This document shows, piece by piece, positions 1 through 64,000 of a stretch of DNA of 64,000 nucleotides; within the stretch, counting starts at the first letter, position 1; every line of letters begins with the position of its first letter. The stretch is from Turicibacter sanguinis (lineage in GTDB: Bacteria; Bacillota_I; Bacilli_A; MOL361; Turicibacteraceae): positions 919,501 to 983,500 of the forward strand of contig NZ_CP053187.1 of assembly GCF_013046825.1 (NCBI RefSeq), in the 5' to 3' direction. The notes under the pieces are model-generated. The model was given only the letters and a program-made list of their open reading frames with translations. It searched no databases and was not told the origin of the DNA. The translations under genes and the position numbers were made by a program.

Positions 1-90
1 TCATCAGAACATAAATAAAAACAAAAATCTTAACCATTTAATAATTCCAAAACAATGCTCCTATCAAGGATTGTATCTTATTAATCACAT

Positions 91-118
91 GTGACATCTA
101 TCAAAAATGTGATATAAT
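91..118 (+). promoter_or_regulatory. Candidate sigma-A promoter of the ABC-F gene
   Basis: A GTGACA -35-like box (91-96) and a perfect TATAAT -10 box (113-118) are separated by 16 bases and lie just before the GGAGGTG ribosome binding site of the ABC-F gene. The motif CACATGTG (86-93) overlaps the -35 and could be an operator. Confidence 0.55.
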
Positions 119-151
119 GTTTCAAGATAAATTACACGGAGGTGTTTTAGC

Positions 152-1735
152 ATGCTTACAGTATCAAACGTTGGTTTACGATATGGTGATAAAAAATTAT
201 TTGAAGAAGTTAACTTAAAATTCACTCCAGGAAATTGCTACGGAGTAATCGGTGCAAACGGAGCTGGAAAATCTACGTTTTTAAAAATTTTAGCGGGTGA
301 AATCGAACCTAATACAGGTCATGTAAGTTACCCAAAAGATATTCGTATGTCAGTTTTAAAACAGGATCATTATCAATACGATGAATTACCAGTTTTAGAA
401 ACAGTAATTCGTGGTAATGAACGCCTATTTGAAATTACTCAACAAAAAAATGCGTTATATATGAAAGAAGATTTCTCTGAAGAAGATGGAATTTTAGCAG
501 CTGAACTTGAAGGTGAATTTGCTGACTTAAACGGGTGGGAAGCAGAATCAGATGCTGCCTCTTTATTACAAGGTTTAGGTGTTCCAACAGAATTACATGA
601 TAAATTAATGAAAGAATTAACAGGGGCTGAAAAAGTCAAAGTATTATTAGCTCAAGCATTATTCGGAAACCCTGGAATCTTAGTACTCGATGAGCCTACC
701 AACCACTTAGATATTCAATCAATTAACTGGTTAGAAGAATTCTTAATCAACTTCGAGGGAACAGTTATCGTTGTATCCCATGACCGTCACTTCTTAAATA
801 AAGTGTGTACTCATATTTGTGACGTTGACTTTGGGAAAATCAAATTATTCGTTGGTAACTATGATTTCTGGTATGAATCAAGCCAATTATTAAATCGTAT
901 GGCTAAAGAACAAAATAAGAAAAAAGAAGAACAAATCAAAGAATTACAAGAATTCATTGCACGTTTCTCTGCTAATGCTTCTAAATCTAAACAAGCGACA
1001 TCTCGTAAAAAATTATTAGATAAGATTACATTAGATGACCTTGAACCATCAAGTCGTCGTTATCCATACGTTGGATTCAAACCAGAACGTGAAGTTGGGA
1101 ATGACATTTTATTCGTTGAAGGATTAACAAAAACAATCGATGGAGTTAAAGTTTTAGATAACGTAAGCTTCATGGTTAATAAAGATGACAAAATTGCATT
1201 TATCGGTGATGAAATTGCCGTTACAACATTATTCAAAATCTTAAACGGTGAAATGGAACCAGACAGTGGAAAATTCAAATTTGGTGTGACAATCAAAACA
1301 GCTTATTTCCCTAAAGACAACTCAGAATTCTTTAATGGATCTGACTTATCATTAGTTGACTGGCTACGTCAATATTCTGATGACCAAACAGAAAGCTATG
1401 TTCGCGGATTCTTAGGACGTATGTTATTCTCTGGTGAAGAAGCCCTTAAAAAAGCTTCAGTATTATCAGGGGGAGAAAAAGTACGCTGTATGTTATCACG
1501 CATGATGTTAACAAATGCTAACTTATTAATGCTTGATCAACCTACAAACCACTTAGACCTTGAATCAATCACAGCGGTTAATAATGGATTAAAAGACTTC
1601 TCAAGCAACGTCTTATTCGCATCACATGACCACCAATTTATTCAAACAATCGCTAACCGCATCATCGACATCAAAGAAGACGGAACAATCGTTGACAAAC
1701 AAACAACATACGATGAATATTTAGCATTAGCATAA
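152..1735 (+). CDS. ABC-F family ATP-binding protein (ribosome-associated type)
   Basis: A 527-residue soluble protein with two tandem ABC ATPase domains and no membrane domain, the layout of ABC-F proteins, which act on the ribosome (YkpA/YbiT/EttA-like). Domain 1 has Walker A GANGAGKST (34-42), an altered signature LTGAEK, and Walker B LVLDEPTNHLD near 177-187. A charged linker near 250-300 separates the domains. Domain 2 has a degraded Walker A (GDEIAVTTL near 352, no P-loop lysine), an intact LSGGEK near 438 and LDQPTNHLD with Gln where the catalytic Glu normally sits. By sequence, only the first P-loop looks able to bind ATP normally. GGAGGTG lies a few bases before the ATG. Whether it is an antibiotic-protection or housekeeping member cannot be told. 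Confidence 0.93.
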   Translation: MLTVSNVGLRYGDKKLFEEVNLKFTPGNCYGVIGANGAGKSTFLKILAGEIEPNTGHVSYPKDIRMSVLKQDHYQYDELPVLETVIRGNERLFEITQQKNALYMKEDFSEEDGILAAELEGEFADLNGWEAESDAASLLQGLGVPTELHDKLMKELTGAEKVKVLLAQALFGNPGILVLDEPTNHLDIQSINWLEEFLINFEGTVIVVSHDRHFLNKVCTHICDVDFGKIKLFVGNYDFWYESSQLLNRMAKEQNKKKEEQIKELQEFIARFSANASKSKQATSRKKLLDKITLDDLEPSSRRYPYVGFKPEREVGNDILFVEGLTKTIDGVKVLDNVSFMVNKDDKIAFIGDEIAVTTLFKILNGEMEPDSGKFKFGVTIKTAYFPKDNSEFFNGSDLSLVDWLRQYSDDQTESYVRGFLGRMLFSGEEALKKASVLSGGEKVRCMLSRMMLTNANLLMLDQPTNHLDLESITAVNNGLKDFSSNVLFASHDHQFIQTIANRIIDIKEDGTIVDKQTTYDEYLALA

Positions 1736-1762
1736 AAAACTAAGTGTTACACTTAATCTTCC

Positions 1763-1797
1763 AAATCCCATGTACAAAATGTACATGGGATTTTTTT
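1763..1797 (+). terminator. Rho-independent terminator after ABC-F gene
   Basis: Thirteen-base perfect arms (AAATCCCATGTAC / GTACATGGGATTT) around a 5-base loop, followed by a T-run. Confidence 0.9.
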
Positions 1798-1823
1798 CTT
1801 CTCAACATTAATTTCTAGACGTT

Positions 1824-1855
1824 AAAAGGGGCTATTTCATTATAGCCCCCCCTTA
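1824..1855 (-). terminator. Terminator of the EEP-family gene
   Basis: GGGGCTA/TAGCCCC stem followed on the minus strand by TTTT, just downstream of the stop of the minus-strand EEP gene. Confidence 0.75.
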
Positions 1856-1864
1856 AAATTATCT

Positions 1865-2674
1865 TTATTTAAATGTTACCCTCACCATCACTGGATAATG
1901 GTCTGACAAATAAACACCATCAAAACAGTCTGCCCAAGCAACAGCTTTAGAGGCATTTACACTTTTAGTCGCAAAGATATAGTCAATTTTAATCTTTATT
2001 TTTCCATAGTCATGGAAGGTATAATCTAATTTATCAGTCAAATCATTCAATTCGATTATCTCATTATTGACGATAGCTTTAATTTCTTCGTCTTGTGGTT
2101 CAGAGTTCATATCTCCCATGATTAGGGTTGGCAGCGAGATATTTTGTTCACGTAAGTGTAAATCATTTAATAGTTGCTCACTACTTTGTACTCTTATGCT
2201 TGATTGCATGTGATCATAATGCGTGTTATATACACGGAAAATCTGATTTGTGAGTTGATTTTTAAACACGGCTACATTGCAAGGTCTTGCCAATGTCATC
2301 ATCTCTTTTTTACTCCCTGGCTTATAGGGAGTATCAGAAAACCAAAAAATATCTAAACTCATTAAATCAAGTTTATTTTTATTGTAAGCAATCATCACCA
2401 TTTCCCCACTCATCTGCTCATCTCGACCGCATCCAACAAAAACATAATCCGTTAACTGTCGTTTTAAATCCCTCAAACTAATTTCAGTTAACTCTTGAAA
2501 TCCAATCAGATCCGGAGCTTCACTTTTAATTTTATGGACCACATGAGAAACACGATTTTCCCATACATTAAGTCCATCATCTACTGTAATTCTTAAATTA
2601 AATGTTACAATTTTCAATTCATTATCCATGATTATCCCCCACATTTTTATAAGTTCAAGTTTCCCCCTTATCAT
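1865..2674 (-). CDS. Endonuclease/exonuclease/phosphatase (EEP) family hydrolase
   Basis: The protein has the ordered EEP (DNase I-like) motifs: KIVTFNLR at the start, GFQELTE (metal-binding Glu), NTHYDH (catalytic His region), GDMNSEP (Asp/Asn) and a terminal SDHYPV (catalytic His). These fit a metal-dependent phosphodiesterase or phosphatase; the substrate is unknown. There is no signal peptide, so it is probably cytoplasmic. Two starts are plausible: ATG at 2674 with GGGGAGGAG five bases upstream (used here), or ATG at 2629 with GGGGG upstream, which starts directly before the conserved domain. It is a single gene with its own terminator. Confidence 0.85.
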   Translation of the reverse strand: MIRGKLELIKMWGIIMDNELKIVTFNLRITVDDGLNVWENRVSHVVHKIKSEAPDLIGFQELTEISLRDLKRQLTDYVFVGCGRDEQMSGEMVMIAYNKNKLDLMSLDIFWFSDTPYKPGSKKEMMTLARPCNVAVFKNQLTNQIFRVYNTHYDHMQSSIRVQSSEQLLNDLHLREQNISLPTLIMGDMNSEPQDEEIKAIVNNEIIELNDLTDKLDYTFHDYGKIKIKIDYIFATKSVNASKAVAWADCFDGVYLSDHYPVMVRVTFK

Positions 2675-2847
2675 ACTCTCCTCCCCTGTTTCTATCAATG
2701 AACTATTTATAGGATTTTATTGATTTTTATAGTTCATTTAACCATCATATTTTTAGAGATTTTGCCTTAATTCGCTTCACTGTATAAAATTTTTAATACT
2801 GCCATATAATGAATTAACAACTGATTACGTTTTATGGGGGAATATTT

Positions 2848-3282
2848 ATGATTACATTGAAGGAGATAACAAAAGATAATTTTTGGGATTGCATTGAATT
2901 AACAGTTTCTAAAGATCAAGAAGATTTCGTTACTTCAAATGCGATTTCCATCGCTCAGTCTAAAGTGCAACCAGAATGCATCCCACTTGCCATTTATCAT
3001 CATGATATCATGGTCGGATTTGTGATGTATTGTCTTGATGTGGATGATAATGAGTATTGGATTTATCGTTTCATGATTGATGAAAAATATCAAAATATGG
3101 GATATGGAACACAAGCATTAGAGCAGGTCATAGAACGAATTAAAGAAGATAAGACTCATCATAATATTTTCGTTGGAGCTCACCGTGACGGTGAAGTTGC
3201 AATTAACCTTTATAAAAATTTTGGTTTTGAATTTAATGGCCAAATCTTTGGTCATGAGCATGTGATGGTTTTAACTTACTAA
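2848..3282 (+). CDS. GNAT acetyltransferase, spermine/spermidine (BltD/PaiA-like) type
   Basis: A 144-residue single GNAT domain. The acetyl-CoA motif A reads FMIDEKYQNMGYGTQAL (about 73-89), and the C-terminal NLYKNFGFEFNGQ matches the LY..FGF motif of BltD-like polyamine acetyltransferases of Bacillus. The likely reaction is acetyl-CoA-dependent N-acetylation of a polyamine or other small amine; the subfamily is assigned from memory of BltD and is less certain than the fold. A GGGGG-type ribosome binding site precedes the ATG. It is monocistronic and followed by a terminator at 3313-3357. Confidence 0.85.
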   Translation: MITLKEITKDNFWDCIELTVSKDQEDFVTSNAISIAQSKVQPECIPLAIYHHDIMVGFVMYCLDVDDNEYWIYRFMIDEKYQNMGYGTQALEQVIERIKEDKTHHNIFVGAHRDGEVAINLYKNFGFEFNGQIFGHEHVMVLTY

Positions 3283-3312
3283 TGACGATTGCCTCCATAA
3301 ATCCTTACCACT

Positions 3313-3357
3313 ATCCAAAGAGAGGAGATAAATGATCTTCTATCTTTGGATTTTTTT
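3313..3357 (+). terminator. Terminator after GNAT gene
   Basis: ATCCAAAGA/TCTTTGGAT outer stem with a further paired inner segment, then seven T residues. Confidence 0.8.
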
Positions 3358-3467
3358 AATTGTGGATAATCACAAAATATCCTATATTCATCAAAAGAAA
3401 AACTATATAGTAAAAATTCATTCTCTCTTATACTAGTTCTGTAAACGATTTATAGGAGGGGTAACTG

Positions 3468-4424
3468 ATGTATTACATGGGGATTGATGGTGGTGGAACA
3501 AAAACAAGATATGTGATTGCCAATCAAGAGATGGATGTCTTAGTGGATTTTGAAAGTGAGACGATACATATTCATCAAATTGGGGCGGATGAACTAAGAA
3601 ATCGTCTTGAATCTCATATTAAACTAGCTTGTAGCAAAATTGATATCCAACCAACAGATTTAAACTTTGTCTTTATTGGGGTTCCAGGTTATGGAGAAAG
3701 TCAAGCAGATAAAGAAGTCATTGATGATATCTTAGCAGAAGTAATGCAAGAGATTCCCTATCAAGTGGATAATGATGGCGTTGTGGGATGGGCAGCAGGA
3801 TGCGGGTGTCAGCCTGGAATCAACATTGTAGCGGGAACCGGTAGTATCGCAAATGGTCGAAATAAGGAAGGCCTCTCTCTTCGGTGTGGAGGTTTTGGTC
3901 CAAATATCGGAGATGATGGAAGTGCACACTGGATTGGACTTCGTGTCATTAATGAGTATACGAAACAAAAAGACGGGCGCCATGAAAAGACATGTTTAGT
4001 CGATATCATTGAAGAAGCTTATGACATTACCTATTTATACGAAATTGTGGATATCGTCTTTAATCGACTTAAACTTTCAAGGCCTGACATTGCAAAATTC
4101 TCAGCAATTGGGGCAAAAGCCGCCCAAAGCGGATGCATCGCCTGTCAAAATCTATTCCACCAAGCGGCACATGAACTTGCCTTACACATCAAAACATTAG
4201 CTAAACAATTGAATTTAACGGATTCATTTGCCGTCTCATATTCAGGTGGAGTTTTCAAATCAGGCGATACTATCTTAGTACCACTCGCTAACGAATTACA
4301 AAACTTAGATTGCAAGATTCAAGCACCGCTTCTAGAACCTTGTCTTGGGGCTGTCTTACTTGCTTATCAACTTGAAGGTAATAATGTGACAGATGAATTA
4401 ATTCAAAAACTACAAGCACACTAA
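3468..4424 (+). CDS. BadF/BadG/BcrA/BcrD-type ATPase, N-acetylglucosamine-kinase-like
   Basis: A 318-residue protein of the ASKHA (actin-like kinase) fold. The N-terminal phosphate-1 motif MGIDGGGTKTRY (4-15), the central GTGSIANG phosphate-2-like loop and the late SGGVFKSG adenosine motif match the BadF family that includes eukaryotic-like N-acetylglucosamine kinase. A cytosolic amino-sugar kinase is the most likely role; no sugar-processing neighbour supports a specific substrate. GGAGGGG lies eight bases before the ATG. A hairpin begins within the stop codon. Confidence 0.82.
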   Translation: MYYMGIDGGGTKTRYVIANQEMDVLVDFESETIHIHQIGADELRNRLESHIKLACSKIDIQPTDLNFVFIGVPGYGESQADKEVIDDILAEVMQEIPYQVDNDGVVGWAAGCGCQPGINIVAGTGSIANGRNKEGLSLRCGGFGPNIGDDGSAHWIGLRVINEYTKQKDGRHEKTCLVDIIEEAYDITYLYEIVDIVFNRLKLSRPDIAKFSAIGAKAAQSGCIACQNLFHQAAHELALHIKTLAKQLNLTDSFAVSYSGGVFKSGDTILVPLANELQNLDCKIQAPLLEPCLGAVLLAYQLEGNNVTDELIQKLQAH

Positions 4425-4452
4425 AAGAGGTGGAGAAATCTCCATCCCTTTT
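4423..4452 (+). terminator. Terminator overlapping the stop of the sugar-kinase gene
   Basis: AAAAG and GGTGGAG pair with CTCCATC and CTTTT across an AAAT loop, with one mismatch, ending in TTTT. Confidence 0.6.
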
Positions 4453-4782
4453 AACGTTTAAAGAAATATTCTTCCTGCTCCTCAAGCTCTTTATCCGAAT
4501 TTTGACGCCATTTTCCTCTTTAACCCCACGTATTAATCCTTACGAAAGAGTTTCACCTACTTTGAAAATTCCATCCTTTCATTTAATGCAGGTCTCCTAC
4601 GGCAACATTTATGATACTCGTCCACTAGAAGAGAGCTCTCTTAAAAAGTAAGATCATCCCTCAACTACTAGGAAATTCGATAAAAGTTTTCAAATAAGGA
4701 CCTTATGCATGTTATCATAATGATATGAGGGATTAATGCTGTTTTTTTGCGCAGTAATCACTAAGAAAGGAAAGTGATCAAT
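4453..4782. other. Intergenic region, no supported gene
   Basis: About 330 bases between the kinase terminator and the next lipoprotein gene. A 73-codon open frame (4430-4651) starts inside the terminator and has no ribosome binding site or recognisable motif, so it is not called. Nothing else is evident except promoter-like AT-rich sequence before 4783. Confidence 0.5.
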
Positions 4783-5157
4783 ATGAAACGAATGATTTTA
4801 TTCATTTGTTTATTAACTCTAGTGGGGTGTGGAAAGTCTGATAGCTTATTAAATTATAAAAATTCTTATATTGGGGATAACTCAGCGGTTGGAAATATTC
4901 TAAGTTTATTACCTGTAAATCTTCAAGATTATACATTTAGTCTGCAAACCGCATCAGAGCCTTATGAATTAACAGTCAATTATTCTAATACTAAACTTAC
5001 AAACGATGATTTAAATTATAGTGCTGATATATTATTTACACTGATTCAAAATGTTGAAATCATTCATTTTGAATCAGAAAATTCATCATCAACTTTCTTA
5101 CGCCCATCTGATGAATTCTTACAAAAAATAGAAAAAGAACTAACTCAAGCGAGTTAG
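4783..5157 (+). CDS. DUF4825-like lipoprotein
   Basis: A 124-residue protein. The N-terminus MKRMILFICLLTLVGCGKSD is a lipoprotein signal with lipobox LVGC, so it should be anchored on the outer face of the membrane. The mature part (NYKNSYIGDNSAVGNIL... and ASEPYELTVNY) resembles the DUF4825 domain found in small Firmicute lipoproteins and at the C-terminus of some BlaR1-like proteins; this is from memory. The ATG at 4783 is preferred over an in-frame GTG at 4774, because the AAGGA ribosome binding site is too close to the GTG. Function unknown. The stop codon sits inside the terminator hairpin. Confidence 0.8.
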   Translation: MKRMILFICLLTLVGCGKSDSLLNYKNSYIGDNSAVGNILSLLPVNLQDYTFSLQTASEPYELTVNYSNTKLTNDDLNYSADILFTLIQNVEIIHFESENSSSTFLRPSDEFLQKIEKELTQAS

Positions 5158-5165
5158 TTCTTTTT
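5132..5165. terminator. Bidirectional terminator shared by two convergent genes
   Basis: Fifteen-base perfect arms (AAAAAGAACTAACTC / its complement) with an AAGC loop. The stop codon of the plus gene (5155-5157) is in the right arm and the stop of the minus gene (5164-5166) is at its edge. Confidence 0.9.
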
Positions 5166-6090
5166 AAGTTACAACAGTAACCATAATAATCAATGCGATA
5201 CTAAATAGTAGGTAAGCGAAAACTCCATGATTAAGCCATACAAGTTGCATTAACTTACTTTCTGGAATCGTTAAATCTCCTTGCACAAGCTCAACTTTTT
5301 TACGATTTTTGATGATTAATATCGTTCCAAACGTAATCAAAATAACAACAATAACGCTAGCTATCTGAGCCCTTAACAAGTCGCTTCCATCTCCGATTAA
5401 CATGGGTAAGATGAGTGAACCCATGGCGTTGACAAACATATGAATTCCTATTGAATATTTAAGTTGATTTGTTTTTAAAACGATGTAGGCCAAAATGATA
5501 CCGAGTCCAACGGCATAAAATAGTTGTGATAAGTTTCCATGGTAAAAACCGAATGCAATCGCAGTAAAGATAATAGCCACTTTATCTCCATAAATACGTA
5601 CCCGATCAAGTAGTATTTTCCGAAATAAAAGTTCTTCAATAATTGGCGATAAAACGACAATACATAACAAGCTAAGCCACGGACTTCCAGTTAAAATCAC
5701 CTGTTGAACGGGATTTACAATGGATTCTGTCTTAAACAATTCTATAAAGCTCAGCAAGAAGGTCGTTAAAAAATTCAAAAGAATCATCACAGCATAAGAA
5801 ATTAATCCATATTCAACGAGTTGCCGTAGTGTTAATCGTTTCTTTTCTTGCGAAACAGCTGTCGGTATTTTTTTCATCATACAATAAGCTAATGGAAATC
5901 CAATTAAGTAAAAACTGACTGCGATTAAGAAAAAATTAGCCCAATCTGTCATTAATAAGTTTGGATCAACAGCTGACATAAATCCCGCTACAATGAGTTG
6001 AACAACATTCACAGATAAAATACTAAAAGTTAGGGCAAATCCAAGACGACTAAAAACTTTTCTAGTCTCAATATAAGAGTAATTCTCCAC
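5164..6090 (-). CDS. CPBP (CAAX protease/bacteriocin-processing, Abi) family membrane metalloprotease
   Basis: A 308-residue polytopic membrane protein with about eight hydrophobic segments. The glutamate motif is EELLFR (152-157), followed by FGFYHGN (His184) and GIHMFVNAMGS (His217, Asn221), the three CPBP signatures. The family cleaves membrane-associated substrates or handles bacteriocin self-immunity; the substrate here is unknown. It begins with GTG preceded by GGGAGG at proper spacing, and lies 16 bases downstream of a 47-residue membrane protein that follows YbjQ, so the three genes probably form one transcript. Confidence 0.9.
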   Translation of the reverse strand: MENYSYIETRKVFSRLGFALTFSILSVNVVQLIVAGFMSAVDPNLLMTDWANFFLIAVSFYLIGFPLAYCMMKKIPTAVSQEKKRLTLRQLVEYGLISYAVMILLNFLTTFLLSFIELFKTESIVNPVQQVILTGSPWLSLLCIVVLSPIIEELLFRKILLDRVRIYGDKVAIIFTAIAFGFYHGNLSQLFYAVGLGIILAYIVLKTNQLKYSIGIHMFVNAMGSLILPMLIGDGSDLLRAQIASVIVVILITFGTILIIKNRKKVELVQGDLTIPESKLMQLVWLNHGVFAYLLFSIALIIMVTVVT

Positions 6091-6106
6091 TACTCCCTCC
6101 CCCCTT

Positions 6107-6250
6107 CTAATAATCCTTATAATTTTTAAATTCTTCTTTCTCTTTTTTTATTTCTCGTCGACGCTCCACTATTTTATAAGCTAGTAATCCTACCACCCCA
6201 ATGATACAAACTAAGTAAAATCCAAGCACCACACATACGAGAATTTCCAT
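6107..6250 (-). CDS. Tiny single-pass membrane protein coupled to YbjQ copy A
   Basis: A 47-codon frame with ATG at 6250, two bases after the stop of the upstream YbjQ gene, so it is probably translationally coupled to it. The protein has a hydrophobic N-terminal half (residues 3-26, MEILVCVVLGFYLVCIIGVV at the start) followed by a basic/acidic tail (RRREIKKEKEEFKNYKDY). A second YbjQ gene (10455-10769) is followed by an equivalent 44-residue protein ending ENYRKY in the same arrangement. Two independent copies of this layout make it a likely real gene. The tail should face the cytoplasm by the positive-inside rule. Function unknown; possibly a membrane anchor for YbjQ (inference). Confidence 0.7.
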   Translation of the reverse strand: MEILVCVVLGFYLVCIIGVVGLLAYKIVERRREIKKEKEEFKNYKDY

Positions 6251-6252
6251 TT

Positions 6253-6567
6253 TTATTTCACCACCACTGCTGTTCCATAAGCCACCATTTCTGCAGCCCC
6301 TGCCATCACAGCTGATGACATTAAACGGACACCAACAATTGCATTAGCGCCTAGACTTTCAGCTTCATCAGCCATGCGACCGAATGCAATTTGACGCGCT
6401 TCAATTAACATCTCGTTGTACCCTTTTAATTCTCCTCCAACAATAGTTTTTAATCCCGCTCCAATATCTTTTCCAATATGTTTAGAACGGACAGTGCTCC
6501 CCTTTACTAATCCCTTTACTTCAATAATCTCTTTTCCGACAATCGTATCTGTTGTGACAATTAACAT
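6253..6567 (-). CDS. ybjQ: YbjQ family (UPF0145, 'heavy-metal-binding domain') protein, copy A
   Basis: A 104-residue protein with the family hallmarks: MLIVTTD start, GKEIIEVKGLVKGSTVRSK, the Ala-rich helix with GANAIVGVRLMSS, and the closing YGTAVVVK. Members form pentameric rings with a dodecin-like look; the biochemical role is unknown despite the 'metal-binding' name. It is about 85% identical by eye to copy B at 10455-10769. AGGAGGGG precedes the ATG. It appears to head an operon with the 47-residue membrane protein and the CPBP protease. Confidence 0.93.
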   Translation of the reverse strand: MLIVTTDTIVGKEIIEVKGLVKGSTVRSKHIGKDIGAGLKTIVGGELKGYNEMLIEARQIAFGRMADEAESLGANAIVGVRLMSSAVMAGAAEMVAYGTAVVVK

Positions 6568-6632
6568 ACAAATCCCCTCCTATCTACTAAATTATATGGT
6601 GAAAATCACTGCCTTATGTCACATCCTAAATG

Positions 6633-6670
6633 AAAAAAGAGAAATTCCCTTTATTCAGGAAACGTCTCTT
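6633..6670 (-). terminator. Terminator between the 87-aa gene and YbjQ copy A
   Basis: On the minus strand AAGAGA and TTCC pair with GGAA and TCTCTT across a short bulge, followed by TTTTTT. Confidence 0.75.
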
Positions 6671-6681
6671 CAGATTATCAT

Positions 6682-6945
6682 TTAAAATAATTGATATTCT
6701 TCGATAAACTCCAAAATAGAAGCAAGATCTGCTTCAGTATGACAAAACACCTCCACACATTCAATAGCGCTGATTGGTGATTCCCATGTTAAATAATTTT
6801 GGAGTAAGACATTGCCACGCAAATCATGCAAATCTCCACCAGGAACCTGAATTTTAACTGGTGCCTGGCAACGGTCAACGAGTTCAAAGAAAGCCTCACT
6901 GTCTTTAATTCCCTTTAGCATTAAAGCTATATTTACATTATCCAT
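6682..6945 (-). CDS. Small conserved-looking protein of unknown function
   Basis: An 87-residue soluble protein (start MDNVNIALMLKG, end FIEEYQLF). It has alternating strands and helices and a single GGDLHDLRG loop. The layout (short alpha/beta protein ending in an acidic helix) faintly recalls HPr-like folds, but the phosphorylatable His is not where HPr has it, so no function is proposed. It has a GAGGGG ribosome binding site and its own terminator, and is divergent from the AraC regulator. Confidence 0.7.
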   Translation of the reverse strand: MDNVNIALMLKGIKDSEAFFELVDRCQAPVKIQVPGGDLHDLRGNVLLQNYLTWESPISAIECVEVFCHTEADLASILEFIEEYQLF

Positions 6946-7060
6946 AAAATCCCCTCACTTTTTAATTCACGTTATACTATAATGATAGCGACACTGTGAT
7001 TTCCAAACAATAACAGTAAAGACCAATCCTATAACAAAAGCGACAAAGGGGAATTATTCC

Positions 7061-7966
7061 ATGCCTATTCAAATATACGACCTAAATCTTGATAAAAAAA
7101 ATCGCGAACTCGAAGTTCGCGGGACACCGTTATTTCCTTGCGGGGCCTATTTTTCAGATATCATAAGTAATGTAACAGGTGATATTCCCTGGCACTGGCA
7201 CGATGAATTCGAAGTCATTGTCATTAAGAAAGGTCCAATTAAAATTAGCGTCAGCGGAACTGATTACTTACTTCAAACAGGTGAAGGACTATTTATTAAC
7301 TCCAATGTTTTACACTCAGTCTATGTCTTTAATGATCAACCTTGTTTATTGAATTCACTCGTATTCCACAAAGAATTAATCTGTGACACAAATGAAAACA
7401 TCTTTAAACAAAGATATATTCAACCTTTAGCAAATTGCAACGCTCTACCAAGTATCCCACTTTATCCTCATATCAAGTGGCAACGAATTGCAATCGATTG
7501 TATTCTTACCGCTTATGAAGCCTACGAATCGGAGAAGTTTGGTTACGAGCTATTTATAAGAAATCAACTCTCACACCTTTTTTATCTTCTTGTCAAACAC
7601 CATCAAGAAGCACTCCAACAACCTCAAATCGAAAACCAAGAAATGAAGCGTCTGAAAAAAATGCTAAACTTTATTCACGAAAACTACTCCAAAGGAGTCG
7701 AAGTAGGACAAATTGCTGCTAGCGCCAACATCAGTATAAGAGAGTGTCAACGATGTTTTCAAAAACACGTCCAAATGTCCCCAATGCAATATCTTTTAAA
7801 ATACCGTATTTCAGTTTCAGCAGGCCTATTGCTTCAAACGGATGCAACCATTACCGAAATCTGTAACAAAGTCGGATTCGATAGTCCAAGTTACTATACA
7901 AAAATCTTTAAACGCTTCATGAATACTTCACCAACTGCTTACCGTAAAAAAACTATAGTAAGATAA
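7061..7966 (+). CDS. AraC-family transcriptional regulator with N-terminal cupin
   Basis: A 301-residue protein. The N-terminal cupin domain (about 25-110) contains DIPWHWHDEFEVIVI and a GEGLFINSNVLHSV strand pair, typical of ligand-sensing AraC proteins. The C-terminal 100 residues hold two helix-turn-helix units: IAASANISIRECQRCFQKH and ITEICNKVGFDSPSYYTKIF, ending with the usual TPTAYRK. It should bind DNA as a dimer in response to a small ligand, often a sugar. No sugar-use genes are adjacent, so the regulon is unknown. AAAGGGG precedes the ATG. Confidence 0.93.
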   Translation: MPIQIYDLNLDKKNRELEVRGTPLFPCGAYFSDIISNVTGDIPWHWHDEFEVIVIKKGPIKISVSGTDYLLQTGEGLFINSNVLHSVYVFNDQPCLLNSLVFHKELICDTNENIFKQRYIQPLANCNALPSIPLYPHIKWQRIAIDCILTAYEAYESEKFGYELFIRNQLSHLFYLLVKHHQEALQQPQIENQEMKRLKKMLNFIHENYSKGVEVGQIAASANISIRECQRCFQKHVQMSPMQYLLKYRISVSAGLLLQTDATITEICNKVGFDSPSYYTKIFKRFMNTSPTAYRKKTIVR

Positions 7967-7991
7967 CTCTTCTAGCTTTTACACATCTCAT

Positions 7992-8207
7992 TCTCCCATC
8001 AACCTCAAACCCAACATCACCCATAGTTACCTATCTTCACAACTTAAAGAACTTGAAGCCGACCTAATTATTAAACGAACAGTATACAACGAAACTCCAC
8101 TAAGAGTTGAATACTCCCTCACCGATATCGGACGACAATTCCTTGACGTTATGGAAAATCTGTGTGATTGGGGATTTGATTACATTAACTACACAACTAA
8201 TCTTTAA
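7992..8207 (+). pseudogene. Remnant of an HxlR-type winged-helix regulator (5'-truncated)
   Basis: An open frame without a start codon directly after the AraC gene encodes INLKPNITHSYLSSQLKELE followed by DLIIKRTVYNETPLRVEYSL and TDIGRQFLDVMENLCDWG, ending at a TAA at 8205-8207. This is the second half of an HxlR domain (recognition helix, wing and the final LCDWG helix). The first helices and any start codon are missing and replaced by unrelated sequence. It is therefore a decayed gene, not a functional one. Confidence 0.75.
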
Positions 8208-8292
8208 AAGTAAATTCGTTGGTTAATCCTCTTTCATCTATTAAAATAAAGTTATACACAGTTTGATTTTTAATAATAAGGAGAGTCTAATC

Positions 8293-8475
8293 ATGGATTT
8301 AAATAAAAAATTATGTTATTGCTTCAATATTACAGTTGGAGATATTAAAGAAGAGATTGAAACAGGATCAACAACATTACAAGAAATTCAAACCGAAACA
8401 AAAGCAGGTTTAGCTTGTAAAGGATGTGTTAAACGCGTTCAAGAAACAATTAACTTATTATTAGAAGAAAAATAA
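8293..8475 (+). CDS. BFD-like [2Fe-2S]-binding protein
   Basis: A 60-residue protein with four cysteines in the pattern C8-x-C10-x31-C42-x2-C45, the [2Fe-2S] arrangement of bacterioferritin-associated ferredoxin and related domains in nitrite reductase and NifU-like proteins. The helix-turn-helix pattern between the Cys pairs (VGDIKEEIETGSTTLQEIQ) fits the fold. It probably transfers electrons for iron mobilisation or acts as a small Fe-S carrier. No bacterioferritin is adjacent. ATG 8293 is chosen because AAGGAGAG lies eight bases upstream. Confidence 0.85.
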   Translation: MDLNKKLCYCFNITVGDIKEEIETGSTTLQEIQTETKAGLACKGCVKRVQETINLLLEEK

Positions 8476-8510
8476 AAATGAGGGAGCCACAGCACGGCTT
8501 CCTCATTTTT
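8474..8510. terminator. Bidirectional terminator
   Basis: Fifteen-base arms AAAAATGAGGGAGCC / GGCTTCCTCATTTTT with one G-T pair. It contains the BFD stop region and abuts the stop of the minus-strand gene. Confidence 0.88.
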
Positions 8511-9039
8511 ATTTCACGTCTTGTACTCTAATCTCTATATCAAAAGAACCTAATACTTCATTTGCGTTATAGGCAATCACGTAATTTCCTGAATGATCAA
8601 TAAGGAAACTTGGACTATCTTTTGTTCCAGAAAAACTTGCCTTCATTCCAGCTTCATCAAACATCCCAAAATCTAAAATTCCTTGTTTAATATTGGTACG
8701 ATAATCAATCGTTACGGTCATGCCTTCTTCTAAATAAGCCTGATACAGAAAGACTTGTTCAGTCGTTGACTCTGAAAATGAATGATGAAGTAATGTTTTT
8801 TCAAACCTATTACTATTAAAAACAGGTGATGGGAGTTGCTCAGACGGTACAACGATATCAAAAGGTTGATAATCTATCGGATTTACATTTTCTACAACTG
8901 GACTTTCATATGCAATATTGACATTTGAGCTTCGCACTCCCATAAATGTAGCCATTCCAATTAGCGGTAAAATACTAATCAGTAATGAAATAATGACAAT
9001 CACAATAAAAGTTTTCTTATGCTTTAAAATAATCTTCAT
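8509..9039 (-). CDS. Membrane-anchored protein of unknown function in the SigY-like operon
   Basis: A 176-residue protein with a basic N-terminus and one transmembrane segment (about 9-31, KTFIVIVIISLLISILPLIG); the rest should lie outside the cell. The exterior part is beta-rich (EGMTVTIDYRTNIKQGILDF, SGNYVIAYNANEV), resembling a small jelly-roll or Ig-like domain, with no recognised family. It is the last gene of a four-gene operon behind an ECF sigma factor. The ATG at 9039 is chosen because GGGGGAG precedes it and an upstream in-frame ATG lies inside the preceding gene. Confidence 0.75.
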   Translation of the reverse strand: MKIILKHKKTFIVIVIISLLISILPLIGMATFMGVRSSNVNIAYESPVVENVNPIDYQPFDIVVPSEQLPSPVFNSNRFEKTLLHHSFSESTTEQVFLYQAYLEEGMTVTIDYRTNIKQGILDFGMFDEAGMKASFSGTKDSPSFLIDHSGNYVIAYNANEVLGSFDIEIRVQDVK

Positions 9040-9052
9040 CCTAAACTCCCCC

Positions 9053-9415
9053 TTATTTAATATGTGCCGAACAACTCGGACAATAGTGCCACTCTGACTC
9101 GACTGTTCTTCCACAATTTGGACATTTTTCTTTCAACGCTTGACCACAATGAGGACATGTACTAAAATCCTTATTCACCTTCTCATTACAAGTCGGACAA
9201 AGATATGAGAAACTACGACTAATCAACAAATAAATAATTAATGGCAACGGAAGTAATATCGGATATACAATCGGAAAAATTGCAAAAATTGCCCAAACAA
9301 TTGCCAAACGATCACCTCGATCCTTTGCATCTAAATAAATCCACGCGACCTGACCAATTCCAAAACAAACGACTACAAATAAAACAACTGACATTAAAAT
9401 ACTCATCACAATCAT
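9053..9415 (-). CDS. Two-TM protein with C-terminal double zinc ribbon
   Basis: A 120-residue protein. Two hydrophobic segments (about 3-24 and 38-66) surround the loop WIYLDAKDRGDR, which resembles the N-terminal PLDc_N-type membrane domain of YxlD/YxlE proteins in the Bacillus sigY operon. The tail carries four CxxC knuckles (CPTC, CPHC, CPNC, CPSC), a double zinc ribbon that should bind two zinc ions on the cytoplasmic side. Its start overlaps the stop of the preceding gene by four bases (ATGA), indicating translational coupling. Likely role: part of the sigma-factor control module (inference). Confidence 0.8.
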   Translation of the reverse strand: MIVMSILMSVVLFVVVCFGIGQVAWIYLDAKDRGDRLAIVWAIFAIFPIVYPILLPLPLIIYLLISRSFSYLCPTCNEKVNKDFSTCPHCGQALKEKCPNCGRTVESEWHYCPSCSAHIK

Positions 9416-9696
9416 ATATTTCCACCCTCTCTATACCGAACAATTAACAAAATCAACGAGGCAAACAACACATAAATGCCACCAAGCATTATAAACTCTC
9501 GATTAAATCCTATAAATTTAAAAATCAACATTTGTGCAAGCACACAGAAAACTCCCGCTATCATCATCAGGATCTTAAGACGTTTTCTTTGCCTTTGAAG
9601 CTTCAACTCATTAGCAACTCGAATAATCTTTAATGTATCAATCTCAGTTATCAAACCTTGAGCCTCTAATTGCTCATCCTTTAAAACATCCATCAT
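9412..9696 (-). CDS. Two-TM protein, probable anti-sigma factor (YxlC/DUF5345-like)
   Basis: A 94-residue protein with a charged N-terminal 45 residues followed by two transmembrane helices (about 43-62 and 67-86). It starts at the stop of the ECF sigma gene. Size, topology and position match YxlC, the anti-sigma partner of SigY in Bacillus subtilis. The cytoplasmic N-terminal helix would hold the sigma factor at the membrane. Family membership is inferred from layout, not from a clear motif. Confidence 0.7.
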   Translation of the reverse strand: MMDVLKDEQLEAQGLITEIDTLKIIRVANELKLQRQRKRLKILMMIAGVFCVLAQMLIFKFIGFNREFIMLGGIYVLFASLILLIVRYREGGNI

Positions 9697-10224
9697 CTAC
9701 CCTCCTAACTTCTTTCTTATCTTTTGAATCGCATTAAAAATTCGCGACTTTGTCGTTCCTGTTGCAACTCCAAATAAATTAGAAATCTCTTCAATACTAT
9801 AGCCATAATAATGTCTTAAAATAAAACTCATCCGCTGTTCTTCACTCATGTCCTGTAAGGCATTCATCGCTTCCTTAAACTGAACCTGTATTAACGCGTC
9901 ACACTCACCTTCACTAAACACCGATTGAATAATTTCGTCATCGTAAACAATGCGACTTTGCTTTCTTACCTCGTTTCGATATAAGTTAGTCGCAATTTGA
10001 ATTAAGTAAGTCAAAAATTTACTTTCTCCACGAAACTTTTCAATATTTAGTGTCGCTTTAAGTAATGTTTCCTGAACTAAATCCTCCGACATTTGAATAT
10101 CCCCAGTTAATTTAATGAGATAACCATAAACCGTCTTATAATGCATCCCAAACAATATATTTAAGCAGTGCCGATCACCTGAAATCGCCTGTTTCACAAG
10201 CTGTTCCTCATCCAACCCTCTCAC
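9697..10224 (-). CDS. ECF RNA polymerase sigma factor, SigY-like
   Basis: A 175-residue ECF sigma factor. Region 2 includes SEDLVQETLLKATLNIEKFRGES and FLTYLIQIATNLYRNEVRK (-10 recognition); region 4 includes MSEEQRMSFILRHYYGYSIEEISNLFGVATGTTKSRIFNAIQKIRKKL (-35 recognition, typical helix-turn-helix). It leads a four-gene operon of small membrane proteins with the same order as the Bacillus sigY operon. The start is uncertain: GTG at 10224, or the TTG three codons later, which is better spaced from AGAAGG. A TGAAC/CGTGTC pair upstream suggests autoregulation. Confidence 0.9.
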   Translation of the reverse strand: MRGLDEEQLVKQAISGDRHCLNILFGMHYKTVYGYLIKLTGDIQMSEDLVQETLLKATLNIEKFRGESKFLTYLIQIATNLYRNEVRKQSRIVYDDEIIQSVFSEGECDALIQVQFKEAMNALQDMSEEQRMSFILRHYYGYSIEEISNLFGVATGTTKSRIFNAIQKIRKKLGG

Positions 10225-10240
10225 CTTCTTTCACTAATAA

Positions 10241-10265
10241 GACACGCGAGTTTAAAAAAAGTTCA
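10241..10265 (-). promoter_or_regulatory. Candidate ECF-type autoregulatory promoter of the SigY-like operon
   Basis: Reading on the minus strand, TGAAC (10265-10261) and CGTGTC (10246-10241) are 14 bases apart upstream of the sigma gene. GAAC and CGT-type boxes are usual for ECF promoters, although the spacing is a little short. Confidence 0.35.
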
Positions 10266-10270
10266 TTAAA

Positions 10271-10302
10271 AAAAAAAAGAACACCAAAAGTTCTGTGTTC
10301 TT
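10271..10302 (-). terminator. Terminator of YbjQ copy B transcript
   Basis: Stem AAAGAACAC/GTGTTCTTT followed on the minus strand by a long T-run, downstream of the 44-residue gene. Confidence 0.85.
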
Positions 10303-10320
10303 TAACTATAACTTGTTTAT

Positions 10321-10455
10321 TTAATATTTTCTATAATTTTCTAATTGTTCTCTCTCCATTTTCTTCTCTTTCAAACGTTCTGTAATTTTAAAGATTAAAA
10401 AAATACCAAACACTAAAAAATTAAGCAAATACCAACCAATAATAAATTTAAGCAT
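10321..10455 (-). CDS. Tiny single-pass membrane protein coupled to YbjQ copy B
   Basis: A 44-codon frame whose ATG overlaps the TAA stop of YbjQ copy B by one base (TAATG). The N-terminal half is hydrophobic (MLKFIIGWYLLNFLVFGIFL, then IFKI) and the C-terminal half is charged (TERLKEKKMEREQLENYRKY). It is the counterpart of the 47-residue protein after YbjQ copy A: same position, topology and NY[KR]xY ending, but low identity elsewhere, which argues for selection on the arrangement. Function unknown. Confidence 0.7.
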   Translation of the reverse strand: MLKFIIGWYLLNFLVFGIFLIFKITERLKEKKMEREQLENYRKY

Positions 10456-10769
10456 TATTTAATCACAACCGCTGTTCCATAAGCGACCATTTCAGCCGCC
10501 CCTGCCATCACTGATGATGACATTAAACGCATTCCAACAATCGCATTTGCCCCTTGAGCTTCTGCATCTTCAACCATACGTCCAATCGCAATTTGGCGTG
10601 CCTCCGTTAACATCTCATTATATCCAGTTAATTCCCCCCCAACTAGATTTTTAAATGAGGCTCCGATATCTTTACCAATATTTTTTGAACGAACCGTACT
10701 TCCACGCACTAAACCTTTTACCTCAATAATTTCTTTCCCTGAGATACTATCTGTTGTCACAATTAACAT
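10455..10769 (-). CDS. ybjQ: YbjQ family (UPF0145) protein, copy B
   Basis: A 104-residue paralogue of the protein at 6253-6567, differing at about 15 positions, mostly conservative. It keeps GKEIIEVKGLVRGSTVRSK and GANAIVGMRLMSS. Upstream on the plus strand is YebC; the shared divergent region contains the palindrome TGTCGATTTCGACA. It forms a two-gene transcript with the tiny membrane protein, ending at the terminator at 10271-10302. Confidence 0.93.
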   Translation of the reverse strand: MLIVTTDSISGKEIIEVKGLVRGSTVRSKNIGKDIGASFKNLVGGELTGYNEMLTEARQIAIGRMVEDAEAQGANAIVGMRLMSSSVMAGAAEMVAYGTAVVIK

Positions 10770-10883
10770 AGACTATTCCTCCATTATGTTTTCAATTCTT
10801 TAATTAGATGATTGTCTAATTATTTAATAGCATTATAGCTCTTTGACCTATAAAAGTCAATAAATAACAGATATTTTTTACAA

Positions 10884-10897
10884 TGTCGATTTCGACA
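10884..10897. promoter_or_regulatory. Palindrome between divergent ybjQ and yebC
   Basis: TGTCGA-TT-TCGACA, a perfect 6+6 dyad in the YbjQ-B/YebC intergenic region, 14 bases before the YebC -35 box. Candidate repressor site. Confidence 0.35.
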
Positions 10898-10910
10898 CTA
10901 TCTGAAAAAC

Positions 10911-10940
10911 TTGAAAAACTAGGAGTTACAGGAGTATAAT
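10911..10940 (+). promoter_or_regulatory. Sigma-A promoter of yebC
   Basis: TTGAAA (10911-10916), 18-base spacer, TATAAT (10935-10940). The roughly 75-base leader contains a CTATTGT/ACAATAG hairpin before the AGGAGTG ribosome binding site. Confidence 0.65.
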
Positions 10941-11021
10941 AAGTAAATGTATAGTTACTTTGCTATTGTAAATAACAACAATAGTCTTTGAATCAAATCT
11001 TATTAACAGGAGTGATACCCA

Positions 11022-11747
11022 ATGGGTCGTAAGTGGAATAATATTAAATACGGAAAAGCTGCTAAAGATGCTGCCCGTTCAAAAGTTTTAGCTCGTTTCG
11101 GAAAAGAAATTTACATGGCTGCTAAAAATGGAGATCCAGATCCAGAATTAAACCGTAACTTAGCATCAGTTATTGACCGTGCTAAAGTTGCAGGGGTTAA
11201 CCGTGAAATCATCGACCGCGCTATCAACAAAGCAAAAGGTGGATCAGACGAAAATTACGATTTCATCCGCTATGAAGGATACGGACCAAATGGTGCTGCC
11301 GTTATCGTTGATACATTAACTGACAACGTAAACCGTACAGTAGCTGAAGTACGTTCTGCATTTAACAAAAACGGTGGAAAAATCGGAGTAAGTGGTGCCG
11401 TAGCATTCATGTTCGAAGCAACAGCATTATTCGGATTCAACGGAAACTCAGCTGATGAAATTTTAGAAGGATTAATGGAAGCAGACGTAGACGTTCGTGA
11501 CGTTGAAGAAGAAGATGGAGAAATCACAGTATACGCAGACCAAGATCAATTCCATGCCGTACAAACAGCATTAAATGGAATGGGAATCACAGAATTCGAA
11601 GCTGCAGAATTAACAATGTTACCAACATCAACAGTAGAATTAGATGGTGATGCATTAGCTAAATTCGAAAAATTAATCGACGTACTAGAAGACTTAGACG
11701 ATGTACAACAAGTTTACCACAACGTAGAATTACCAGACGAAGAATAA
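11022..11747 (+). CDS. YebC/PmpR (TACO1) family protein, YeeI type
   Basis: A 241-residue full-length YebC protein. The start [20 protein letters not shown] replaces the AGHSKWANIKHRK of classical YebC and matches the Firmicute YeeI subgroup. Domain I is helical (to about 75), followed by the [21 protein letters not shown] and [17 protein letters not shown] domains. The family was long annotated as transcription factors; recent work links members to helping ribosomes through polyproline or other difficult stretches. Codon use looks optimised (highly expressed). A strong promoter and AGGAGTG site precede it; the stop is followed at once by the repeat tract. Confidence 0.95.
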
Positions 11748-11748
11748 T

Positions 11749-11864
11749 AAAAGGCTAAGAGATGTGCTTAACACTCGTAGAAAGTAAGGAGAGTCCGCCG
11801 TGTCGTAAGACACAAGAGGCTCTCGAACTTTACCAGAGTGTTGCATCTCGAATCTAGATTAAAT
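11749..11864 (+). repeat. Structured intergenic repeat, unit R1 (116 bp)
   Basis: Starts AAAAGGCTAAG two bases after the yebC stop and ends GATTAAAT. Nested pairings form one long hairpin: GAGATG/CATCTC (11759-11764 with 11844-11849), AACACTC/GAGTGTT, GTAAG/CTTTAC, GAGAGTCC/GGCTCTC and GTGTC/GACAC capped by a GTAA (GNRA-type) tetraloop. Unit R2 has the same length and matching ends. Confidence 0.7.
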
Positions 11865-11980
11865 AAAAAGCTAAGACGAACAGATAACTCCGAATAAAAG
11901 TGCTTAGCCACCGAAGTTCTTGAAAGTACAATTGTGGATAAAACTTTATAGAGGAGTTATTCATCGAAGCTGGATTAAAT
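11865..11980 (+). repeat. Structured intergenic repeat, unit R2 (116 bp)
   Basis: Abuts R1 directly, has the same 116-base length, starts AAAAAGCTAAG and ends GCTGGATTAAAT. The basal stem is ATAACTCC (11884-11891) with GGAGTTAT (11953-11960), a different sequence from the R1 stem at the matching place, so base pairing rather than sequence is kept. Its last 40 bases resemble those of R1 and of R4. Confidence 0.7.
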
Positions 11981-12071
11981 AAAAGGCTAAAGCTAATACT
12001 TTAGCTGTTCAAAAAATGTAAGGGAGTGATAAGTGTCTCGTTTTTAGAGACACTTATCACTCCCTATTTTT
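11981..12071 (+). repeat. Structured repeat, partial unit R3 ending in a long palindrome
   Basis: Starts AAAAGGCTAAA directly after R2, then diverges into a palindrome with 19-base perfect arms (12021-12039 and 12047-12065; arm starts AGGGAGTGATAAG) and a TTTTTT run. It may serve as the terminator for yebC and its repeats. Confidence 0.65.
12021..12071 (+). terminator. Strong terminator closing the yebC-repeat transcript
   Basis: Nineteen perfect base pairs, 7-base loop GTTTTTA, followed by ATTTTTT. It is unusually long for an intrinsic terminator. Confidence 0.75.
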
Positions 12072-12430
12072 TAAAACAAACTAATTCAAAAGGAATTTTT
12101 TGGTTAATCTTATACATTTATTCTGAAGAGACAGTGAGCTAAAGCTAGATTTCCATCCCTTGTACCAAGCTATTCCTGTGCCTGATTTATGCTTTTATCT
12201 TACACTCCACGTACTTTGTACGTGATTTTTTATGATTGAGTTATTACTCTTTTATACTTAATAGTCAATTGTACATTTCACAGAAATTCATTATTTTAAG
12301 TGTATATCACTCCTAATACTCTGCACTCTATTAATGAAAACAACTCATCATCTGTTTAAAGTAAGTACTTTGTAGGATATAATAACAGTATCGAATTCAA
12401 AATATGAATTCCTAAAAAGGAGCTCTGAGC
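12072..12430. other. Intergenic region before the 126-aa gene
   Basis: AT-rich, no supported gene. It holds a second terminator-like hairpin, CACGTAC/GTACGTG with a T-run at 12208-12232, and AT-rich promoter-like sequence upstream of the AAGGAG site at about 12417. Confidence 0.5.
12208..12232 (+). terminator. Terminator-like hairpin with no clear upstream gene
   Basis: CACGTAC-TTT-GTACGTG followed by ATTTTTT. The nearest plus-strand gene already has a terminator at 12021-12071. Confidence 0.6.
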
Positions 12431-12811
12431 ATGGAAATTAAAACAAAACATAAGAAATTTAATAGTTTTACAGATTTATATAGCTTTATGATAGATAGTC
12501 ACTTAGAAGAAATAAGTGTCACAATGAAATATCCTGACGGAACAAAAAGTTCTGGAATTATGCCAATTGACATGGTTTTATCATTCACTTCAATTGAACA
12601 AATTAAAACTTTTGATAAAGAGTTAAAAGAATTATCAACTAAATACAATGAAGATTTAGCTAAAGTTCGTGAAATTGCAGAAAACTGTAATGAGTTGAAT
12701 TATTTCGAAGATGAAGATGGTGAAATTCAAGCTCAATTAGATGCAATCGAAGCAAGCAATGAGCTCAAACAAGCAGTCACTGAATTAGTAAACGAAAAAT
12801 TACATGGTTAA
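12431..12811 (+). CDS. Acidic protein of unknown function
   Basis: A 126-residue soluble protein with no recognised motif. The first half is alpha/beta (LEEISVTMKYPDGTKSSGIM), the second half is an acidic, probably coiled-coil helix region (FDKELKELSTKYNEDLAKVR and EIQAQLDAIEASNELKQAV). AAGGAG lies eight bases before the ATG, and coding-like codon use supports a real gene. The stop codon overlaps the start of repeat unit R4, as the yebC stop adjoins R1. No function is proposed. Confidence 0.75.
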   Translation: MEIKTKHKKFNSFTDLYSFMIDSHLEEISVTMKYPDGTKSSGIMPIDMVLSFTSIEQIKTFDKELKELSTKYNEDLAKVREIAENCNELNYFEDEDGEIQAQLDAIEASNELKQAVTELVNEKLHG

Positions 12812-12910
12812 AAGCACGTGAAAGTTCAAGTTTCCTTTACCCTTTCGTTTTATGAAAGAATGAAGGAAGTAGACTTTATAGAGGGGTTAGTGATCAAAGG
12901 TGGATTAAAT
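12810..12910 (+). repeat. Structured intergenic repeat, unit R4
   Basis: Starts AAAAGC in the stop codon of the preceding gene and ends GTGGATTAAAT. The 3' part (ACTTTATAGAGG...GGATTAAAT) matches R2 at about 32 of 40 positions. An internal hairpin TTCCTT...CTTTC/GAAAG...AAGGAA replaces the R1/R2 inner sequence. Confidence 0.6.
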
Positions 12911-13110
12911 CCTGTTTATGCTTTGATTTTATATCCTACGATGCCTGAACGTAGTTCTTTATTTTTTAGGCTGTTTTAAGTCATCTTATTGGTAAATAAA
13001 CCGCTTGGTATCAAAAGTTATTGGCTTTCATTTTTAAGAATTTTATCTGTTTTAAATGACTAGATAGTTAATAACAACATTTTCGTCTAATAGCGCCATT
13101 TTTTAACTCA
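12911..13110. other. AT-rich intergenic DNA
   Basis: Nothing recognisable between repeat R4 and the bidirectional terminator at 13111. Confidence 0.4.
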
Positions 13111-13142
13111 AAAAAAGCACTAGATAAATCTAGTGCTTTTTT
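13111..13142. terminator. Bidirectional terminator
   Basis: Fourteen-base perfect arms AAAAAAGCACTAGA / complement with a TAAA loop. It lies four bases past a decayed minus-strand frame. Confidence 0.85.
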
Positions 13143-13145
13143 CTA

Positions 13146-13238
13146 TTATTTTTTAAAATCCCAAACATCTAATTTTACGTTTTTAGTGCTTCCTACACTC
13201 TTAATAGCTTTAACTTTTCCACGAGATGTTAGATAACT
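13146..13238 (-). pseudogene. Possible C-terminal gene fragment
   Basis: A 30-codon frame with no start encodes SYLTSRGKVKAIKSVGSTKN then VKLDVWDFKK and stops just before the terminator at 13111-13142. The composition looks protein-like and the stop-plus-terminator layout is that of a gene end, but the 5' part is missing. The family is not recognised. Confidence 0.35.
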
Positions 13239-13245
13239 CTAATAT

Positions 13246-13431
13246 TTATTGTCTATTTTGATTTTTCTGCTTTGAAGTAATTTTTTTTAATACTAATTCA
13301 TTGTACTCATTTAGTGATTTTTTTCTCTCACTCATTGCTTTTTCATTTATTTTAACTAATTTATTATAATCTAACTCATAACCGCTTTTTTGAAGAACTC
13401 TAATAAAATAATCATCTAATTGAATAATCAT
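13246..13431 (-). CDS. Small hypothetical protein
   Basis: A 61-residue, mostly helical basic protein (MIIQLDDYFIRVLQKSGYEL... ending KQKNQNRQ). AGGA lies eight bases before the ATG. No family is recognised, and it may be a remnant because the adjoining minus-strand sequence (13146-13238) looks like a broken gene end. Confidence 0.4.
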   Translation of the reverse strand: MIIQLDDYFIRVLQKSGYELDYNKLVKINEKAMSERKKSLNEYNELVLKKITSKQKNQNRQ

Positions 13432-13860
13432 AATATCACATCCTATAAATCAAACTACATAATATTATTTTATCATCACTATATTTTTTGTCTAATTATG
13501 TGCTTTTTTCTGTTTTTTACAAGATATATCTAATAAAATGTTTATTTTTAACTGATTTACTCCTAAATAGCCACATAAGATTTTTTAAACAAAAAAATAA
13601 CATTTCAAATTAGATTGATAACTGCATTCGTATCCTATCGAAACCATTAAAAATATAGATTAAATATTTATTAACAGAATACTTTAATTTAAAAATGACC
13701 ATTCAAGTGCTTTTTTCTCACCTCTCACGAACACTTTTAACATTTAATTTTTTTTTAAGATAAAATAGAACTGTAGTCAAAAGAATAACAAATTGACATA
13801 CGTCCGCTAATTTTTCCAATATTAGATTCTTATATTTATGACTAACCACTTTAAAAACAA

Positions 13861-13892
13861 AAAAAGAGCTGATTTCCTTCAGTTCTTTTTTG
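13861..13892. terminator. Orphan terminator-like hairpin
   Basis: AAAAAGAGCTGA/TCAGTTCTTTTT with one G-T pair and a TTTCCT loop, followed by TG then a T-run; no adjacent gene. Confidence 0.5.
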
Positions 13893-13992
13893 TTTTTTAA
13901 ATTAATTTACAATAATATAATCTCATCATGAATATAATCGAAACTATCACTTTTTCACACTTATTGCAACAAAAACATTTTATATTTCCTAC

Positions 13993-14060
13993 AAAAAAAG
14001 CACCTCTATGAATGTATAAATTAATCTCAAATTTATCTCAATTCATTTAGGTGTTTTTTC
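13993..14060 (-). terminator. Terminator downstream of the zinc-ribbon gene
   Basis: AAAAAAAGCACCT and ATGAAT pair with ATTCAT and AGGTGTTTTTT across a 27-base loop; runs of T lie on both sides. Confidence 0.6.
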
Positions 14061-14103
14061 TTATTTTCACATATAAAGGAATACAGAATGAAGGTATTCT
14101 TTT

Positions 14104-14313
14104 TTATCCAAGTAAAAAATCAAAAATATTTTCTAAATCACTCGTTGTTCCTTTATACATCTCAGTATACTTACACTTAGTACATGTAATCGTTGTAAAG
14201 CGTTTGTTCTGAACATCAAACATTTTGGAAAGCCCACCACCTGTTGCAGCAAACTCATCCACTTCATAGGAGCGATTTTGACATTTTGGACAAATATAAT
14301 TTTTAATTTCCAT
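14104..14313 (-). CDS. Zn-ribbon nucleic-acid-binding protein (DUF2082/Zn_ribbon_13)
   Basis: A 69-residue protein with two CxxC knuckles (CPKC near residue 8, CTKC near 44) that bind one zinc. The segment between them, YEVDEFAATGGGLSKMFDVQ then NKRFTTITCTKCKYTEMYKG, matches the small 'nucleic-acid-binding, zinc ribbon' family formerly DUF2082. Members are common and uncharacterised in Firmicutes. AAGGAG precedes the ATG. Confidence 0.85.
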   Translation of the reverse strand: MEIKNYICPKCQNRSYEVDEFAATGGGLSKMFDVQNKRFTTITCTKCKYTEMYKGTTSDLENIFDFLLG

Positions 14314-14346
14314 CAGTTAAGAGACTCCTTTTTAAATCTAAGTTTT

Positions 14347-14625
14347 TTATTTCATTACTTTATCTTGATCCTGAATCTCAACATATCCCTTCATTCCATC
14401 AGTTAATTCAACCTTTAGTTGTCCATCATTTGATTCAAAATAAAAACCATATGGTTTACACTCTGGTGAAAATTTAACTGTTCCTAAAACCGTTGTATTT
14501 AAGTGGTCTAATGTAAAAACATCACCATTTAATAAACTTGCAATAACCTCATCTAATCGATTACGGCAATCAAAACGTTTTGCTTTCTCATCATAAGTTA
14601 ACTGTACATGAAGATTTGTACCCAT
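14347..14625 (-). CDS. Small hypothetical protein
   Basis: A 92-residue beta-rich protein (LHVQLTYDEKAKRFDCRNRL, TTVLGTVKFSPECKPYGFYF, QLKVELTDGMKGYVEIQDQD). AAGGAG lies seven bases before ATG 14625. No family is recognised. It sits just upstream of the zinc-ribbon gene on the same strand, so the two may be cotranscribed. Confidence 0.7.
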   Translation of the reverse strand: MGTNLHVQLTYDEKAKRFDCRNRLDEVIASLLNGDVFTLDHLNTTVLGTVKFSPECKPYGFYFESNDGQLKVELTDGMKGYVEIQDQDKVMK

Positions 14626-14963
14626 CAAATCACTCCTTCCGAAAAATCATTCTTATTGTGCCTAAAATTATCAAAAATAAAACCTATTTTACTTTACTTA
14701 ATCTCCCAATTAATACTTGTAACCGCGCCGCCAAATTTTAAAATAGGCCCTTTAGTGCATAAAATCGACAAATTATCAAATAATATATCTAGATTCCACT
14801 CGGAGTCTCCTCTTTTGCTCTGTGCACGCGAAAACCCCCGTACGTTGGTCGGGGGTTTTTTAATATTCATTAAATCTTCAGAATTTCTTGCGGTTTTCTT
14901 CATTTCTGTTTGCTATACTAAATGCATGGTACAGATTTTTTATAAATAAGGAGCGTGCTTTTC
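14626..14963. other. Intergenic region with an orphan plus-strand terminator
   Basis: No gene is supported. The segment contains a GC-rich terminator at 14831-14861 with no plus-strand gene before it, suggesting the 3' end of a small RNA. Confidence 0.45.
14831..14861 (+). terminator. Orphan intrinsic terminator (possible sRNA 3' end)
   Basis: AAAACCCCCG/CGGGGGTTTT stem with a 9-base loop followed by TT; the T-run lies on the plus strand. Confidence 0.7.
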
Positions 14964-15503
14964 ATGTTACAAAACATTTTAGATAATATATTCCTAGGAG
15001 TCATCCTCCTGATTATCGTTGGTATTATCTACTTACCGTTCTACTTTATCCTACGAAAAAAACAAATCCCTATTCTTAGACAACTTAGCTATTTAGGACT
15101 GGCAGGAATCATATTCATCATCCTATTTGCAACTATCCTAATAAGCATAATCGGAAGTGGATTAAACTTTAACCCACCTTATCATCGCCTTAACCTAATT
15201 CCATTTAGCTGGCTATTTGATACCTTCACAATGAGCCAGGTCATTTCGAATATAATCATGTTTATCCCCCTTGGATTTTTACTACCAATTGTATTCAAAA
15301 AATTTCGTTCTTTTTTTAATACCACACTTTTTGCTTTTGCTTTCTCATTCTTCATTGAATGCTTCCAGTACTTTATTGGGCGTTCATCAGACATTGATGA
15401 TTTAATTCTAAATACACTTGGAGGCATCATTGGATATGGAATTTTTATTCTTTTTAATAAATGGTTATCAACCCAAAACTGGTGGAAAAACTTACTTCAA
15501 TAA
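14964..15503 (+). CDS. VanZ-family membrane protein
   Basis: A 179-residue membrane protein with about five hydrophobic helices. It has the VanZ signatures LNLIPF, ISNIIMFIPLGFLLP and FFIECFQYFIGRSSDIDDLI followed by NTLGGIIGYGIF. VanZ-like proteins are linked to low-level teicoplanin or lipoglycopeptide resistance, but the mechanism is unclear. ATG 14964 is chosen over GTG 14955 because AAGGAG lies nine bases before it. It is convergent with uppP across a shared terminator. A second VanZ gene is at 32955-33485. Confidence 0.88.
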   Translation: MLQNILDNIFLGVILLIIVGIIYLPFYFILRKKQIPILRQLSYLGLAGIIFIILFATILISIIGSGLNFNPPYHRLNLIPFSWLFDTFTMSQVISNIIMFIPLGFLLPIVFKKFRSFFNTTLFAFAFSFFIECFQYFIGRSSDIDDLILNTLGGIIGYGIFILFNKWLSTQNWWKNLLQ

Positions 15504-15542
15504 AAAAAATCTCTAAGACCTTAGGTCTTAGAGATTTTTTTT
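15502..15542. terminator. Bidirectional terminator shared by vanZ and uppP
   Basis: Nineteen-base arms (AAAAAAAATCTCTAAGACC / complement) with a TTA loop; the stop codons of both convergent genes lie at its edges. Confidence 0.92.
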
Positions 15543-16368
15543 ATGCTCCAAAGAAGAAGAAATAGGCTAAAACGACAATACCCAGGATAATGCGGTACCA
15601 TCCAAATACTTTGAAGTCATGTTTCTTAATATATCCCATTAAGAACTTGATTGCAAAAATTGAAACAACAAATGCTACAAATGATCCAAGAGCTAACGTA
15701 ATTAATTCAGCACTAGTAAAAGCAAATCCGAATTTAACAAGTTTTAATAAACTTGCTCCAAACATAACTGGAATAGCTAAGAAGAACGTAAACTCTGATG
15801 CAACATAACGAGAAGCACCAATTAAAATAGCTCCTAAAATCGTTGCTCCTGAACGAGATGTTCCTGGAATTAAAGCAAGTAATTGGAAAACTCCAACCAT
15901 TAAAGCAAATTTGTATGTAATTTGTGATAAATTCGTTACCACTGGCTTACGACCTTTATTACGATTCTCAATAACAATAAATAAAACCCCGTAAATAATT
16001 AACATTAAGGCAACAGTTTGATAATTATAAAAATGTTCATCTAACCAATCATCAAATGCTAAACCAATAACTGCTGCTGGTAAACATGCCACAATAATCT
16101 TAAACCAAAGATTCATCGTATCTTGTTTGATTTTAAAGCCACCCTTAAACTCAAATGGGAAGATCTTATTCCAAAACATAAAGATAACCGCCAAAATTGC
16201 CCCAAGTTGAATGACAACAAAGAACATCTCCATAAATGAAGCCGACATATTTAACTTAATAAATTCATCAACTAAAATCATATGACCTGTACTACTAACA
16301 GGTAACCATTCCGTAATCCCCTCAACAAATCCAAGGAAAATTACTTTTAAGTATTCAATAAAACCCAC
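15541..16368 (-). CDS. uppP: Undecaprenyl-diphosphatase UppP (BacA)
   Basis: A 275-residue polytopic membrane enzyme that dephosphorylates undecaprenyl pyrophosphate to recycle the lipid carrier of cell-wall synthesis; it confers bacitracin resistance when abundant. The family motifs are intact: [15 protein letters not shown] (16-30) and [13 protein letters not shown] (about 168-180). It starts with GTG and has AGGAGG six bases upstream. Its convergent neighbour is VanZ, also tied to envelope-antibiotic resistance. Confidence 0.96.
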
Positions 16369-16577
16369 AACTAACCCTCCTGTTTCAACTTTTCAATTAT
16401 TAAAATTTCAATGTAAAATATAACCTACCTAATGATACTATGAATTAAACATTTAGAAAATACTTTCTAAGGAAATTAAGTTTATTTCACACGACTTATT
16501 TTAATAAAATAATAGATAAAATACCATAATAATCAACTTACAAATACACTTCTAACCTTACATCTCTGTAAGGAAAT

Positions 16578-16613
16578 AAAGAAAACGCGAAGGTAATCCT
16601 TCGCGTTTTCTTT
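16578..16613 (-). terminator. Terminator of the M3 peptidase gene
   Basis: Sixteen-base perfect arms (AAAGAAAACGCGAAGG / complement) with a TAAT loop; works on either strand. Confidence 0.88.
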
Positions 16614-16633
16614 ATTTAAGCAATACTCTTTTT

Positions 16634-18328
16634 TTATAATTTTTGATCTTCAACTGAATCTAGCCACGCTTTAATGTCTGAAATAATAGAGCTTACGCAT
16701 CCATCTTCAAATGGTGATTTTAAATTTGCATATGATACAAGTCCGAGGAACGATTTTGTCCCACCTACCTCGCATAAACGAACGTAGTCATTCCATGCAT
16801 CTTCACGATTATCGTGCATACGTTTCCAAAATTGTAGGGCACAGATTTGAGCTAATGTGTAGTCGATATAATAAAATGGACTATTGAAAATGTGTGCTTG
16901 TTGGAACCACCAACCACCACGTTCTAGGAAGTCACATCCTTCATAGTTTTTGTGTGGCAAGTATTGTTTTTCAAGATTACGCCAAGCCGCTTTACGTTCT
17001 GCCGGTGTTGCTTCTGGATTTTCATAAACGAAATGTTGGAATGCATCCACAACAATTCCATAAGGAATAAATTTAATCGCTGATCCTAAGTGAGTAAATT
17101 TATATTTGTCCGTATCCTCTTTAAAGAATAATTCCATCCAAGGCCATGTAAAGAACTCCATACTCATTGAATGAATCTCACAACTTTCATACGTTGGGAA
17201 GTTTAACTCAGGTGTTTCAATCCAGCGTGAAGAATAAACTTGGAAAGCATGTCCCGCTTCATGCGTTAAGACATCAATATCCCCTGCTGTTCCATTAAAG
17301 TTAGAGAAGATAAATGGCGCTTTATATTCAGGAATATAAGTACAATATCCTCCACCCGCTTTCCCCGGTTTATTCACTAGATCTAATAACTCACTTTCTA
17401 CCATGAAATCAAAGAATTCTTTTGTTTGTGGAGAAAGTTCATGATACATTTTCACACCATTTTCTAAAATCCACTCTGGACTTCCTTTAGGTGTCGCATT
17501 ACCTGTTTTAAATTCGAACTTTTCATCAAAATAACGAAGTTCCCCATAACCCAAACGCTCTTCCTGTCTTTTATATAAAGAACTTGCTACTGGCACAATA
17601 TAATCTAAAACTTGCTTACGGAAGTTTTTAACCATCTCTGGATTATAATCACTGCGCATCATACGAGTATATCCAAGTTCAACGAAATTATTACATCCTA
17701 ATTTTTTAGCAATACGTGTACGAACTTTTACTAACTCATCATAAATACGATCGATTTCAGCTTCATTCTCTTCAAAGAAATGGTATTTAGCAACTGAAGC
17801 CTCTTCACGGACCTGACGATCTTCACTTAATAAATATTTACCCATTCCTGGTAACGTACGCTCTTCACCATCAAATGGAATTTTAGCTGATGCTAATAAC
17901 TTTGTATAAAGACTAGATAATTTATTTTCTTCCTGTAAATCCGCAATAATCTCAGGCGAGAATGAACGTAAATTAAACTCTGCAATCGTAAAGAATTGTT
18001 TGCTTAACTTCTCTTCAAGTTCAGCACGAAATGGTGATTTAACGATTGCATGATAAAAAGCAGACGTTGCTTCTTCATAAAGAGGACCCTGTTCATCCCA
18101 ATACGTTTGTTCAGAGTCATAAAACTCATCTCGTGTATCAATACTATGGCGAATCGAAGATAAGGTTGCCATTGTTTCTATATGAGAACGCATGGCATTA
18201 ATTTTGTTCACAATTTCTAATTGTTCCTCTGCATTCGTTGCAGCCTCAAACTTATAAACTAAAGCACCAAATTCATTTTTGAATTGTTCATAATTTGGTC
18301 TTTCATACTTAAAATCATTAAATTTCAT
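16634..18328 (-). CDS. M3-family oligoendopeptidase
   Basis: A 564-residue zinc metallopeptidase. The catalytic HEAGH is at 356-360 (DVLTHEAGHAFQVYSS), with the downstream ESCEIHSMSMEFF supplying the third zinc ligand Glu, and the closing FYYIDYTLAQICALQFW that lines the substrate channel. The length fits the PepF-like M3 subgroup. It has no signal peptide, so it should degrade short peptides in the cytosol. GGAGAG precedes the ATG. It stands alone with its own terminator. Confidence 0.94.
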   Translation of the reverse strand: MKFNDFKYERPNYEQFKNEFGALVYKFEAATNAEEQLEIVNKINAMRSHIETMATLSSIRHSIDTRDEFYDSEQTYWDEQGPLYEEATSAFYHAIVKSPFRAELEEKLSKQFFTIAEFNLRSFSPEIIADLQEENKLSSLYTKLLASAKIPFDGEERTLPGMGKYLLSEDRQVREEASVAKYHFFEENEAEIDRIYDELVKVRTRIAKKLGCNNFVELGYTRMMRSDYNPEMVKNFRKQVLDYIVPVASSLYKRQEERLGYGELRYFDEKFEFKTGNATPKGSPEWILENGVKMYHELSPQTKEFFDFMVESELLDLVNKPGKAGGGYCTYIPEYKAPFIFSNFNGTAGDIDVLTHEAGHAFQVYSSRWIETPELNFPTYESCEIHSMSMEFFTWPWMELFFKEDTDKYKFTHLGSAIKFIPYGIVVDAFQHFVYENPEATPAERKAAWRNLEKQYLPHKNYEGCDFLERGGWWFQQAHIFNSPFYYIDYTLAQICALQFWKRMHDNREDAWNDYVRLCEVGGTKSFLGLVSYANLKSPFEDGCVSSIISDIKAWLDSVEDQKL

Positions 18329-18881
18329 CTTATGTCTCTCCTTATTAAGAAAAATTTACTATGAATATTTGCTAGTTTACCGACTTTAAAAAATAACTTA
18401 ATTTTAAATTATTTATTTCCCCTAAAATCGTCACCTAACAAATTAGTATTTCTCCTATTATACTATATCTCCTTATGTTTTGCATGATTTTACCATTTGT
18501 TTTTTTTGACAAATCTATGTTAAGGTTTGACGTTAAAAATTTCATAGGACATTCAAAACGTGGAACCCCCATATAAACTAAGGTTCGAGACGATTAAGCA
18601 TGCAATAGCTCAGATACCTCATCATGTATTCATATCGGACAAATGACACTTTGCTGATATATCAAACTATGTTCCGTAAACTTAGAAATAATTATGAAGT
18701 AAGTTCTCATTTCTAATTTCTTGAACTGTGAGATAGCACTAATAAATTCTATTAATAAAATTGTTAAAGTCATACTAGGATATTTTCCTTTTAAAGGATA
18801 ATAAAGCTTAGTAATAACTATTAAAAAATTGATTTCAATTAAAAAAAGCGACATTCTTAACGAATGTCCCTGTTTAGCTCT
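18329..18881. other. Intergenic region, no supported gene
   Basis: About 550 AT-rich bases. A hydrophobic 74-codon frame on the minus strand (18630-18854) overlaps the terminator of the next gene and has no ribosome binding site, so it is not called. The only other structure is the terminator at 18841-18870. Confidence 0.5.
18841..18870 (-). terminator. Terminator of the duplicated-domain lipoprotein gene
   Basis: GACATTC/GAATGTC stem with a TTAAC loop, followed on the minus strand by GC then seven T residues. Confidence 0.8.
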
Positions 18882-19880
18882 TTAGTTTCTATATTTATAA
18901 ATTGCAAATGTTTTAGTATTTGTAACCTTATCTCTAACTTCTATGTCAAAATTTGATCCTGTTTTAATACCAATTACAATATCAATTAATGCGGTCTGAC
19001 CAGGTTCAACCCACTCAACTGATTTATTTGTGGTGATGAGTGGATATAAAGTTACACCGTTACCTGTTTCATCATAAATTAAAAAGTTTGAGTCACATAA
19101 AGCTTCTCTTTTTGTTCCAATATTTTTACCTTCAATCGTAATAATTGCAACTGTCTCTACCGCTCGATCAGGCATTTCACTTTCCATATACTCATTACGC
19201 TCATCTGTTAGCGCGATTGATTTAATGTTAATTTCAAATGGTTCCTCACTAAATTGCGCTAACACAGTAAATGGTGTCCCTAGTTCAAGCTCATCTAAGT
19301 ATGAAGCCGTCACAAGCGATGATTCAAAAATGGTCTCAACAACTGTTTCGGTATCAATTGTCGCAAAAGGCTCATCCTCTGTATTATGAGCCACATCAAT
19401 TTTCAAAATATCCCCTGTTGTAATTCCAACATTTATTTTAATCGTCCGTCTACGACCAGGTGCTATGGCTGCATAACTTGAGAATTCGAGATCTAAATCA
19501 TAACCCGACATGGGATATAAGTCTAACCTCTTCCCTGTTTCATCATAAAAATGAAAATAGGACTCATTTAACAACACGACTTCATCTGATATATTAATTG
19601 CCTCAATAGTTACAATTGCGACATTATCCACCGCCTCATTGAACTCATTACGTGCATCCGTTAACGTCACATCGGTCACAGCAATTTCTAACACCTCTTT
19701 TTCGTCATGGATTAACTTAAATGTCTGGCCTAGTGGAATGGTTATTTTTCCGATCGTTGTTTTCTCTTCAATGGGTGTTCCATTGATTGTAACCTCATCC
19801 TCTGTTTCAGTTGTTGAACACCCTATTATAAAACAGGTCAGTGTTAAAATAACTAATAATGCTTGCTCTTTTTTCATCAT
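18882..19880 (-). CDS. Lipoprotein with two tandem Ig-like (DUF4352/DUF5067-like) domains
   Basis: A 332-residue protein. The lipoprotein signal ends at lipobox FIIGC (start MMKKEQALLVILTLTCFIIGC), so it is anchored outside. The mature part is two copies of the same domain. Copy 1 contains VTLTDARNEFNEAVDNVAIV ... FHFYDETGKRLDLYP; copy 2 contains IALTDERNEYMESEMPDRAVETVAII ... FLIYDETGNGVTLYP. Each is a beta-rich domain like those of small Firmicute surface lipoproteins (DUF4352-type), which often sit in antibiotic- or stress-related loci, function unknown. The start at 19880 follows GAGGGGGAG; the next codon is also ATG. Monocistronic. Confidence 0.85.
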   Translation of the reverse strand: MMKKEQALLVILTLTCFIIGCSTTETEDEVTINGTPIEEKTTIGKITIPLGQTFKLIHDEKEVLEIAVTDVTLTDARNEFNEAVDNVAIVTIEAINISDEVVLLNESYFHFYDETGKRLDLYPMSGYDLDLEFSSYAAIAPGRRRTIKINVGITTGDILKIDVAHNTEDEPFATIDTETVVETIFESSLVTASYLDELELGTPFTVLAQFSEEPFEINIKSIALTDERNEYMESEMPDRAVETVAIITIEGKNIGTKREALCDSNFLIYDETGNGVTLYPLITTNKSVEWVEPGQTALIDIVIGIKTGSNFDIEVRDKVTNTKTFAIYKYRN

Positions 19881-20020
19881 TATCTCCCCCTCTTGTTGAA
19901 TCATATCGGATTTTAAGATAACGTGCAATAAGTATTAACCGACGTCATGGCCTAGATAGCGAGTGTAATGAAGGTAAAAAGCAAAATACTACATCTTCTC
20001 AAATAGTAATTAAGCATTTT

Positions 20021-20066
20021 AAAGATGTGGATAACCCACTAATAGGGTTATTCACATCTTTTTATT
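20021..20066 (+). terminator. Plus-strand terminator upstream of the ADP-ribosylglycohydrolase operon
   Basis: Seventeen-base arms (AAAGATGTGGATAACCC / complement with one G-T) and TTTTT. No plus-strand gene precedes it, so it may end a small RNA or upstream read-through. Confidence 0.65.
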
Positions 20067-20094
20067 GATATGAAAGATTATCATTCATAAAACA

Positions 20095-20123
20095 TTGACT
20101 ATTTTATCCAAATAAACTAGAAT
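20095..20123 (+). promoter_or_regulatory. Sigma-A promoter of the ADP-ribosylglycohydrolase-PfkB-PnuC operon
   Basis: TTGACT (20095-20100), 17-base spacer, TAGAAT (20118-20123). Transcription should start near 20130. Confidence 0.75.
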
Positions 20124-20133
20124 ATTACCTTGT

Positions 20134-20151
20134 CAGGTGTCTTGTCACCTG
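20134..20151 (+). promoter_or_regulatory. Dyad at the transcription start of the NAD-salvage-type operon
   Basis: CAGGTG-TCTTGT-CACCTG, a perfect 6+6 inverted repeat just at or after the predicted +1. It could be a repressor operator or a small leader hairpin. Confidence 0.5.
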
Positions 20152-20175
20152 TAAAGTTTATTAGGAGGCGGCTGT

Positions 20176-21171
20176 ATGAAAAATAAAATTGCTGGAACTC
20201 TTTATGGAATGGCAATCGGTGATGCTATGGGAATGCCCTCTGAACTTTGGAGTCGAAAAAAAGTCCAACAGTTTTTTAGGGGCATTACAGATTTCTTAGA
20301 TGGACCTTCGGAAAATGAAGTGGCTTATCAGTATAAAAGAGGACAATTTACAGATGATACTGCACAAGCTTTAATCATCCTAGACTCTTTAATAGCCAAT
20401 CATTTCAACGTTTTGCCAACTGATATCGCAACTAGACTTCTTGCTTGGGCAAAAAAAGAACAAGCTTTTGAAAAAAACATTTTAGGGCCCACATCTAAAG
20501 CCGCCTTACTTAGTTTTAAAGAAGGAAAAAATATAGAATCGATTACGAATCAATCTGGGACAAACGGTTCTGCAATGAGGATTCCTCCTGTTGGCTGTTT
20601 ATTCTTACCTGATGAAAAATCAGAGCTCATTCAATATGTAGCGCATATTACAAAGGTTACGCACAGTAGTGACATCACGATAGCTGGTGCCTGTATGATT
20701 GCTCACGCTGTAAGTTGTGCCATGATCTACAAAGACTTTGATGAAATTTTACAATCTGTTTATAGTATTGAACAAGAGGCACGTGCTCTTGGGGCTGATA
20801 CTATTAATCCATCTCTTGTTGCAAGAACGAAGCTTGGCATTGAATTTGCTAAACGTTATAAAGACCAAGATGAATCGTTCTTAGAGGCTATCTATCAAAT
20901 CATCGGATGTGGTGTAACAATTAGTGAATCAGTTCCTGCTGCTCTTGCAATTGCTTATTATGCGAAAGATGTAAAACATTGTAGTTTACTTTGTGCAAAT
21001 CTCGGGGGAGACACTGATACAATCGGAGCGATGGCTTGTGCGATTTGTGGTGCTTACCAAGGATACACAGCACTTGATTCATCATGGGTTGAACTTATTA
21101 ATGAGGCAAATGATGTCAATTTAATGGAATATGTAGATGCATTAGCAAAACAAAGGGGGGGCGTAATGTGA
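20176..21171 (+). CDS. ADP-ribosylglycohydrolase family protein (DraG-like)
   Basis: A 331-residue all-helical hydrolase with the two-magnesium site motifs in order: GDAMGMPSE (12-20), GQFTDDTAQA, GSAMRIPPVG, THSS and the C-terminal GGDTDTIGAMA. The family removes ADP-ribose from proteins, nucleic acids or small molecules. It is the first gene of a tightly overlapping operon with a PfkB-family kinase and a PnuC-type transporter, so a free ADP-ribose or nicotinamide-riboside-related substrate is plausible (inference). AGGAGG lies seven bases before the ATG. Confidence 0.93.
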   Translation: MKNKIAGTLYGMAIGDAMGMPSELWSRKKVQQFFRGITDFLDGPSENEVAYQYKRGQFTDDTAQALIILDSLIANHFNVLPTDIATRLLAWAKKEQAFEKNILGPTSKAALLSFKEGKNIESITNQSGTNGSAMRIPPVGCLFLPDEKSELIQYVAHITKVTHSSDITIAGACMIAHAVSCAMIYKDFDEILQSVYSIEQEARALGADTINPSLVARTKLGIEFAKRYKDQDESFLEAIYQIIGCGVTISESVPAALAIAYYAKDVKHCSLLCANLGGDTDTIGAMACAICGAYQGYTALDSSWVELINEANDVNLMEYVDALAKQRGGVM

Positions 21172-22073
21172 AAACTTTACTGCTTGGGAATGCGATTGTA
21201 GATGTTATTTTAAATATCGACGTCTTACCTAAAACGGGTGACGATATTTTTTGCCAAAAACAGAGCGTCACAATTGGTGGATGCGCGTATAATGTTGCAA
21301 CGATTTTAAATCACTTTGATGTAGAACACGATTTGGCTGTTCCCGTTGGTTCTGGGTCTTACGCCTCAATGATTAAGGAAGAATTAATCAAACATGGCTA
21401 TCCCGTTCACATCGAGGAGCAAACTGTGGATAACGGATATTGCCTTTGTTTAGTTGAACATCACGGAGAACGGACCTTTATAACAGTTCCTGGTGTTGAA
21501 GCTAACTATCAAAGACGTTGGTTAGATGCTTTTAGTGGGGAACAGTATGATAATATCTACATTTCTGGATACGAGATGGAAGGCTTAAGTGGGGCTATTA
21601 TCAGTCAATGGCTAAGTACGCAAGAAATAAAAAATCTATACTTCGCTCCAGGTCCACGTATTACATTTATCGAACAAGAAACAATGGAACGTTTATTTAA
21701 GCTACATCCTATTTTACATATTAATCAGTCTGAAGCTTTAAGCTTCACAAAAGAGCAAGATTTAAATCTTGCTGTGAGAAAACTATACGCTTTAACTCAT
21801 AACGAATTATTTATCACACTCGGGGAACACGGTGTTCTACATTTTGATGGGGAAAATCAAATGATTATAGAAGCACCTAAAACCACAGTTGTTAACACAA
21901 TCGGAGCGGGTGATAGCCATCTTGGAGCAATCATTGCACTAAGATCACTCGGTTATGAGACAAAACAATGCTGTGAGATTGCCAACAAAGTTGCAGCCAA
22001 AGTCGTGAGCTTACAAAGCAGTAAATTTGAAGAAGAATATTTCAATAAGGGGGATTTTTTATGTCAGCATTAG
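21168..22073 (+). CDS. PfkB (ribokinase-like) family kinase
   Basis: A 301-residue sugar/nucleoside kinase. It has the N-terminal motif GNAIVDVILNIDVLPKTGDD and the glycine pair GGCAYNVATIL, plus the C-terminal anion-hole and base motif NTIGAGDSHLGAI (the usual DTxGAGD with Asn for the first Asp; the catalytic GAGD Asp remains). It starts with GTG overlapping the upstream stop by four bases (GTGA), so it is translationally coupled. Context suggests that it phosphorylates ribose, a nucleoside or nicotinamide riboside generated or imported by its partners; the actual substrate is not visible. Confidence 0.88.
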   Translation: MKTLLLGNAIVDVILNIDVLPKTGDDIFCQKQSVTIGGCAYNVATILNHFDVEHDLAVPVGSGSYASMIKEELIKHGYPVHIEEQTVDNGYCLCLVEHHGERTFITVPGVEANYQRRWLDAFSGEQYDNIYISGYEMEGLSGAIISQWLSTQEIKNLYFAPGPRITFIEQETMERLFKLHPILHINQSEALSFTKEQDLNLAVRKLYALTHNELFITLGEHGVLHFDGENQMIIEAPKTTVVNTIGAGDSHLGAIIALRSLGYETKQCCEIANKVAAKVVSLQSSKFEEEYFNKGDFLCQH

Positions 22074-22750
22074 TGATGAAAACAAAAAATTATTTTAGTG
22101 ATTGGAGCATTTTTGAAATTTCATGGTTAATTATTTCAACGTTAACGATGCTTATTTTAAGTATTGTTTGGGGTGATACTCCAATGGCATTAATTAGTGG
22201 TGTAACAGGAATTATTTCAGTTGTTCTTTGTGCAAAGGGAAAAATTTCAACCTATGCTTTCGCTACAATAAATGTTGGCCTTTATGCGATTATTGCTTAT
22301 CAAAATCGACTTTTTGGAGAAGTCATGTTAAATGGATTTTACTATCTTCCAATGAATCTTGTTGGATTTTATATGTGGCGTAAACAAAAAAATGATGAGG
22401 GGACCGTTATTGCTCGTCGCTTAACTGCTAAACAAATTTTTCTACTCGTTATCGGTCTAGTGATTGCTATTTTAGCTTATTGGAGAGTACTTATCGCTCT
22501 TGGTGGAAATCTACAACTAATTGACTCAACAACAACAATTCTATCGATTGTTGCTTTCTTATTACAAATTGGACGCTTCACAGAACAATGGATTTTATGG
22601 ATGATTATCAATGTGTTCTCTATTATGATGTGGACACTACTTCTTGGAACTCCTGATGGCTCAGTAACGATGATTATCATGTTCTCAGCCTACTTAATTA
22701 ATGGAATTTATGGATACCGAAATTGGCTGAAATTGAGTAAAAATAAATAA
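22061..22750 (+). CDS. pnuC: PnuC-family nicotinamide riboside/mononucleotide transporter
   Basis: A 229-residue membrane protein with about seven helices. It has the family features: SDWSIFEISWLI before the first helix, GVTGIISVVLCAKGKIST with YAFATINVGLYAIIAY, and LPMNLVGFYMWRK (the W/Y-rich binding region). PnuC proteins let vitamin B3 ribosides enter by facilitated diffusion and depend on an intracellular kinase for trapping; here a kinase is encoded directly upstream and overlaps by 13 bases. AAGGGGG precedes the ATG. Confidence 0.93.
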   Translation: MSALVMKTKNYFSDWSIFEISWLIISTLTMLILSIVWGDTPMALISGVTGIISVVLCAKGKISTYAFATINVGLYAIIAYQNRLFGEVMLNGFYYLPMNLVGFYMWRKQKNDEGTVIARRLTAKQIFLLVIGLVIAILAYWRVLIALGGNLQLIDSTTTILSIVAFLLQIGRFTEQWILWMIINVFSIMMWTLLLGTPDGSVTMIIMFSAYLINGIYGYRNWLKLSKNK

Positions 22751-22751
22751 T

Positions 22752-22788
22752 AAAAAGCTCTAGCATTTAATAAATGCTAGAGCTTTTT
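22752..22788. terminator. Terminator after pnuC
   Basis: AAAAAGCTCTAGCATTTA / complement, a near-perfect palindrome with U-tract on the plus strand; it may serve the convergent manA too. Confidence 0.88.
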
Positions 22789-22876
22789 TAATATCATCAT
22801 TAGATAGTAAAATCAAAATGAGTGTGGGTGAAAGTAAATCAGTTTTGCTAACTATCCACTAATGATGAAAGATTTT

Positions 22877-23683
22877 TTAACATGTTTTAATTAATTCTAA
22901 GTTACCTTCAATTGTATATTTAATTCCTTTTGGTAAATAGACTGTTTCTTCTGGATTTAATATAATCGTTTGATCATCAGTTTTCATTACACCGCATCCT
23001 TTAGTTGCTGTATAAGTATAAAAATCGCCGCATACTTCATCAGAATATTGTCCATCAACAATAATTTTTTCAACATTGAAATATGGAGTTTCTAACTTAG
23101 TGAAGTTTTCGATTTTACCACCATTTGTTTCTGGGTTATAGTCGATGACTTCTAATGCTTTTTCGATATGCATTTCACGGTCACGTCCCCAATCATAAAG
23201 ACGGTAAGTAACATCGCTACTTTGTTGGACTTCAAGTAGTTTTATACCACCTTTAATCGCATGAATGGTCCCCGCTGGAATATAAATCATATCTCCAGCT
23301 TTTACACTGATATCTCCTAAGTAATCTGCTACGCTTCCCTCTTCAAGGATTTTAGCGAATTTTTCTTTGTTTAATCCATCTTTAATTCCACAGATTAGTG
23401 AAGCTCCTTCTTCTGCTTCTAAGATGTACCAGCATTCTGTTTTTCCGTTGTCATTTTCATACTTACGTGCAAACTCGTCACCAGGATGAACTTGAACTGA
23501 TAATGATTCATCTGCTTTAATGATTTTGATTAAAATGGGTAAATCTTTCTGTAAATAATCATGTAAATTTTCGTTAGTATCTACTAAAGTCGAGCATCCG
23601 TTACGATGTGTAGAGAGATTCCATTTTTCATAACCCCAAACTTTTTCGCTATAAAATGGATTTAATTTTATAATTTTTGTCAT
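22877..23683 (-). CDS. manA: Mannose-6-phosphate isomerase, class I, short form
   Basis: A 268-residue type I phosphomannose isomerase that interconverts mannose-6-P and fructose-6-P. The zinc ligands are visible: Gln64 and His66 (VQVHPGDE), Glu83 (KTECWYI) and His141 (PAGTIHAI); the substrate motif LLEVQQSSDVTYRLYDWGR follows. It is shorter than the roughly 315-residue Bacillus enzymes, with a reduced C-terminal domain. It is the last gene of the PTS operon, separated from the IIA gene by a hairpin at 23717-23740. Its place there suggests that the imported sugar contains mannose. Confidence 0.93.
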   Translation of the reverse strand: MTKIIKLNPFYSEKVWGYEKWNLSTHRNGCSTLVDTNENLHDYLQKDLPILIKIIKADESLSVQVHPGDEFARKYENDNGKTECWYILEAEEGASLICGIKDGLNKEKFAKILEEGSVADYLGDISVKAGDMIYIPAGTIHAIKGGIKLLEVQQSSDVTYRLYDWGRDREMHIEKALEVIDYNPETNGGKIENFTKLETPYFNVEKIIVDGQYSDEVCGDFYTYTATKGCGVMKTDDQTIILNPEETVYLPKGIKYTIEGNLELIKTC

Positions 23684-23716
23684 TTCTTCATCCTCCTAGC
23701 TCCCATTAGAGTTTCA

Positions 23717-23740
23717 AAAGGGAGATTTTTATCTCCCTTT
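23717..23740 (-). terminator. Intercistronic hairpin before manA
   Basis: AAAGGGAGAT/ATCTCCCTTT with a TTTT loop and only a short T-run on the minus strand; probably a partial terminator reducing manA expression. Confidence 0.5.
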
Positions 23741-23749
23741 AGTTATAAC

Positions 23750-24067
23750 TTATTTTTTCACTAATTCATATAAATTAATGAATTCTTCTGCCATATCTAA
23801 AACTGTCATTCCGTTCATTAAATGGTCTTGTGAGTGAATTAATAAAACTGAAATTTCATTTTTTGAACCATTTGCTTCAGCTTGAATTAAATTTGTTTGG
23901 AAACGATGAGCTTTATTCACTTCAGCACGAGCTTCCGCTAATAATTCTTTTGCTTCTTCAAATTTTGCTTCTTTAGCTAATGAAATAGATTCCATGGCCA
24001 TGCTACGTGCATTCCCTGCATACATAATAATTTGAAAACAAACTTCTAAAATTTCTTCTGCATTCAT
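23750..24067 (-). CDS. PTS lactose/cellobiose-family enzyme IIA
   Basis: A 105-residue all-helical IIA protein of the lactose/cellobiose family. The phosphorylation site is His78 in SVLLIHSQDHLMN, with His82 nearby, as in LacF/ChbA. It passes phosphate from HPr to the IIB protein encoded at 27809-28117. The gene lies five genes away from IIB but on the same strand and operon. AGGAGAAAGAGATATG precedes it. Confidence 0.93.
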   Translation of the reverse strand: MNAEEILEVCFQIIMYAGNARSMAMESISLAKEAKFEEAKELLAEARAEVNKAHRFQTNLIQAEANGSKNEISVLLIHSQDHLMNGMTVLDMAEEFINLYELVKK

Positions 24068-24082
24068 ATCTCTTTCTCCTAT

Positions 24083-24988
24083 CTAATCTAATTTATATTG
24101 TGTAATAAAATTGCAATAGCTTCCCATTAATCCAGCATCATTTAAAAACTTACATCGATCAATTTTCACATAGTCTGTTAAATCTGATGAGAAACTTGGT
24201 GTGTAGGAGCTAACCCTTTTCGTAATTTCTTTAATCAATCCATCTTGTTGAGAAATTGCACCACCAATTAAAACTTTATCTGGATTTAGAATATAACAAA
24301 TATTATAAATCGCCATTGCTAAACTATCATAAAACTTATCAATGTTATGTTGGCATATTTCATTTCCAAGCGCTGCGCGTTTGAAAAGTTCAACTCCATC
24401 AATTTCTTCACCTAACTCATTTACTGTTTTCTCAATTAACGCTCGAGTTGATGCATAGTTACTTAAGATATCATTTTCTGGCATTGAAGATTTGATTCCA
24501 TGAATAAACATGAAACCAAACTCTCCCGCCATAAAACGATTTCCATTATAAATTTTATTATTAATAATAATTCCGCCGCCAACACCTGTTCCAATTGTTA
24601 AACAAACAATATTATCGTATCCTTTTCCATTACCGAGTGTATGTTCCGCAATTGTTGCACAATTTGCATCATTTTCAACTGTTACGAAAAGATTATACTT
24701 TTCTTCAAAATATTTCTTTATGTTTAGACCATTGAATCCATCAATAATATTGCCTGACTCGATCACACCTAACTTTGTATTTACAAATCCAGGACTACTA
24801 ATCGTAACACCTATAATGTCATAACGCATTTTATAATCCTCAATGACACGGCACATTTCCTTCAAAACATCTTGTCCATTATGAATATTTGTTTTAAAGT
24901 AACTCTTCTCTAGAATTTGTTTGTCGATACTTAAAACGGCGTATTTAACATTGGTTCCTCCGATATCAAAACAAACAATTGATTTCAA
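24083..24988 (-). CDS. ROK-family sugar kinase without the zinc-binding Cys motif
   Basis: A 301-residue ROK kinase: DIGGTNVK at 8-15 (phosphate-binding) and TIGTGVGGGIIINNKIYNG. The usual zinc motif CxCGxxGCxE is absent, since the region after AGEFGF reads MFIHGIKSSMPENDILSNYAS. Zinc-free ROK proteins include beta-glucoside kinases and some manno- or fructokinases. Within this PTS operon it probably phosphorylates the free sugar released by the GH1 enzyme. It starts four bases after the GH1 stop. Confidence 0.88.
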   Translation of the reverse strand: MKSIVCFDIGGTNVKYAVLSIDKQILEKSYFKTNIHNGQDVLKEMCRVIEDYKMRYDIIGVTISSPGFVNTKLGVIESGNIIDGFNGLNIKKYFEEKYNLFVTVENDANCATIAEHTLGNGKGYDNIVCLTIGTGVGGGIIINNKIYNGNRFMAGEFGFMFIHGIKSSMPENDILSNYASTRALIEKTVNELGEEIDGVELFKRAALGNEICQHNIDKFYDSLAMAIYNICYILNPDKVLIGGAISQQDGLIKEITKRVSSYTPSFSSDLTDYVKIDRCKFLNDAGLMGSYCNFITQYKLD

Positions 24989-24991
24989 GAT

Positions 24992-26380
24992 TTAGAATCC
25001 TCCTTGCTCTGATAATTCTTTAAACCAACGACCACTTTTCTTAATTGTACGTTTTTGTGTTGCTAAATCTAATGCAATTAATCCATAGCGATTTTTGTAA
25101 GAATTCGTCCAAGACCAGCAATCAATGAATGTCCATAAATGGTATCCACGGCAGTTAGCCCCTTCTTCAATGCCTTTATGTAACCATGCTAAATGATCTT
25201 TAATGAATTCGATACGATAATCATCTTCAATAACACCTTCAGCATTAATATATTGTTCTTCTCCTTCGACACCCATTCCATTTTCTGAAATATAGAATTC
25301 AATATTTCCATAATTATCTCTTAAATTGATACAGATATCATAGATTCCTTTTTCGTAAATTTCCCATCCACGGTATGGATTCATTTTACGACCTGGCATT
25401 TCATAGTTATCAAAGAACCAGTCTGGCATGAATACATCTTTATTAACTTCTGTTTCTTTTGCTTTAATACGACGTGGTTGATAATAGTTAACACCTAAGA
25501 AATCAATGGTATTATTTTTAATGATTTCTAAATCATTTGCTTCGTAAGTTGGTAATACATCATTTTCTTTTAATAACTCAACTAAGTCACTTGGGAATTC
25601 ACCTTTTACTGAAGGATCTAAGAAGCTACGATTAAAGAATAAATCAGCAATATGAGCTGCTTTTACATCTTCAGCATTTTCAGTTGAACGTGGATAAGAT
25701 GGCGTTAAGTTTAAGACGATTCCGATTTTTCCATCTTGTCCTAAAGCTTTATACGCTTCAATAGCTTTCGCACTTGCTAACATTGTATTAAATCCAACTT
25801 GTGCAGCACGTTTTCCATCGATTACATTTGGATAGTGGAAATCATATAAATATCCACCTTCTACTGGTACGATTGGTTCATTGAATGTTGTCCAATGTTT
25901 AACACGGTCTCCAAATAACTCAAAACATTTTTTCGCAAATGCTGCATAAGCATCAACTACTTCACGGCTTTCCCATCCACCAATTTCTTGCATGCACATT
26001 GGCATATCAAAATGGAATAAGTTCATAATTGGCATGATTCCTTCTTCTAATAAGGCATCAATCACATTATTATAGAATTCTACTGCTTTTGGATTAACTT
26101 CACCTACACCATTTGGAATTAAACGTGCCCATTGAATAGATGTTCTAAATGAATTGTGTCCTGTTTCTTTTAATAATTTGATATCTTCTTTATAGTTTGA
26201 ATAGAATGTTGATGTATGTTCTGGTCCTACACCATTATGGAAACGTTCTGGTTGAATTTCAAACCAATGATCCCAAATTGTTTTACTCTTTCCATCAACA
26301 TCTGCACTACCTTCACTTTGTGGTCCTGATGTCGCAGTTCCCCACCAAAATCCTTTTGGAAATTCATATTTTAAAGTCAT
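24992..26380 (-). CDS. GH1 6-phospho-beta-glycosidase
   Basis: A 462-residue glycoside hydrolase family 1 enzyme. The start FPKGFWWGTATSGPQSEG is the GH1 signature. The acid/base Glu168 is in TFNEP, and the nucleophile Glu366 is in YISENGMG. SYKNRYGL near the C-terminus resembles the phosphate-binding loop region of phospho-glycosidases. It hydrolyses the phosphorylated disaccharide delivered by the PTS to a sugar-6-phosphate and free sugar. ATG 26380 is chosen because GAGGAG lies eight bases upstream. Confidence 0.93.
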   Translation of the reverse strand: MTLKYEFPKGFWWGTATSGPQSEGSADVDGKSKTIWDHWFEIQPERFHNGVGPEHTSTFYSNYKEDIKLLKETGHNSFRTSIQWARLIPNGVGEVNPKAVEFYNNVIDALLEEGIMPIMNLFHFDMPMCMQEIGGWESREVVDAYAAFAKKCFELFGDRVKHWTTFNEPIVPVEGGYLYDFHYPNVIDGKRAAQVGFNTMLASAKAIEAYKALGQDGKIGIVLNLTPSYPRSTENAEDVKAAHIADLFFNRSFLDPSVKGEFPSDLVELLKENDVLPTYEANDLEIIKNNTIDFLGVNYYQPRRIKAKETEVNKDVFMPDWFFDNYEMPGRKMNPYRGWEIYEKGIYDICINLRDNYGNIEFYISENGMGVEGEEQYINAEGVIEDDYRIEFIKDHLAWLHKGIEEGANCRGYHLWTFIDCWSWTNSYKNRYGLIALDLATQKRTIKKSGRWFKELSEQGGF

Positions 26381-26417
26381 AATAATACTCCTCTTCCTTA
26401 TCAATTTTAATCTAATT

Positions 26418-26462
26418 AAATCAATTAAATCCTTAATCTTAGACTAAGGACTTAATTGATTT
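26418..26462 (-). other. Intercistronic hairpin between PTS IIC and GH1 genes
   Basis: AAATCAATTAA and TCCTTA pair with TAAGGA and TTAATTGATTT. There is no T-run directly after the stem on the minus strand, so mRNA stability or processing is more likely than termination. Confidence 0.5.
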
Positions 26463-26469
26463 TTATTTT

Positions 26470-27771
26470 TTATTCTTCTGTTTCAAAGCTTTTTTCTTCT
26501 ATAACATTACGTTTATCTAACGCTTTTAAGAATGGGAACCATACGACACCCACGATAAGCATTTGAACGATTTGTAATAATCCACCACGTAAAGAGTTTG
26601 TTGCTAGCATTCCACTGATAAATACTGGTGTTGTCCAAGGAACAGCTACACCTGTTGTCGATGGAACTAATCCACTAGACATTGCAAAGTAAGCAACTGA
26701 TGTTGCAATAATTGGCGCTAAAATCCAAGGAATTGCAATAATCGGATTTAATACAATAGGTAATCCAAAGATAGTTGGTTCATTAACATTGAAGATTCCT
26801 GCTGGTAATGCTAATTTACCTACTTCACGTAACTGGCGGCTCTTCATGAATGCTAAAATCATAATTAATACGATTAATGTCATTCCTGTTCCACCTAAAC
26901 CAACTGTGAATGTTTCCATGAATTGTTTTGTAACAACATTCGGTACCTCTAATCCCGCTTGGAATGCATTAAAGTTTTCAAGTGATAATGTATTCCAAAT
27001 TGGGTCGATCACTGAGTTAACAATAATTTGTCCATGTAATCCAAAGAACCATAAAACTTGAATGGCAAATACTGCGATTAAAGTCGCTGCCAATCCTTTA
27101 CCTAAACTTGTTAAAGGTATTTGAATAATTTCATAAATGAAATCATGCACATTTCCCCATGGTGTAAATGTAAATCCAATACGAATTAATAAGAAAACAG
27201 ATAACGTCACAACAGCAGGGATTAAAGCAGCAAATGATTTTGAAACGGCTGTCGGTACTGATGGTGGCATTTTAATGATCCAGTTTTTCTTAACGACTTT
27301 AGCATATAACCAAGCAGCGAAGAATGAACCGAACATTCCAACGAACATTCCCTTCGCACCAAGGCGATCAATATTGAATACACCATTTAACATTTCACCT
27401 GTATCTCCAATTGGAGCATCAAATGGTGTTAATAAGAAGAAGGCTGTTAAAGAAATTGCAGCACCGAAAATCGGATCTACGTCTTCTTCTTTACTAAAGT
27501 AATAACCAATACCTAAACAAATGAAGATTGTTGCAATTGACATTGTCGCTGTTGATGCTGGAATTAACGCATTTTGTACAGCGGCTAATCCTGCATCTCC
27601 CAATAATTTATTTAAATACGGGAAGTTAGCAATGATTAACATAATTGAACCAAAAATAGTCATAGGAAATGCTAACATGAATGCATCACGTAAAATTTTT
27701 AATGCCTTATTGTTATTTAATTTTTCACCTATAACCATAATGGGTTGTTCAATTTTTTCAAAAAGATTCAT
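26470..27771 (-). CDS. PTS lactose/cellobiose-family enzyme IIC
   Basis: A 433-residue membrane permease with about ten helices. The order of blocks matches EIIC of the cellobiose/diacetylchitobiose type: LRDAFMLAFPMTIFGSIML, FGLHGQIIVNSVIDPIW, GIFNVNEPTIFGLPIVLNPI (the GI.E.N.P.FG substrate-binding loop) and TTGVAVPWTTP. It transports and phosphorylates a beta-disaccharide. It lies 37 bases after the IIB gene. Confidence 0.95.
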   Translation of the reverse strand: MNLFEKIEQPIMVIGEKLNNNKALKILRDAFMLAFPMTIFGSIMLIIANFPYLNKLLGDAGLAAVQNALIPASTATMSIATIFICLGIGYYFSKEEDVDPIFGAAISLTAFFLLTPFDAPIGDTGEMLNGVFNIDRLGAKGMFVGMFGSFFAAWLYAKVVKKNWIIKMPPSVPTAVSKSFAALIPAVVTLSVFLLIRIGFTFTPWGNVHDFIYEIIQIPLTSLGKGLAATLIAVFAIQVLWFFGLHGQIIVNSVIDPIWNTLSLENFNAFQAGLEVPNVVTKQFMETFTVGLGGTGMTLIVLIMILAFMKSRQLREVGKLALPAGIFNVNEPTIFGLPIVLNPIIAIPWILAPIIATSVAYFAMSSGLVPSTTGVAVPWTTPVFISGMLATNSLRGGLLQIVQMLIVGVVWFPFLKALDKRNVIEEKSFETEE

Positions 27772-27808
27772 AGTCTTTCCCCCTATAAGTTATTTCAGAT
27801 GGTGTTTA

Positions 27809-28117
27809 TTATTTATTATTAATTAAATCCATTGCTTGTTTTAAAACTGCTTTTCCATCGCAACGTCCATAACTTACTGGAGCAATAACTTCAACCGGGA
27901 TATTTAATTCTTGCCCTTTTGGCGCATATTTAGATTTTAAGAAACGCATTTGAGGACCAAATAATAAAACATCTGCTTTTTGCATTTCAGCATCTACTTC
28001 ACTTTGTCCAACTGCCCAAATTTCAGCTTCAATTCCTTGTGCTTGCGCAGCTTCTTTCATCTTGTTTACTAAAAGACTAGTTGACATTCCTGATGAACAT
28101 GCTAATAAAATTTTCAT
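27809..28117 (-). CDS. PTS lactose/cellobiose-family enzyme IIB
   Basis: A 102-residue IIB domain. The phosphocysteine is Cys7 in LLACSSGMSTSLLV, followed by the GPQMRFLKSKY motif. It receives phosphate from IIA and passes it to the sugar in IIC. First gene of the PTS operon, with AGGAGAGGAAG before the ATG and a good sigma-A promoter about 70 bases upstream. Confidence 0.95.
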   Translation of the reverse strand: MKILLACSSGMSTSLLVNKMKEAAQAQGIEAEIWAVGQSEVDAEMQKADVLLFGPQMRFLKSKYAPKGQELNIPVEVIAPVSYGRCDGKAVLKQAMDLINNK

Positions 28118-28136
28118 ATTTATCTTCCTCTCCTTG

Positions 28137-28171
28137 ATAGGTGGCTATAATTAATATTTGTACCTACCTAT
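28137..28171 (-). promoter_or_regulatory. Dyad in the leader of the PTS operon (candidate GntR operator)
   Basis: ATAGGTGGCTA (28137-28147) and TACCTACCTAT (28161-28171) form an 11-base inverted repeat with one mismatch downstream of the promoter. On the plus strand the element TATTTGTACCTACCTATTTG (28155-28174) resembles ATTTGTAAACCTATATTTG on the minus strand over the gntR promoter. Confidence 0.55.
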
Positions 28172-28186
28172 TTGTTTTATGTCTAT

Positions 28187-28214
28187 ATTATAGCACTTTC
28201 ATTTTGTTTTGCAA
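28187..28214 (-). promoter_or_regulatory. Sigma-A promoter of the PTS operon
   Basis: Minus strand TTGCAA (28214-28209), 16-base spacer, TATAAT (28192-28187). Confidence 0.65.
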
Positions 28215-28325
28215 GTGTTTTCTTTTGGTTTTTTTATAAAAATAAAGCTGTTTCATCTTTAGTTTACCCAAATAGGCTTATAACTATATTTAGATTTTGT
28301 TGTGAACTACTTCTAAAAAATAAAA

Positions 28326-28352
28326 AAAAACGCTAGTTTAACTAGCGTTTTT
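28326..28352. terminator. Terminator of the gntR-ROK unit
   Basis: AAAAACGCTAG/CTAGCGTTTTT with a TTTAA loop. It contains the end of the ROK coding sequence. Confidence 0.85.
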
Positions 28353-29289
28353 CACCTAAAAAAGCTGCACCGATAATTCCCGCATCATTTCCAAGCGTTG
28401 CAACTACGATATCTGCAAATTTTTCATTTTTATATAAAATATGTTTTCTAATTTCAGTGTCTAAGCCATCCAAAATAATATCGCTTGATTTAGAAACTCC
28501 TCCACCAATTGCAATAATGTGAGGATCAAGGGTATTGATTATACCCGCAATCCCAATAGCTAAATATGACTTAAATCGTTGAATAATTTGTTTAGCTATT
28601 TTATCTTCCTCTCGATAAGCATCAAATACCATTTTTGCTGTAATAGTCTCTAGTTTCCCCTCACATTTAGCATAAATTGAGGTATTCTTATTTTCCGCTA
28701 ATAAATGTTGGGCATATTTAATAATAGCTGTCGCTGAACAGAAAGTTTCAAAGCACCCGTTATTTCCACAATTACAATTAAAATAATTTTCTCCAATCAC
28801 AACATGCCCAATTTCTGAGGCCATTCCATGAGCTCCTGTAAATGGAATTCCATTAATAATAATTCCTCCACCAACACCAGTTCCAAGTGTTAGCATAACA
28901 GCGATAGGATGTCCTTTCATACTTCCAAAATGACTTTCTGCAATAGCTGCTACTGTTGCATCATTTTCAACATAAGTATTAACAGTTGGGAACATTTCTT
29001 TTAGCTTATCCACAATATTAACCTGGTGCCATCCAAGGTTAACACATGTTACTTCACCCTTTTGATTGATAAAACTAGGAATTCCAACACCAATCGATCC
29101 AATTTCTTGCATCGTTAAATGAGATTCATCTAATAAACTCATGACAAGATTAAAAATATCTTGCATAACCTTATCAAAACCAGCCTCAGAATCTGTCACA
29201 CAATCTCTTTTCACTATAATTTCGCCAAATTCATTGACGATTCCTGCTTTAATTCCTGTTCCTCCGATATCAATTCCAACAAACTTCAT
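28342..29289 (-). CDS. ROK-family glucokinase-like sugar kinase with zinc motif
   Basis: A 315-residue ROK kinase. The phosphate-binding DIGGTGIKAGIV is at the N-terminus; LTLGTGVGGGIIING and EIGHVVIG follow, then the zinc-binding NCNCGNNGCFETFCSATAI. This fits glucokinase/N-acetylhexosamine kinase type ROK proteins. Cytosolic. Directly downstream of the GntR gene. The first in-frame ATG is four codons earlier (29301), but MKFVGIDIGGT is the usual family start. The zinc-type kinase and the zinc-free one in the PTS operon may serve different sugars of the same disaccharide. Confidence 0.92.
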   Translation of the reverse strand: MKFVGIDIGGTGIKAGIVNEFGEIIVKRDCVTDSEAGFDKVMQDIFNLVMSLLDESHLTMQEIGSIGVGIPSFINQKGEVTCVNLGWHQVNIVDKLKEMFPTVNTYVENDATVAAIAESHFGSMKGHPIAVMLTLGTGVGGGIIINGIPFTGAHGMASEIGHVVIGENYFNCNCGNNGCFETFCSATAIIKYAQHLLAENKNTSIYAKCEGKLETITAKMVFDAYREEDKIAKQIIQRFKSYLAIGIAGIINTLDPHIIAIGGGVSKSSDIILDGLDTEIRKHILYKNEKFADIVVATLGNDAGIIGAAFLGEKR

Positions 29290-29306
29290 TCTCAAACACA
29301 CCCCTA

Positions 29307-30011
29307 TTAGAAATTAGCTAATTTTAATAATTTTGTATTTTTATAATTATGAATGACCTTAGATACCTCAAATACAGTTCCATTCGTTAAAAATACTGTA
29401 TTTTCAATTACTAAAGTCGGATCATTTTCTGATAATTGTAATAACTGTGCCGATTCACTATCCAACTTATCAGCATAAATAATCTTATCTGCAAATCCAA
29501 TGCTCAATTTTAAATCATTGATAATAAAACTATAAATAGACCTATGAGCAATTTCTTCGCTCATATAAGGAATCACATTTTTATTTAAATAAGTATATTC
29601 AACCGCAAATGGCTCCTCGTTAACATATCTTAATCGTTCTAAGAAATAAATATCCGTTCCAACATCACACTTCATCTGTTTAGCTAAATCTTCATCTGCA
29701 TTAATGACCATGAGATTTATTAATTTGCTTTCAATTTTTTTATCAGGAAAATCTCTCGTAAGTCCTTTTAAATTTTCTAAACTCACATAATCTTGTAATG
29801 AAGCCTCTCTAATAAAAATACCACTACCTTGCACTTGGTAAACATAACCTTTATTAACAAGCATCGCAATGGCCTTTCTAATTGTTGTTCGACTTACCTG
29901 ATATTTTTCAATTAAATCTTCTTCACGAGGTAATTTTTTCACTTCATTATACTTCCCCGAAAGTAAATCCGCTTCAAGTTCTGATACTATTTGCTTATAT
30001 TTTGTACTCAT
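29307..30011 (-). CDS. GntR-family (HutC/YvoA-type, UTRA) transcriptional regulator
   Basis: A 234-residue regulator. The N-terminal winged helix includes LPREEDLIEKYQVSRTTIRK and AIAMLVNKGYVYQVQGSGIF (15-65); the C-terminal UTRA ligand domain includes DIYFLERLRYVNEEPFAVEY and ends VSKVIHNYKNTKLL. UTRA domains sense phosphorylated sugars. It should control its own gene, the downstream ROK and the PTS operon, with release on sugar phosphate binding (inference from context and shared operator-like sequence). Confidence 0.93.
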   Translation of the reverse strand: MSTKYKQIVSELEADLLSGKYNEVKKLPREEDLIEKYQVSRTTIRKAIAMLVNKGYVYQVQGSGIFIREASLQDYVSLENLKGLTRDFPDKKIESKLINLMVINADEDLAKQMKCDVGTDIYFLERLRYVNEEPFAVEYTYLNKNVIPYMSEEIAHRSIYSFIINDLKLSIGFADKIIYADKLDSESAQLLQLSENDPTLVIENTVFLTNGTVFEVSKVIHNYKNTKLLKLANF

Positions 30012-30046
30012 AAAATAACACCTTCTGCCTCAAATATCTTAAATAC

Positions 30047-30075
30047 ATTATAACAAATCAAATATAGGTTTACAA
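30047..30075 (-). promoter_or_regulatory. Promoter and overlapping operator-like site of gntR
   Basis: Minus strand TTGTAA (30075-30070), 17-base spacer, TATAAT (30052-30047). The spacer carries ACCTATATTTG, matching the PTS-operon leader element. Confidence 0.6.
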
Positions 30076-30130
30076 ATTATAATCAGAAAACACTTTTAAA
30101 TTAAATGATATAGATCCTATTTCATCTGTT

Positions 30131-30174
30131 ATAAAACGAAAAGCTGGATAAACTTATCCAGCTTTTCGTTTTAT
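30131..30174. terminator. Terminator of the vanY-like gene
   Basis: Twenty-one-base perfect arms (ATAAAACGAAAAGCTGGATA... ) overlapping the stop of the minus gene. Confidence 0.88.
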
Positions 30175-30935
30175 AATAAATCTAGTAAATTATTTTCTAA
30201 AATATATTCCTCTAAAATCCAGCCATTCTCATAAATTTCAGTCGCAGCATCAATTCCGACATAGCGTAAATGCCAGGGTTCATATTGATAACCCGTTAAT
30301 AACGTTTTATCCTCTGGATATCTAATAATAAAACCAAATCGATGTGCATTCTCAGCTACCCATTTCCCTTCTTCTGTTTCACCAAACTCAACCGTTAACT
30401 CTTCATTAACAGAATCCGATGTAATATCAACTGCGAGTCCCGTTTGATGTTCACTATGACCGGCTCTTGCACTATAGGTATCAGCTGCTTCTCCACCATC
30501 TGTAAAAACATATCGATCATATAAGGCAACTTGAGTTACATATGAACGATATCCACTGCGGGCTGTTAAATTATAACCATATGATTTGGCGACAATAAAC
30601 ATTTGCTTCAGTGCATCCGCTGCAGATTTTCGTAAGTAATTAGACTCATTAGTGCTATCCCTATTATAAAGAGGAACTTCTAGTAACACTAAATCATCTG
30701 GTTCATACTCATCAGATAAGCGATAATTCTTATTGACTAAAACCGTTAAATTTTCTGGATTGTTAACCCAGACAATTTTTTCATAGAAATTTCCCATCAC
30801 AAAGGCATGTAATTCTTCCTTTTTATGATTAAAGTAATTCACAACACTTAATCCTACTACAAAAAATAAGACAGTTGAAATTACCATGAGTCTAAGTTGT
30901 TTTTTCGAACAATATTGATAAGCCAATTTAATCAC
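30171..30935 (-). CDS. VanY-type D-alanyl-D-alanine carboxypeptidase (M15B)
   Basis: A 254-residue enzyme anchored by one N-terminal transmembrane helix (about 15-35), catalytic domain outside. The zinc ligands of the family are present: His163 and Asp170 in SEHQTGLAVD, His222 in EPWHLRYVG, with catalytic Glu219; SGYRSY (128-132) is also conserved. It trims the terminal D-Ala of peptidoglycan pentapeptide. It is divergent from a sigma/anti-sigma/VanZ operon, suggesting a common envelope role. Confidence 0.93.
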   Translation of the reverse strand: MIKLAYQYCSKKQLRLMVISTVLFFVVGLSVVNYFNHKKEELHAFVMGNFYEKIVWVNNPENLTVLVNKNYRLSDEYEPDDLVLLEVPLYNRDSTNESNYLRKSAADALKQMFIVAKSYGYNLTARSGYRSYVTQVALYDRYVFTDGGEAADTYSARAGHSEHQTGLAVDITSDSVNEELTVEFGETEEGKWVAENAHRFGFIIRYPEDKTLLTGYQYEPWHLRYVGIDAATEIYENGWILEEYILENNLLDLL

Positions 30936-31108
30936 CTACCTCAATTCAAATTTTTTAATTGATTTATTATGGACCATTTATTTACCTTTATTTCAACTTT
31001 TTAAAAATTCGTGTCACAAAAATCACCTTTTGAGCGTTATAAGATTGTAAAGAAAATTTATTCATTTAATGCTACACTTAAATTTAACGTATGACGAAAG
31101 GGGAATGA

Positions 31109-31633
31109 ATGGTGACTCATGAACAATTAAATGCTTCATTCTCAGATGGGGGAGAAATCGAGTTAAATGAAGCAATCACCCTATATGGCCAAAATCTCAT
31201 GAGATATTGTCACAATATTTTGTGTGATTATCATGAAGCTGAAGATGTCGTACAAATGACATTTGTTAAAGCTTATCAAAAAAGGCATCAATTTAGGAGC
31301 GGTAGTTCATTATCTGCTTGGCTTTATCGTATTGCTTATCATCACTGCATGGATATTCTTAGAAAGCGAAAGCTTCTCTTCTTTCTCCCAAAGCAAGAAA
31401 ATGATCATCACATGAGTGAAGAAGTTAAAGAGGCATTAGCAAAGTTATCCACAATGGAGCGCGCGTTAATTTTCAACCGCATTATCGAGGAGCGTGACTA
31501 CAAAGAGCTTGAAGTTATTTACAATCTGCCCGCTGCCACGCTTCGTAAACGATATGAACGTGCAAGGAAAAAGTTATCTGAACAATTAATTGAAACTTTA
31601 CCAAATGGGAGCGTGATGATGAATGAAATTTAA
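31109..31633 (+). CDS. ECF-type RNA polymerase sigma factor
   Basis: A 174-residue sigma factor. Region 2: [20 protein letters not shown] and [19 protein letters not shown]; region 4: [20 protein letters not shown] and [17 protein letters not shown]. The region-4 helix is somewhat divergent from the usual GTVKSR motif. The next gene overlaps it by 11 bases and encodes a membrane protein of the DUF4179 anti-sigma type. AAAGGGG precedes the ATG. The regulon may be envelope stress. Confidence 0.9.
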
Positions 31634-32945
31634 TACCCAAGAACAACAACTAAGACAATTACTTGAGCAGATTGATACACCAAAGGTCGACAACTTACAC
31701 GAAAAGGTTCACCAAAGACTGACTCAAAAATCACCTTTTTCTAAAGGACTAAAAATGACATTAGCCACTTGTATTTGTCTATTTTTAGCACTTCCTGTTG
31801 CTGCCTCAACTCCAACTTTTCAAAAGCTCGTCTATCTTATCAGCTCTGAAATGATTGATGCCCTTCAACCGATTAATTTAGTGAGCGAAGATAATGACAT
31901 CAGACTCGAAGTATTAGGCGCGTTAAATGATGAGGAACAAGTCGTTATCTACCTCACACTACAAGATTTAAACGGAGATATCTTAGACGAAACACTCGAC
32001 ATTTACAATTACACACTTGATGGAGTCAGTATTTTAAATATACAAACCATTGATTACAATAAGGAAACAAAAACAGCAACCCTTCGCTTACAAGGTAACG
32101 GTGGAAAACACCTAAACGGAAAAAGCATCCGTTTTGGAATTCAATCATTCTTAACCAATAAAAAATTCTATGATAACATGGATGTTCCTTTAGATTGGAA
32201 TGAACTGTTATCCACAACTCCCGAAATTATCACGTTGGGTGAGCATGATTCCTCAGGTGGTAGTGGTCTGATTACAGTGAATGACACAGCTATTCAAGTG
32301 TTAAAACCTAATCAAATGGACATTAAAATTCCAGGTCTTGATTTCGTAACCATTACAAATGTTGGTTATGTCAATAATCGCCTTCATATCCAAACAAGAT
32401 GGCTAGAAGATAACATCGATGATCATGGTTATTTCTATTTCACTGATTCATCTAATCGTAGAGTCAATAATAAAAGTTGGAGCATTAGCTATGGTGTTAA
32501 TGAAAACAATGAAACTGAATATGGGCGTATCATGACAGAATATATATTCGAAATCTCTCCAGAAGAACTTTCCACTTTCAATCTCCACGGAGATTTTGTT
32601 TCAAATGATACTTATACTGAAGGAAATTGGAATGTGAAATTCAAACTAGACTCAACAACTGAGATGTTTACTCAAAAAACAGATATTAAACAAGGGAGCA
32701 CCACAGTGGCTGAAGTAAAAATTTCTCCTCTTGGAATCACGTTAAATATCGTAGGAGAATTAATACCTGAAGATTGGCAAGTTTCTTTAATTTTAAAAGA
32801 TGGCGCTAGAAAAACACTTTCTTCAAGAACTTCGATGACCATTCAAGATGAAACAACATTAAAGTTTTCTGACCCAACCTTATTAAAGCTTGAAAATATT
32901 GAAGCTATCCAAATCAATGACACGATAATCCCCCTACCAGAATAG
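31623..32945 (+). CDS. DUF4179-type membrane anti-sigma factor
   Basis: A 440-residue protein with a 45-residue cytoplasmic N-terminus, one transmembrane helix (about 46-63, [16 protein letters not shown]) and a large beta-rich exterior domain ([33 protein letters not shown]), as in DUF4179 proteins that pair with ECF sigma factors. The start overlaps the sigma gene by 11 bases. It should hold the sigma factor at the membrane until an outside signal arrives. The C-terminal part has a second beta domain, unassigned. Confidence 0.82.
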
Positions 32946-32954
32946 GAGAACATC

Positions 32955-33485
32955 ATGCTAACTATCTTTTATACCTTTATCGGATTATTCATCCCCTGTC
33001 TCCTACTTGGAACACTACTCTACTTACTTGTCGTTCTTTGCCTATGGTTCACTAAAAAACGACAATACTTTACCTTCAAAAGATGCCTTATCGAATTTAC
33101 ATTTTGTTGTTATTTGATTGCCCTCGCTAATCTAACTGGACTTTTTAACATTAGACTTTCTTATTTCTTCAGTTTTCATGCCACACCTAACCTAATCCCA
33201 ATCCTCAATACACTACGTGAAGTTTTTGAGTACGGACCTTACGTTTTAAAACAAGTTTTCTTAAATGTTGCCCTATATGTTCCATTTGGAATATTAGTTT
33301 CACTATTACTAAGAAAACCTACATTACTTCAACTCCTACTATTAGCTGGATGCACATCCTTACTAATAGAAACTCTACAATATTTTGGAAGACGATTTGC
33401 TGATATCGATGATTTACTTTCTAATATAATAGGAGCCTTACTCGGATATCTTCTGATCAAACTCATCAAAAAAGCCATTGACTAA
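32955..33485 (+). CDS. VanZ-family membrane protein, second copy
   Basis: A 176-residue polytopic membrane protein with VanZ motifs PNLIPILNTLRE, NVALYVPFGILVSLLL and LIETLQYFGRRFADIDDLL followed by SNIIGALLGYLL. It lies nine bases after the DUF4179 gene, so it is the third gene of the sigma operon. VanY lies just upstream on the other strand. The pair recalls the accessory genes of glycopeptide-resistance clusters, but no VanHAX is present. AGGAG precedes the ATG. Confidence 0.88.
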   Translation: MLTIFYTFIGLFIPCLLLGTLLYLLVVLCLWFTKKRQYFTFKRCLIEFTFCCYLIALANLTGLFNIRLSYFFSFHATPNLIPILNTLREVFEYGPYVLKQVFLNVALYVPFGILVSLLLRKPTLLQLLLLAGCTSLLIETLQYFGRRFADIDDLLSNIIGALLGYLLIKLIKKAID

Positions 33486-33500
33486 TCAACGGCTTTTTCT
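33468..33500. terminator. Bidirectional terminator between vanZ and the CarD-like gene
   Basis: AAAAAGCC...TTGA-CTAA-TCAA...GGCTTTTT; contains the vanZ stop. Confidence 0.82.
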
Positions 33501-33501
33501 T

Positions 33502-33996
33502 TTAAGCAATATATTGTTCAATATAATTAGGAATCTCTTCAGGATTTAAATCCAAGATAAATCCTAATTCTTCATTCAATAACTTTTCGGCTATTTCAAA
33601 AACTTCATCATCACTTTTATTTAATCGTGTTCCTTTAAAATCTTCTAAAGTTCGATATGAGTAAATTGTCTTGACAATCGTGATTAAGTCACTACAATTT
33701 CCTTGCTTCACCATACATCGGAATTTCTGGTTTCGTTCTCGATCATCTTTTATCCATAATAATTCTAAATCAGGAATTCCTTGAATTAATTGATTTACTT
33801 CATCCTTTGAATGAACCATTCTGATAGTCTCATTACCGTGCGCAACAGAAACTTTAATTGTCATTTCCGGTGAAGAAATAGGACTTAAAATATAAAAGGA
33901 CTGTGCCGGATAATTTAGAAAACATTCTTCCTTAATTCCTTTTACCTTACATACCCCTGTTAATCCATATACAATATAGTCATCAATTCTGAACAT
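33502..33996 (-). CDS. CarD/CdnL-like transcriptional regulator, paralogue 1
   Basis: A 164-residue protein. The N-terminal Tudor-like RNAP-interacting domain (MFRIDDYIVYGLTGVCKVKG ... YILSPISSPEMTIKV) matches CarD_CdnL_TRCF; the C-terminus is helical (LNKSDDEVFEIAEKLLNEEL). Such proteins bind the RNA polymerase beta subunit and stabilise open promoter complexes. It is similar over its full length to the gene just upstream (34245-34739). ATG 33996 is chosen to match the paralogue; both have ACGTGATTAAAA before the start. Confidence 0.88.
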   Translation of the reverse strand: MFRIDDYIVYGLTGVCKVKGIKEECFLNYPAQSFYILSPISSPEMTIKVSVAHGNETIRMVHSKDEVNQLIQGIPDLELLWIKDDRERNQKFRCMVKQGNCSDLITIVKTIYSYRTLEDFKGTRLNKSDDEVFEIAEKLLNEELGFILDLNPEEIPNYIEQYIA

Positions 33997-34244
33997 TTTA
34001 ATCACGTCACCTTTCTCACAACTTATCATTGCTTTAACATTCTTAAAACCGAACTTGACTGTATTTAGTTGGCTATTTCATTACTTTAAAAAAAATAGAA
34101 TGTAAGAAAAGTTTTCTAAAGTAAATTGCACCTCTTATCTATTATATACCATTGGCTCTATAAAAAATGCCTATTTTCGTAATTACTAGGGAAAAAAAGT
34201 TATTATACGTCACATGATTTAATAAATTGTTCTCATAGAAAACT

Positions 34245-34739
34245 CTAAATAATACATTCTCCAATATAAGTGGGAACATCATCTGGATTTATATTTAAAA
34301 CAAATCCAAACTCTTCATTTAGTAATTTTTCAGCTATTTTAAAAATTTCATCATCATTTTTATTTAATCTTTTTCCTTTATAGTTATCTAAATATTTATA
34401 GGAATAAATGGTTTTAATAACAATAATCCACTCATCACAATTTGCATTTCGTAACATCTGACGAAATAGATTGTTTCGTTCACGTTCATCAAAAATCCAT
34501 AATAACTCTAAATCAGGTATTTTCTGAATTAACTCTTTAACTTCATCCGTAGAGTGAATAGGTCTAATATTTTTAATCGTATTTAAAACTGGAATCTTAA
34601 TCGTCATTTGAGGTGAAAAAACAGGCTCTAATACATAAAATGATTGCTGAGGATAATCTAAGAATTTTTCTTCTTCAATTCCAATCACTTTACAAACTCC
34701 CGTTAGCCCATACATAATATAGTCATTCATTCTAAACAT
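34245..34739 (-). CDS. CarD/CdnL-like transcriptional regulator, paralogue 2
   Basis: A 164-residue paralogue of the next gene, more than half identical by eye: MFRMNDYIMYGLTGVCKVIG start, PDLELLWIFDERERN middle and LNKNDDEIFKIAEKLLNEEF end. The tandem pair is separated by about 250 bases, so separate transcripts are possible. The two may act as alternative RNA polymerase partners under different conditions (inference). Confidence 0.88.
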   Translation of the reverse strand: MFRMNDYIMYGLTGVCKVIGIEEEKFLDYPQQSFYVLEPVFSPQMTIKIPVLNTIKNIRPIHSTDEVKELIQKIPDLELLWIFDERERNNLFRQMLRNANCDEWIIVIKTIYSYKYLDNYKGKRLNKNDDEIFKIAEKLLNEEFGFVLNINPDDVPTYIGECII

Positions 34740-35156
34740 TTTTAATCACGTCTTCCTTTCTGACTGTATCTCGTAATGATGTCACTTCTATTTTATCAGT
34801 TTTTCAAAATTGGATGTAAGCAATAAATTTTCTACTCTTCCTCTTTTTCTACTTCATTAGACATCAAACACAATCCAAACAATACATTTTCGACTTTAAT
34901 TGACAGAAATACTATCATCCTAAATCGAAAAATGTCTGCCGAGATAAATTTCTTAAACATATAAAAAATGAACCATATGGGATGGGTTCATTTTTTATAT
35001 GTTTATTTCAGCTTAGGGGAATAAATTTATTCTCTTATCATCAGGATAAGAAGAATTTAGGTCGAGAGTTTTTTCTCAATAGATAGTGTCTTCCTCACAA
35101 GGGATGTGAGGAAATAAACGACTTCATTACAAAATTAAACATTTTATCTACTCCAA
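34740..35156. other. Intergenic region with long palindromes
   Basis: No gene. It contains a perfect 20-base-arm palindrome at 34955-35004 and a TTCCTCACA/TGTGAGGAA hairpin at 35091-35113 close to the amidase stop. Confidence 0.5.
34955..35004. terminator. Long palindrome with terminator character
   Basis: Twenty perfect base pairs (arm begins AAACATATAAAAAATGAACC) and a 10-base loop. It may end the amidase transcript about 150 bases past its stop. Confidence 0.5.
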
Positions 35157-35879
35157 TCATGATTCAAAAAATTGATTAATTCCATTTACCATTCCTGTTA
35201 CAAGTTTATATTGGTAAGCATCACTTTGAAGAAGTGATAACTCTGATTTATTGGTCATATACCCTAACTCAACTAAGCAAGCCGGCATTTCTGTTTTTCT
35301 GGTCACCACTAATTCATCATAAGCACGAATTCCTCTATCTCTTGCACCTGTAGTTTCAACTAATTCAGTTTGAATGAATTGAGCTAATACCTCATCTGAC
35401 TCTGTTTTAGTACTTTCATTATAATAAACTTCAATTCCACTAACCGTTGAATCATCGATATATGAATTTTGATGGATACTAATAAATAAATCTGCCTCTA
35501 CTTCATTAGCAAACTCTGCTCTTTCAGTTAGCGTTAAATACGTATCATCACTTCGCGTCATCATCACTTCATATCCTTCTTCTTCTAAAGCACTCTTTAG
35601 TTTTAACGCAATCTGTAAGTTAAGATCTTTTTCATCAACATTTGAAATGCTACTCCCTGGATCTTCATCTCCATGACCCGCATCAATGACAATCAATTTT
35701 TGTTTCTCTTCTTCTATACTTCGTGCGAAAACTTGTATCTCTGATGTAGCAGGCTCTATCAAGTCTTCCTTTTTTAATTTTATATTCGTCAATACACCTA
35801 TAGCTGTTAAGAGTAAAATAAATAAACTCATTTTTATATATTTAAATCGGGGTTTTTGTTTGCTATTTCTATATCGCAT
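35157..35879 (-). CDS. N-acetylmuramoyl-L-alanine amidase (Amidase_3)
   Basis: A 240-residue zinc amidase that cleaves the peptide from the glycan strand of peptidoglycan. An N-terminal transmembrane helix or uncleaved signal (about 16-36) puts the enzyme outside. The motifs are VIDAGHGDEDPG (first zinc His), the Glu in DEKDLNLQIA, SIHQNSY (third ligand His) and the catalytic Glu in PACLVELGYMTN. ATG 35879 is preferred, since GAGGG lies six bases upstream and an earlier in-frame ATG overlaps that site. Confidence 0.92.
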   Translation of the reverse strand: MRYRNSKQKPRFKYIKMSLFILLLTAIGVLTNIKLKKEDLIEPATSEIQVFARSIEEEKQKLIVIDAGHGDEDPGSSISNVDEKDLNLQIALKLKSALEEEGYEVMMTRSDDTYLTLTERAEFANEVEADLFISIHQNSYIDDSTVSGIEVYYNESTKTESDEVLAQFIQTELVETTGARDRGIRAYDELVVTRKTEMPACLVELGYMTNKSELSLLQSDAYQYKLVTGMVNGINQFFES

Positions 35880-35978
35880 TTTCATCCCTCTTTTCGTCAA
35901 TCTCTAACATATTGAGACAATTATATCGATTGCATCTATGAAAGATTTAAAAAAGTTATATAGAAGTTGTAAAGTTTT

Positions 35979-36008
35979 AAAAAGATGCATCCTAAGATGC
36001 GTCTTTTT
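35979..36008 (-). terminator. Terminator of the two-component/lipoprotein operon
   Basis: AAAGATGCATC/GATGCGTCTTT with one G-T pair and a CTAA loop; T-run on the minus strand within AAAA/TTTT flanks. Confidence 0.78.
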
Positions 36009-36710
36009 TTAATTTAACGTCGACCAAAACCCAAGTGAACATCTCACGATACGTAATGTATAAGGATTTACTTCTAATAAAAAAGATTGTTCTTTTGTTT
36101 GCTTATCATAATACGTTAACTCATAATTATTAGAAAAATCAGAGCTTCCAATCTCAAAGCTAAGGGTATCAGGATTAATTCCCATAACCATCTCAATATA
36201 ATTTTGACACATAGCTATCACTTCCTCTACCTCAACTTTATCACCATCAGAGAATCGAGTTCCTTTTGAACAATCATCAATCTCTAATAGTTGACCACTA
36301 CTAGCCGTTAAAATGACTTGATAATCATAAGTTTCACCTTTCATTTCAACAATAAAAATTCCTTCACTCAATTCATCATTTAAACTATCAATCACTTCTT
36401 CTGAAAAAGAAAAGAGGTACGGCTTATGTTTCCATTCTAAAATGAGATTTTCCATTGTTTCAGATTCATAAAACTGAACAGCGATAGCAACATTATCAAG
36501 TTGTAAACTTTTTTGAAGGTAGCTATTCACAGCTTTAATACTAATATCTTTAATCGTATCAACTGAAACAATTCCATTGTAATTAGAACTAATATCTAAC
36601 GCATTTGTTTCAATCTTTTGACTCATCAAAGTATCAAGTTGAATCGTATTAAAGAGCCGAGAACATCCACTAAGAAATAAACATCCTAAAATAAAGATTA
36701 TTTTTCTCAT
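36009..36710 (-). CDS. Lipoprotein co-transcribed with a two-component system
   Basis: A 233-residue protein with lipobox LSGC (start MRKIIFILGCLFLSGCSRLF). The mature part has two alpha/beta repeats ending in strands (YDYQVILTASSGQLLEIDDC, YELTYYDKQTKEQSFLLEVN) that resemble PepSY/YpeB-like sensor domains, but no firm family is assigned. Its start overlaps the histidine kinase stop by four bases. It may modulate the sensor kinase or be its chief target. Confidence 0.8.
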   Translation of the reverse strand: MRKIIFILGCLFLSGCSRLFNTIQLDTLMSQKIETNALDISSNYNGIVSVDTIKDISIKAVNSYLQKSLQLDNVAIAVQFYESETMENLILEWKHKPYLFSFSEEVIDSLNDELSEGIFIVEMKGETYDYQVILTASSGQLLEIDDCSKGTRFSDGDKVEVEEVIAMCQNYIEMVMGINPDTLSFEIGSSDFSNNYELTYYDKQTKEQSFLLEVNPYTLRIVRCSLGFWSTLN

Positions 36711-38137
36711 AATGCTTCCCCTCCTATCTTTAGAAACTTGACCATTATTTTTGTGCCTTGATCAATCTGACTTTCAATTATTAATTCTCCCTGATGTAAC
36801 TGAATAATTTTTTTACAAATTGCTAACCCAAGACCTAATCCATTATTTCTCGTCGTTCTGACTTCATCTACCATATAAAAGGGTTGCGTTATTTTATCAA
36901 GATGTTGCGGTGAAATCCCGCATCCCTCATCTTCAACGATTAATAAAATTTCATTCTGTAGCGACTCACAACGAATCGAAATGTTATGGTCTTCTTGAGA
37001 TGCTTTTATCGCATTTTCAACTAAATTAATAATCAGAGATTTCATTAAATCTACATCCATTAAAAACTCACCATCTTCACAATTAACAATCAAATTCAAA
37101 TGATACGCTGAGGTCTTCATTTCAAGAATAGGTAAAATGGATTCAATGACATCTTTTAAATTTCCTCTTTGAAGTGGAAGATTTTCCTTCTCAAGTAATA
37201 CTAAATTCATCAATTTAACTGAGATTGTTTCCAATCGTTTTCCTTCATTATAAATAGTATCTAATGCTTCTAAAAATAACTCTTCATTGTATGGCGATTT
37301 TCTTAAAAAATCAGTATACCCAAGAATTGAAGTTAATGGTGTTCTCAGTTCATGGGTAAAGTCATTAATAAAATTTTGTTTATCTTCGTTACTTTTAGCA
37401 AGCTCGTTAATTTTAATTTCAATTGCTTGAGCCATCTCATTAAAATCGTGAGCTAAACGTCCCATTTCGTCATGAGTACGAATCTGAAGTCGTTCGTTAT
37501 AATGGCCACTTGCAATAACTTTCGTCGAATGAACCATTCGTTCAATCGGTTTTGTAATAGATTTGCTCACTGCAAACATTGAAATAAAATAGATTACTAA
37601 CGCTAGGGCATCAAGTAAGATAAAAAACTGATATTCCTGAATTCTATTTATATATAAATGAGTTAAATCTCTTACATAAGAAATTCGATAAATCGTCTGT
37701 TCTACTGGAACTGAAATGGATGAAAACAAATAAGTTTTCCCCTCAATTTCCCTTAATATATAATTAATTTCATCTGTCTTAATTTGATCATATTCAATAC
37801 GTCTATCAGGCAATTTAAAATCAATATTCGTATAAATCATCTCATTACTATCATTAATAATTTCTATGTAATTTATTTCTTTGCCACTCCCATAAACAAC
37901 ATTTTGAGCATATGACTTTAATAACTCTTTGGTATAACTTTCATCATTATAAATCTTAAAAACAGGCCCCATCGCGACAATGCCTTTATAAATAGAATCC
38001 GTCTGACTAAGCGTACTTTCAACTTCTTGATTTAGCATATTAGAATGATTCTCTTCAATAATGAGCACCCCAGATATATTAAAAATAATCGTAAAGACAA
38101 TCATCGAATACAATGTAATCTTAATCCAAATCTTCAC
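36707..38137 (-). CDS. Sensor histidine kinase
   Basis: A 476-residue kinase: a transmembrane helix at about 5-26, an exterior sensor region to about 165, a second helix to about 190, a HAMP linker, then the dimerisation domain with phospho-His262 in FTHELRTPLTSILGY, and the ATPase domain with N (NLVENAIKAS), G1 (VEDEGCGISPQ) and G2 (GLGLGLAICKKI) boxes. It phosphorylates the OmpR-type regulator encoded three bases upstream. The signal is unknown; the neighbouring cell-wall amidase suggests envelope sensing. Confidence 0.95.
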   Translation of the reverse strand: MKIWIKITLYSMIVFTIIFNISGVLIIEENHSNMLNQEVESTLSQTDSIYKGIVAMGPVFKIYNDESYTKELLKSYAQNVVYGSGKEINYIEIINDSNEMIYTNIDFKLPDRRIEYDQIKTDEINYILREIEGKTYLFSSISVPVEQTIYRISYVRDLTHLYINRIQEYQFFILLDALALVIYFISMFAVSKSITKPIERMVHSTKVIASGHYNERLQIRTHDEMGRLAHDFNEMAQAIEIKINELAKSNEDKQNFINDFTHELRTPLTSILGYTDFLRKSPYNEELFLEALDTIYNEGKRLETISVKLMNLVLLEKENLPLQRGNLKDVIESILPILEMKTSAYHLNLIVNCEDGEFLMDVDLMKSLIINLVENAIKASQEDHNISIRCESLQNEILLIVEDEGCGISPQHLDKITQPFYMVDEVRTTRNNGLGLGLAICKKIIQLHQGELIIESQIDQGTKIMVKFLKIGGEAL

Positions 38138-38139
38138 GA

Positions 38140-38796
38140 TTAATCCTCCAAACGATATCCAATTTTATAGACTGTTTTAATCTCCTCTTGTAACCCTAAC
38201 TTTTTACGTAGCGCATTAATATGCATATCAACTGTCCGAGTTTCACCATAATAATCAATTCCCCATACTTTTTCAATTAACTGTTCACGGGATAAGGCAA
38301 TATTCTTATTTTTTAACAGTGTTAAAAACAAATCATATTCTTTCACTGTGAGATACACGACGTTACCATTTAGCTCAACTTCACGCTTTTCATCATTCAC
38401 CGTAATATTTTTATATGTTAACAATTTATGAACTTTACCATATCTTCTTAAAACTGCTTCAATACGAGCTAATAACTCTATCGCTTCAAAAGGCTTGACC
38501 ATATAATCATCTGCCCCTAAACGTAGACCGTCTACCTTATCCATCGTCGACGTCTTTGCTGTTAAAAAAATAACCGGAATATTTAAGGGACGTATTTTTT
38601 CCATTAACTTAAATCCATCCATTCCTGGAATCATCACATCAAGTAAAATAAGATCAAACTTTTCTTTTTGAATTCGCTCAAAAGCTAATAAACCATCCTC
38701 AACTGATTCCGTTAAATAGCCCGCTAAATTCAAATTTAATTTAATTAAACGCGCAATGCTCAAATCATCTTCTACAATTAAAACCTTATGTTCCAT
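38140..38796 (-). CDS. OmpR/PhoB-family response regulator
   Basis: A 218-residue regulator. The receiver domain has the acidic pair Asp10-Asp11 (VLIVEDD), phospho-acceptor Asp53 (LILLDVMIPGMDG), Thr in FLTAKT and Lys in YMVKPF. The C-terminal winged helix includes LTVKEYDLFLTLLKNKNIAL and RTVDMHINALRKKLG. First gene of the operon RR-HK-lipoprotein. Confidence 0.95.
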   Translation of the reverse strand: MEHKVLIVEDDLSIARLIKLNLNLAGYLTESVEDGLLAFERIQKEKFDLILLDVMIPGMDGFKLMEKIRPLNIPVIFLTAKTSTMDKVDGLRLGADDYMVKPFEAIELLARIEAVLRRYGKVHKLLTYKNITVNDEKREVELNGNVVYLTVKEYDLFLTLLKNKNIALSREQLIEKVWGIDYYGETRTVDMHINALRKKLGLQEEIKTVYKIGYRLED

Positions 38797-38953
38797 ATGA
38801 TTACTCCTTTCTCCTTTGATAATTATACTTCTTTTTGTTACCTGGGAAATAAATTTCCTGTCGAATTTAATCGTAATATGAAGTATACTTTCAGCTAACT
38901 CATCAATACTATGAGTAGGCGTATGCCTAATTTTTAAGATGGGGTGAAATACT

Positions 38954-39667
38954 ATGCTCAGAAAACTCGATCATCAGTTCATGGGTGGTGCAGTTTACGA
39001 TTGGCTTGAGTCAACATACCACTTTTCCTATGCTGATTACTTCGATCAAGCGAATCTTAATTTCGGTGTCTTACGTGTTTTAAATGATAATATGATTGCA
39101 CCACATAGTGGATTTGAAGCTTGTCCCCATAAAGATATGGAGATTTTAACATACGTCATCTCTGGAACGTTAACTCATACTGATAGTATGGGCAATACCA
39201 CTCACTTAACTCGTGGACAAATGCAATACTTAAGCGCTGGTACCGGTACAACACATCGTGAGTACAACGATCAAGATGAACCGCTTCGACTTCTTGAAAT
39301 GTGGATTACTCCAGATAAAAAAGGACATCAACCAACATATGGAGTCTATCACTTTGATTGGGATGCACGTCATAATGAATGGTTACATATGGCATCTGAT
39401 TTAACAGATGATGCCCCTATTACCCTAAATCAAGACGTTAATATCTATACGATTCTTTTAGACGAACATAATACGGCTGATATAAATGTTGGGGTGAATC
39501 GTCAAGCTTACCTTCTTCAAATCGAAGGCTTCTCAGAAGTGAACGGGATTGCATTAAAAGAGAAAGATTCTCTTGAAATTATAGAAGATCATGTTCATAT
39601 TGAGGCGACACATGACTCACATTTTATTGTCATTGAAATGAAAAAAACAGATCATCCATATATGTAA
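38954..39667 (+). CDS. Pirin-family bicupin protein (YhhW/YhaK-like)
   Basis: A 237-residue bicupin. Motifs: FGVLRVLNDNMIAPHSGFEA, CPHKDMEILTYVISGTLTHTDS and LSAGTGTTHREYNDQDEP, the order expected for the YhhW group. The family uses a His-x-His...His...Glu iron site; the first His of the usual HPHxDMEI is replaced here by Cys57, while His59 remains. Members can have quercetinase-like activity or sense redox. It is monocistronic, divergent from the two-component system. Confidence 0.88.
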   Translation: MLRKLDHQFMGGAVYDWLESTYHFSYADYFDQANLNFGVLRVLNDNMIAPHSGFEACPHKDMEILTYVISGTLTHTDSMGNTTHLTRGQMQYLSAGTGTTHREYNDQDEPLRLLEMWITPDKKGHQPTYGVYHFDWDARHNEWLHMASDLTDDAPITLNQDVNIYTILLDEHNTADINVGVNRQAYLLQIEGFSEVNGIALKEKDSLEIIEDHVHIEATHDSHFIVIEMKKTDHPYM

Positions 39668-39698
39668 AAAAGGCTTGAACATTTTGTTCAAGCCTTTT
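39668..39698. terminator. Bidirectional terminator between pirin and abgT
   Basis: AAAAGGCTTGAACA/TGTTCAAGCCTTTT with a TTT loop. Confidence 0.88.
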
Positions 39699-39706
39699 AA
39701 TTTTTA

Positions 39707-41257
39707 TTACATAAAGATTGAGATTCCAGGTCCTAATGGTAAGTTGAATACGAACCAGATAATTAATAACAGTGTCCATCCAATTAATAAAGAGATTGAA
39801 TAAGGAACCATTGTTGAAATTAAAGTACCAATTCCTGAATCTTTATCATATTTATGAGCGAATGTTACGATTAATGCGAAGTAGCTCATTAATGGAGAGA
39901 TTAAGTTAGTTGTAGAATCTCCGATACGATAAGCCATTTGCGTAAATTCTGGTGTGAATCCAACTTTCATTAACATTGGAACGAATACTGGAGCTAAGAT
40001 AGCCCATTTAGCAGAAGCTGATCCCATGAAGATGTTGATAAATGCTACTACTAAGATAAATAAGATAACTAATGGAATACCTTGTAATCCGATTGCTTGT
40101 AACATATCAGCACCTTTAACCGCGATGATTGTTCCTAAGTTAGTATAACTGAAGTAAGCAACGAATTGAGCAGCGAAGAATACTAACACAATGTATGATC
40201 CCATTGAAGCCATACTTTTACCCATTAAGTTCATAACGTCTTTATCATTCTTAACTGTTTTAGCACCAACACCATAAGCGATACCAACTAATCCGAAGTA
40301 TAATGCAATGATGAATACTAATGAATCCATAAATGGTGATTTTAAGATTCCTTGTACACCTGGATCAGTTCCGCGTAATAATCCATTTGCTGGACCCACT
40401 AAAGCAATAATTCCTACTAGGATAACTAATGCTGCGATACCAGCGAATTTTAATCCGCGTTTTTCTTCTTTTGTTACAGTCATTGAATTTTCTTCGACTG
40501 TTGCATCACCTTTATAAGCTCCTAAACGTGGTTCAACGATTTTCTCAGTCACGAATGTTCCGATAACTGTGATTAATACTGTTGAAGCAATTAAGAACCA
40601 CCAGTTCGCTTCCATCCCAACTACATAGTTTGGATCAAATAACTTAGCTCCTTCAGTTGTTAATCCTCCAAGTAATGAATCAGTAGGACCAACCATAACG
40701 TTAGCACTGAATCCTCCAGATACCCCAGCGAATGCCGCTGCAAGACCTGCCATTGGATGACGTCCAACACTTAAGAAAATAATAGCTCCAAGAGGAATTA
40801 ATACTACGTATCCAGCATCAGATGCGATACTTGATAAAACCCCTGCAAGTACAACAACTACCGTAATTAAACGTTTTGGTGTACTCATAACTAATTTCTT
40901 TAATAAAGCTGAAATGAATCCAGTTCCTTCAGCAAGACCAACCCCAAGTAATGCTACTAAAACTGTACCAAGTGGGGCGAATCCAGTAAAGTTACTTACT
41001 GCTGATTTAAATAAATATTGAACACCTTCTTTTGAAAGAAGACTATTTACTGTTACTGTCATTTCCTCAACAACATTCGTTGTACGATTAATCCCCTCGT
41101 ACGTTACCGAAACTCCTGATGCTGCTAAGATTGCTGATAATACAACGATTACTCCACATAAAATTAAGAAAATTGTTGCTGGATGCGGTAACGCGTTCCC
41201 AATTCTCTCTACTCTATCGAGTATTGTTACTTTTTTCTTGCCGTTTTTCTTACTCAT
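39707..41257 (-). CDS. AbgT-family transporter
   Basis: A 516-residue membrane transporter. The sequence LDRVERIGNALPHPATIFLI near the start, FTGFAPLGTVLVALLGVGLAEGTGFISALL and GDSTTNLISPLMSYFALIVTF near the end are characteristic of AbgT proteins. Members import p-aminobenzoyl-glutamate or export sulfonamides; which applies here is unknown. It is divergent from an M28-type peptidase homologue. AGGAGG precedes the ATG. Confidence 0.93.
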   Translation of the reverse strand: MSKKNGKKKVTILDRVERIGNALPHPATIFLILCGVIVVLSAILAASGVSVTYEGINRTTNVVEEMTVTVNSLLSKEGVQYLFKSAVSNFTGFAPLGTVLVALLGVGLAEGTGFISALLKKLVMSTPKRLITVVVVLAGVLSSIASDAGYVVLIPLGAIIFLSVGRHPMAGLAAAFAGVSGGFSANVMVGPTDSLLGGLTTEGAKLFDPNYVVGMEANWWFLIASTVLITVIGTFVTEKIVEPRLGAYKGDATVEENSMTVTKEEKRGLKFAGIAALVILVGIIALVGPANGLLRGTDPGVQGILKSPFMDSLVFIIALYFGLVGIAYGVGAKTVKNDKDVMNLMGKSMASMGSYIVLVFFAAQFVAYFSYTNLGTIIAVKGADMLQAIGLQGIPLVILFILVVAFINIFMGSASAKWAILAPVFVPMLMKVGFTPEFTQMAYRIGDSTTNLISPLMSYFALIVTFAHKYDKDSGIGTLISTMVPYSISLLIGWTLLLIIWFVFNLPLGPGISIFM

Positions 41258-41576
41258 ATGCTTACCTCCTTGTAAATTTAGCTCTTCTCCCTATGAGGCG
41301 AGGTAGTTTAAATGGTTAAACATAATTAATTATACCCAGAAAAGATTACCACATACTAGCGGAAATATATTCCAAAAAACATCAATTTTACATCATTTTG
41401 ATACAAAATAAGCAAGAAAATACCACTAAAAGTACACATTTTTTTATTTTTTCAAACTTTTAACAAACAAAAAACAATGATAATAAACTTTAATTTCTAA
41501 TTTAAGCCTACAGTGTAACCAATTACGCCATCGCCTAATATATTATTAATAATGCTAAATATAAGGAGATGAAGCG
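41258..41576. other. Divergent intergenic region abgT / M28 gene
   Basis: No gene. It carries a minus-strand TATAAT near 41331 and a GTTTAA-ATGG-TTAAAC dyad (41306-41321) in the abgT leader. Confidence 0.45.
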
Positions 41577-43544
41577 ATGAGTTATCAAGAGGACTTAGAT
41601 ATCTTTTACGATAAAATCAACGTTGAATATGCTACCTATGTTGCGACTACCCTCGCCAACTTTGGTTCTAATGAAGAACTTGGTTTTAGAACAGCCGGAT
41701 CTCAGGCAGAAACTGAGGCCAGCAACTTCATATTTCAAGAATTTATAAATATTGGCCTTCAAAACGTCAGAAAAGAACAAGTTAACATTGATTCCTGGGA
41801 TTTTAAAAATGCCGCTTTATATTATGTCGATAAATTACAACCTAAAAAAATTACATTAAGTTCTTATGCAAATAACTGTATCATTGCCAACAAAGAATTT
41901 GAACTTGTTTATGTTGGACGTGGAACTCGATCTGATTATCAAGATCTCGATGTTAAAGATAAGTTGGTATTAATTGATTTAGATGAATATATCGGATGTC
42001 AGGTCGGAGTCTCAGCCTATCAAGCTAAAAAAAATGGAGCTTATGGAATCATTGTTGCTCCATTTGAAAATGACGATAAAATTATTACAGAATCTCTTAA
42101 CTATGATAATTTTATTGCTCCTGCTAACATCCCTACTTTTTCAATGAGCTTAAAAGATGCTAAAGCGTTGAAAAAACGACTTGGGAAAAGGGAAAGTTTA
42201 TCTGTGATTTTAAATTGTTATAATACGGTTACTCCTGATCAGCAGTCGTATAATGTGATTGGGGAAATTCCTGGTGAGCAATCGGATGAGTTAATTTTGG
42301 TAATGGCTCACTATGATGGAATTTTTCATAGTTTCCATGATGGAGCGAGCGGTTGCGGATTATTGCTCAGTTTAGCGAGAACTTTAAATTTGAGTGATTA
42401 TAAGCCTAAAAAGACAATTATCTTTATTGCTCATAGCGCCAGAATTTGGGGGATGACGAATTCTTCGTTTAATTGGTCAGTCGGTAGTTATCAGCAAATA
42501 AGGTTTAATCATCCAGAATGGGCTGAAAAAGCTTTTATTGCAATTAATTTAGAAGGATTTGTCGCACAAGATGATTGTGATTCCCATATGATGAAAACAA
42601 CTTATGAATACCAACGGATCATTCAATCTATTGAAAAGCTTGTCCGGGGATGTCCCTATAAAAAAGGAGCACTCGTTGATGCTCCAACGACTATTTTAAG
42701 TGATGATTTTCCTTATTCTCAAAGTGGGGTTCCGACCGTGATTAGTTATCGTCCAGATAGTGAGTACGTCAAAACAACGTATCGAACTAATTACGATTTG
42801 ATTCAAAATCATTTTAGTCCCGCAGCTTATTTATACTGTCACAAGCTTTATGGAACGCTCATTATCCTCTTCGACCAAATGAAGATTAAGCCTTTTAACT
42901 TCGAGGCTTTGTTTGAGGCTCTTGAAAATAGTCTTGATTATGAGACATACCATCAGTATAAATCGCTATATCTTGAGATGCATAAAGCGAGATGGAGTGC
43001 TAAGAAATTGTATGACTATTTGAATCAGAACGAGTTTAGCAATCAAGAAATCAATTATTTGAATAAGCAACTTCACTATATTTATCTAGAGATTCAGGAA
43101 TGTTTTGTGCGCCTTTCATGGAACGGATCCAGTATTTTTCCTCATGAGGCTCATCAAGAGAATATTTTTCAACTTCGTGAAGCAATTCGGTTATTGAAAA
43201 ATCAAAAAGTTCCTGAAGCTATTATCGAACTATGTAAAATTGATTTAAATTTATTTAATTATTATTACGATAAAGACACATTTGATTTTTATGTGAACCA
43301 ATCGTTATATGAAGACGATCGTCATCTTGCTTGGGGGAAAAATCTTTTACTTACCCATCTTGATTTATCAGATATTATTGAAACATTACGTCATAAAAGT
43401 AATTGGGAGAACCTCTATCCCGTGATTGAACAACTCAATCAAATTTTAGTTAATGAACAAAATCAACAAGCAAAGGTTGTTAACGAAGAAATTCATCATC
43501 TTAAAAAATTAAATAGCTGGATTAAATCCTTATATAAAAAATAA
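41577..43544 (+). CDS. M28-type peptidase homologue with PA domain; catalytic residues altered
   Basis: A 655-residue protein. It has an M28-like core split by a PA domain (about 105-205, DKLVLIDLDEYIGCQVGVSA and GAYGIIVAPF) and a helical C-terminal extension (about 440-655) of unknown role. Zinc ligand motifs AHYDG (His245, Asp247) and HDGASGCG (Asp255) are present. However, the general-base Glu pair expected after them is replaced by AHSARIWG (286-287), and the late His is Arg403 (TTYRTNYD). The fold is clear but activity is doubtful. It lacks a signal peptide. AAGGAG precedes the ATG. Confidence 0.82.
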   Translation: MSYQEDLDIFYDKINVEYATYVATTLANFGSNEELGFRTAGSQAETEASNFIFQEFINIGLQNVRKEQVNIDSWDFKNAALYYVDKLQPKKITLSSYANNCIIANKEFELVYVGRGTRSDYQDLDVKDKLVLIDLDEYIGCQVGVSAYQAKKNGAYGIIVAPFENDDKIITESLNYDNFIAPANIPTFSMSLKDAKALKKRLGKRESLSVILNCYNTVTPDQQSYNVIGEIPGEQSDELILVMAHYDGIFHSFHDGASGCGLLLSLARTLNLSDYKPKKTIIFIAHSARIWGMTNSSFNWSVGSYQQIRFNHPEWAEKAFIAINLEGFVAQDDCDSHMMKTTYEYQRIIQSIEKLVRGCPYKKGALVDAPTTILSDDFPYSQSGVPTVISYRPDSEYVKTTYRTNYDLIQNHFSPAAYLYCHKLYGTLIILFDQMKIKPFNFEALFEALENSLDYETYHQYKSLYLEMHKARWSAKKLYDYLNQNEFSNQEINYLNKQLHYIYLEIQECFVRLSWNGSSIFPHEAHQENIFQLREAIRLLKNQKVPEAIIELCKIDLNLFNYYYDKDTFDFYVNQSLYEDDRHLAWGKNLLLTHLDLSDIIETLRHKSNWENLYPVIEQLNQILVNEQNQQAKVVNEEIHHLKKLNSWIKSLYKK

Positions 43545-43606
43545 TGACCATCTCTGAAGAATTTGATATCATTAAAAACGTACTATTAAAGTGAGGTTAT
43601 AAAGAG

Positions 43607-44059
43607 ATGCAAGCATTTAATGCAAAAATAATAGAAGCAAAAACAAAGGGTGGAGCTTATATCGAGATTCCATTTAATGTTGAAGAAGTTTATGGCGCTA
43701 AACGAGTAAAAGTTATTGCATCATTTGATGGAGTCCAATATCGTGGATCACTTGTAAAAATGGGAACTGATTGTCACATCATTGGGATTAAGAAAGAAAT
43801 TCGTGAACAAATCGGTAAAACAATCGGTGACACTGTTACGGTGACACTAAAAAAAGATGAACTGCCTCGTATTGTCGAACTACCTGATGAGGTCAAATCG
43901 TTCTTTGAACAACATCCACAACATCTAGAATTTTGGAATTCTTTATCTTACTCAGTTCAGAAAAAAAACATTGATTCAATCAACTCAGCAAAAAAAGAAG
44001 AAACGCGTGCTAAACGATTAGCCACACTACTTCAAAAAATACAAAATAAAGAAAAGTAA
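43607..44059 (+). CDS. DUF1905 / YdeI-OmdA-like protein
   Basis: A 150-residue protein with an N-terminal DUF1905 beta domain (AKTKGGAYIEIPFNVEEVYG, RGSLVKMGTDCHIIGIKKEI) and a C-terminal helical YdeI/OmdA segment (FFEQHPQHLEFWNSLSYSVQ then KKNIDSINSAKKEETRAKRL). This group is annotated as bacteriocin-protection or stress proteins, mechanism unknown. GAGGTTATAAAGAGATG precedes it. It may be cotranscribed with the M28 gene 60 bases upstream. Confidence 0.85.
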   Translation: MQAFNAKIIEAKTKGGAYIEIPFNVEEVYGAKRVKVIASFDGVQYRGSLVKMGTDCHIIGIKKEIREQIGKTIGDTVTVTLKKDELPRIVELPDEVKSFFEQHPQHLEFWNSLSYSVQKKNIDSINSAKKEETRAKRLATLLQKIQNKEK

Positions 44060-44090
44060 GAGAGCAGATTATTCTGCTCTCTTACTTTTT
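44056..44090. terminator. Bidirectional terminator
   Basis: GTAAGAGAGCAGA/TCTGCTCTCTTAC with a TTAT loop, then TTTTT; contains the DUF1905 stop codon. Confidence 0.88.
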
Positions 44091-44105
44091 ATGAAATTAA
44101 TTCTT

Positions 44106-44822
44106 CTATTTTAAAATTTCATCTAATAATGCCGGATAATCAGTGAAGATTCCATCTACGCCTGCTTGAATTAGCTTTCTCATATAGGAAGGTGAATTCA
44201 CGGTATACACATTCACGAGAATACCATTAGCATGAGCTTCTTTAATTAAATCTTCAGATACCCATCTCAAATTAGGATGAATAGCATCAGCTTTTAAAAC
44301 TTTCGCAAACTCAATGACATTTTCAATGGGTTCATCATACAACAGGCCTGTTTTAATCCGTTCATCGAGTTCTTTACAAATACGAATCGATTCAGGATTA
44401 AAACTTGAAATCAAAATTTGATCGACTAATCCATATTGATGAATTAATGAGATGACATCCTCTTCAATTCCCACATAGTGAATTTCATCTGTTTTTAATT
44501 CAATATTTAAAATCACGCTATGTTGCTTGATTAACTTAAAGACTTTCTCAAGCGTTGGGACATTACAGTTATCCACTGTTTGAAATAATAATTTTCTCGT
44601 CTTTAGGGCTTGTAATTCTTCTAACGTAAAATCTTGAACAAGACCTTTTCCTCTAAGTGTTCTCTCAACATCCTCATCATGAATAACGACTAATTGATTA
44701 TCCTTACTTTTATGAACATCAAGCTCAATTCCTGTCGCTCCTGCTTTAATTCCTTCTAAGAAAGCAAGTAACGTATTTTCAGGAAAATCTCCACTCGCTC
44801 CTCGGTGAGCAAAATTAATCAT
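44106..44822 (-). CDS. Glycerophosphodiester phosphodiesterase
   Basis: A 238-residue GDPD-family TIM barrel. The catalytic HRGASGDFPENT is at the N-terminus, followed by the metal ligands in GIELDVHKSKDNQLVVIHDE. It hydrolyses glycerophosphodiesters to sn-glycerol-3-phosphate and alcohol. It is the last gene of a run with a Ugp-type ABC transporter, which supports that substrate. ATG 44822 is chosen because GAGG lies seven bases before it. Confidence 0.93.
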   Translation of the reverse strand: MINFAHRGASGDFPENTLLAFLEGIKAGATGIELDVHKSKDNQLVVIHDEDVERTLRGKGLVQDFTLEELQALKTRKLLFQTVDNCNVPTLEKVFKLIKQHSVILNIELKTDEIHYVGIEEDVISLIHQYGLVDQILISSFNPESIRICKELDERIKTGLLYDEPIENVIEFAKVLKADAIHPNLRWVSEDLIKEAHANGILVNVYTVNSPSYMRKLIQAGVDGIFTDYPALLDEILK

Positions 44823-44916
44823 AAACACACCTCACATTTTTAAACTTTACGACGATCCCAATTTAAAAACTATCCTTATAAAATAACACATTGTCTCCTG
44901 AAATGAAGTCGTTTTT

Positions 44917-45702
44917 CTAAATTAATTTCAAATTTTTTAAAGCGTTGTAAATACCATTCTCATGGATGCTATCCGTTACGTAAGTTGCTCTTTCCTTTAA
45001 TAAATCACAACCATTCCCCATCGCAATTGAATAATCCACCTCAGCAAACATCTCTAAATCATTAAATCCATCCCCAAAAGCATAGTACTCCATCTCCTTA
45101 CCACTTTGATGTGACTTAAGATAACGAATTGCGCTCCCTTTACTACAATGTTTATTGAAAATATCGTATCCGTCCTCAATATCAATAAGCTTTACAAAAC
45201 TAAACTGTGGATAAGATTGACGCATCATTTCAATTTCACTATCCTTAATATATGCATTAATTTGAAAGACTTCATACTTTTCAATTTGATTTAAAATATC
45301 TTCTTCTAAGTATCCTAACGGCATATTGTATTTAATTGAAAACTCTGCTACCCAGGCCTGATTTAGTTTTCCTTTACTCTCATGAAGAAAATGAATACAA
45401 TAGGGCGTTTGATTTTTTTCAAAAACCGTTAAAAGATCTCTGACTAACCTTTGATTCATGTATTCTTTATAAATCACTTCATCATTCACAGTAATTAAGG
45501 AACCATTAGCAGAAATAATCGTTTTAAACATGTCATAAAAAGATTCTTGTTTAACCATAGCCAAAGATCTTCCTGTTGCTATGGCTATATTAATATTTTT
45601 CTTTTTTAAAGATTTAATTGCCTGTATGGTACTTTTTGAAATCATATTTTTTTCTCGACAGACGAGTGTATTATCCACATCAAAGAAAATTGATTTATTC
45701 AT
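44917..45702 (-). CDS. Cof-type HAD hydrolase
   Basis: A 261-residue HAD phosphatase. Motif I is FFDVDNTLV (8-14, catalytic Asp), motif II is ATGRS, and motif IV is FGDGFNDLEMFA with the cap-domain insertion between (Cof-type). Soluble. Probably dephosphorylates a small sugar phosphate; here it lies between the ABC operon and GDPD genes and might act on glycerol-3-phosphate or a sugar phosphate. Confidence 0.9.
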   Translation of the reverse strand: MNKSIFFDVDNTLVCREKNMISKSTIQAIKSLKKKNINIAIATGRSLAMVKQESFYDMFKTIISANGSLITVNDEVIYKEYMNQRLVRDLLTVFEKNQTPYCIHFLHESKGKLNQAWVAEFSIKYNMPLGYLEEDILNQIEKYEVFQINAYIKDSEIEMMRQSYPQFSFVKLIDIEDGYDIFNKHCSKGSAIRYLKSHQSGKEMEYYAFGDGFNDLEMFAEVDYSIAMGNGCDLLKERATYVTDSIHENGIYNALKNLKLI

Positions 45703-45718
45703 TTACATTCCCTCATTT

Positions 45719-47062
45719 TTAATTGTTTGCTTTATTATATTTTTCTAACGCCGTATTAATTGTTTTTGCAATGTTAGAAACTGCTGTCTGTGAATCAATT
45801 TCATTATTTAAAACTTTTTCAATATTTTCTTCAATTGAAGCACGAGCTTCTGGGAATACGCCTAAAAGGGCTCCTGATTGATTATTAGATTCTCTTAGTT
45901 GATTAATCGCTGTTAAAAATTCAGGATTTTTTTCTAAATGTTCTTGCATTGATTCAATGCCATAAGCGTCTTTAGTAACAGAGAAATATCCTGTTGCAGC
46001 TGCCCATTTTGCTTGGCTTTCTGCCGACACCATGAATTTAATGAATTCAAAGGCAGCCTCTTGTTTCACATCGCTTCCTTTATCCATGATCCATAATGAG
46101 GCCCCACCAATTGAAACACCACCTTCATCAGTTGAAGAAACTGATGGTAAATAAGCAGTCCCTAAATCAAATGATTCACCTACTTTTGATTTAATATCTG
46201 TTAAAGAAGCAGTTGATCCAATAATCATCGCAACCTTCCCAGAGCCAAACGCATCTAAAACAGCATCATCACTACGCCCTAAATTTAAAACATATCCTGA
46301 ATCAATTAAATTTTTCCATCCCTGAATAATATTGAATGCCCCACCATTTTCATCAAAAACAACCGACGTCGCAATCCCATCACGTCCGTTTCCTTCATTC
46401 GCATAATCAAGACCTTGTTTAATTAAGAATTGTTCAAAAAACCATCCATATACTCTCATTGAATACCCATAGCGAGTCTCTGTCTTTAACATTTTAGAAA
46501 ATTCAAGAATTTCATCGAAGTTTGTTGGTGCTACTTCAGGATCTAATCCTACTTCTTCAAATGCCGTTTTATTATAATAAAGAATTGGTGTCGACGTATT
46601 AAATGGCATTGAATATAACGTTCCATCAATTTTATAGTAATCTAAAATATTTTCTTCGAGGGAAGAAATATCATATCCATCACGATCAATCAATTCTTGC
46701 ATTGGCGTTGCATACCCGCTATCGATCATCCATTTTGTCCCAACTTCATATAACTGCATAATATCTGGTCCTGAGTTTCCTAGAGCAGCACTTTTTAATT
46801 TATTAATCGAATCATCATATGAGCCTTGATACTCGGCCACTACTTTAATGTTACTTTGAGAACTATTGAATTCAGATACTAAAGTCTCAATCGCTTCTCC
46901 ACCTTTCCCCCCCATAGAGTGCCAAAACGTCACCTCAGTTACTTTACTGGTCGATTTCGTCGCATCAGTTGAATTTAATACTTCATTTCTTCCACTACAC
47001 CCTACTAATAATGATGTTGCTAAAATACTAGCCCCTGCTACTGGTAATAATTTACGTTTCAT
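45719..47062 (-). CDS. ABC transporter substrate-binding lipoprotein (UgpB-like)
   Basis: A 447-residue extracellular solute-binding protein, family 1. It has a lipoprotein signal with lipobox LVGC, the VTFWHSMGGKGGEAIETLVS start of UgpB-like proteins, and YNKTAFEEVGLDPE. FWHSMGG resembles the glycerol-3-phosphate-binding protein. It follows two permease genes and precedes HAD and GDPD genes. Confidence 0.93.
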   Translation of the reverse strand: MKRKLLPVAGASILATSLLVGCSGRNEVLNSTDATKSTSKVTEVTFWHSMGGKGGEAIETLVSEFNSSQSNIKVVAEYQGSYDDSINKLKSAALGNSGPDIMQLYEVGTKWMIDSGYATPMQELIDRDGYDISSLEENILDYYKIDGTLYSMPFNTSTPILYYNKTAFEEVGLDPEVAPTNFDEILEFSKMLKTETRYGYSMRVYGWFFEQFLIKQGLDYANEGNGRDGIATSVVFDENGGAFNIIQGWKNLIDSGYVLNLGRSDDAVLDAFGSGKVAMIIGSTASLTDIKSKVGESFDLGTAYLPSVSSTDEGGVSIGGASLWIMDKGSDVKQEAAFEFIKFMVSAESQAKWAAATGYFSVTKDAYGIESMQEHLEKNPEFLTAINQLRESNNQSGALLGVFPEARASIEENIEKVLNNEIDSQTAVSNIAKTINTALEKYNKANN

Positions 47063-47080
47063 TATCTATTTCCTCCCTTT

Positions 47081-47905
47081 TTATCCTTTTACTGATCCCG
47101 CTGTCATTCCTTGAACAAGTGATTTTTGTCCTAAAATAAACACTAAAATAGATGGGATTAAAATTAAAACTGCCCCTGCTAATACCACACCATAATTGCT
47201 CCCTTCAGCAAACTGAAGCATACTGATTCCGATTTGTACGGTTCGATTATTTCCATTATTAATCGTTAACAATGGCCATAAATATTGATTCCATGTACTA
47301 ATGAATGTATAAATCGATAAAGAAGCAATCGCTGGTTTTGAAATTGGAATTAAGATTTTGATTAAGAACATGAAGTTACTACACCCATCAATTCTTGCTG
47401 CCTCAATTAAATCTTTAGGTAACGTTAAGTAGAACTGGCGAATTAAAAAAATCCCCATCGCTGATGTTAAAAATGGAACAATTAACACCTGTAAACTATC
47501 TGTCCATCCCCATGAACTTACCGTTAAAAAATTCGAAATAATCGTTGTTTCCCCTGGAATCATCATTGTTGATAAAACCATTAAGAATAATAATTTCTTT
47601 CCTTTGAAATCGTAGAAAGCAAAAGCGAATGATGCTAAACTCGCGGTAAAAACTTGGCCGATTGTAACTAAGATTGAAACAACAAAACTGTTTACAATAA
47701 ATCTAAATAAAGGAACACTATTGATTGCCGTGTGATAATTTTCAAGTGTAACCTTACTTGGTACTAGCTTAGGTGGATACTGTGAAATCTCTCCCGGTGT
47801 CATGAAGCTTAATGACACCGCATATAGAAGTGGTCCAATAATAATTACTCCAACCACAAGATTAACAATCGTTAAAATAACTCGATTTTTTTTAGATGTT
47901 TTCAT
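47081..47905 (-). CDS. ABC transporter permease (UgpE/MalG type)
   Basis: A 274-residue membrane permease with six helices and the EAA loop EAARIDGCSNFMFLIKILIP facing the cytoplasm. The C-terminal motif GQKSLVQGMTAGSVKG is typical of the CUT1 subunit. Its start coincides with the stop of the preceding permease. Confidence 0.93.
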   Translation of the reverse strand: MKTSKKNRVILTIVNLVVGVIIIGPLLYAVSLSFMTPGEISQYPPKLVPSKVTLENYHTAINSVPLFRFIVNSFVVSILVTIGQVFTASLASFAFAFYDFKGKKLLFLMVLSTMMIPGETTIISNFLTVSSWGWTDSLQVLIVPFLTSAMGIFLIRQFYLTLPKDLIEAARIDGCSNFMFLIKILIPISKPAIASLSIYTFISTWNQYLWPLLTINNGNNRTVQIGISMLQFAEGSNYGVVLAGAVLILIPSILVFILGQKSLVQGMTAGSVKG

Positions 47906-48840
47906 TATTGATAATGCACTCCTTTTTTCTCAAATTTGAATTGTATTAAAGTGACAATCATCATGATGAAGAATAAGACAATGGCTTGCGTACAAGCTGT
48001 TTCAAATCGTCCGTTAAAGAATGCTTCTCGATAAATGGAATGAACTAAAACATTCGTTGAATCTCCTGGGCCACCTTGTGTTAATAATTTGATTTGGCCA
48101 AAAGCCTGAAAAGCATTGATTAAATTCATGAAAATTACTAAGAACATTTGAGGCGATACCATTGGAATAATGATATTTTTTAATTTTTGAAAAAAATTTG
48201 CCCCATCAATTGAAGCACTTTCTAATAGTTCTGCTGGAACATTACGGAGGCCTGTCGTTAAGAAAATAAAGTTGAGTCCAAGATTTAACCAAACCGTGAC
48301 GACGGCAACTGAGAAAAGAGCATACTTCGGATCAATTAACCAACCGATTTCTTGTCCTAACACAAAATTTAAAATGCCGTTGGTAGGATGGAAAATCATC
48401 GTCCATATAGCTGCGGCTGGAGCTGATGCAACCGCCATCGGCAATGAAAATAAAAGTTCATAAACTCGATTTCCTTTTAATTGATTGTTTGTGAGTAAAG
48501 CAAGAATAAATCCAAGAATAACGGCTGGTGTTGCGACCATTAAGACAAACTTGAATGTTACCAAAATTGAGTTATAAAACTCTGGTGATGTGAATAACTC
48601 AATATAATTTTCTAATCCGACAAATGATTTAATTTCTCCTCTTAAGTTAGTCGTGGATAAACTTAACATAATAGTTTTAAGAAATGGATAAAACACGAAA
48701 ATCAAAAAGATGATAAAGGCTGGTGCTAAGTAAAAAAATGGCTCCATCTTTTTAATAAGATTCCGTTTGTTTTTAGTTACACTAATCCTTTCTTGCCCTC
48801 CCGTTTTAATCTTTGTAGAAATAATTGATTCTAAAAGCAT
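47905..48840 (-). CDS. ABC transporter permease (UgpA/MalF type)
   Basis: A 311-residue permease. After a 35-residue basic leader it has about six helices, with YLAPAFIIFLIFVFYPFLKT and the EAA loop ESASIDGANFFQKLKNIIIP. It forms the heterodimer with the next permease. First gene of the operon; the ATPase subunit is absent, so a shared MsmK/UgpC-like ATPase elsewhere is expected. GGAGGAAG precedes the ATG. Confidence 0.92.
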   Translation of the reverse strand: MLLESIISTKIKTGGQERISVTKNKRNLIKKMEPFFYLAPAFIIFLIFVFYPFLKTIMLSLSTTNLRGEIKSFVGLENYIELFTSPEFYNSILVTFKFVLMVATPAVILGFILALLTNNQLKGNRVYELLFSLPMAVASAPAAAIWTMIFHPTNGILNFVLGQEIGWLIDPKYALFSVAVVTVWLNLGLNFIFLTTGLRNVPAELLESASIDGANFFQKLKNIIIPMVSPQMFLVIFMNLINAFQAFGQIKLLTQGGPGDSTNVLVHSIYREAFFNGRFETACTQAIVLFFIMMIVTLIQFKFEKKGVHYQ

Positions 48841-48925
48841 TAATCTTCCTCCCTAGTCACTCTTTTCACACGATACTTAAACTATAGCAGTAGAAATTTA
48901 AGAGAAGATGAATGAATCGTTAATA

Positions 48926-48946
48926 AAAATTAATAATATTAATTTT
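48926..48946. promoter_or_regulatory. AT-rich palindrome upstream of the Ugp-type operon
   Basis: AAAATTAAT-AAT-ATTAATTTT, nine-base perfect arms, about 90 bases before the first permease start. Candidate operator. Confidence 0.3.
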
Positions 48947-49034
48947 CTGTGAATTAGACTGTTCAGTGTAAACCATTAGTAAAAAATTGTAAAAATACTA
49001 TTTTTTCTTTATCCTTCATAAATTTAATTCACTC

Positions 49035-49072
49035 AAAAAAGACGATTAGTTTTATAACTAATCGTCTTTTTT
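49035..49072. terminator. Terminator of the 5'-nucleotidase gene
   Basis: AAAAAAGACGATTAGTT/AACTAATCGTCTTTTTT with a TTAT loop; symmetrical, so it can stop both strands. Confidence 0.85.
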
Positions 49073-49125
49073 TGACATCTTCAATTGACTCATCATCCAA
49101 CTTCTTTTCCTAATGAGACTAAATA

Positions 49126-50775
49126 TTAATGATTTACCTTATTTTCATCAGATAACATATCTTCTTCCGTTAAAATAATTAGATTATTGATTTGATTCGC
49201 ATTTAAAATAGCTATCTCTCCATACTCTTTAACATATGAAATGAGTGCTTCATCTAACGTACCAAATGAATTTAATAGGTTTGAACTTTGACTCATCTGA
49301 TAATCGTCTCCGCCTGCTACCATGAAATCATTCATGGCAACCACATATGTTTGGGTTAACTCTAAAGGTTGCTGATTAAACTGAACGGATAAAACTTCAT
49401 AGCGATCAGGACATCCCGCTTCTTGAACTAATTTAGCTTCAACTAAGAGACCTGCAAAATGAAGAAATCTTCCACTACCTATTACTAATCCTTTATTTAG
49501 AATTTCAATAAGTTGTTTCCCAGTCATTTCAACCGTTACGATATGATTACTAAAGGGTAAAACCTTCAATACATCACCTTTCGTAATCATTCCAACATCT
49601 ATTGAATCACGAATTGTTCCACCATTGATGAGTGAAATATCAGCTTGTGTTTCATTTAACATAGCAGCAGTTAATAAATGACCTAAATTCGTATGGCCAT
49701 TTAAAACAGAAGAACGACCTCCCTCTAATTTAATAGCCGTTGTGCCAATAACTTCTTCCAAAATTGATTTTTGGTTATTTTTTATCCTATCAATGACTGA
49801 CTTGACTTCAGTATCCTCTTCACATTTTTCAAGTTGTTTCATCGAGATTTGATGTGGTACTAACTTAATTATTTCATCTGCCATCAAATCATACTGGATA
49901 GTAACCACGCCAACATTTTTAAAATGTTCACCCGTTGACGTTAATATGGTCCCATTTACGATTTCATATTGATTTAACTCAGAATGACTATGACCATCGA
50001 TAATCAAATCAATATCATCAACCTGACTGGCGATTATTGTCGATTTAATCCTACTATCTGTATCAATTCCCATATGCATTAGGCCAATAATCACATCAAC
50101 TCCCCTCTCTTGTAACACTTGAACCATTAATTTAGCTTCTGCTACAATCTCTTCCTCTGTCCCAAATGTTAAGCCCACTACATTTTCAGGATTCGTTTTA
50201 GTCACCGTTTCAGGTGTCGTCAGCCCAAACAATCCAACACTCATTCCTCCAATCTCTTTGACAAAACAATCCCCGTAGCGTAACTTCCCCTCTATCGTTT
50301 TTACATTAGCCGCTAATAATTCAACGTCAGCTACTTTTCCAAGCTCAACTAGTCTATCTTGTCCATAGTTGAAATCATGGTTCCCAGGTGACATCGCATC
50401 ATATCCAACAACCTTTAATACCTGTGCAACACTTTCCCCTAATTCTACTGTAGCAAATGGCGTTCCATGAAATATATCACCGGCATCAAGAACAAGGTAT
50501 CCTTCTGCTCTTGTATACTCATTAGCTAGATTGATAAAATGTTTAAATTTTGCAAATCCGATATTTTCATCCACACCTCCATGAATATCATTCGTATGGA
50601 AAATATTAAGATCTACAATCGTTTCATCATCTGATCCAACTTCTATCCCATCTAAAGCGCCTAAATCTTGTTGCACTAGCGTCAAAATATAAAGCTCATC
50701 CTTAGAGCTACTCATCATGATTAATAATAAAAATATGAAGTTTCCTATACTCAAAAGTTGTTTTCCCATCTTCAT
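49126..50775 (-). CDS. Secreted bifunctional metallophosphatase/5'-nucleotidase
   Basis: A 549-residue UshA/YfkN-like enzyme with a hydrophobic signal segment at about 9-22. The N-terminal calcineurin-like domain has the dimetal motifs FHTNDIHGG, DAGDIFHG, GNHDFNYG and IDGHSHSE. The C-terminal 5'-nucleotidase domain includes LNGHTNLGHLLTAAMLNETQ, LINGGTIRD and ending FMVAGGDDYQM. It dephosphorylates nucleotides or cyclic dinucleotides outside the cell for uptake. GAGGTGAT precedes the ATG. It lies next to the phosphodiester uptake operon on the same strand but with its own terminator. Confidence 0.93.
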   Translation of the reverse strand: MKMGKQLLSIGNFIFLLLIMMSSSKDELYILTLVQQDLGALDGIEVGSDDETIVDLNIFHTNDIHGGVDENIGFAKFKHFINLANEYTRAEGYLVLDAGDIFHGTPFATVELGESVAQVLKVVGYDAMSPGNHDFNYGQDRLVELGKVADVELLAANVKTIEGKLRYGDCFVKEIGGMSVGLFGLTTPETVTKTNPENVVGLTFGTEEEIVAEAKLMVQVLQERGVDVIIGLMHMGIDTDSRIKSTIIASQVDDIDLIIDGHSHSELNQYEIVNGTILTSTGEHFKNVGVVTIQYDLMADEIIKLVPHQISMKQLEKCEEDTEVKSVIDRIKNNQKSILEEVIGTTAIKLEGGRSSVLNGHTNLGHLLTAAMLNETQADISLINGGTIRDSIDVGMITKGDVLKVLPFSNHIVTVEMTGKQLIEILNKGLVIGSGRFLHFAGLLVEAKLVQEAGCPDRYEVLSVQFNQQPLELTQTYVVAMNDFMVAGGDDYQMSQSSNLLNSFGTLDEALISYVKEYGEIAILNANQINNLIILTEEDMLSDENKVNH

Positions 50776-51083
50776 TCACATCACCTCTCTAAAATAGATG
50801 GTCTACTGTATATAAACAAAAATGTTTTTGACAAGCAGCTGGGGATTATTCTATATGCCAAACACTGGATTACCTACATTTTAGAATTAACCTAATTTTA
50901 TAAAACTTTTTGATACTAGATTCCTTGCGCTGCATCATAAGCTTGCTAATTCGTAGCTTTCTTTCACTGATAAGTAAAAAGTTTCTCAAGTATTAAAAAC
51001 TTATCTGAACTTATATATATAAATTACCAAATAGTCAAAGAATTATTAATGAAAAAGGCTATCTATATAGATAGCCTTTTTCA
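50776..51083. other. Intergenic region with a perfect palindrome
   Basis: No gene. It holds the 38-base perfect palindrome at 51048-51085. Confidence 0.5.
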
Positions 51084-51085
51084 TT
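51048..51085. terminator. Perfect palindromic terminator
   Basis: Nineteen-base arms with no spacer (AATGAAAAAGGCTATCTAT / complement) overlapping the stop codon of the GNAT gene. Confidence 0.85.
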
Positions 51086-51614
51086 AACGCTCAGAATATT
51101 TCATAACTGTATCATTTAAATATTGTCTAAATATTTTAAAGACATGTAATGAAATGCCTTGTGGATAACTTAAAACCTTTAATTCATGCCCCTTATACTC
51201 TAAACGATATGCGGGATGGACATGAGGATAATCATTCAACTTGAATCCCACATTTTCATAAAAATGAAGACGCTTAATTGAAATGTTATCCACAGGTGGA
51301 TCAATTTCAAGAATAAGAGTCTTTTGAAGCTCCCTTAATTCATGTAATACTTTTGTTCCAATTTTTTGACCCCGAACCTCTGGATGTACGGCTAAATGTT
51401 CAATATAAATAAACTGTGGATAAATCCAATATCCTACGATTGCAATAACACGCTCTTCTTCTACAATAGCTATAAAATAAAATTCCTCATCTTTCATTGC
51501 TGCTTGCTGATCTCTTAGTAAACGTTGTTCAAAAACCGGAAAACTTTGTTCATAAATCGCCCATGCCTGATTAAAATACTTCTCATCAGATGAACGTAAT
51601 CGAATCCATTTCAT
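51084..51614 (-). CDS. GNAT family N-acetyltransferase
   Basis: A 176-residue GNAT domain. The acetyl-CoA motif is LAVHPEVRGQKIGTKVLHEL (about 75-94), followed by RLHFYENVGFKLNDY. The start KWIRLRSSDEKYFNQAWAIYEQSF and conserved family length fit small-molecule acetyltransferases; the substrate is unknown. AAGGAGGGATTTC precedes the ATG. Divergence from BltD-like gene at 2848 is large. Confidence 0.85.
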   Translation of the reverse strand: MKWIRLRSSDEKYFNQAWAIYEQSFPVFEQRLLRDQQAAMKDEEFYFIAIVEEERVIAIVGYWIYPQFIYIEHLAVHPEVRGQKIGTKVLHELRELQKTLILEIDPPVDNISIKRLHFYENVGFKLNDYPHVHPAYRLEYKGHELKVLSYPQGISLHVFKIFRQYLNDTVMKYSER

Positions 51615-51657
51615 GAAATCCCTCCTTATTACTCCTTATTGTAACAAAAAAAGCAGA

Positions 51658-52494
51658 CTATTCTGCTTTCTCTAACTTAAATACTGAAATTTGTGGCACA
51701 TTAAATAATCGAAACGGTACTTTTGTATTTCCAATCCCGGTATTTACATAAAGTAATGTCTTTCGATTATTTCCAAAATCATAAAGCCCACGCACATAAT
51801 CCTCTGCCAAAGCTGTCGTTAATAATGGCCCATAAAATGGAATATAAACTTGTCCTCCATGGCTATGACCAGCTGTTGCTAAATCAATGGGGTAACTGAG
51901 GAAATCAGAAATTAAATCTGGTTCATGAATCAGTAGCAAATTCAAGTGATCATTACTGATTCCTTGCATCGTTTTATTTGAATTATAGTACCCAATTAAA
52001 GCATCATCAGCACCGAATAAACTGATAGTTGTTCCTTTAACTTCTAAAGTCCGACTGGAATTTACAAGCACTTCAAACCCTGCCGACTCCATTAAATCTT
52101 CATAAAAACGTTCTGCACCGCCTCCGTAATCACGATTTCCAAAAACCGCATATTTACCATTTGTTGCTTTTATTTTAGATAAAATCGTCGCAATCTCATC
52201 AATTGACCCATCATACTCCGCTGCATTATCCATTAAATCACCTGTGAACAATACAAGATCCGCCTGTTGTTCGTTAATCTTATCTACAACCTTTTTAAGA
52301 TCTTCTGTTGTAAAAAAATCACCGACATGAGTATCTGAAAATTGCACAACCGTAATAGGATTGCCCGCTACTTGCTCAAATTTCATATCATATTGCTTCA
52401 CACGTAATAAATGAGGTTCTACATAAGCAGAATAAAAACCAATCAAAATGCCGACAACCATCAAGATACCAAATAGTTTCGCCATTAATCTCAT
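51658..52494 (-). CDS. Membrane-anchored metallophosphoesterase (YkoQ/YaeI-like)
   Basis: A 278-residue protein with one N-terminal transmembrane helix (about 5-24) and an exterior calcineurin-like domain: FSDTHVGDF (Asp54, His56), TGDLMDN (Asp86), GNRDYGGG (119-126), IHEPDL and AGHSHGGQ. The usual GNHD/E has Arg for His at 121, which should weaken catalysis or reflect a subfamily. Possible role: hydrolysis of a phospholipid or lipid pyrophosphate. Monocistronic. Confidence 0.88.
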   Translation of the reverse strand: MRLMAKLFGILMVVGILIGFYSAYVEPHLLRVKQYDMKFEQVAGNPITVVQFSDTHVGDFFTTEDLKKVVDKINEQQADLVLFTGDLMDNAAEYDGSIDEIATILSKIKATNGKYAVFGNRDYGGGAERFYEDLMESAGFEVLVNSSRTLEVKGTTISLFGADDALIGYYNSNKTMQGISNDHLNLLLIHEPDLISDFLSYPIDLATAGHSHGGQVYIPFYGPLLTTALAEDYVRGLYDFGNNRKTLLYVNTGIGNTKVPFRLFNVPQISVFKLEKAE

Positions 52495-52620
52495 GTATTA
52501 CCCCTCTTTTTCTAACTATGTTTACTATGTTAAATGACTCTAACAACACTTTATTCTACTCTTTTCACGCTATAAAGACAAACGAAAAGAATGTCTCATT
52601 ATTAGATTATTTGACATATC

Positions 52621-52650
52621 AAAAAAACCTCATGTTAATCATGAGGTTTT
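52621..52650. terminator. Terminator of the XRE-TPR gene
   Basis: AAAACCTCATG/CATGAGGTTTT with TTAAT loop; overlaps the last codons of the gene. Confidence 0.82.
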
Positions 52651-53705
52651 AATCGCTCTAAACGATGAACTAATACTTTAAATGTATTATCTTCTTTTAT
52701 AAAATCATAACATCTATCCATATCTAATGACCTTAAAAGTAATATAGGTAACTGAGACGCAGCGGCACTTTCATGTAAATCCAACAGATTAAAAAATTCA
52801 GACTTTCCTTTTTTCTCTGTTGATGATAACTTATCGACTAGCATTCCTAAAAACGATAACGTTTTTTCTTTATTTTTCAATCTTGCATAAAAATTAGCAG
52901 CCTCTAGAGCATAACCTAATCCTAATTCTCTTTCTAAATCAAATAAATTTACAAGTTCAGGCTGAATAAGTAATAATTTTTCTGCCAACTCCAAGTTGTC
53001 TTCCTTAATGGCTAAATTCTCATAATTAGATAAATATAACGTAATAGATTGAAGTGCTCTCATTATATTAGTTTGAATCATCTTTTTAGCTTCATCGTAA
53101 CGTTTTTGACGGATATATATTGGAATTAATAAATCATCTCTGTTCAATTCAGATTTTGGGATTTTTAATAATACTTCTTCTGCTTTTTTCTCATCTTCCG
53201 TCATGCCATAAAGACTAGCTAAAAGAAAATGAGCCTGTTCTTGTACTTTGATATCTGAACTAGTGGCTGCTTCTTCAAACAGGGCAATTGCTTTATTCAT
53301 CATTTCTAAAAAATCTGACTCTTCTGTTAAAAAACTAAATGACATCATATATAAAGAACCAATATTCAGCTTTAGTTCTAAACTATTTGGGTACTGATGC
53401 AAATACGATTCACATTCTTTGACGATCATCTCAAAAGGTTGAGTCTGTAACATACTTTGACATTTTTTTATAAAGACGTCGATTTCCTCCGTCGATAAGG
53501 TCATATCATAACTCATCAGTTCGTCAATACTTGTATTAAAATAGCGAGCAATCGCCGGTAATAGCGTAATATCTGGATAACTCGTGTTATTCTCCCACTT
53601 TGAAACAGCAGGTACTGAGACTCCCACAGCATTTGCTAATTGTTCTTGTGTGACCTTAGCTTTCTTTCTTAACTCATAAATAACTTTTCCAATATTCAAA
53701 TTCAT
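52635..53705 (-). CDS. XRE-family helix-turn-helix regulator with TPR-like C-terminus
   Basis: A 356-residue protein. The N-terminal XRE domain (8-62) includes RKKAKVTQEQLANAVGVSVPAV and SKWENNTSYPDITLLPAIAR. The rest is a chain of helical repeats, TPR-like, such as NSLELKLNIGSLYMMSF and AHFLLASLYGMTEDEKKAEE, as in peptide-sensing regulators (Rgg/PlcR-like layout). It may bind a peptide or small ligand, but no signalling peptide gene is seen nearby. Confidence 0.88.
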   Translation of the reverse strand: MNLNIGKVIYELRKKAKVTQEQLANAVGVSVPAVSKWENNTSYPDITLLPAIARYFNTSIDELMSYDMTLSTEEIDVFIKKCQSMLQTQPFEMIVKECESYLHQYPNSLELKLNIGSLYMMSFSFLTEESDFLEMMNKAIALFEEAATSSDIKVQEQAHFLLASLYGMTEDEKKAEEVLLKIPKSELNRDDLLIPIYIRQKRYDEAKKMIQTNIMRALQSITLYLSNYENLAIKEDNLELAEKLLLIQPELVNLFDLERELGLGYALEAANFYARLKNKEKTLSFLGMLVDKLSSTEKKGKSEFFNLLDLHESAAASQLPILLLRSLDMDRCYDFIKEDNTFKVLVHRLERLKPHD

Positions 53706-54044
53706 CGTTTTGTCTCCTTAAAATCTTACGACTCGGGCCCTTTAAATTTATTATACGTCCTCGATAAGGAGGAAACAATAACGCGATAATTAAACTTGTA
53801 AGCATAAAAATTAACCATACGTTAATATACACGAGCATCATTTAAATCAATTATCCTTTCGTATACTAGTAGGTATGAATCATAAATAGAATTCTTTGGA
53901 TAAGCTCGTTTTATTAATTCATAATCTATTATATCTTGCCAGTTACGACTTCCCTTTGATTTTTTATCTTCTTTTGGGGAATAAATAATTTTTATATCGG
54001 TCTCTTTCTTAGTTTTGTAATCTAATAATCTTATTAGAAGTTAA
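53706..54044. other. Intergenic region, nothing seen
   Basis: About 340 AT-rich bases between two minus-strand regulators; no frame, repeat or strong hairpin. Confidence 0.5.
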
Positions 54045-54866
54045 TCAACCTTCTACATGAATCATAATCTGAGTCATATAATTTTCATAACCTTTTACAG
54101 AGATTTCATCTAACAGCAACTCTTCATATGCATAACCAATAATTTTCAATTGTTTCTCTTCAATAAAATTCAATAATAATTCGTATGTTTTGTGAATCTG
54201 CTCATAACTTCCTTTATGATATCCTACTACATACTTTCCTCTAGGTTTTAAAAATAACATTCGAGCCTGAGTTTTATTAGTTATAGGAGAATAAAAATAT
54301 GTATACTTAGTGTACTCCTGATTCAATAAATTCTCCTTGCTAATCATCGTGCCAATAGAATACAAAGTCGCATGTCCCAGTTCATCATCCTTAAGAAATT
54401 CAACTAATGCATTAAAAAACTTTAAATCATCAGAGATATCTAATTTATTACTTAAAATTAAATAATCTTCTTGATATTCTTTTATCTCAATTTTAGTATG
54501 ATCAATTAAAGTTGCTTTTTTCGTTAGCTCAATTTTAGTTTTCATTACTTGTTGAATCCGTTTCAAATAGTCAATTTCTCGATTGACTTTAATCACCTGA
54601 TCTTCAAATAATTCAATTAATCCCTCAGGAGTTCGATTATCGAGATAAATTTTAATCTCATTTAAAGACATTCCCATTTCTTTTAAAACAGATATAACAG
54701 CAAAAACCTCAAACTGTTGATAAGTATAGTAACGATATCCATTGCTATCCCTCTTAGCCGGTTGAAAAATACCAATGTCGTCATAATGAAATAGAGTTTG
54801 TTTTTTAACTCCCCACAACTTTGCAAATTCTCCTGTTGTAAAATACTTCGATGAAATTCCACTCAT
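54045..54866 (-). CDS. MerR-family regulator with effector-binding domain (BmrR-like)
   Basis: A 273-residue regulator. The N-terminal MerR helix-turn-helix includes [27 protein letters not shown] and [26 protein letters not shown], followed by a coiled-coil dimer helix and a GyrI-like effector domain (from about 115). Such proteins bind drugs and activate an efflux gene; a MATE transporter is divergent with a MerR-type promoter between. GAGGAG lies nine bases before the ATG. Confidence 0.93.
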
Positions 54867-54881
54867 ATTTATGTGCTCCTC

Positions 54882-54912
54882 TTGACTGTATGGTTACCGT
54901 ATACTTTATCAT
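54882..54912 (+). promoter_or_regulatory. MerR-type promoter with 19-bp spacer (for the MATE gene)
   Basis: TTGACT (54882-54887), exactly 19 bases, then TATCAT (54907-54912). The spacer contains a dyad around GGTTACC (TATGGTTACCGTA), as in drug-responsive MerR operators. Confidence 0.75.
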
Positions 54913-54991
54913 AGTATAGCAAGATACAAAATATTTTTTAAAATAAGGTGGGATTAATCTGAATCAATCAACATTATCTTTTAAATCATTT

Positions 54992-56278
54992 ATGAACTGT
55001 ACGATTCCAACCATGATTATGATGGTCTTTTTATCACTTTATACCATCATTGATGGAATCTTTGTTTCCCGCTTCGTCGGGCAAGCCGCTTTATCAGCTA
55101 TTAATATTACACTTCCACTATCTACGCTAACTTGGGGAGTTGCTATCATGTTTGCAACTGGTGGGAGTGCCATCGTGGCAAAAAAATTAGGGGAAGGAAA
55201 AACATTAGAAGCCAAACAAAATTTCACACTCATTGTTATCTGCTCAACCATTATTGGAATTGTTTTAATGCTAATAGAACTTATCTTCTTAGATCCGATT
55301 ATTAAATCATTAGGTGCCACTGATACCCTATTTTCATATTGTAAGGAATATATTTCAATCATAACATTCTTTGCCCCAGTCGCTATTTTAAAATCACTAT
55401 TTGACTACTTTATGGTAACTGCAAATAATCCGAAATTGGGACTCATCAATACACTAATTGGTGGATTTAGCAACATGATTCTCGATTATGTCTTTATTGT
55501 AATTTTAAAAATGGGAATTGCCGGAGCTGCCTTAGCAACCGTTATTGGAATGTTAATTCCTTCAATCATCGGAATTATCTACTTTTTAAATAAAAAGAAT
55601 TACCTTCACTTTGAAAAGCCTGTATTTGATGCCAAAGTACTTCTTCAGAGTGCTTCAAATGGTTCCTCTGAGATGGTTACCAATCTTTCAAGTGGAGTTA
55701 CAACCTTACTATTTAATCTTATGATGATTAATTACCTAGGTGAAGATGGAGTAGCAGCCATGACTATCGTGTTATACGCCCAATTTCTTCTCATTTCAAT
55801 CTATCTTGGATTTTCATCAGGAGCTGCACCTCTTATTAGTTACAGCTACGGAGAACAAAATTCTAATGAATTAAAACAACTCATTCGATATAGCTATGGA
55901 TTTATCCTTGTCGCATCGATTACAACCTTTATTCTTTCCTTTATCTTAGCCCCATCTATTATCCAAATTTTTACTGGGGATACAGGCGACGTCTATCAAA
56001 TGACTCTTGATGGATTTAACTTATTTTCTATTAGCTTCTTAACCGTTGGAATTAATACCTTTGCATCTGCTATGTTTACTGCTTTTTCAAATGGTAAAAT
56101 ATCTGTTTTAATTTCAACAATGAGAACATTAGTTTTAGTCATCATCGGGATTACCATATTGCCTTTGTTTTTAGAAGTCAATGGCATCTGGTTAACCATT
56201 CCATTTGCTGAGATCATAACACTATTTATCTCTATTTTCTTTACGTTAAGATATCGCCATCAATATCAATATGCTTAG
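54992..56278 (+). CDS. MATE-family multidrug efflux transporter
   Basis: A membrane protein with about twelve helices. Hallmarks: TIIDGIFVSRFVGQAALSAI, GSAIVAKKLGEGKTLEAKQN and SFNLFSI-type later helices. Listed from the first ATG (428 residues). That ATG has no ribosome binding site, whereas AAGGTGGG (54945-54952) precedes an in-frame CTG at 54959 by six bases with no ATG, GTG or TTG between. An initiation at CTG would add the expected N-terminal residues NQSTLSFKSF. Divergent from the MerR regulator. Confidence 0.9.
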   Translation: MNCTIPTMIMMVFLSLYTIIDGIFVSRFVGQAALSAINITLPLSTLTWGVAIMFATGGSAIVAKKLGEGKTLEAKQNFTLIVICSTIIGIVLMLIELIFLDPIIKSLGATDTLFSYCKEYISIITFFAPVAILKSLFDYFMVTANNPKLGLINTLIGGFSNMILDYVFIVILKMGIAGAALATVIGMLIPSIIGIIYFLNKKNYLHFEKPVFDAKVLLQSASNGSSEMVTNLSSGVTTLLFNLMMINYLGEDGVAAMTIVLYAQFLLISIYLGFSSGAAPLISYSYGEQNSNELKQLIRYSYGFILVASITTFILSFILAPSIIQIFTGDTGDVYQMTLDGFNLFSISFLTVGINTFASAMFTAFSNGKISVLISTMRTLVLVIIGITILPLFLEVNGIWLTIPFAEIITLFISIFFTLRYRHQYQYA

Positions 56279-56308
56279 AAAACGCCCTTCTTGATAGTTT
56301 TCTAAGCA
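56272..56308 (+). other. Inverted repeat over the MATE stop codon
   Basis: TGCTTAGAAAAC/GTTTTCTAAGCA, twelve-base arms with a 13-base loop, no T-run; perhaps protects the mRNA end before the terminator at 56344. Confidence 0.5.
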
Positions 56309-56343
56309 CATTGATACAACCATCATCACTTAACAATCCAAAT

Positions 56344-56378
56344 AAAAAGCTAGCACGTGATGTAGTGCTAGCTTTTTT
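56344..56378. terminator. Bidirectional terminator
   Basis: AAAAAGCTAGCAC/GTGCTAGCTTTTT with an eight-base loop. Confidence 0.85.
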
Positions 56379-56381
56379 ACA

Positions 56382-56930
56382 TTAGTTAAAATCTAAATAT
56401 TCATGATAAACGTATCCTGTTTGTCCATCGTATGAAACTTGAACCCATTCATCGCTATAATTACGGTTTAATACTGTGATTTTTTCACCTGAAATTAATT
56501 GGCCAATAATGGTTGTTCCTGTTTTTGGTTCCTCACGAACATTAACCCCATCAATATTACAAGTTGCTTCAACTGTTTGGGGTACTTCAACCACTGGTTG
56601 TTCTGATTGAGGTATTTCTGGTTGTGTTTCTTCGACCGGAGTTTCAGGTTGAGTAACTTCTTCCTGTGTTACATTTTCTTCTGTTGTCGTATTAGTCACC
56701 GATTGGTCTTGTTCATTTGCCTCGGGTGCAACATCTGGTGTCACTTCAGTATCTTCTAATGTTAAATATTCTTGTTCTACTTTTGGAGTTTCAAAAGTTA
56801 CTGCCTTAACACCTGTATAAGTAATTAATCCTACACCTAACACTGTTAATACTCCAATAATTGAAGCCCCGATTCTCTCACTCCAAGAACTTACTTTATC
56901 TTCAAATTCATCTTTATTTCGTCGATTCAT
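56382..56930 (-). CDS. Membrane-anchored SH3-domain protein
   Basis: A 182-residue protein: short cytoplasmic N-terminus, transmembrane helix at about 22-42, a Pro/Thr/Glu/Val-rich linker to about 120 with repeats like VTQPETPVEETQPEIPQSEQ, and a C-terminal bacterial SH3 domain (NIDGVNVREEPKTGTTIIGQL, WVQVSYDGQTGYVYHEYLDF). Such SH3 domains bind cell-wall peptide. Likely a cell-envelope sensor or anchoring protein. Confidence 0.88.
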   Translation of the reverse strand: MNRRNKDEFEDKVSSWSERIGASIIGVLTVLGVGLITYTGVKAVTFETPKVEQEYLTLEDTEVTPDVAPEANEQDQSVTNTTTEENVTQEEVTQPETPVEETQPEIPQSEQPVVEVPQTVEATCNIDGVNVREEPKTGTTIIGQLISGEKITVLNRNYSDEWVQVSYDGQTGYVYHEYLDFN

Positions 56931-57081
56931 CTATAGCCCCTCCTAATAAAAAACATTCTACGTTGTCCTAAAAAGTCTAATTTAGGGTTATTTTGTAGTC
57001 TTAGACTATCATATCATAAAATTTAAGAATAAATATGTTTTTTTTGGTGACATTATACGGTAGTTTTATACTTTTTTTAAT

Positions 57082-57107
57082 AAAAAACGAGAACCTAAAA
57101 TTCTCGC
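57082..57107 (-). terminator. Terminator of the lipoprotein gene
   Basis: GCGAGAA/TTCTCGT stem with TTTTAGG loop and T-run on the minus strand. Confidence 0.7.
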
Positions 57108-57117
57108 TTCACTACTT

Positions 57118-57600
57118 CTAATCTACTATTTCATTCCCTAAAAACTCTACTTGATCCCGCATTCCACTTCCATCATATGTAATCACATACTCACAACTTT
57201 GACCTTCATAAGTTATCACTACTTTCATCGCGGGAATTCCTTCAGGAACTGGACACTTTAAATAAAGAGCCCCATAATTTTGAACATCATTAATCTCAAG
57301 CAAGGCATCACCAGTAGCTAGGTGATTTTCCTCCCAATTAACAGGATACACTGTAATCTGACTTCCGATATATTTTGGAATAAATAAAAATGACTCCTCA
57401 ACTGGTTCTACCCTAAATTTCGTCAAGGTCATTGTGGTTAACTTACTTTCATCTAAGTTATGCACAACTACCCCCAAATCAGTCTCTCCCATCTGAATCG
57501 CAAGACTTTCTCCCCCCTGATTTAGAATATTAACCTCTTGTTCCACACCACAAGCTCCCAAACATAAAACCATCACGATAAATAATAAATACTTTTTCAA
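57118..57600 (-). CDS. Lipoprotein of unknown function
   Basis: A 160-residue protein. The signal MKKYLLFIVMVLCLGACG has lipobox LGAC. The mature domain is beta-rich (GESLAIQMGETDLGVVVHNL, YVITYDGSGMRDQVEFLG). No family is recognised. It has an AGGAGGGG-type ribosome binding site and its own terminator. Confidence 0.78.
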   Translation of the reverse strand: MKKYLLFIVMVLCLGACGVEQEVNILNQGGESLAIQMGETDLGVVVHNLDESKLTTMTLTKFRVEPVEESFLFIPKYIGSQITVYPVNWEENHLATGDALLEINDVQNYGALYLKCPVPEGIPAMKVVITYEGQSCEYVITYDGSGMRDQVEFLGNEIVD

Positions 57601-57769
57601 ACTACCCCTCCTAATATTTCCATTTATTACAATTATATTACAATAATTGATTATTTAATCAGTTATCATGACGAATTAATAGATAATTTCATTTATGAAA
57701 TCGCTTTATTTAGTTATTTAAACATGATATAGTAAAAATAAAACAATTAATTTTAAGGGGGGACCTCTG

Positions 57770-58558
57770 ATGTCAGTTTTAACTGTCAACTTCATGTCTA
57801 AATGTTTAAATCGAAATGTAACTTATAAAGCCATTATTCCAATTGAAAGTTCACTTGAAAGTGATACTGTTCCACCATTTAAAACCCTTTATCTTTTACA
57901 TGGGATGTTAGGAAATTGTGAGGATTGGATTACAAATACACGTATTAAAAAACTGGCTACTGATCATCAATTAGCTGTTATTATGCCCTCAGGAGATAAT
58001 AGTTTTTATGTTGATCATCAAAAACGTCAAGATTATTATGGCAGATTCATTGGTGAAGAACTCATTAATCATTCTAGAGCAATGTTTCCACTTTCTAAAA
58101 ACCGAGCAGATACTTTCATCGCTGGACTCTCAATGGGTGGATATGGTGCCATTCGAAATGGTCTAAAATATCATGATACATTTAGTCATATTGGTGGATT
58201 TTCTTCAGGTCTTATTTTAGACGAAGCTATAAATGCACCAATAGAACACGAAACTTTCTTTAGAACACGAGATTACTTTGAAAGTATCTTTGGAGATCTA
58301 ACTCAACTATCTGGTAGCGATTGTGACTATTATGCCCTTATTAAAAAGCTAAAAACTGAAAACTTAGAAATCCCAAAACTATATCTTTCTTGCGGGACTG
58401 AAGATTATTTATTAGTTAATAATCGAGAGTATAGAGATTTCTTAACTTCAGAAAACATCGAATTTACTTATATAGAAAGTAAAGGAGAACATGATTGGTG
58501 CTTCTGGGATGAATACATTGAGAAATTCTTAGAATGGCTTCCAATTCATTCTAAATAA
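57770..58558 (+). CDS. Alpha/beta-hydrolase esterase (EstA/S-formylglutathione-hydrolase-like)
   Basis: A 262-residue serine esterase of the Esterase_PHB/EstA type. The oxyanion loop is LYLLHGMLGN (41-50), the nucleophile is Ser121 in GLSMGGYGA, and Asp212 (CGTEDYL) and His241 (GEHDW) complete the triad. It resembles tributyrin esterase EstA of lactic acid bacteria and acetyl-xylan-like esterases. No signal peptide. AAGGGGGGAC precedes the ATG. Confidence 0.92.
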   Translation: MSVLTVNFMSKCLNRNVTYKAIIPIESSLESDTVPPFKTLYLLHGMLGNCEDWITNTRIKKLATDHQLAVIMPSGDNSFYVDHQKRQDYYGRFIGEELINHSRAMFPLSKNRADTFIAGLSMGGYGAIRNGLKYHDTFSHIGGFSSGLILDEAINAPIEHETFFRTRDYFESIFGDLTQLSGSDCDYYALIKKLKTENLEIPKLYLSCGTEDYLLVNNREYRDFLTSENIEFTYIESKGEHDWCFWDEYIEKFLEWLPIHSK

Positions 58559-58908
58559 TTTCAAAAAACGATTTTGTTCGATAGAATGAAATCGTTTTTT
58601 TATTTATCTTCTCTTTAAAAAACATATTTATTATTACTAAACTTATAGATTAAAAAAATTAAATTTAAAAAAATGACTTCTAACCTATAAAACTAATTGA
58701 TAAAAACTATTAAATTTTACCTAATATATATCTTGTCTAGGACTTGTTTTAACAAAAAGAATTGACATCGTTCTATTCCTATAAATTTCTACTTTTTTTA
58801 TATATTAAGAGTAGTACTTGAACATTAGCTTTATGATATTCTATATTTAACAAACACTATATCTAAACTCAGCCATAGACTCAATCTGATAGAATGGAGT
58901 GCTTGAAT
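58559..58908. other. Intergenic region
   Basis: AT-rich, no gene. Terminator of the esterase at 58564-58605; the rest shows no structure before the GGAG site near 58897. Confidence 0.5.
58564..58605 (+). terminator. Terminator after the esterase gene
   Basis: AAAAACGATTT/AAATCGTTTTT with inner TTC/GAA pairing and TTTTTTT. Confidence 0.75.
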
Positions 58909-59808
58909 GTGATAAAACATCAATCATTATTAAAATTATGTTTTTCATTTATCGTCTGTACCAGTTTTACAACTTTATCTGCCTGTAATCGTAAACAATC
59001 AATCAACAATCTCTCAGTAACTTCTTTAGATCCTTCAAACATCTCACTTGAAGTTACAATTCTTGATACCGGAAAATCAGACTGTATTTTTATAGAAATT
59101 GGTGATAAAACTATCATGATTGATACTGGTTTAGATCGAAATGGCGAACAAATTCTTGCTTCCCTTCATGAAAAAGGAATTGATCATATCGATTATTTAA
59201 TTTTAACCCATCTAGATAAAGATCATATCGGTGGTGCCGATATCATTTTAGATGAAATTCCTGTTGATCAAATCATTCAAGCCAATTATTCAAAAGATTC
59301 AACCCAGTACCAAGAATATATCGATGCATTATCTCGTCACGATATAACGCCACTCCTTTTAACACAAACCATGAACTTAACAATAAATGATGCTCAACTA
59401 ACACTGTATCCAGCACAACAAACAGAATACGAACAATCAAACGACTATTCCATTATAACTAGCCTCATCTATGGAGAAAACAGTTTTTTATTTGCAGGAG
59501 ATGCAGAATCACAACGTTTAACAGAGTTTTTAACTATTTATCCATCTACCTATAAATTTTTAAAAATTCCGCATCATGGAAAAGATAATGATGTCCTCCC
59601 ACTCTTTTTAAATACAATTAAACCTGATTATGCTGTTATCACTTGTTCAGAAGATAACGCTCCAGATCAAAAAGTTATCTCAATACTCAATCAGCTAGGA
59701 ACTCAAACACTCTTAACAAGCGATGGTGCTATCAGCATCAAATGTACCGAAAATCAAATGTCCGTAAATCAGCAATTAACTCAATATATTAGTTTTGAAA
59801 GTAATTAA
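58909..59808 (+). CDS. Metallo-beta-lactamase-fold lipoprotein (ComEC C-terminal-domain-like)
   Basis: A 299-residue protein. A lipoprotein signal ends at lipobox LSAC, then the domain starts LEVTILDTGKSDCIFIEIGD; the dinuclear metal motif is THLDKDHIGGADI, followed by FAGDAESQR, KIPHHGKDND and CSEDNAPDQ. This order matches the MBL domain of ComEC and related extracellular nucleases/hydrolases. The GTG at 58909 is preferred, since GGAG is nine bases upstream; an ATG at 58894 would lie before that site. Confidence 0.87.
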   Translation: MIKHQSLLKLCFSFIVCTSFTTLSACNRKQSINNLSVTSLDPSNISLEVTILDTGKSDCIFIEIGDKTIMIDTGLDRNGEQILASLHEKGIDHIDYLILTHLDKDHIGGADIILDEIPVDQIIQANYSKDSTQYQEYIDALSRHDITPLLLTQTMNLTINDAQLTLYPAQQTEYEQSNDYSIITSLIYGENSFLFAGDAESQRLTEFLTIYPSTYKFLKIPHHGKDNDVLPLFLNTIKPDYAVITCSEDNAPDQKVISILNQLGTQTLLTSDGAISIKCTENQMSVNQQLTQYISFESN

Positions 59809-59846
59809 AAAAGATTTACCTTGGTAATTCAAGGTAAATCTTTTTT
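59807..59846. terminator. Terminator after the MBL-fold gene
   Basis: AAAAAAGATTTACCTTG/CAAGGTAAATCTTTTTT with GTAATT loop; contains the stop codon. Confidence 0.88.
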
Positions 59847-59935
59847 TGTTATTTTATCAAAAATGTAAAAAACTCAATTTTTCAACACAAAAAAATAAGA
59901 GTATAGAATAGTATAATCATTCTTAATATATAAAG

Positions 59936-60619
59936 ATGAATAACAAAAAGTTGATTGGAGTGTTTATTTTATTATCATTAGTTATTGATAATACCTTTAT
60001 TTTCGTATTCGTATGCTATTAGTTCATAGCTAGACTATATGATTATATTAAGCCAACAGATATTGATAATGTAGAATTGATACTAGTTTCAGGAGAATCA
60101 TTCAATTCATTGCAAGGTGTAATGGTCTATGATAAGGAAGCTGGACCTTTATCCAACATTAAAGTATTAGAAACTTATGCCCCATATGAAGAAGAAGATA
60201 TTGATAATACTGTAACGACAGTCACTCATATCTTTTAGGTAAACTATCAAGTATAAACATTAAGTGACGCAGATGTTTCATCGCTAATTGTTCCACATCC
60301 AGATGATCAATTAACACAGATAGTTCAGGAACAACTATTATATAGATAAAAGAAGAAATAAATTACACCTTCTATAAAATAAAAATTTTTATGTCGTTTT
60401 GAAAACTTCAGATATAAATACTTTAAAAGGAAATTTCATTGAATTAAAAGTAACTAAATCAATTCAAGCTAGTATTGATTTACCTGTAGTTCTGCCAGTG
60501 TACCCGATTAGGCTCCACAGGAAAAATCACAAAATCTAGATTAACGAAGTGTATCCAATCAAAATTCAGATGAAAACCACTTACAGGATATAATAATATT
60601 ACCTTATTATAATAATTGA
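59936..60619 (+). pseudogene. Decayed gene for a membrane-anchored protein
   Basis: Starting at ATG 59936, one frame reads MNNKKLIGVFILLSLVIDNT with a hydrophobic helix, then TAG, then FIARLYDYIKPTDIDNVELI and EDIDNTVTTVTHIF, TAG, VNYQV, TAA and TLSDADVSSLIVPHPDDQLT before a last stop. After frame changes, coding-like sequence continues (YVVLKTSDINTLKGNFIELK; later NQNSDENHLQDIIILPYYNN) to TGA at 60617-60619. At least four internal stops and two frameshifts rule out expression of a full protein. No family is recognised. Confidence 0.7.
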
Positions 60620-60720
60620 ATTATCATCATTCAATCGTAATAAAAATTGTGGATAAATTTATCGATTCGGCTATTTAAGAATATTTTTATCTTATAAAAT
60701 TAATTAGCTATATAAGTATG

Positions 60721-60766
60721 AAAACCTTAGAAAAATGACAATTTTGTTCATTTCTCTAAGGTTTTT
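60721..60766. terminator. Terminator-like hairpin
   Basis: AAAACCTTAGA/TCTAAGGTTTT with AAATGA/TCATTT inner pairing. The T-run is on the plus strand, after the decayed gene. Confidence 0.6.
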
Positions 60767-60801
60767 TCTTTAAAAAAATTTAAATTAATTATTGAATCAT
60801 A

Positions 60802-61440
60802 CTATTTCGTGATTTCTAACAATGTATTAAGTTTCCCGAGATTGTTTTCTTCATCAGTAATAATTTTTTGAGCTAATTTAATAATTTCTTCATGATTGGT
60901 ATTCGCCAAAATCAAATTAGCAAATTTTTGTTCATAGTCTAAATAAACCACCATTTTATCTAAATAATCCTTATCGACAGTACCGGGTACATTTTCTCTA
61001 TCTATCTTTAAACTAATAATCATCTCATTATAGAGTTGATTGAACTGTTCAAGATATGCTGTTTCTTTTGTTTCATCAATCACAGGATCCTTTTCCATAG
61101 ATTTTAATAATTTTTCAATTGCTTTTATATGGTCTTTACTCGTTTTTACAACTATATTTACAACATCTTTTATTTTCTGGTTACTTCCATAACGAAGTTC
61201 AGACTTAGAAATCTCAACTCCAAATTGTTCATAAGGTAATATGTAAAATAAGAAATCTATATTTAAATCACCTGTTTTTTCTGTGTATTTAATTTTTTCC
61301 ATCATATTTTGATGAATAACCTCATATTTATCCAAGTAATCTATTTCTTTTAAATTCTTTACCTCGGTTGCATGACAATGCACCGTTGCTATAAACATCG
61401 TCATGATTACTACGAATATCCATTGAAATCTTTTTTTCAT
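60802..61440 (-). CDS. Secreted DUF305-like helical protein lacking the canonical histidines
   Basis: A 212-residue protein with a cleavable signal (MKKRFQWIFVVIMTMFIATV, ending HCHA). The mature part looks like two DUF305 (ferritin-like helical) units: FLFYILPYEQFGVEISKSEL (64-82) and YLDKMVVYLDYEQKFANLIL (159-178), each followed by a helix (e.g. KIKDVVNIVVKTSKDHIKAI). DUF305 normally has MIPHH at this position; here the His are Tyr-Glu, so the metal or substrate site seems lost. Role unknown. Confidence 0.65.
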   Translation of the reverse strand: MKKRFQWIFVVIMTMFIATVHCHATEVKNLKEIDYLDKYEVIHQNMMEKIKYTEKTGDLNIDFLFYILPYEQFGVEISKSELRYGSNQKIKDVVNIVVKTSKDHIKAIEKLLKSMEKDPVIDETKETAYLEQFNQLYNEMIISLKIDRENVPGTVDKDYLDKMVVYLDYEQKFANLILANTNHEEIIKLAQKIITDEENNLGKLNTLLEITK

Positions 61441-61833
61441 TTTTAAATCCTCCTACACAAATAACAAAATAAATTTTTTTGTCTGGGTTTCTTTTTTACC
61501 ACAATAATCAAAATCTAATGCTAGCTTTTGTGACCTCTCAACTTTCATCTTATTTATTATTTAAACTCGAAATAAAAACTATGCTATCCAATATTAAGTA
61601 AGAAAAAGATGTCGAACTTCTCTTTCAGATTCCTACAAATTTATCATTTCAAAAAAGCTATACTATATTTAATATTTTCACAAAATTATTTCCCAAAATA
61701 TTTTTTTCTTTTATAATACAACTTAAATACAAGTGTAAAACAAAACCATAGAATAAATCTATGAATGTTTTCTATAGTTTCGATGGTGTTTGAAGAATTT
61801 TTTCTCTGAAGTTGTTTAAAAATACTGTTTAAT

Positions 61834-62099
61834 ATGTTTAAGTATAGTGGTAGTATAGAAGAAAAAAATGAAGAAAAAATAAAAAAAGCAGCCTGGAAGG
61901 ATAAATGATAAAAAGTAAAAGAACTATCAAAGAAAAAAGATAGAAAAAGAAGGTTAGAAGAAAGATTCTATAAATAATGCTCCAGAAAGCATAAAAATAA
62001 AGAAAAATGAAGATTTTTATAAAAAATAGAGTTTATGTAAATTTCTAAAAATGATAGAAGAAACTAGTTCTGTTGAAGTAATAAATAAGAGTCAAAAAT
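61834..62099 (+). pseudogene. Possible decayed short gene in a purine-rich tract
   Basis: ATG 61834 opens MFKYSGSIEEKNEEKIKKAA to a TGA at 61906; beyond it KVKELSKKKDRKRRLEERFY continues in the same frame, and NNAPESIKIKKNEDFYKK appears in another. The strand is so purine-rich that chance open segments are expected, so the call is weak. Confidence 0.2.
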
Positions 62100-62267
62100 A
62101 AAAACTTAATGATACGTAATGAAAGTAATTCACCTATTTTAAATCAAACTTAATAATTAGGATCTTTTAAGACTAATTATCTTATAGTAAAAATAACTGT
62201 TTTTTCCTCATAAAAAATTATCGCTAATCGTATATAAATAATTAAAAAATAGTTTCATAAACGCCAT

Positions 62268-62309
62268 AATAAAAAGAAGCATTCAATTTACTGAATGCTT
62301 CTTTTTATT
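62268..62309. terminator. Orphan bidirectional terminator
   Basis: Eighteen-base perfect arms (AATAAAAAGAAGCATTCA / complement) with ATTTAC loop; no intact gene on either side within 700 bases. Confidence 0.7.
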
Positions 62310-62724
62310 GCAAATAGTCATTTTTATCCCGTATCAACGATTATCTTAGAATCATAACTTAAATAACTACTATATAAGATATTCTTAATTACTTTAATTT
62401 TACAGTCTATCTACCTGTTAAAAGAATAAAACACATTAATTTCTAGCTCTTAAATATGTCTCAATTAGTTTAAGATCTTTCTTATTTAAACGTATATTAT
62501 TTACAGTATTTTTGCTTCTCTTGTCTTTATTTACTACAGAATTCATTAAATTTAGCTATTTTCTATAAATCCCCATTGGTTCACTTTTCAATCTTATTTA
62601 TATACTTATACACATCTTTTTATAGTTATCAGTTTAATTATTTCGTTTTTTTTCAATTTTTCTTCATTAAATATTATTAATTTAAAATATATCTATTTGA
62701 TATTTTGGTGCTAGTATAGTTTTA

Positions 62725-62744
62725 TGGACACATTTAAGTTAAGT
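62725..62744. repeat. Left terminal inverted repeat of the IS3 element
   Basis: TGGACACATTTAAGTTAAGT; matches the right end at 17 of 20 positions. Confidence 0.8.
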
Positions 62745-62781
62745 CGTTAAAATAGACTTAATCATTAAAGGATGTGTCGAT

Positions 62782-63042
62782 ATGAAAAAATATAATACTG
62801 AATTTAAATCAATGATTGTTGAACTGTATAAGACTGGACGATCAGTGAAAGATTTAAGTCGTGAATATGGTGTGTCAGAAGTGACAATTTACAAATGGAT
62901 TAAACAGATTTCTCCAATTGCCTCAGTTAAGGATACAGAGATTACTCTGGAAGACATTAAACGTATGAAGCAAGAAATGTTACGTTTACAAGAGGAGAAT
63001 GAGATTTTAAAAAAGGCTATGACCATATTCGCGAGAAAGTAA
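62782..63042 (+). CDS. IS3-family transposase OrfA
   Basis: An 86-residue helix-turn-helix protein (KYNTEFKSMIVELYKTGRSV then REYGVSEVTIYKWIKQ) with a C-terminal leucine zipper (EMLRLQEENEILKKA). It binds the element ends. Near its end the sequence AAAAAAG (63009-63015) lies in the frame TTA-AAA-AAG, a -1 slippery site. AAGGATGTG precedes the ATG. Confidence 0.93.
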   Translation: MKKYNTEFKSMIVELYKTGRSVKDLSREYGVSEVTIYKWIKQISPIASVKDTEITLEDIKRMKQEMLRLQEENEILKKAMTIFARK

Positions 63043-63920
63043 GTCAATCTGAATTATGTCAGTTTATCGATCAGCATCGTTCAGAACATGATGTTAAGCA
63101 ACTTTGTGAGGTTTTAAATGTTCCAAGAAGTACTTTTTATCAATCTAAGCATCAAAGCGAGTCTAAGTGGAAACTTAAAAATCAACAACTGCTTGAACGT
63201 ATTAAGAAAATTTATTTTGAGAGCAAGCGTCGATACGGTGCCATTAAGGTACATCGTCAATTGCTTAAAGAAGGATTGTATGCCAGCTTGAAACGTATCC
63301 AACGCTTAATGAAATTAGCTGGATTAGCCTCTATTATTCAAAAGAAATACACCCCTTATAAACAATCTAAAGAACTTGTTCTAGAACGTGATAACATTCT
63401 AGAACAGGACTTTTCAACGACCTCAATTAACCAAAAATGGGTATCAGATATTACTTATATTCACGTTCAAGAAGAAGGTTGGTGCTATTTAGCATCAGTG
63501 ATGGATTTACATTCAAAAAAAATTATTGGTTATCACTTTTCTAAACAAATGACAACGGATATTATTGTTCAAGCTTTAAAAAATGCTTATATTTCTCAAA
63601 GACCTAAAGATGAGGTTATTCTTCATACTGATCTAGGCTCACAGTATACAAGCAAGGACTTTAAAGACTTAATTTCGGATCTGAATATCGTTCAGTCCTT
63701 TAGTCGTAAAGGGTGTCCTTACGATAATGCCTGCATTGAATCTTTCCATGCGACACTAAAGAAAGAAGAAGTGTATCAAACAGTCTATGTTACCTTTAAA
63801 CAAGCTAGAATGGCTTTATTTCAATACATAGAAGGCTGGTATAATCGCAAACGAATTCATGGAGCGATTGACTATTTGACTCCTGAAGAATGTGAGCAAC
63901 TTGCACGACAGACTGCTTAA
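63015..63920 (+). CDS. IS3-family transposase OrfB (catalytic part, made by -1 frameshift)
   Basis: A 301-residue frame beginning GYDHIREKVSQSELCQFIDQ directly after the slippery site and with no start codon near its beginning, so it is expected only as an OrfAB fusion of about 379 residues. HTH_21 (VPRSTFYQSKHQS, RRYGAIKVHRQLLKEG) precedes the rve integrase core: first Asp in WVSDITYIHV, second Asp in ILHTDLGSQYTS, and Glu in NACIESFHATLKKEE. The DDE triad is intact, so the IS may be active. Confidence 0.93.
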   Translation, partial: GYDHIREKVSQSELCQFIDQHRSEHDVKQLCEVLNVPRSTFYQSKHQSESKWKLKNQQLLERIKKIYFESKRRYGAIKVHRQLLKEGLYASLKRIQRLMKLAGLASIIQKKYTPYKQSKELVLERDNILEQDFSTTSINQKWVSDITYIHVQEEGWCYLASVMDLHSKKIIGYHFSKQMTTDIIVQALKNAYISQRPKDEVILHTDLGSQYTSKDFKDLISDLNIVQSFSRKGCPYDNACIESFHATLKKEEVYQTVYVTFKQARMALFQYIEGWYNRKRIHGAIDYLTPEECEQLARQTA

Positions 63921-63922
63921 AA

Positions 63923-63942
63923 ACTTAACTTTTTTGTGTCCA
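63923..63942. repeat. Right terminal inverted repeat of the IS3 element
   Basis: ACTTAACTTTTTTGTGTCCA, three bases after the orfB stop. Confidence 0.8.
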
Positions 63943-64000
63943 AAATATTGACCTAGATCCAATTTACAATCTACTAATATAAAACTAATTTGTGGATAAA

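Follow-up and report, generated by a model that had tools for sequence, protein, structure and literature searches.

The yebC/pmpR gene of Turicibacter sanguinis is followed at its stop codon by an array of related repeats, named R1 to R3 in a preliminary description of the locus; a fourth unit, R4, overlaps the end of a downstream open reading frame. The coordinates given here refer to the window, the whole stretch of 64,000 nucleotides that was analyzed.

10911–10940, + strand: predicted yebC promoter, TTGAAA-18-TATAAT, from a consensus scan (the whole region is not richer in such sites than its shuffles)
11022–11747, + strand: yebC/pmpR, with the array at its stop (open reading frame; NCBIfam PRK12378, E = 1e-98; stop TAA at 11745–11747)
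11749–11860, + strand: R1, complete copy, 112 nt (83.1 bits, E = 9e-14, covariance model R1)
11861–11864, + strand: AAAT spacer between units R1 and R2, at the target-duplication position (read from the sequence)
11865–11976, + strand: R2, complete copy, 112 nt (96.3 bits, E = 2e-16)
11977–11980, + strand: AAAT spacer between R2 and R3 (read from the sequence)
11981–12151, + strand: R3, broken copy with intact ends AAAAGGCTAA ... GCTAGATT and a replaced interior (28.2 bits, E = 0.009)
12021–12065, both strands: 19-bp perfect hairpin followed by a T run, within R3; predicted terminator on both strands (fold z = −11)
12431–12811, + strand: 126-amino-acid open reading frame with no NCBIfam or Pfam match (stop at 12809–12811, inside R4)
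12795–12906, + strand: R4, decayed copy with a good 3′ half and a degenerate 5′ half (31.2 bits, E = 0.0023)

R1 and R2 lie in tandem with a period of exactly 116 and have the termini AAAA[GA]GCTAAG and CT[AG]GATT in common, as the preliminary description had reported; the period is made up of a 112-nt core and the 4-nt AAAT spacer. Against dinucleotide shuffles, both units fold markedly better (z = −5.4 for R1 over 11749–11864; z = −3.2 for R2 over 11865–11980). R3, described as a partial copy, is a broken member of the family whose interior contains the predicted yebC terminator hairpin. The assignment of R4 to the family stands, inasmuch as the unit was also recovered in the whole genome with covariance model R2 (E = 0.003) and its 3′ end (12873–12910) is 87% identical to that of R2, but its own fold is not better than shuffles (z = −0.6). 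The view that both R1 and R4 begin at host-gene stop codons holds for R1, which starts 2 nt past the yebC stop codon, but not for R4, within which the host stop lies. If the promoter and the terminator downstream of R1 and R2 are correctly predicted, both units are part of the yebC transcript; R1 and R2 are thus predicted to lie in the yebC 3′UTR.

A repeat family with a constant fold

Relatives of these units were first collected by a whole-genome DNA search; 18 of them were aligned to give covariance model R1 (22 pairs), and covariance model R2 was built from 69 copies. The preliminary description had proposed a covariance-model search and named a lack of further copies or of covariation as grounds for abandoning the family. 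Neither outcome occurred. Model R2 yielded 51 matches at E ≤ 0.1 in the 2,999,687-bp genome (G000), counting R4 and a few partial copies, a number far above chance, and the family showed both covariation and placement at stop codons. The same model found 27 matches in one congener (G003), 13 in a second, 8 in a third (G001), and 1 in an incomplete congener, as well as divergent forms in sister genera (8 matches in one genus and 2 in another). The element encodes no protein and measures 112–120 nt; in one sister genus, lengths of up to ~133 nt are reached. Tandem arrays contain up to 8 units; the near-identity of units within the arrays of 8 and 6 suggests later growth by recombination.

The element adopts the architecture of one long hairpin. 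An AGCU/AGCU clamp leads into the 7-bp stem P1; a bulge of four nucleotides, GNUU, on the 5′ strand then separates P1 from P2 (5–6 bp), above which lie an internal loop (CGUA/AUAGA or GCU/ACCA), P3 (AAAGU/ACUUU), and a variable arm. The ends, AAAARGYTGA and CTRGATT, are not inverted repeats beyond the 4-bp AGCT clamp. Among 65 distinct copies, standard pairs occupy 93.0% of cells compared with 68.6% after shuffling, and double-sided changes are seen in 356 cells compared with 100.5, which bears out the earlier proposal that an RNA structure is kept. Covariation in these copies is 0.650 versus 0.195 shuffled, and falls to 0.10–0.12 once the 3′ strand is displaced by 1–3 columns; compensatory covariation was likewise seen in the first 18 copies. 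The differing paired sequences noted earlier in the basal stems of R1 and R2 are true compensatory changes and recur family-wide; in P1 and P2, a single position can show as many as six types of pair. Less variation is seen outside the stems, in the terminal sequences AAAARGYTGA and GAARCTRGATT, in the GNUU bulge, and in the internal-loop letters. The fold is strongly supported, and its shape is constant while the stem sequence varies. Folding is possible on both strands; G-U cells outnumber A-C cells (41 vs 24, outermost pair excluded), which weakly indicates that the sense strand is the one that matters.

Searches farther afield delimit the family. Model R1 found no match beyond the genus in 296 genomes across the class (165 genera). 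The sole outside match of model R2 among 392 genomes of the phylum (G074, locus L244), a weak one in another family, was rejected as a chance match that lies in coding sequence and has no fold. Scanning a species genome collection for the 3′-end pattern, with records near G000 excluded, returned 24 matches (best 20.8 bits), all of which the covariance model calls chance; beyond the host family, this collection thus yielded no true match. One contig of a viral collection, the phage satellite L217, carries a true copy (79.9 bits) at an HTH-gene stop codon, together with serine recombinases, a replication protein (rep), and an SSB gene. Rfam gave 0 matches in the window at the gathering threshold, and at permissive thresholds the copies drew only chance hits from unrelated families; in the literature searched, no account of the family turned up. 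A whole-genome pattern search for orphan ends recovered remnants only, with no long gene-carrying copy and no autonomous parent.

Several other repeats accompany the elements. At G000 824171–824215 (L088:4172–4216), a 45-nt deletion derivative with both element ends joined lies at a gene end. A second repeat family of ~107 bp, AACCCTG...AGGATAAGATGGTCTAAATTTCG...ACCATCT, is interleaved with elements at L091:4023–4584 (G000 1176022–1176583), L085, and L003; at murF, the repeated unit is a composite one of 227 bp. GC-rich palindromes such as GGGGCCCCAC...GTGGGG and GGGTCACCTGCC...GGTAGGGC constitute a third, nested family inside or beside elements (L094:4512–4560, L096:5700–5900, L085, and L069).

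Placement, empty sites, and probable decay

Copies are placed sharply with respect to genes. Fourteen of the 20 clusters in G000 start ≤10 nt from the stop codon of a gene on the same strand, and 1 more starts ≤25 nt away. In the window, a random intergenic position and orientation falls ≤8 nt after a same-strand stop in 1.6% of cases; with this rate doubled, the binomial probability is 4e-19 for 15/20 and about 4e-17 (calculated by hand) for 14/20. The element often supplies or overlaps the host stop, and several proteins end in '...KS' encoded by AAA-AGC-TGA. Upstream genes include yebC, murF, an S4-domain gene, pyrR, dut, purB, ahpC, ricT, nrdD, tdk, deoxynucleoside kinase (dNK), purL, a sulphur-transport membrane gene, and others. 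The 6 clusters farther than 10 nt from a stop include two antisense groups in the pst region and one cluster before rimM. In congeners, a variant with the ends GAAAAGCAA...TTGCTAGACA occupies 23S-5S, 5S-tRNA-Gly, and tRNA-tRNA spacers. The sister genus G005 has 2 copies at stop codons and 4 others directly after TATAAT, TATCAT, TACAAT, or TATCAT ahead of a gene; in one of these four, the promoter is near-consensus (11/12 matches).

Two of the regions examined have an unusual gene organization. At L084:11004–15324 (G000 ~413003–417323), nrdD is in two parts ~2.4 kb apart, separated by two open reading frames for GIY-YIG (group I intron-type) endonucleases, and an element lies 24 nt past the stop of one of them; Rfam reports no group I intron at this locus at the gathering score. 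In G001, L111:9507–17367 is densely packed with ~70 tRNA genes, among which 5S genes are scattered, in blocks that nearly repeat.

The strong covariation, the sense orientation, and the placement at stop codons are all features expected of a cis-acting RNA in 3′UTRs or between cistrons, such as a processing or stabilizing hairpin or a ligand-binding element, that hosts use on selected transcripts, many of them concerned with nucleotide metabolism or stable RNA. The presence of purL, purB, pyrR, dut, nrdD, tdk, and dNK among the host genes also fits this explanation, as do the copy at purL in three species and the 23S-5S copy in all G003 rRNA operons examined. Other hosts (yebC, murF, ahpC, ricT), however, are otherwise unrelated, and the 6 of 20 clusters away from stop codons, some of them antisense, count against it.

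Comparison of orthologous sites bears on this explanation directly. When the 3′ ends of thirteen copy-bearing G000 genes were compared with those of congeners, most congener ends (yebC, murF, pyrR, tdk, dut, and others) were empty, with the stop followed by an ordinary terminator or the next gene. The same gene carries copies in several species in the cases of purL (three) and ahpC, ricT, and purB (two). One rRNA operon of G003 lacks the 5S-tRNA-Gly copy found in other operons, and the spacer between tRNA-Val and tRNA-Gln holds a copy in G004 but none in G001. An exact 4-mer is common to both flanks in 9 of 50 clusters versus 1.1 expected (p < 5e-5), and in G005 the flanks agree over 7 bp at L115 (TATCATT), L119 (TACAATT), and L120 (TATCATT); older clusters often have no clear duplication. 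Judged from these comparisons, the elements are mobile, as the preliminary description had suspected; the copy carried by the phage satellite L217 is in keeping with this. At the 3′ ends of yebC and purB in G004 (L166 and L129, respectively), the ends AAAAGGTTG ... GAAGCTAGATT are kept around an unrelated interior (CCCTAAAGGATAA...), which suggests that the element ends may act as the mobility signal.

If hosts used the element, copies at sites shared between species should keep their pairs. Copies at shared sites (purL, a LacI-type gene, and satellite rep) have a mean of 83% of P1–P3 pairs, compared with 93% in other copies (Mann-Whitney p = 0.002, from 8 old copies and a model trained mainly on G000); among non-G000 copies alone, the values are 83% and 90%. 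The poorer pairing of shared copies argues that mobility, and not a service to individual host genes, is what maintains the fold, and that pairing is lost once a copy has inserted. At the LacI-type gene, G001 and G004 differ by 2 compensatory changes and 6 broken pairs, whereas tRNA Glu-Thr copies differ between species by 2 compensatory changes and 0 broken pairs; some sites, of which tRNA Glu-Thr is an example, may be functional. We infer that the lineage that keeps moving preserves the fold and that inserted copies lose it, although particular sites may depart from this pattern. The conserved regulatory 3′UTR role raised in the preliminary description is not supported, given the element-free state of most congener orthologues and the poorer pairing at shared sites; similar copies between rRNA or tRNA genes and in 5′ leaders also speak against it. 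A cis-acting host RNA is an unlikely account of the family.

A candidate mechanism and the mobilizing enzyme

The explanation that we consider probable is that of a miniature, non-coding mobile family in which the hairpin is recognized by an enzyme acting in trans, selection for mobility keeps the fold, and fixed copies decay. The copy number, the fold, its variable positions, the empty sites, the short target duplications, and the tandem growth constitute the observed part of this explanation. The enzyme would recognize the element as a folded single strand, either of RNA or of DNA in the same sense, together with the termini AAAARGYTGA and CTRGA. Insertion would take place into A/T-rich targets such as TAATAT at stop codons, the 3′ flanks of tRNAs, or TANNAT (−10) boxes. 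Selection for mobility would maintain the fold, and decay would follow fixation. Copies at 3′ ends are located upstream of the terminator and probably form part of the transcript of the preceding gene; at mRNA ends they may be passive hairpins, and any effects on expression would differ by site.

No mobilizing enzyme was found as a constant companion of the element in the copy-bearing genomes. Reverse transcription and integration of the element RNA would explain the sense orientation in transcribed places and would be compatible with the RNA-like fold, the modest G-U excess, and the short target duplications. Yet a reverse-transcriptase domain is absent from G001 and G003, which hold 8 and 27 copies, respectively, and such a retroelement is very unlikely. 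The hairpin shape and intergenic location also recall REP/RAYT systems, in which a Y1 HUH transposase acts on hairpins in single-stranded DNA, and Y1_Tnp (PF01797) is present in G001, G003, and G004. This domain is absent from G005 and from G000, the genome with the most copies and the near-identical arrays. Moreover, target duplications are not expected for Y1 transposition but are present here, and a REP/RAYT-type origin is accordingly highly improbable. Each of the two enzymes, reverse transcriptase and Y1 transposase, is thus absent from some copy-bearing genomes and does not accompany the element throughout.

A third enzyme came to attention through its position. A gene for a satellite replication protein (Pfam REP_ORF2-G2P) is directly followed by a copy in each of G001, G003, and G004, and the viral contig L217 holds both rep and a copy, which raises the question of whether this HUH-type replication endonuclease of phage satellites also moves the repeat. 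The copy on L217, however, follows a gene other than rep, so the link to rep may be incidental; most copies are not near rep, and we regard the proposal as very doubtful. Two other candidates were dropped: a Helitron-like reading of the CTRG end because of the target duplications, and type III toxin-antitoxin repeats because no toxin gene was recognized beside the arrays and the sites are too many.

It is tempting to speculate that the element represents a new mode of mobility, in which the folded transcript, or the non-template DNA strand exposed in transcription, would be the substrate of transposition and sense insertion would be directed to places that are transcribed (stop codons, −10 boxes, and the 3′ ends of tRNA and rRNA genes) without terminal inverted repeats (TIRs). 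We consider this bolder possibility rather improbable.

Relation to known repeats and significance

Like bacterial MITEs, which are short (<200 bp), non-coding, present in many copies, and mostly intergenic, the elements measure 112–133 nt and number 51 in G000. They also resemble MITEs in inserting with target-site duplication, as seen in the empty and filled sites and the 9/50 shared 4-mers, but TIRs that match a transposon, a further mark of bacterial MITEs, are absent and no autonomous parent was found. By description only, the nearest in kind appear to be YPAL/ERIC-type miniature elements, here without TIRs, from which the present elements would form a separate, undescribed family.

YPAL (RU-2) of Yersinia is ~168 bp long, has no TA termini, contains internal inverted repeats, and is flanked by target duplications of 3–26 bp; both filled and empty sites occur, and YPAL is read out with upstream genes, with a likely effect on upstream transcripts (Delihas review, PMC2229807). 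The Turicibacter element is similarly a small, non-coding hairpin with internal inverted repeats, no TA termini, and variable target duplications, and YPAL is its closest counterpart in kind. It differs from YPAL in length, sequence, and host phylum; its stem sequences are not conserved, it is placed much more precisely at stop codons, and it often forms head-to-tail tandem arrays. The likeness is one of described features, and since length and host differ, membership is not claimed. ERIC (IRU, RU-1; 127 bp) exerts an orientation-dependent effect on upstream mRNA (PMC2229807) and shares with the present family a long stem-loop in transcribed intergenic regions. ERIC is enterobacterial and has TA ends and a 7-bp TIR, whereas the Turicibacter family has neither, is of a different length, and lies outside the enterobacteria.

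Terminal inverted repeats are found in ERIC, RUP, NEMIS, and BOX, and SPRITE of Streptococcus pneumoniae is terminator-like and enriched near gene 3′ ends (PMC3049150). SPRITE, RUP, and BOX are, like our elements, small structured repeats of low-GC Gram-positive bacteria, but SPRITE has AAAA/TTTT ends, RUP has TIRs like those of IS630-Spn1, and BOX is modular. REP/BIME sequences, which go with RAYT transposases, are likewise intergenic palindromes, but they differ in length and structure, and G000 has no Y1 transposase (PF01797). The integron attC site offers another parallel, being a folded hairpin with a variable arm that lies next to stop codons and in tandem. By inspection, no 7-bp outer complementary box was seen in our elements, and they have target duplications, which are not expected for attC sites.

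What is new in this family is the near-total freedom of stem sequence under a constant fold, together with an unusually sharp placement at stop codons in the sense direction, the tandem arrays, and the occupation of stable-RNA spacers. Most small bacterial repeat families are defined by sequence, and their mobilizing enzymes are unknown; here it is the fold that is constant. A covariance model of the family would also help annotation: it would flag about 50 features in G000 that currently carry no annotation and explain odd, element-encoded C-terminal extensions such as '...KS'. Two old questions, namely what moves such elements and whether hairpins at mRNA ends alter expression, become testable within one genus.
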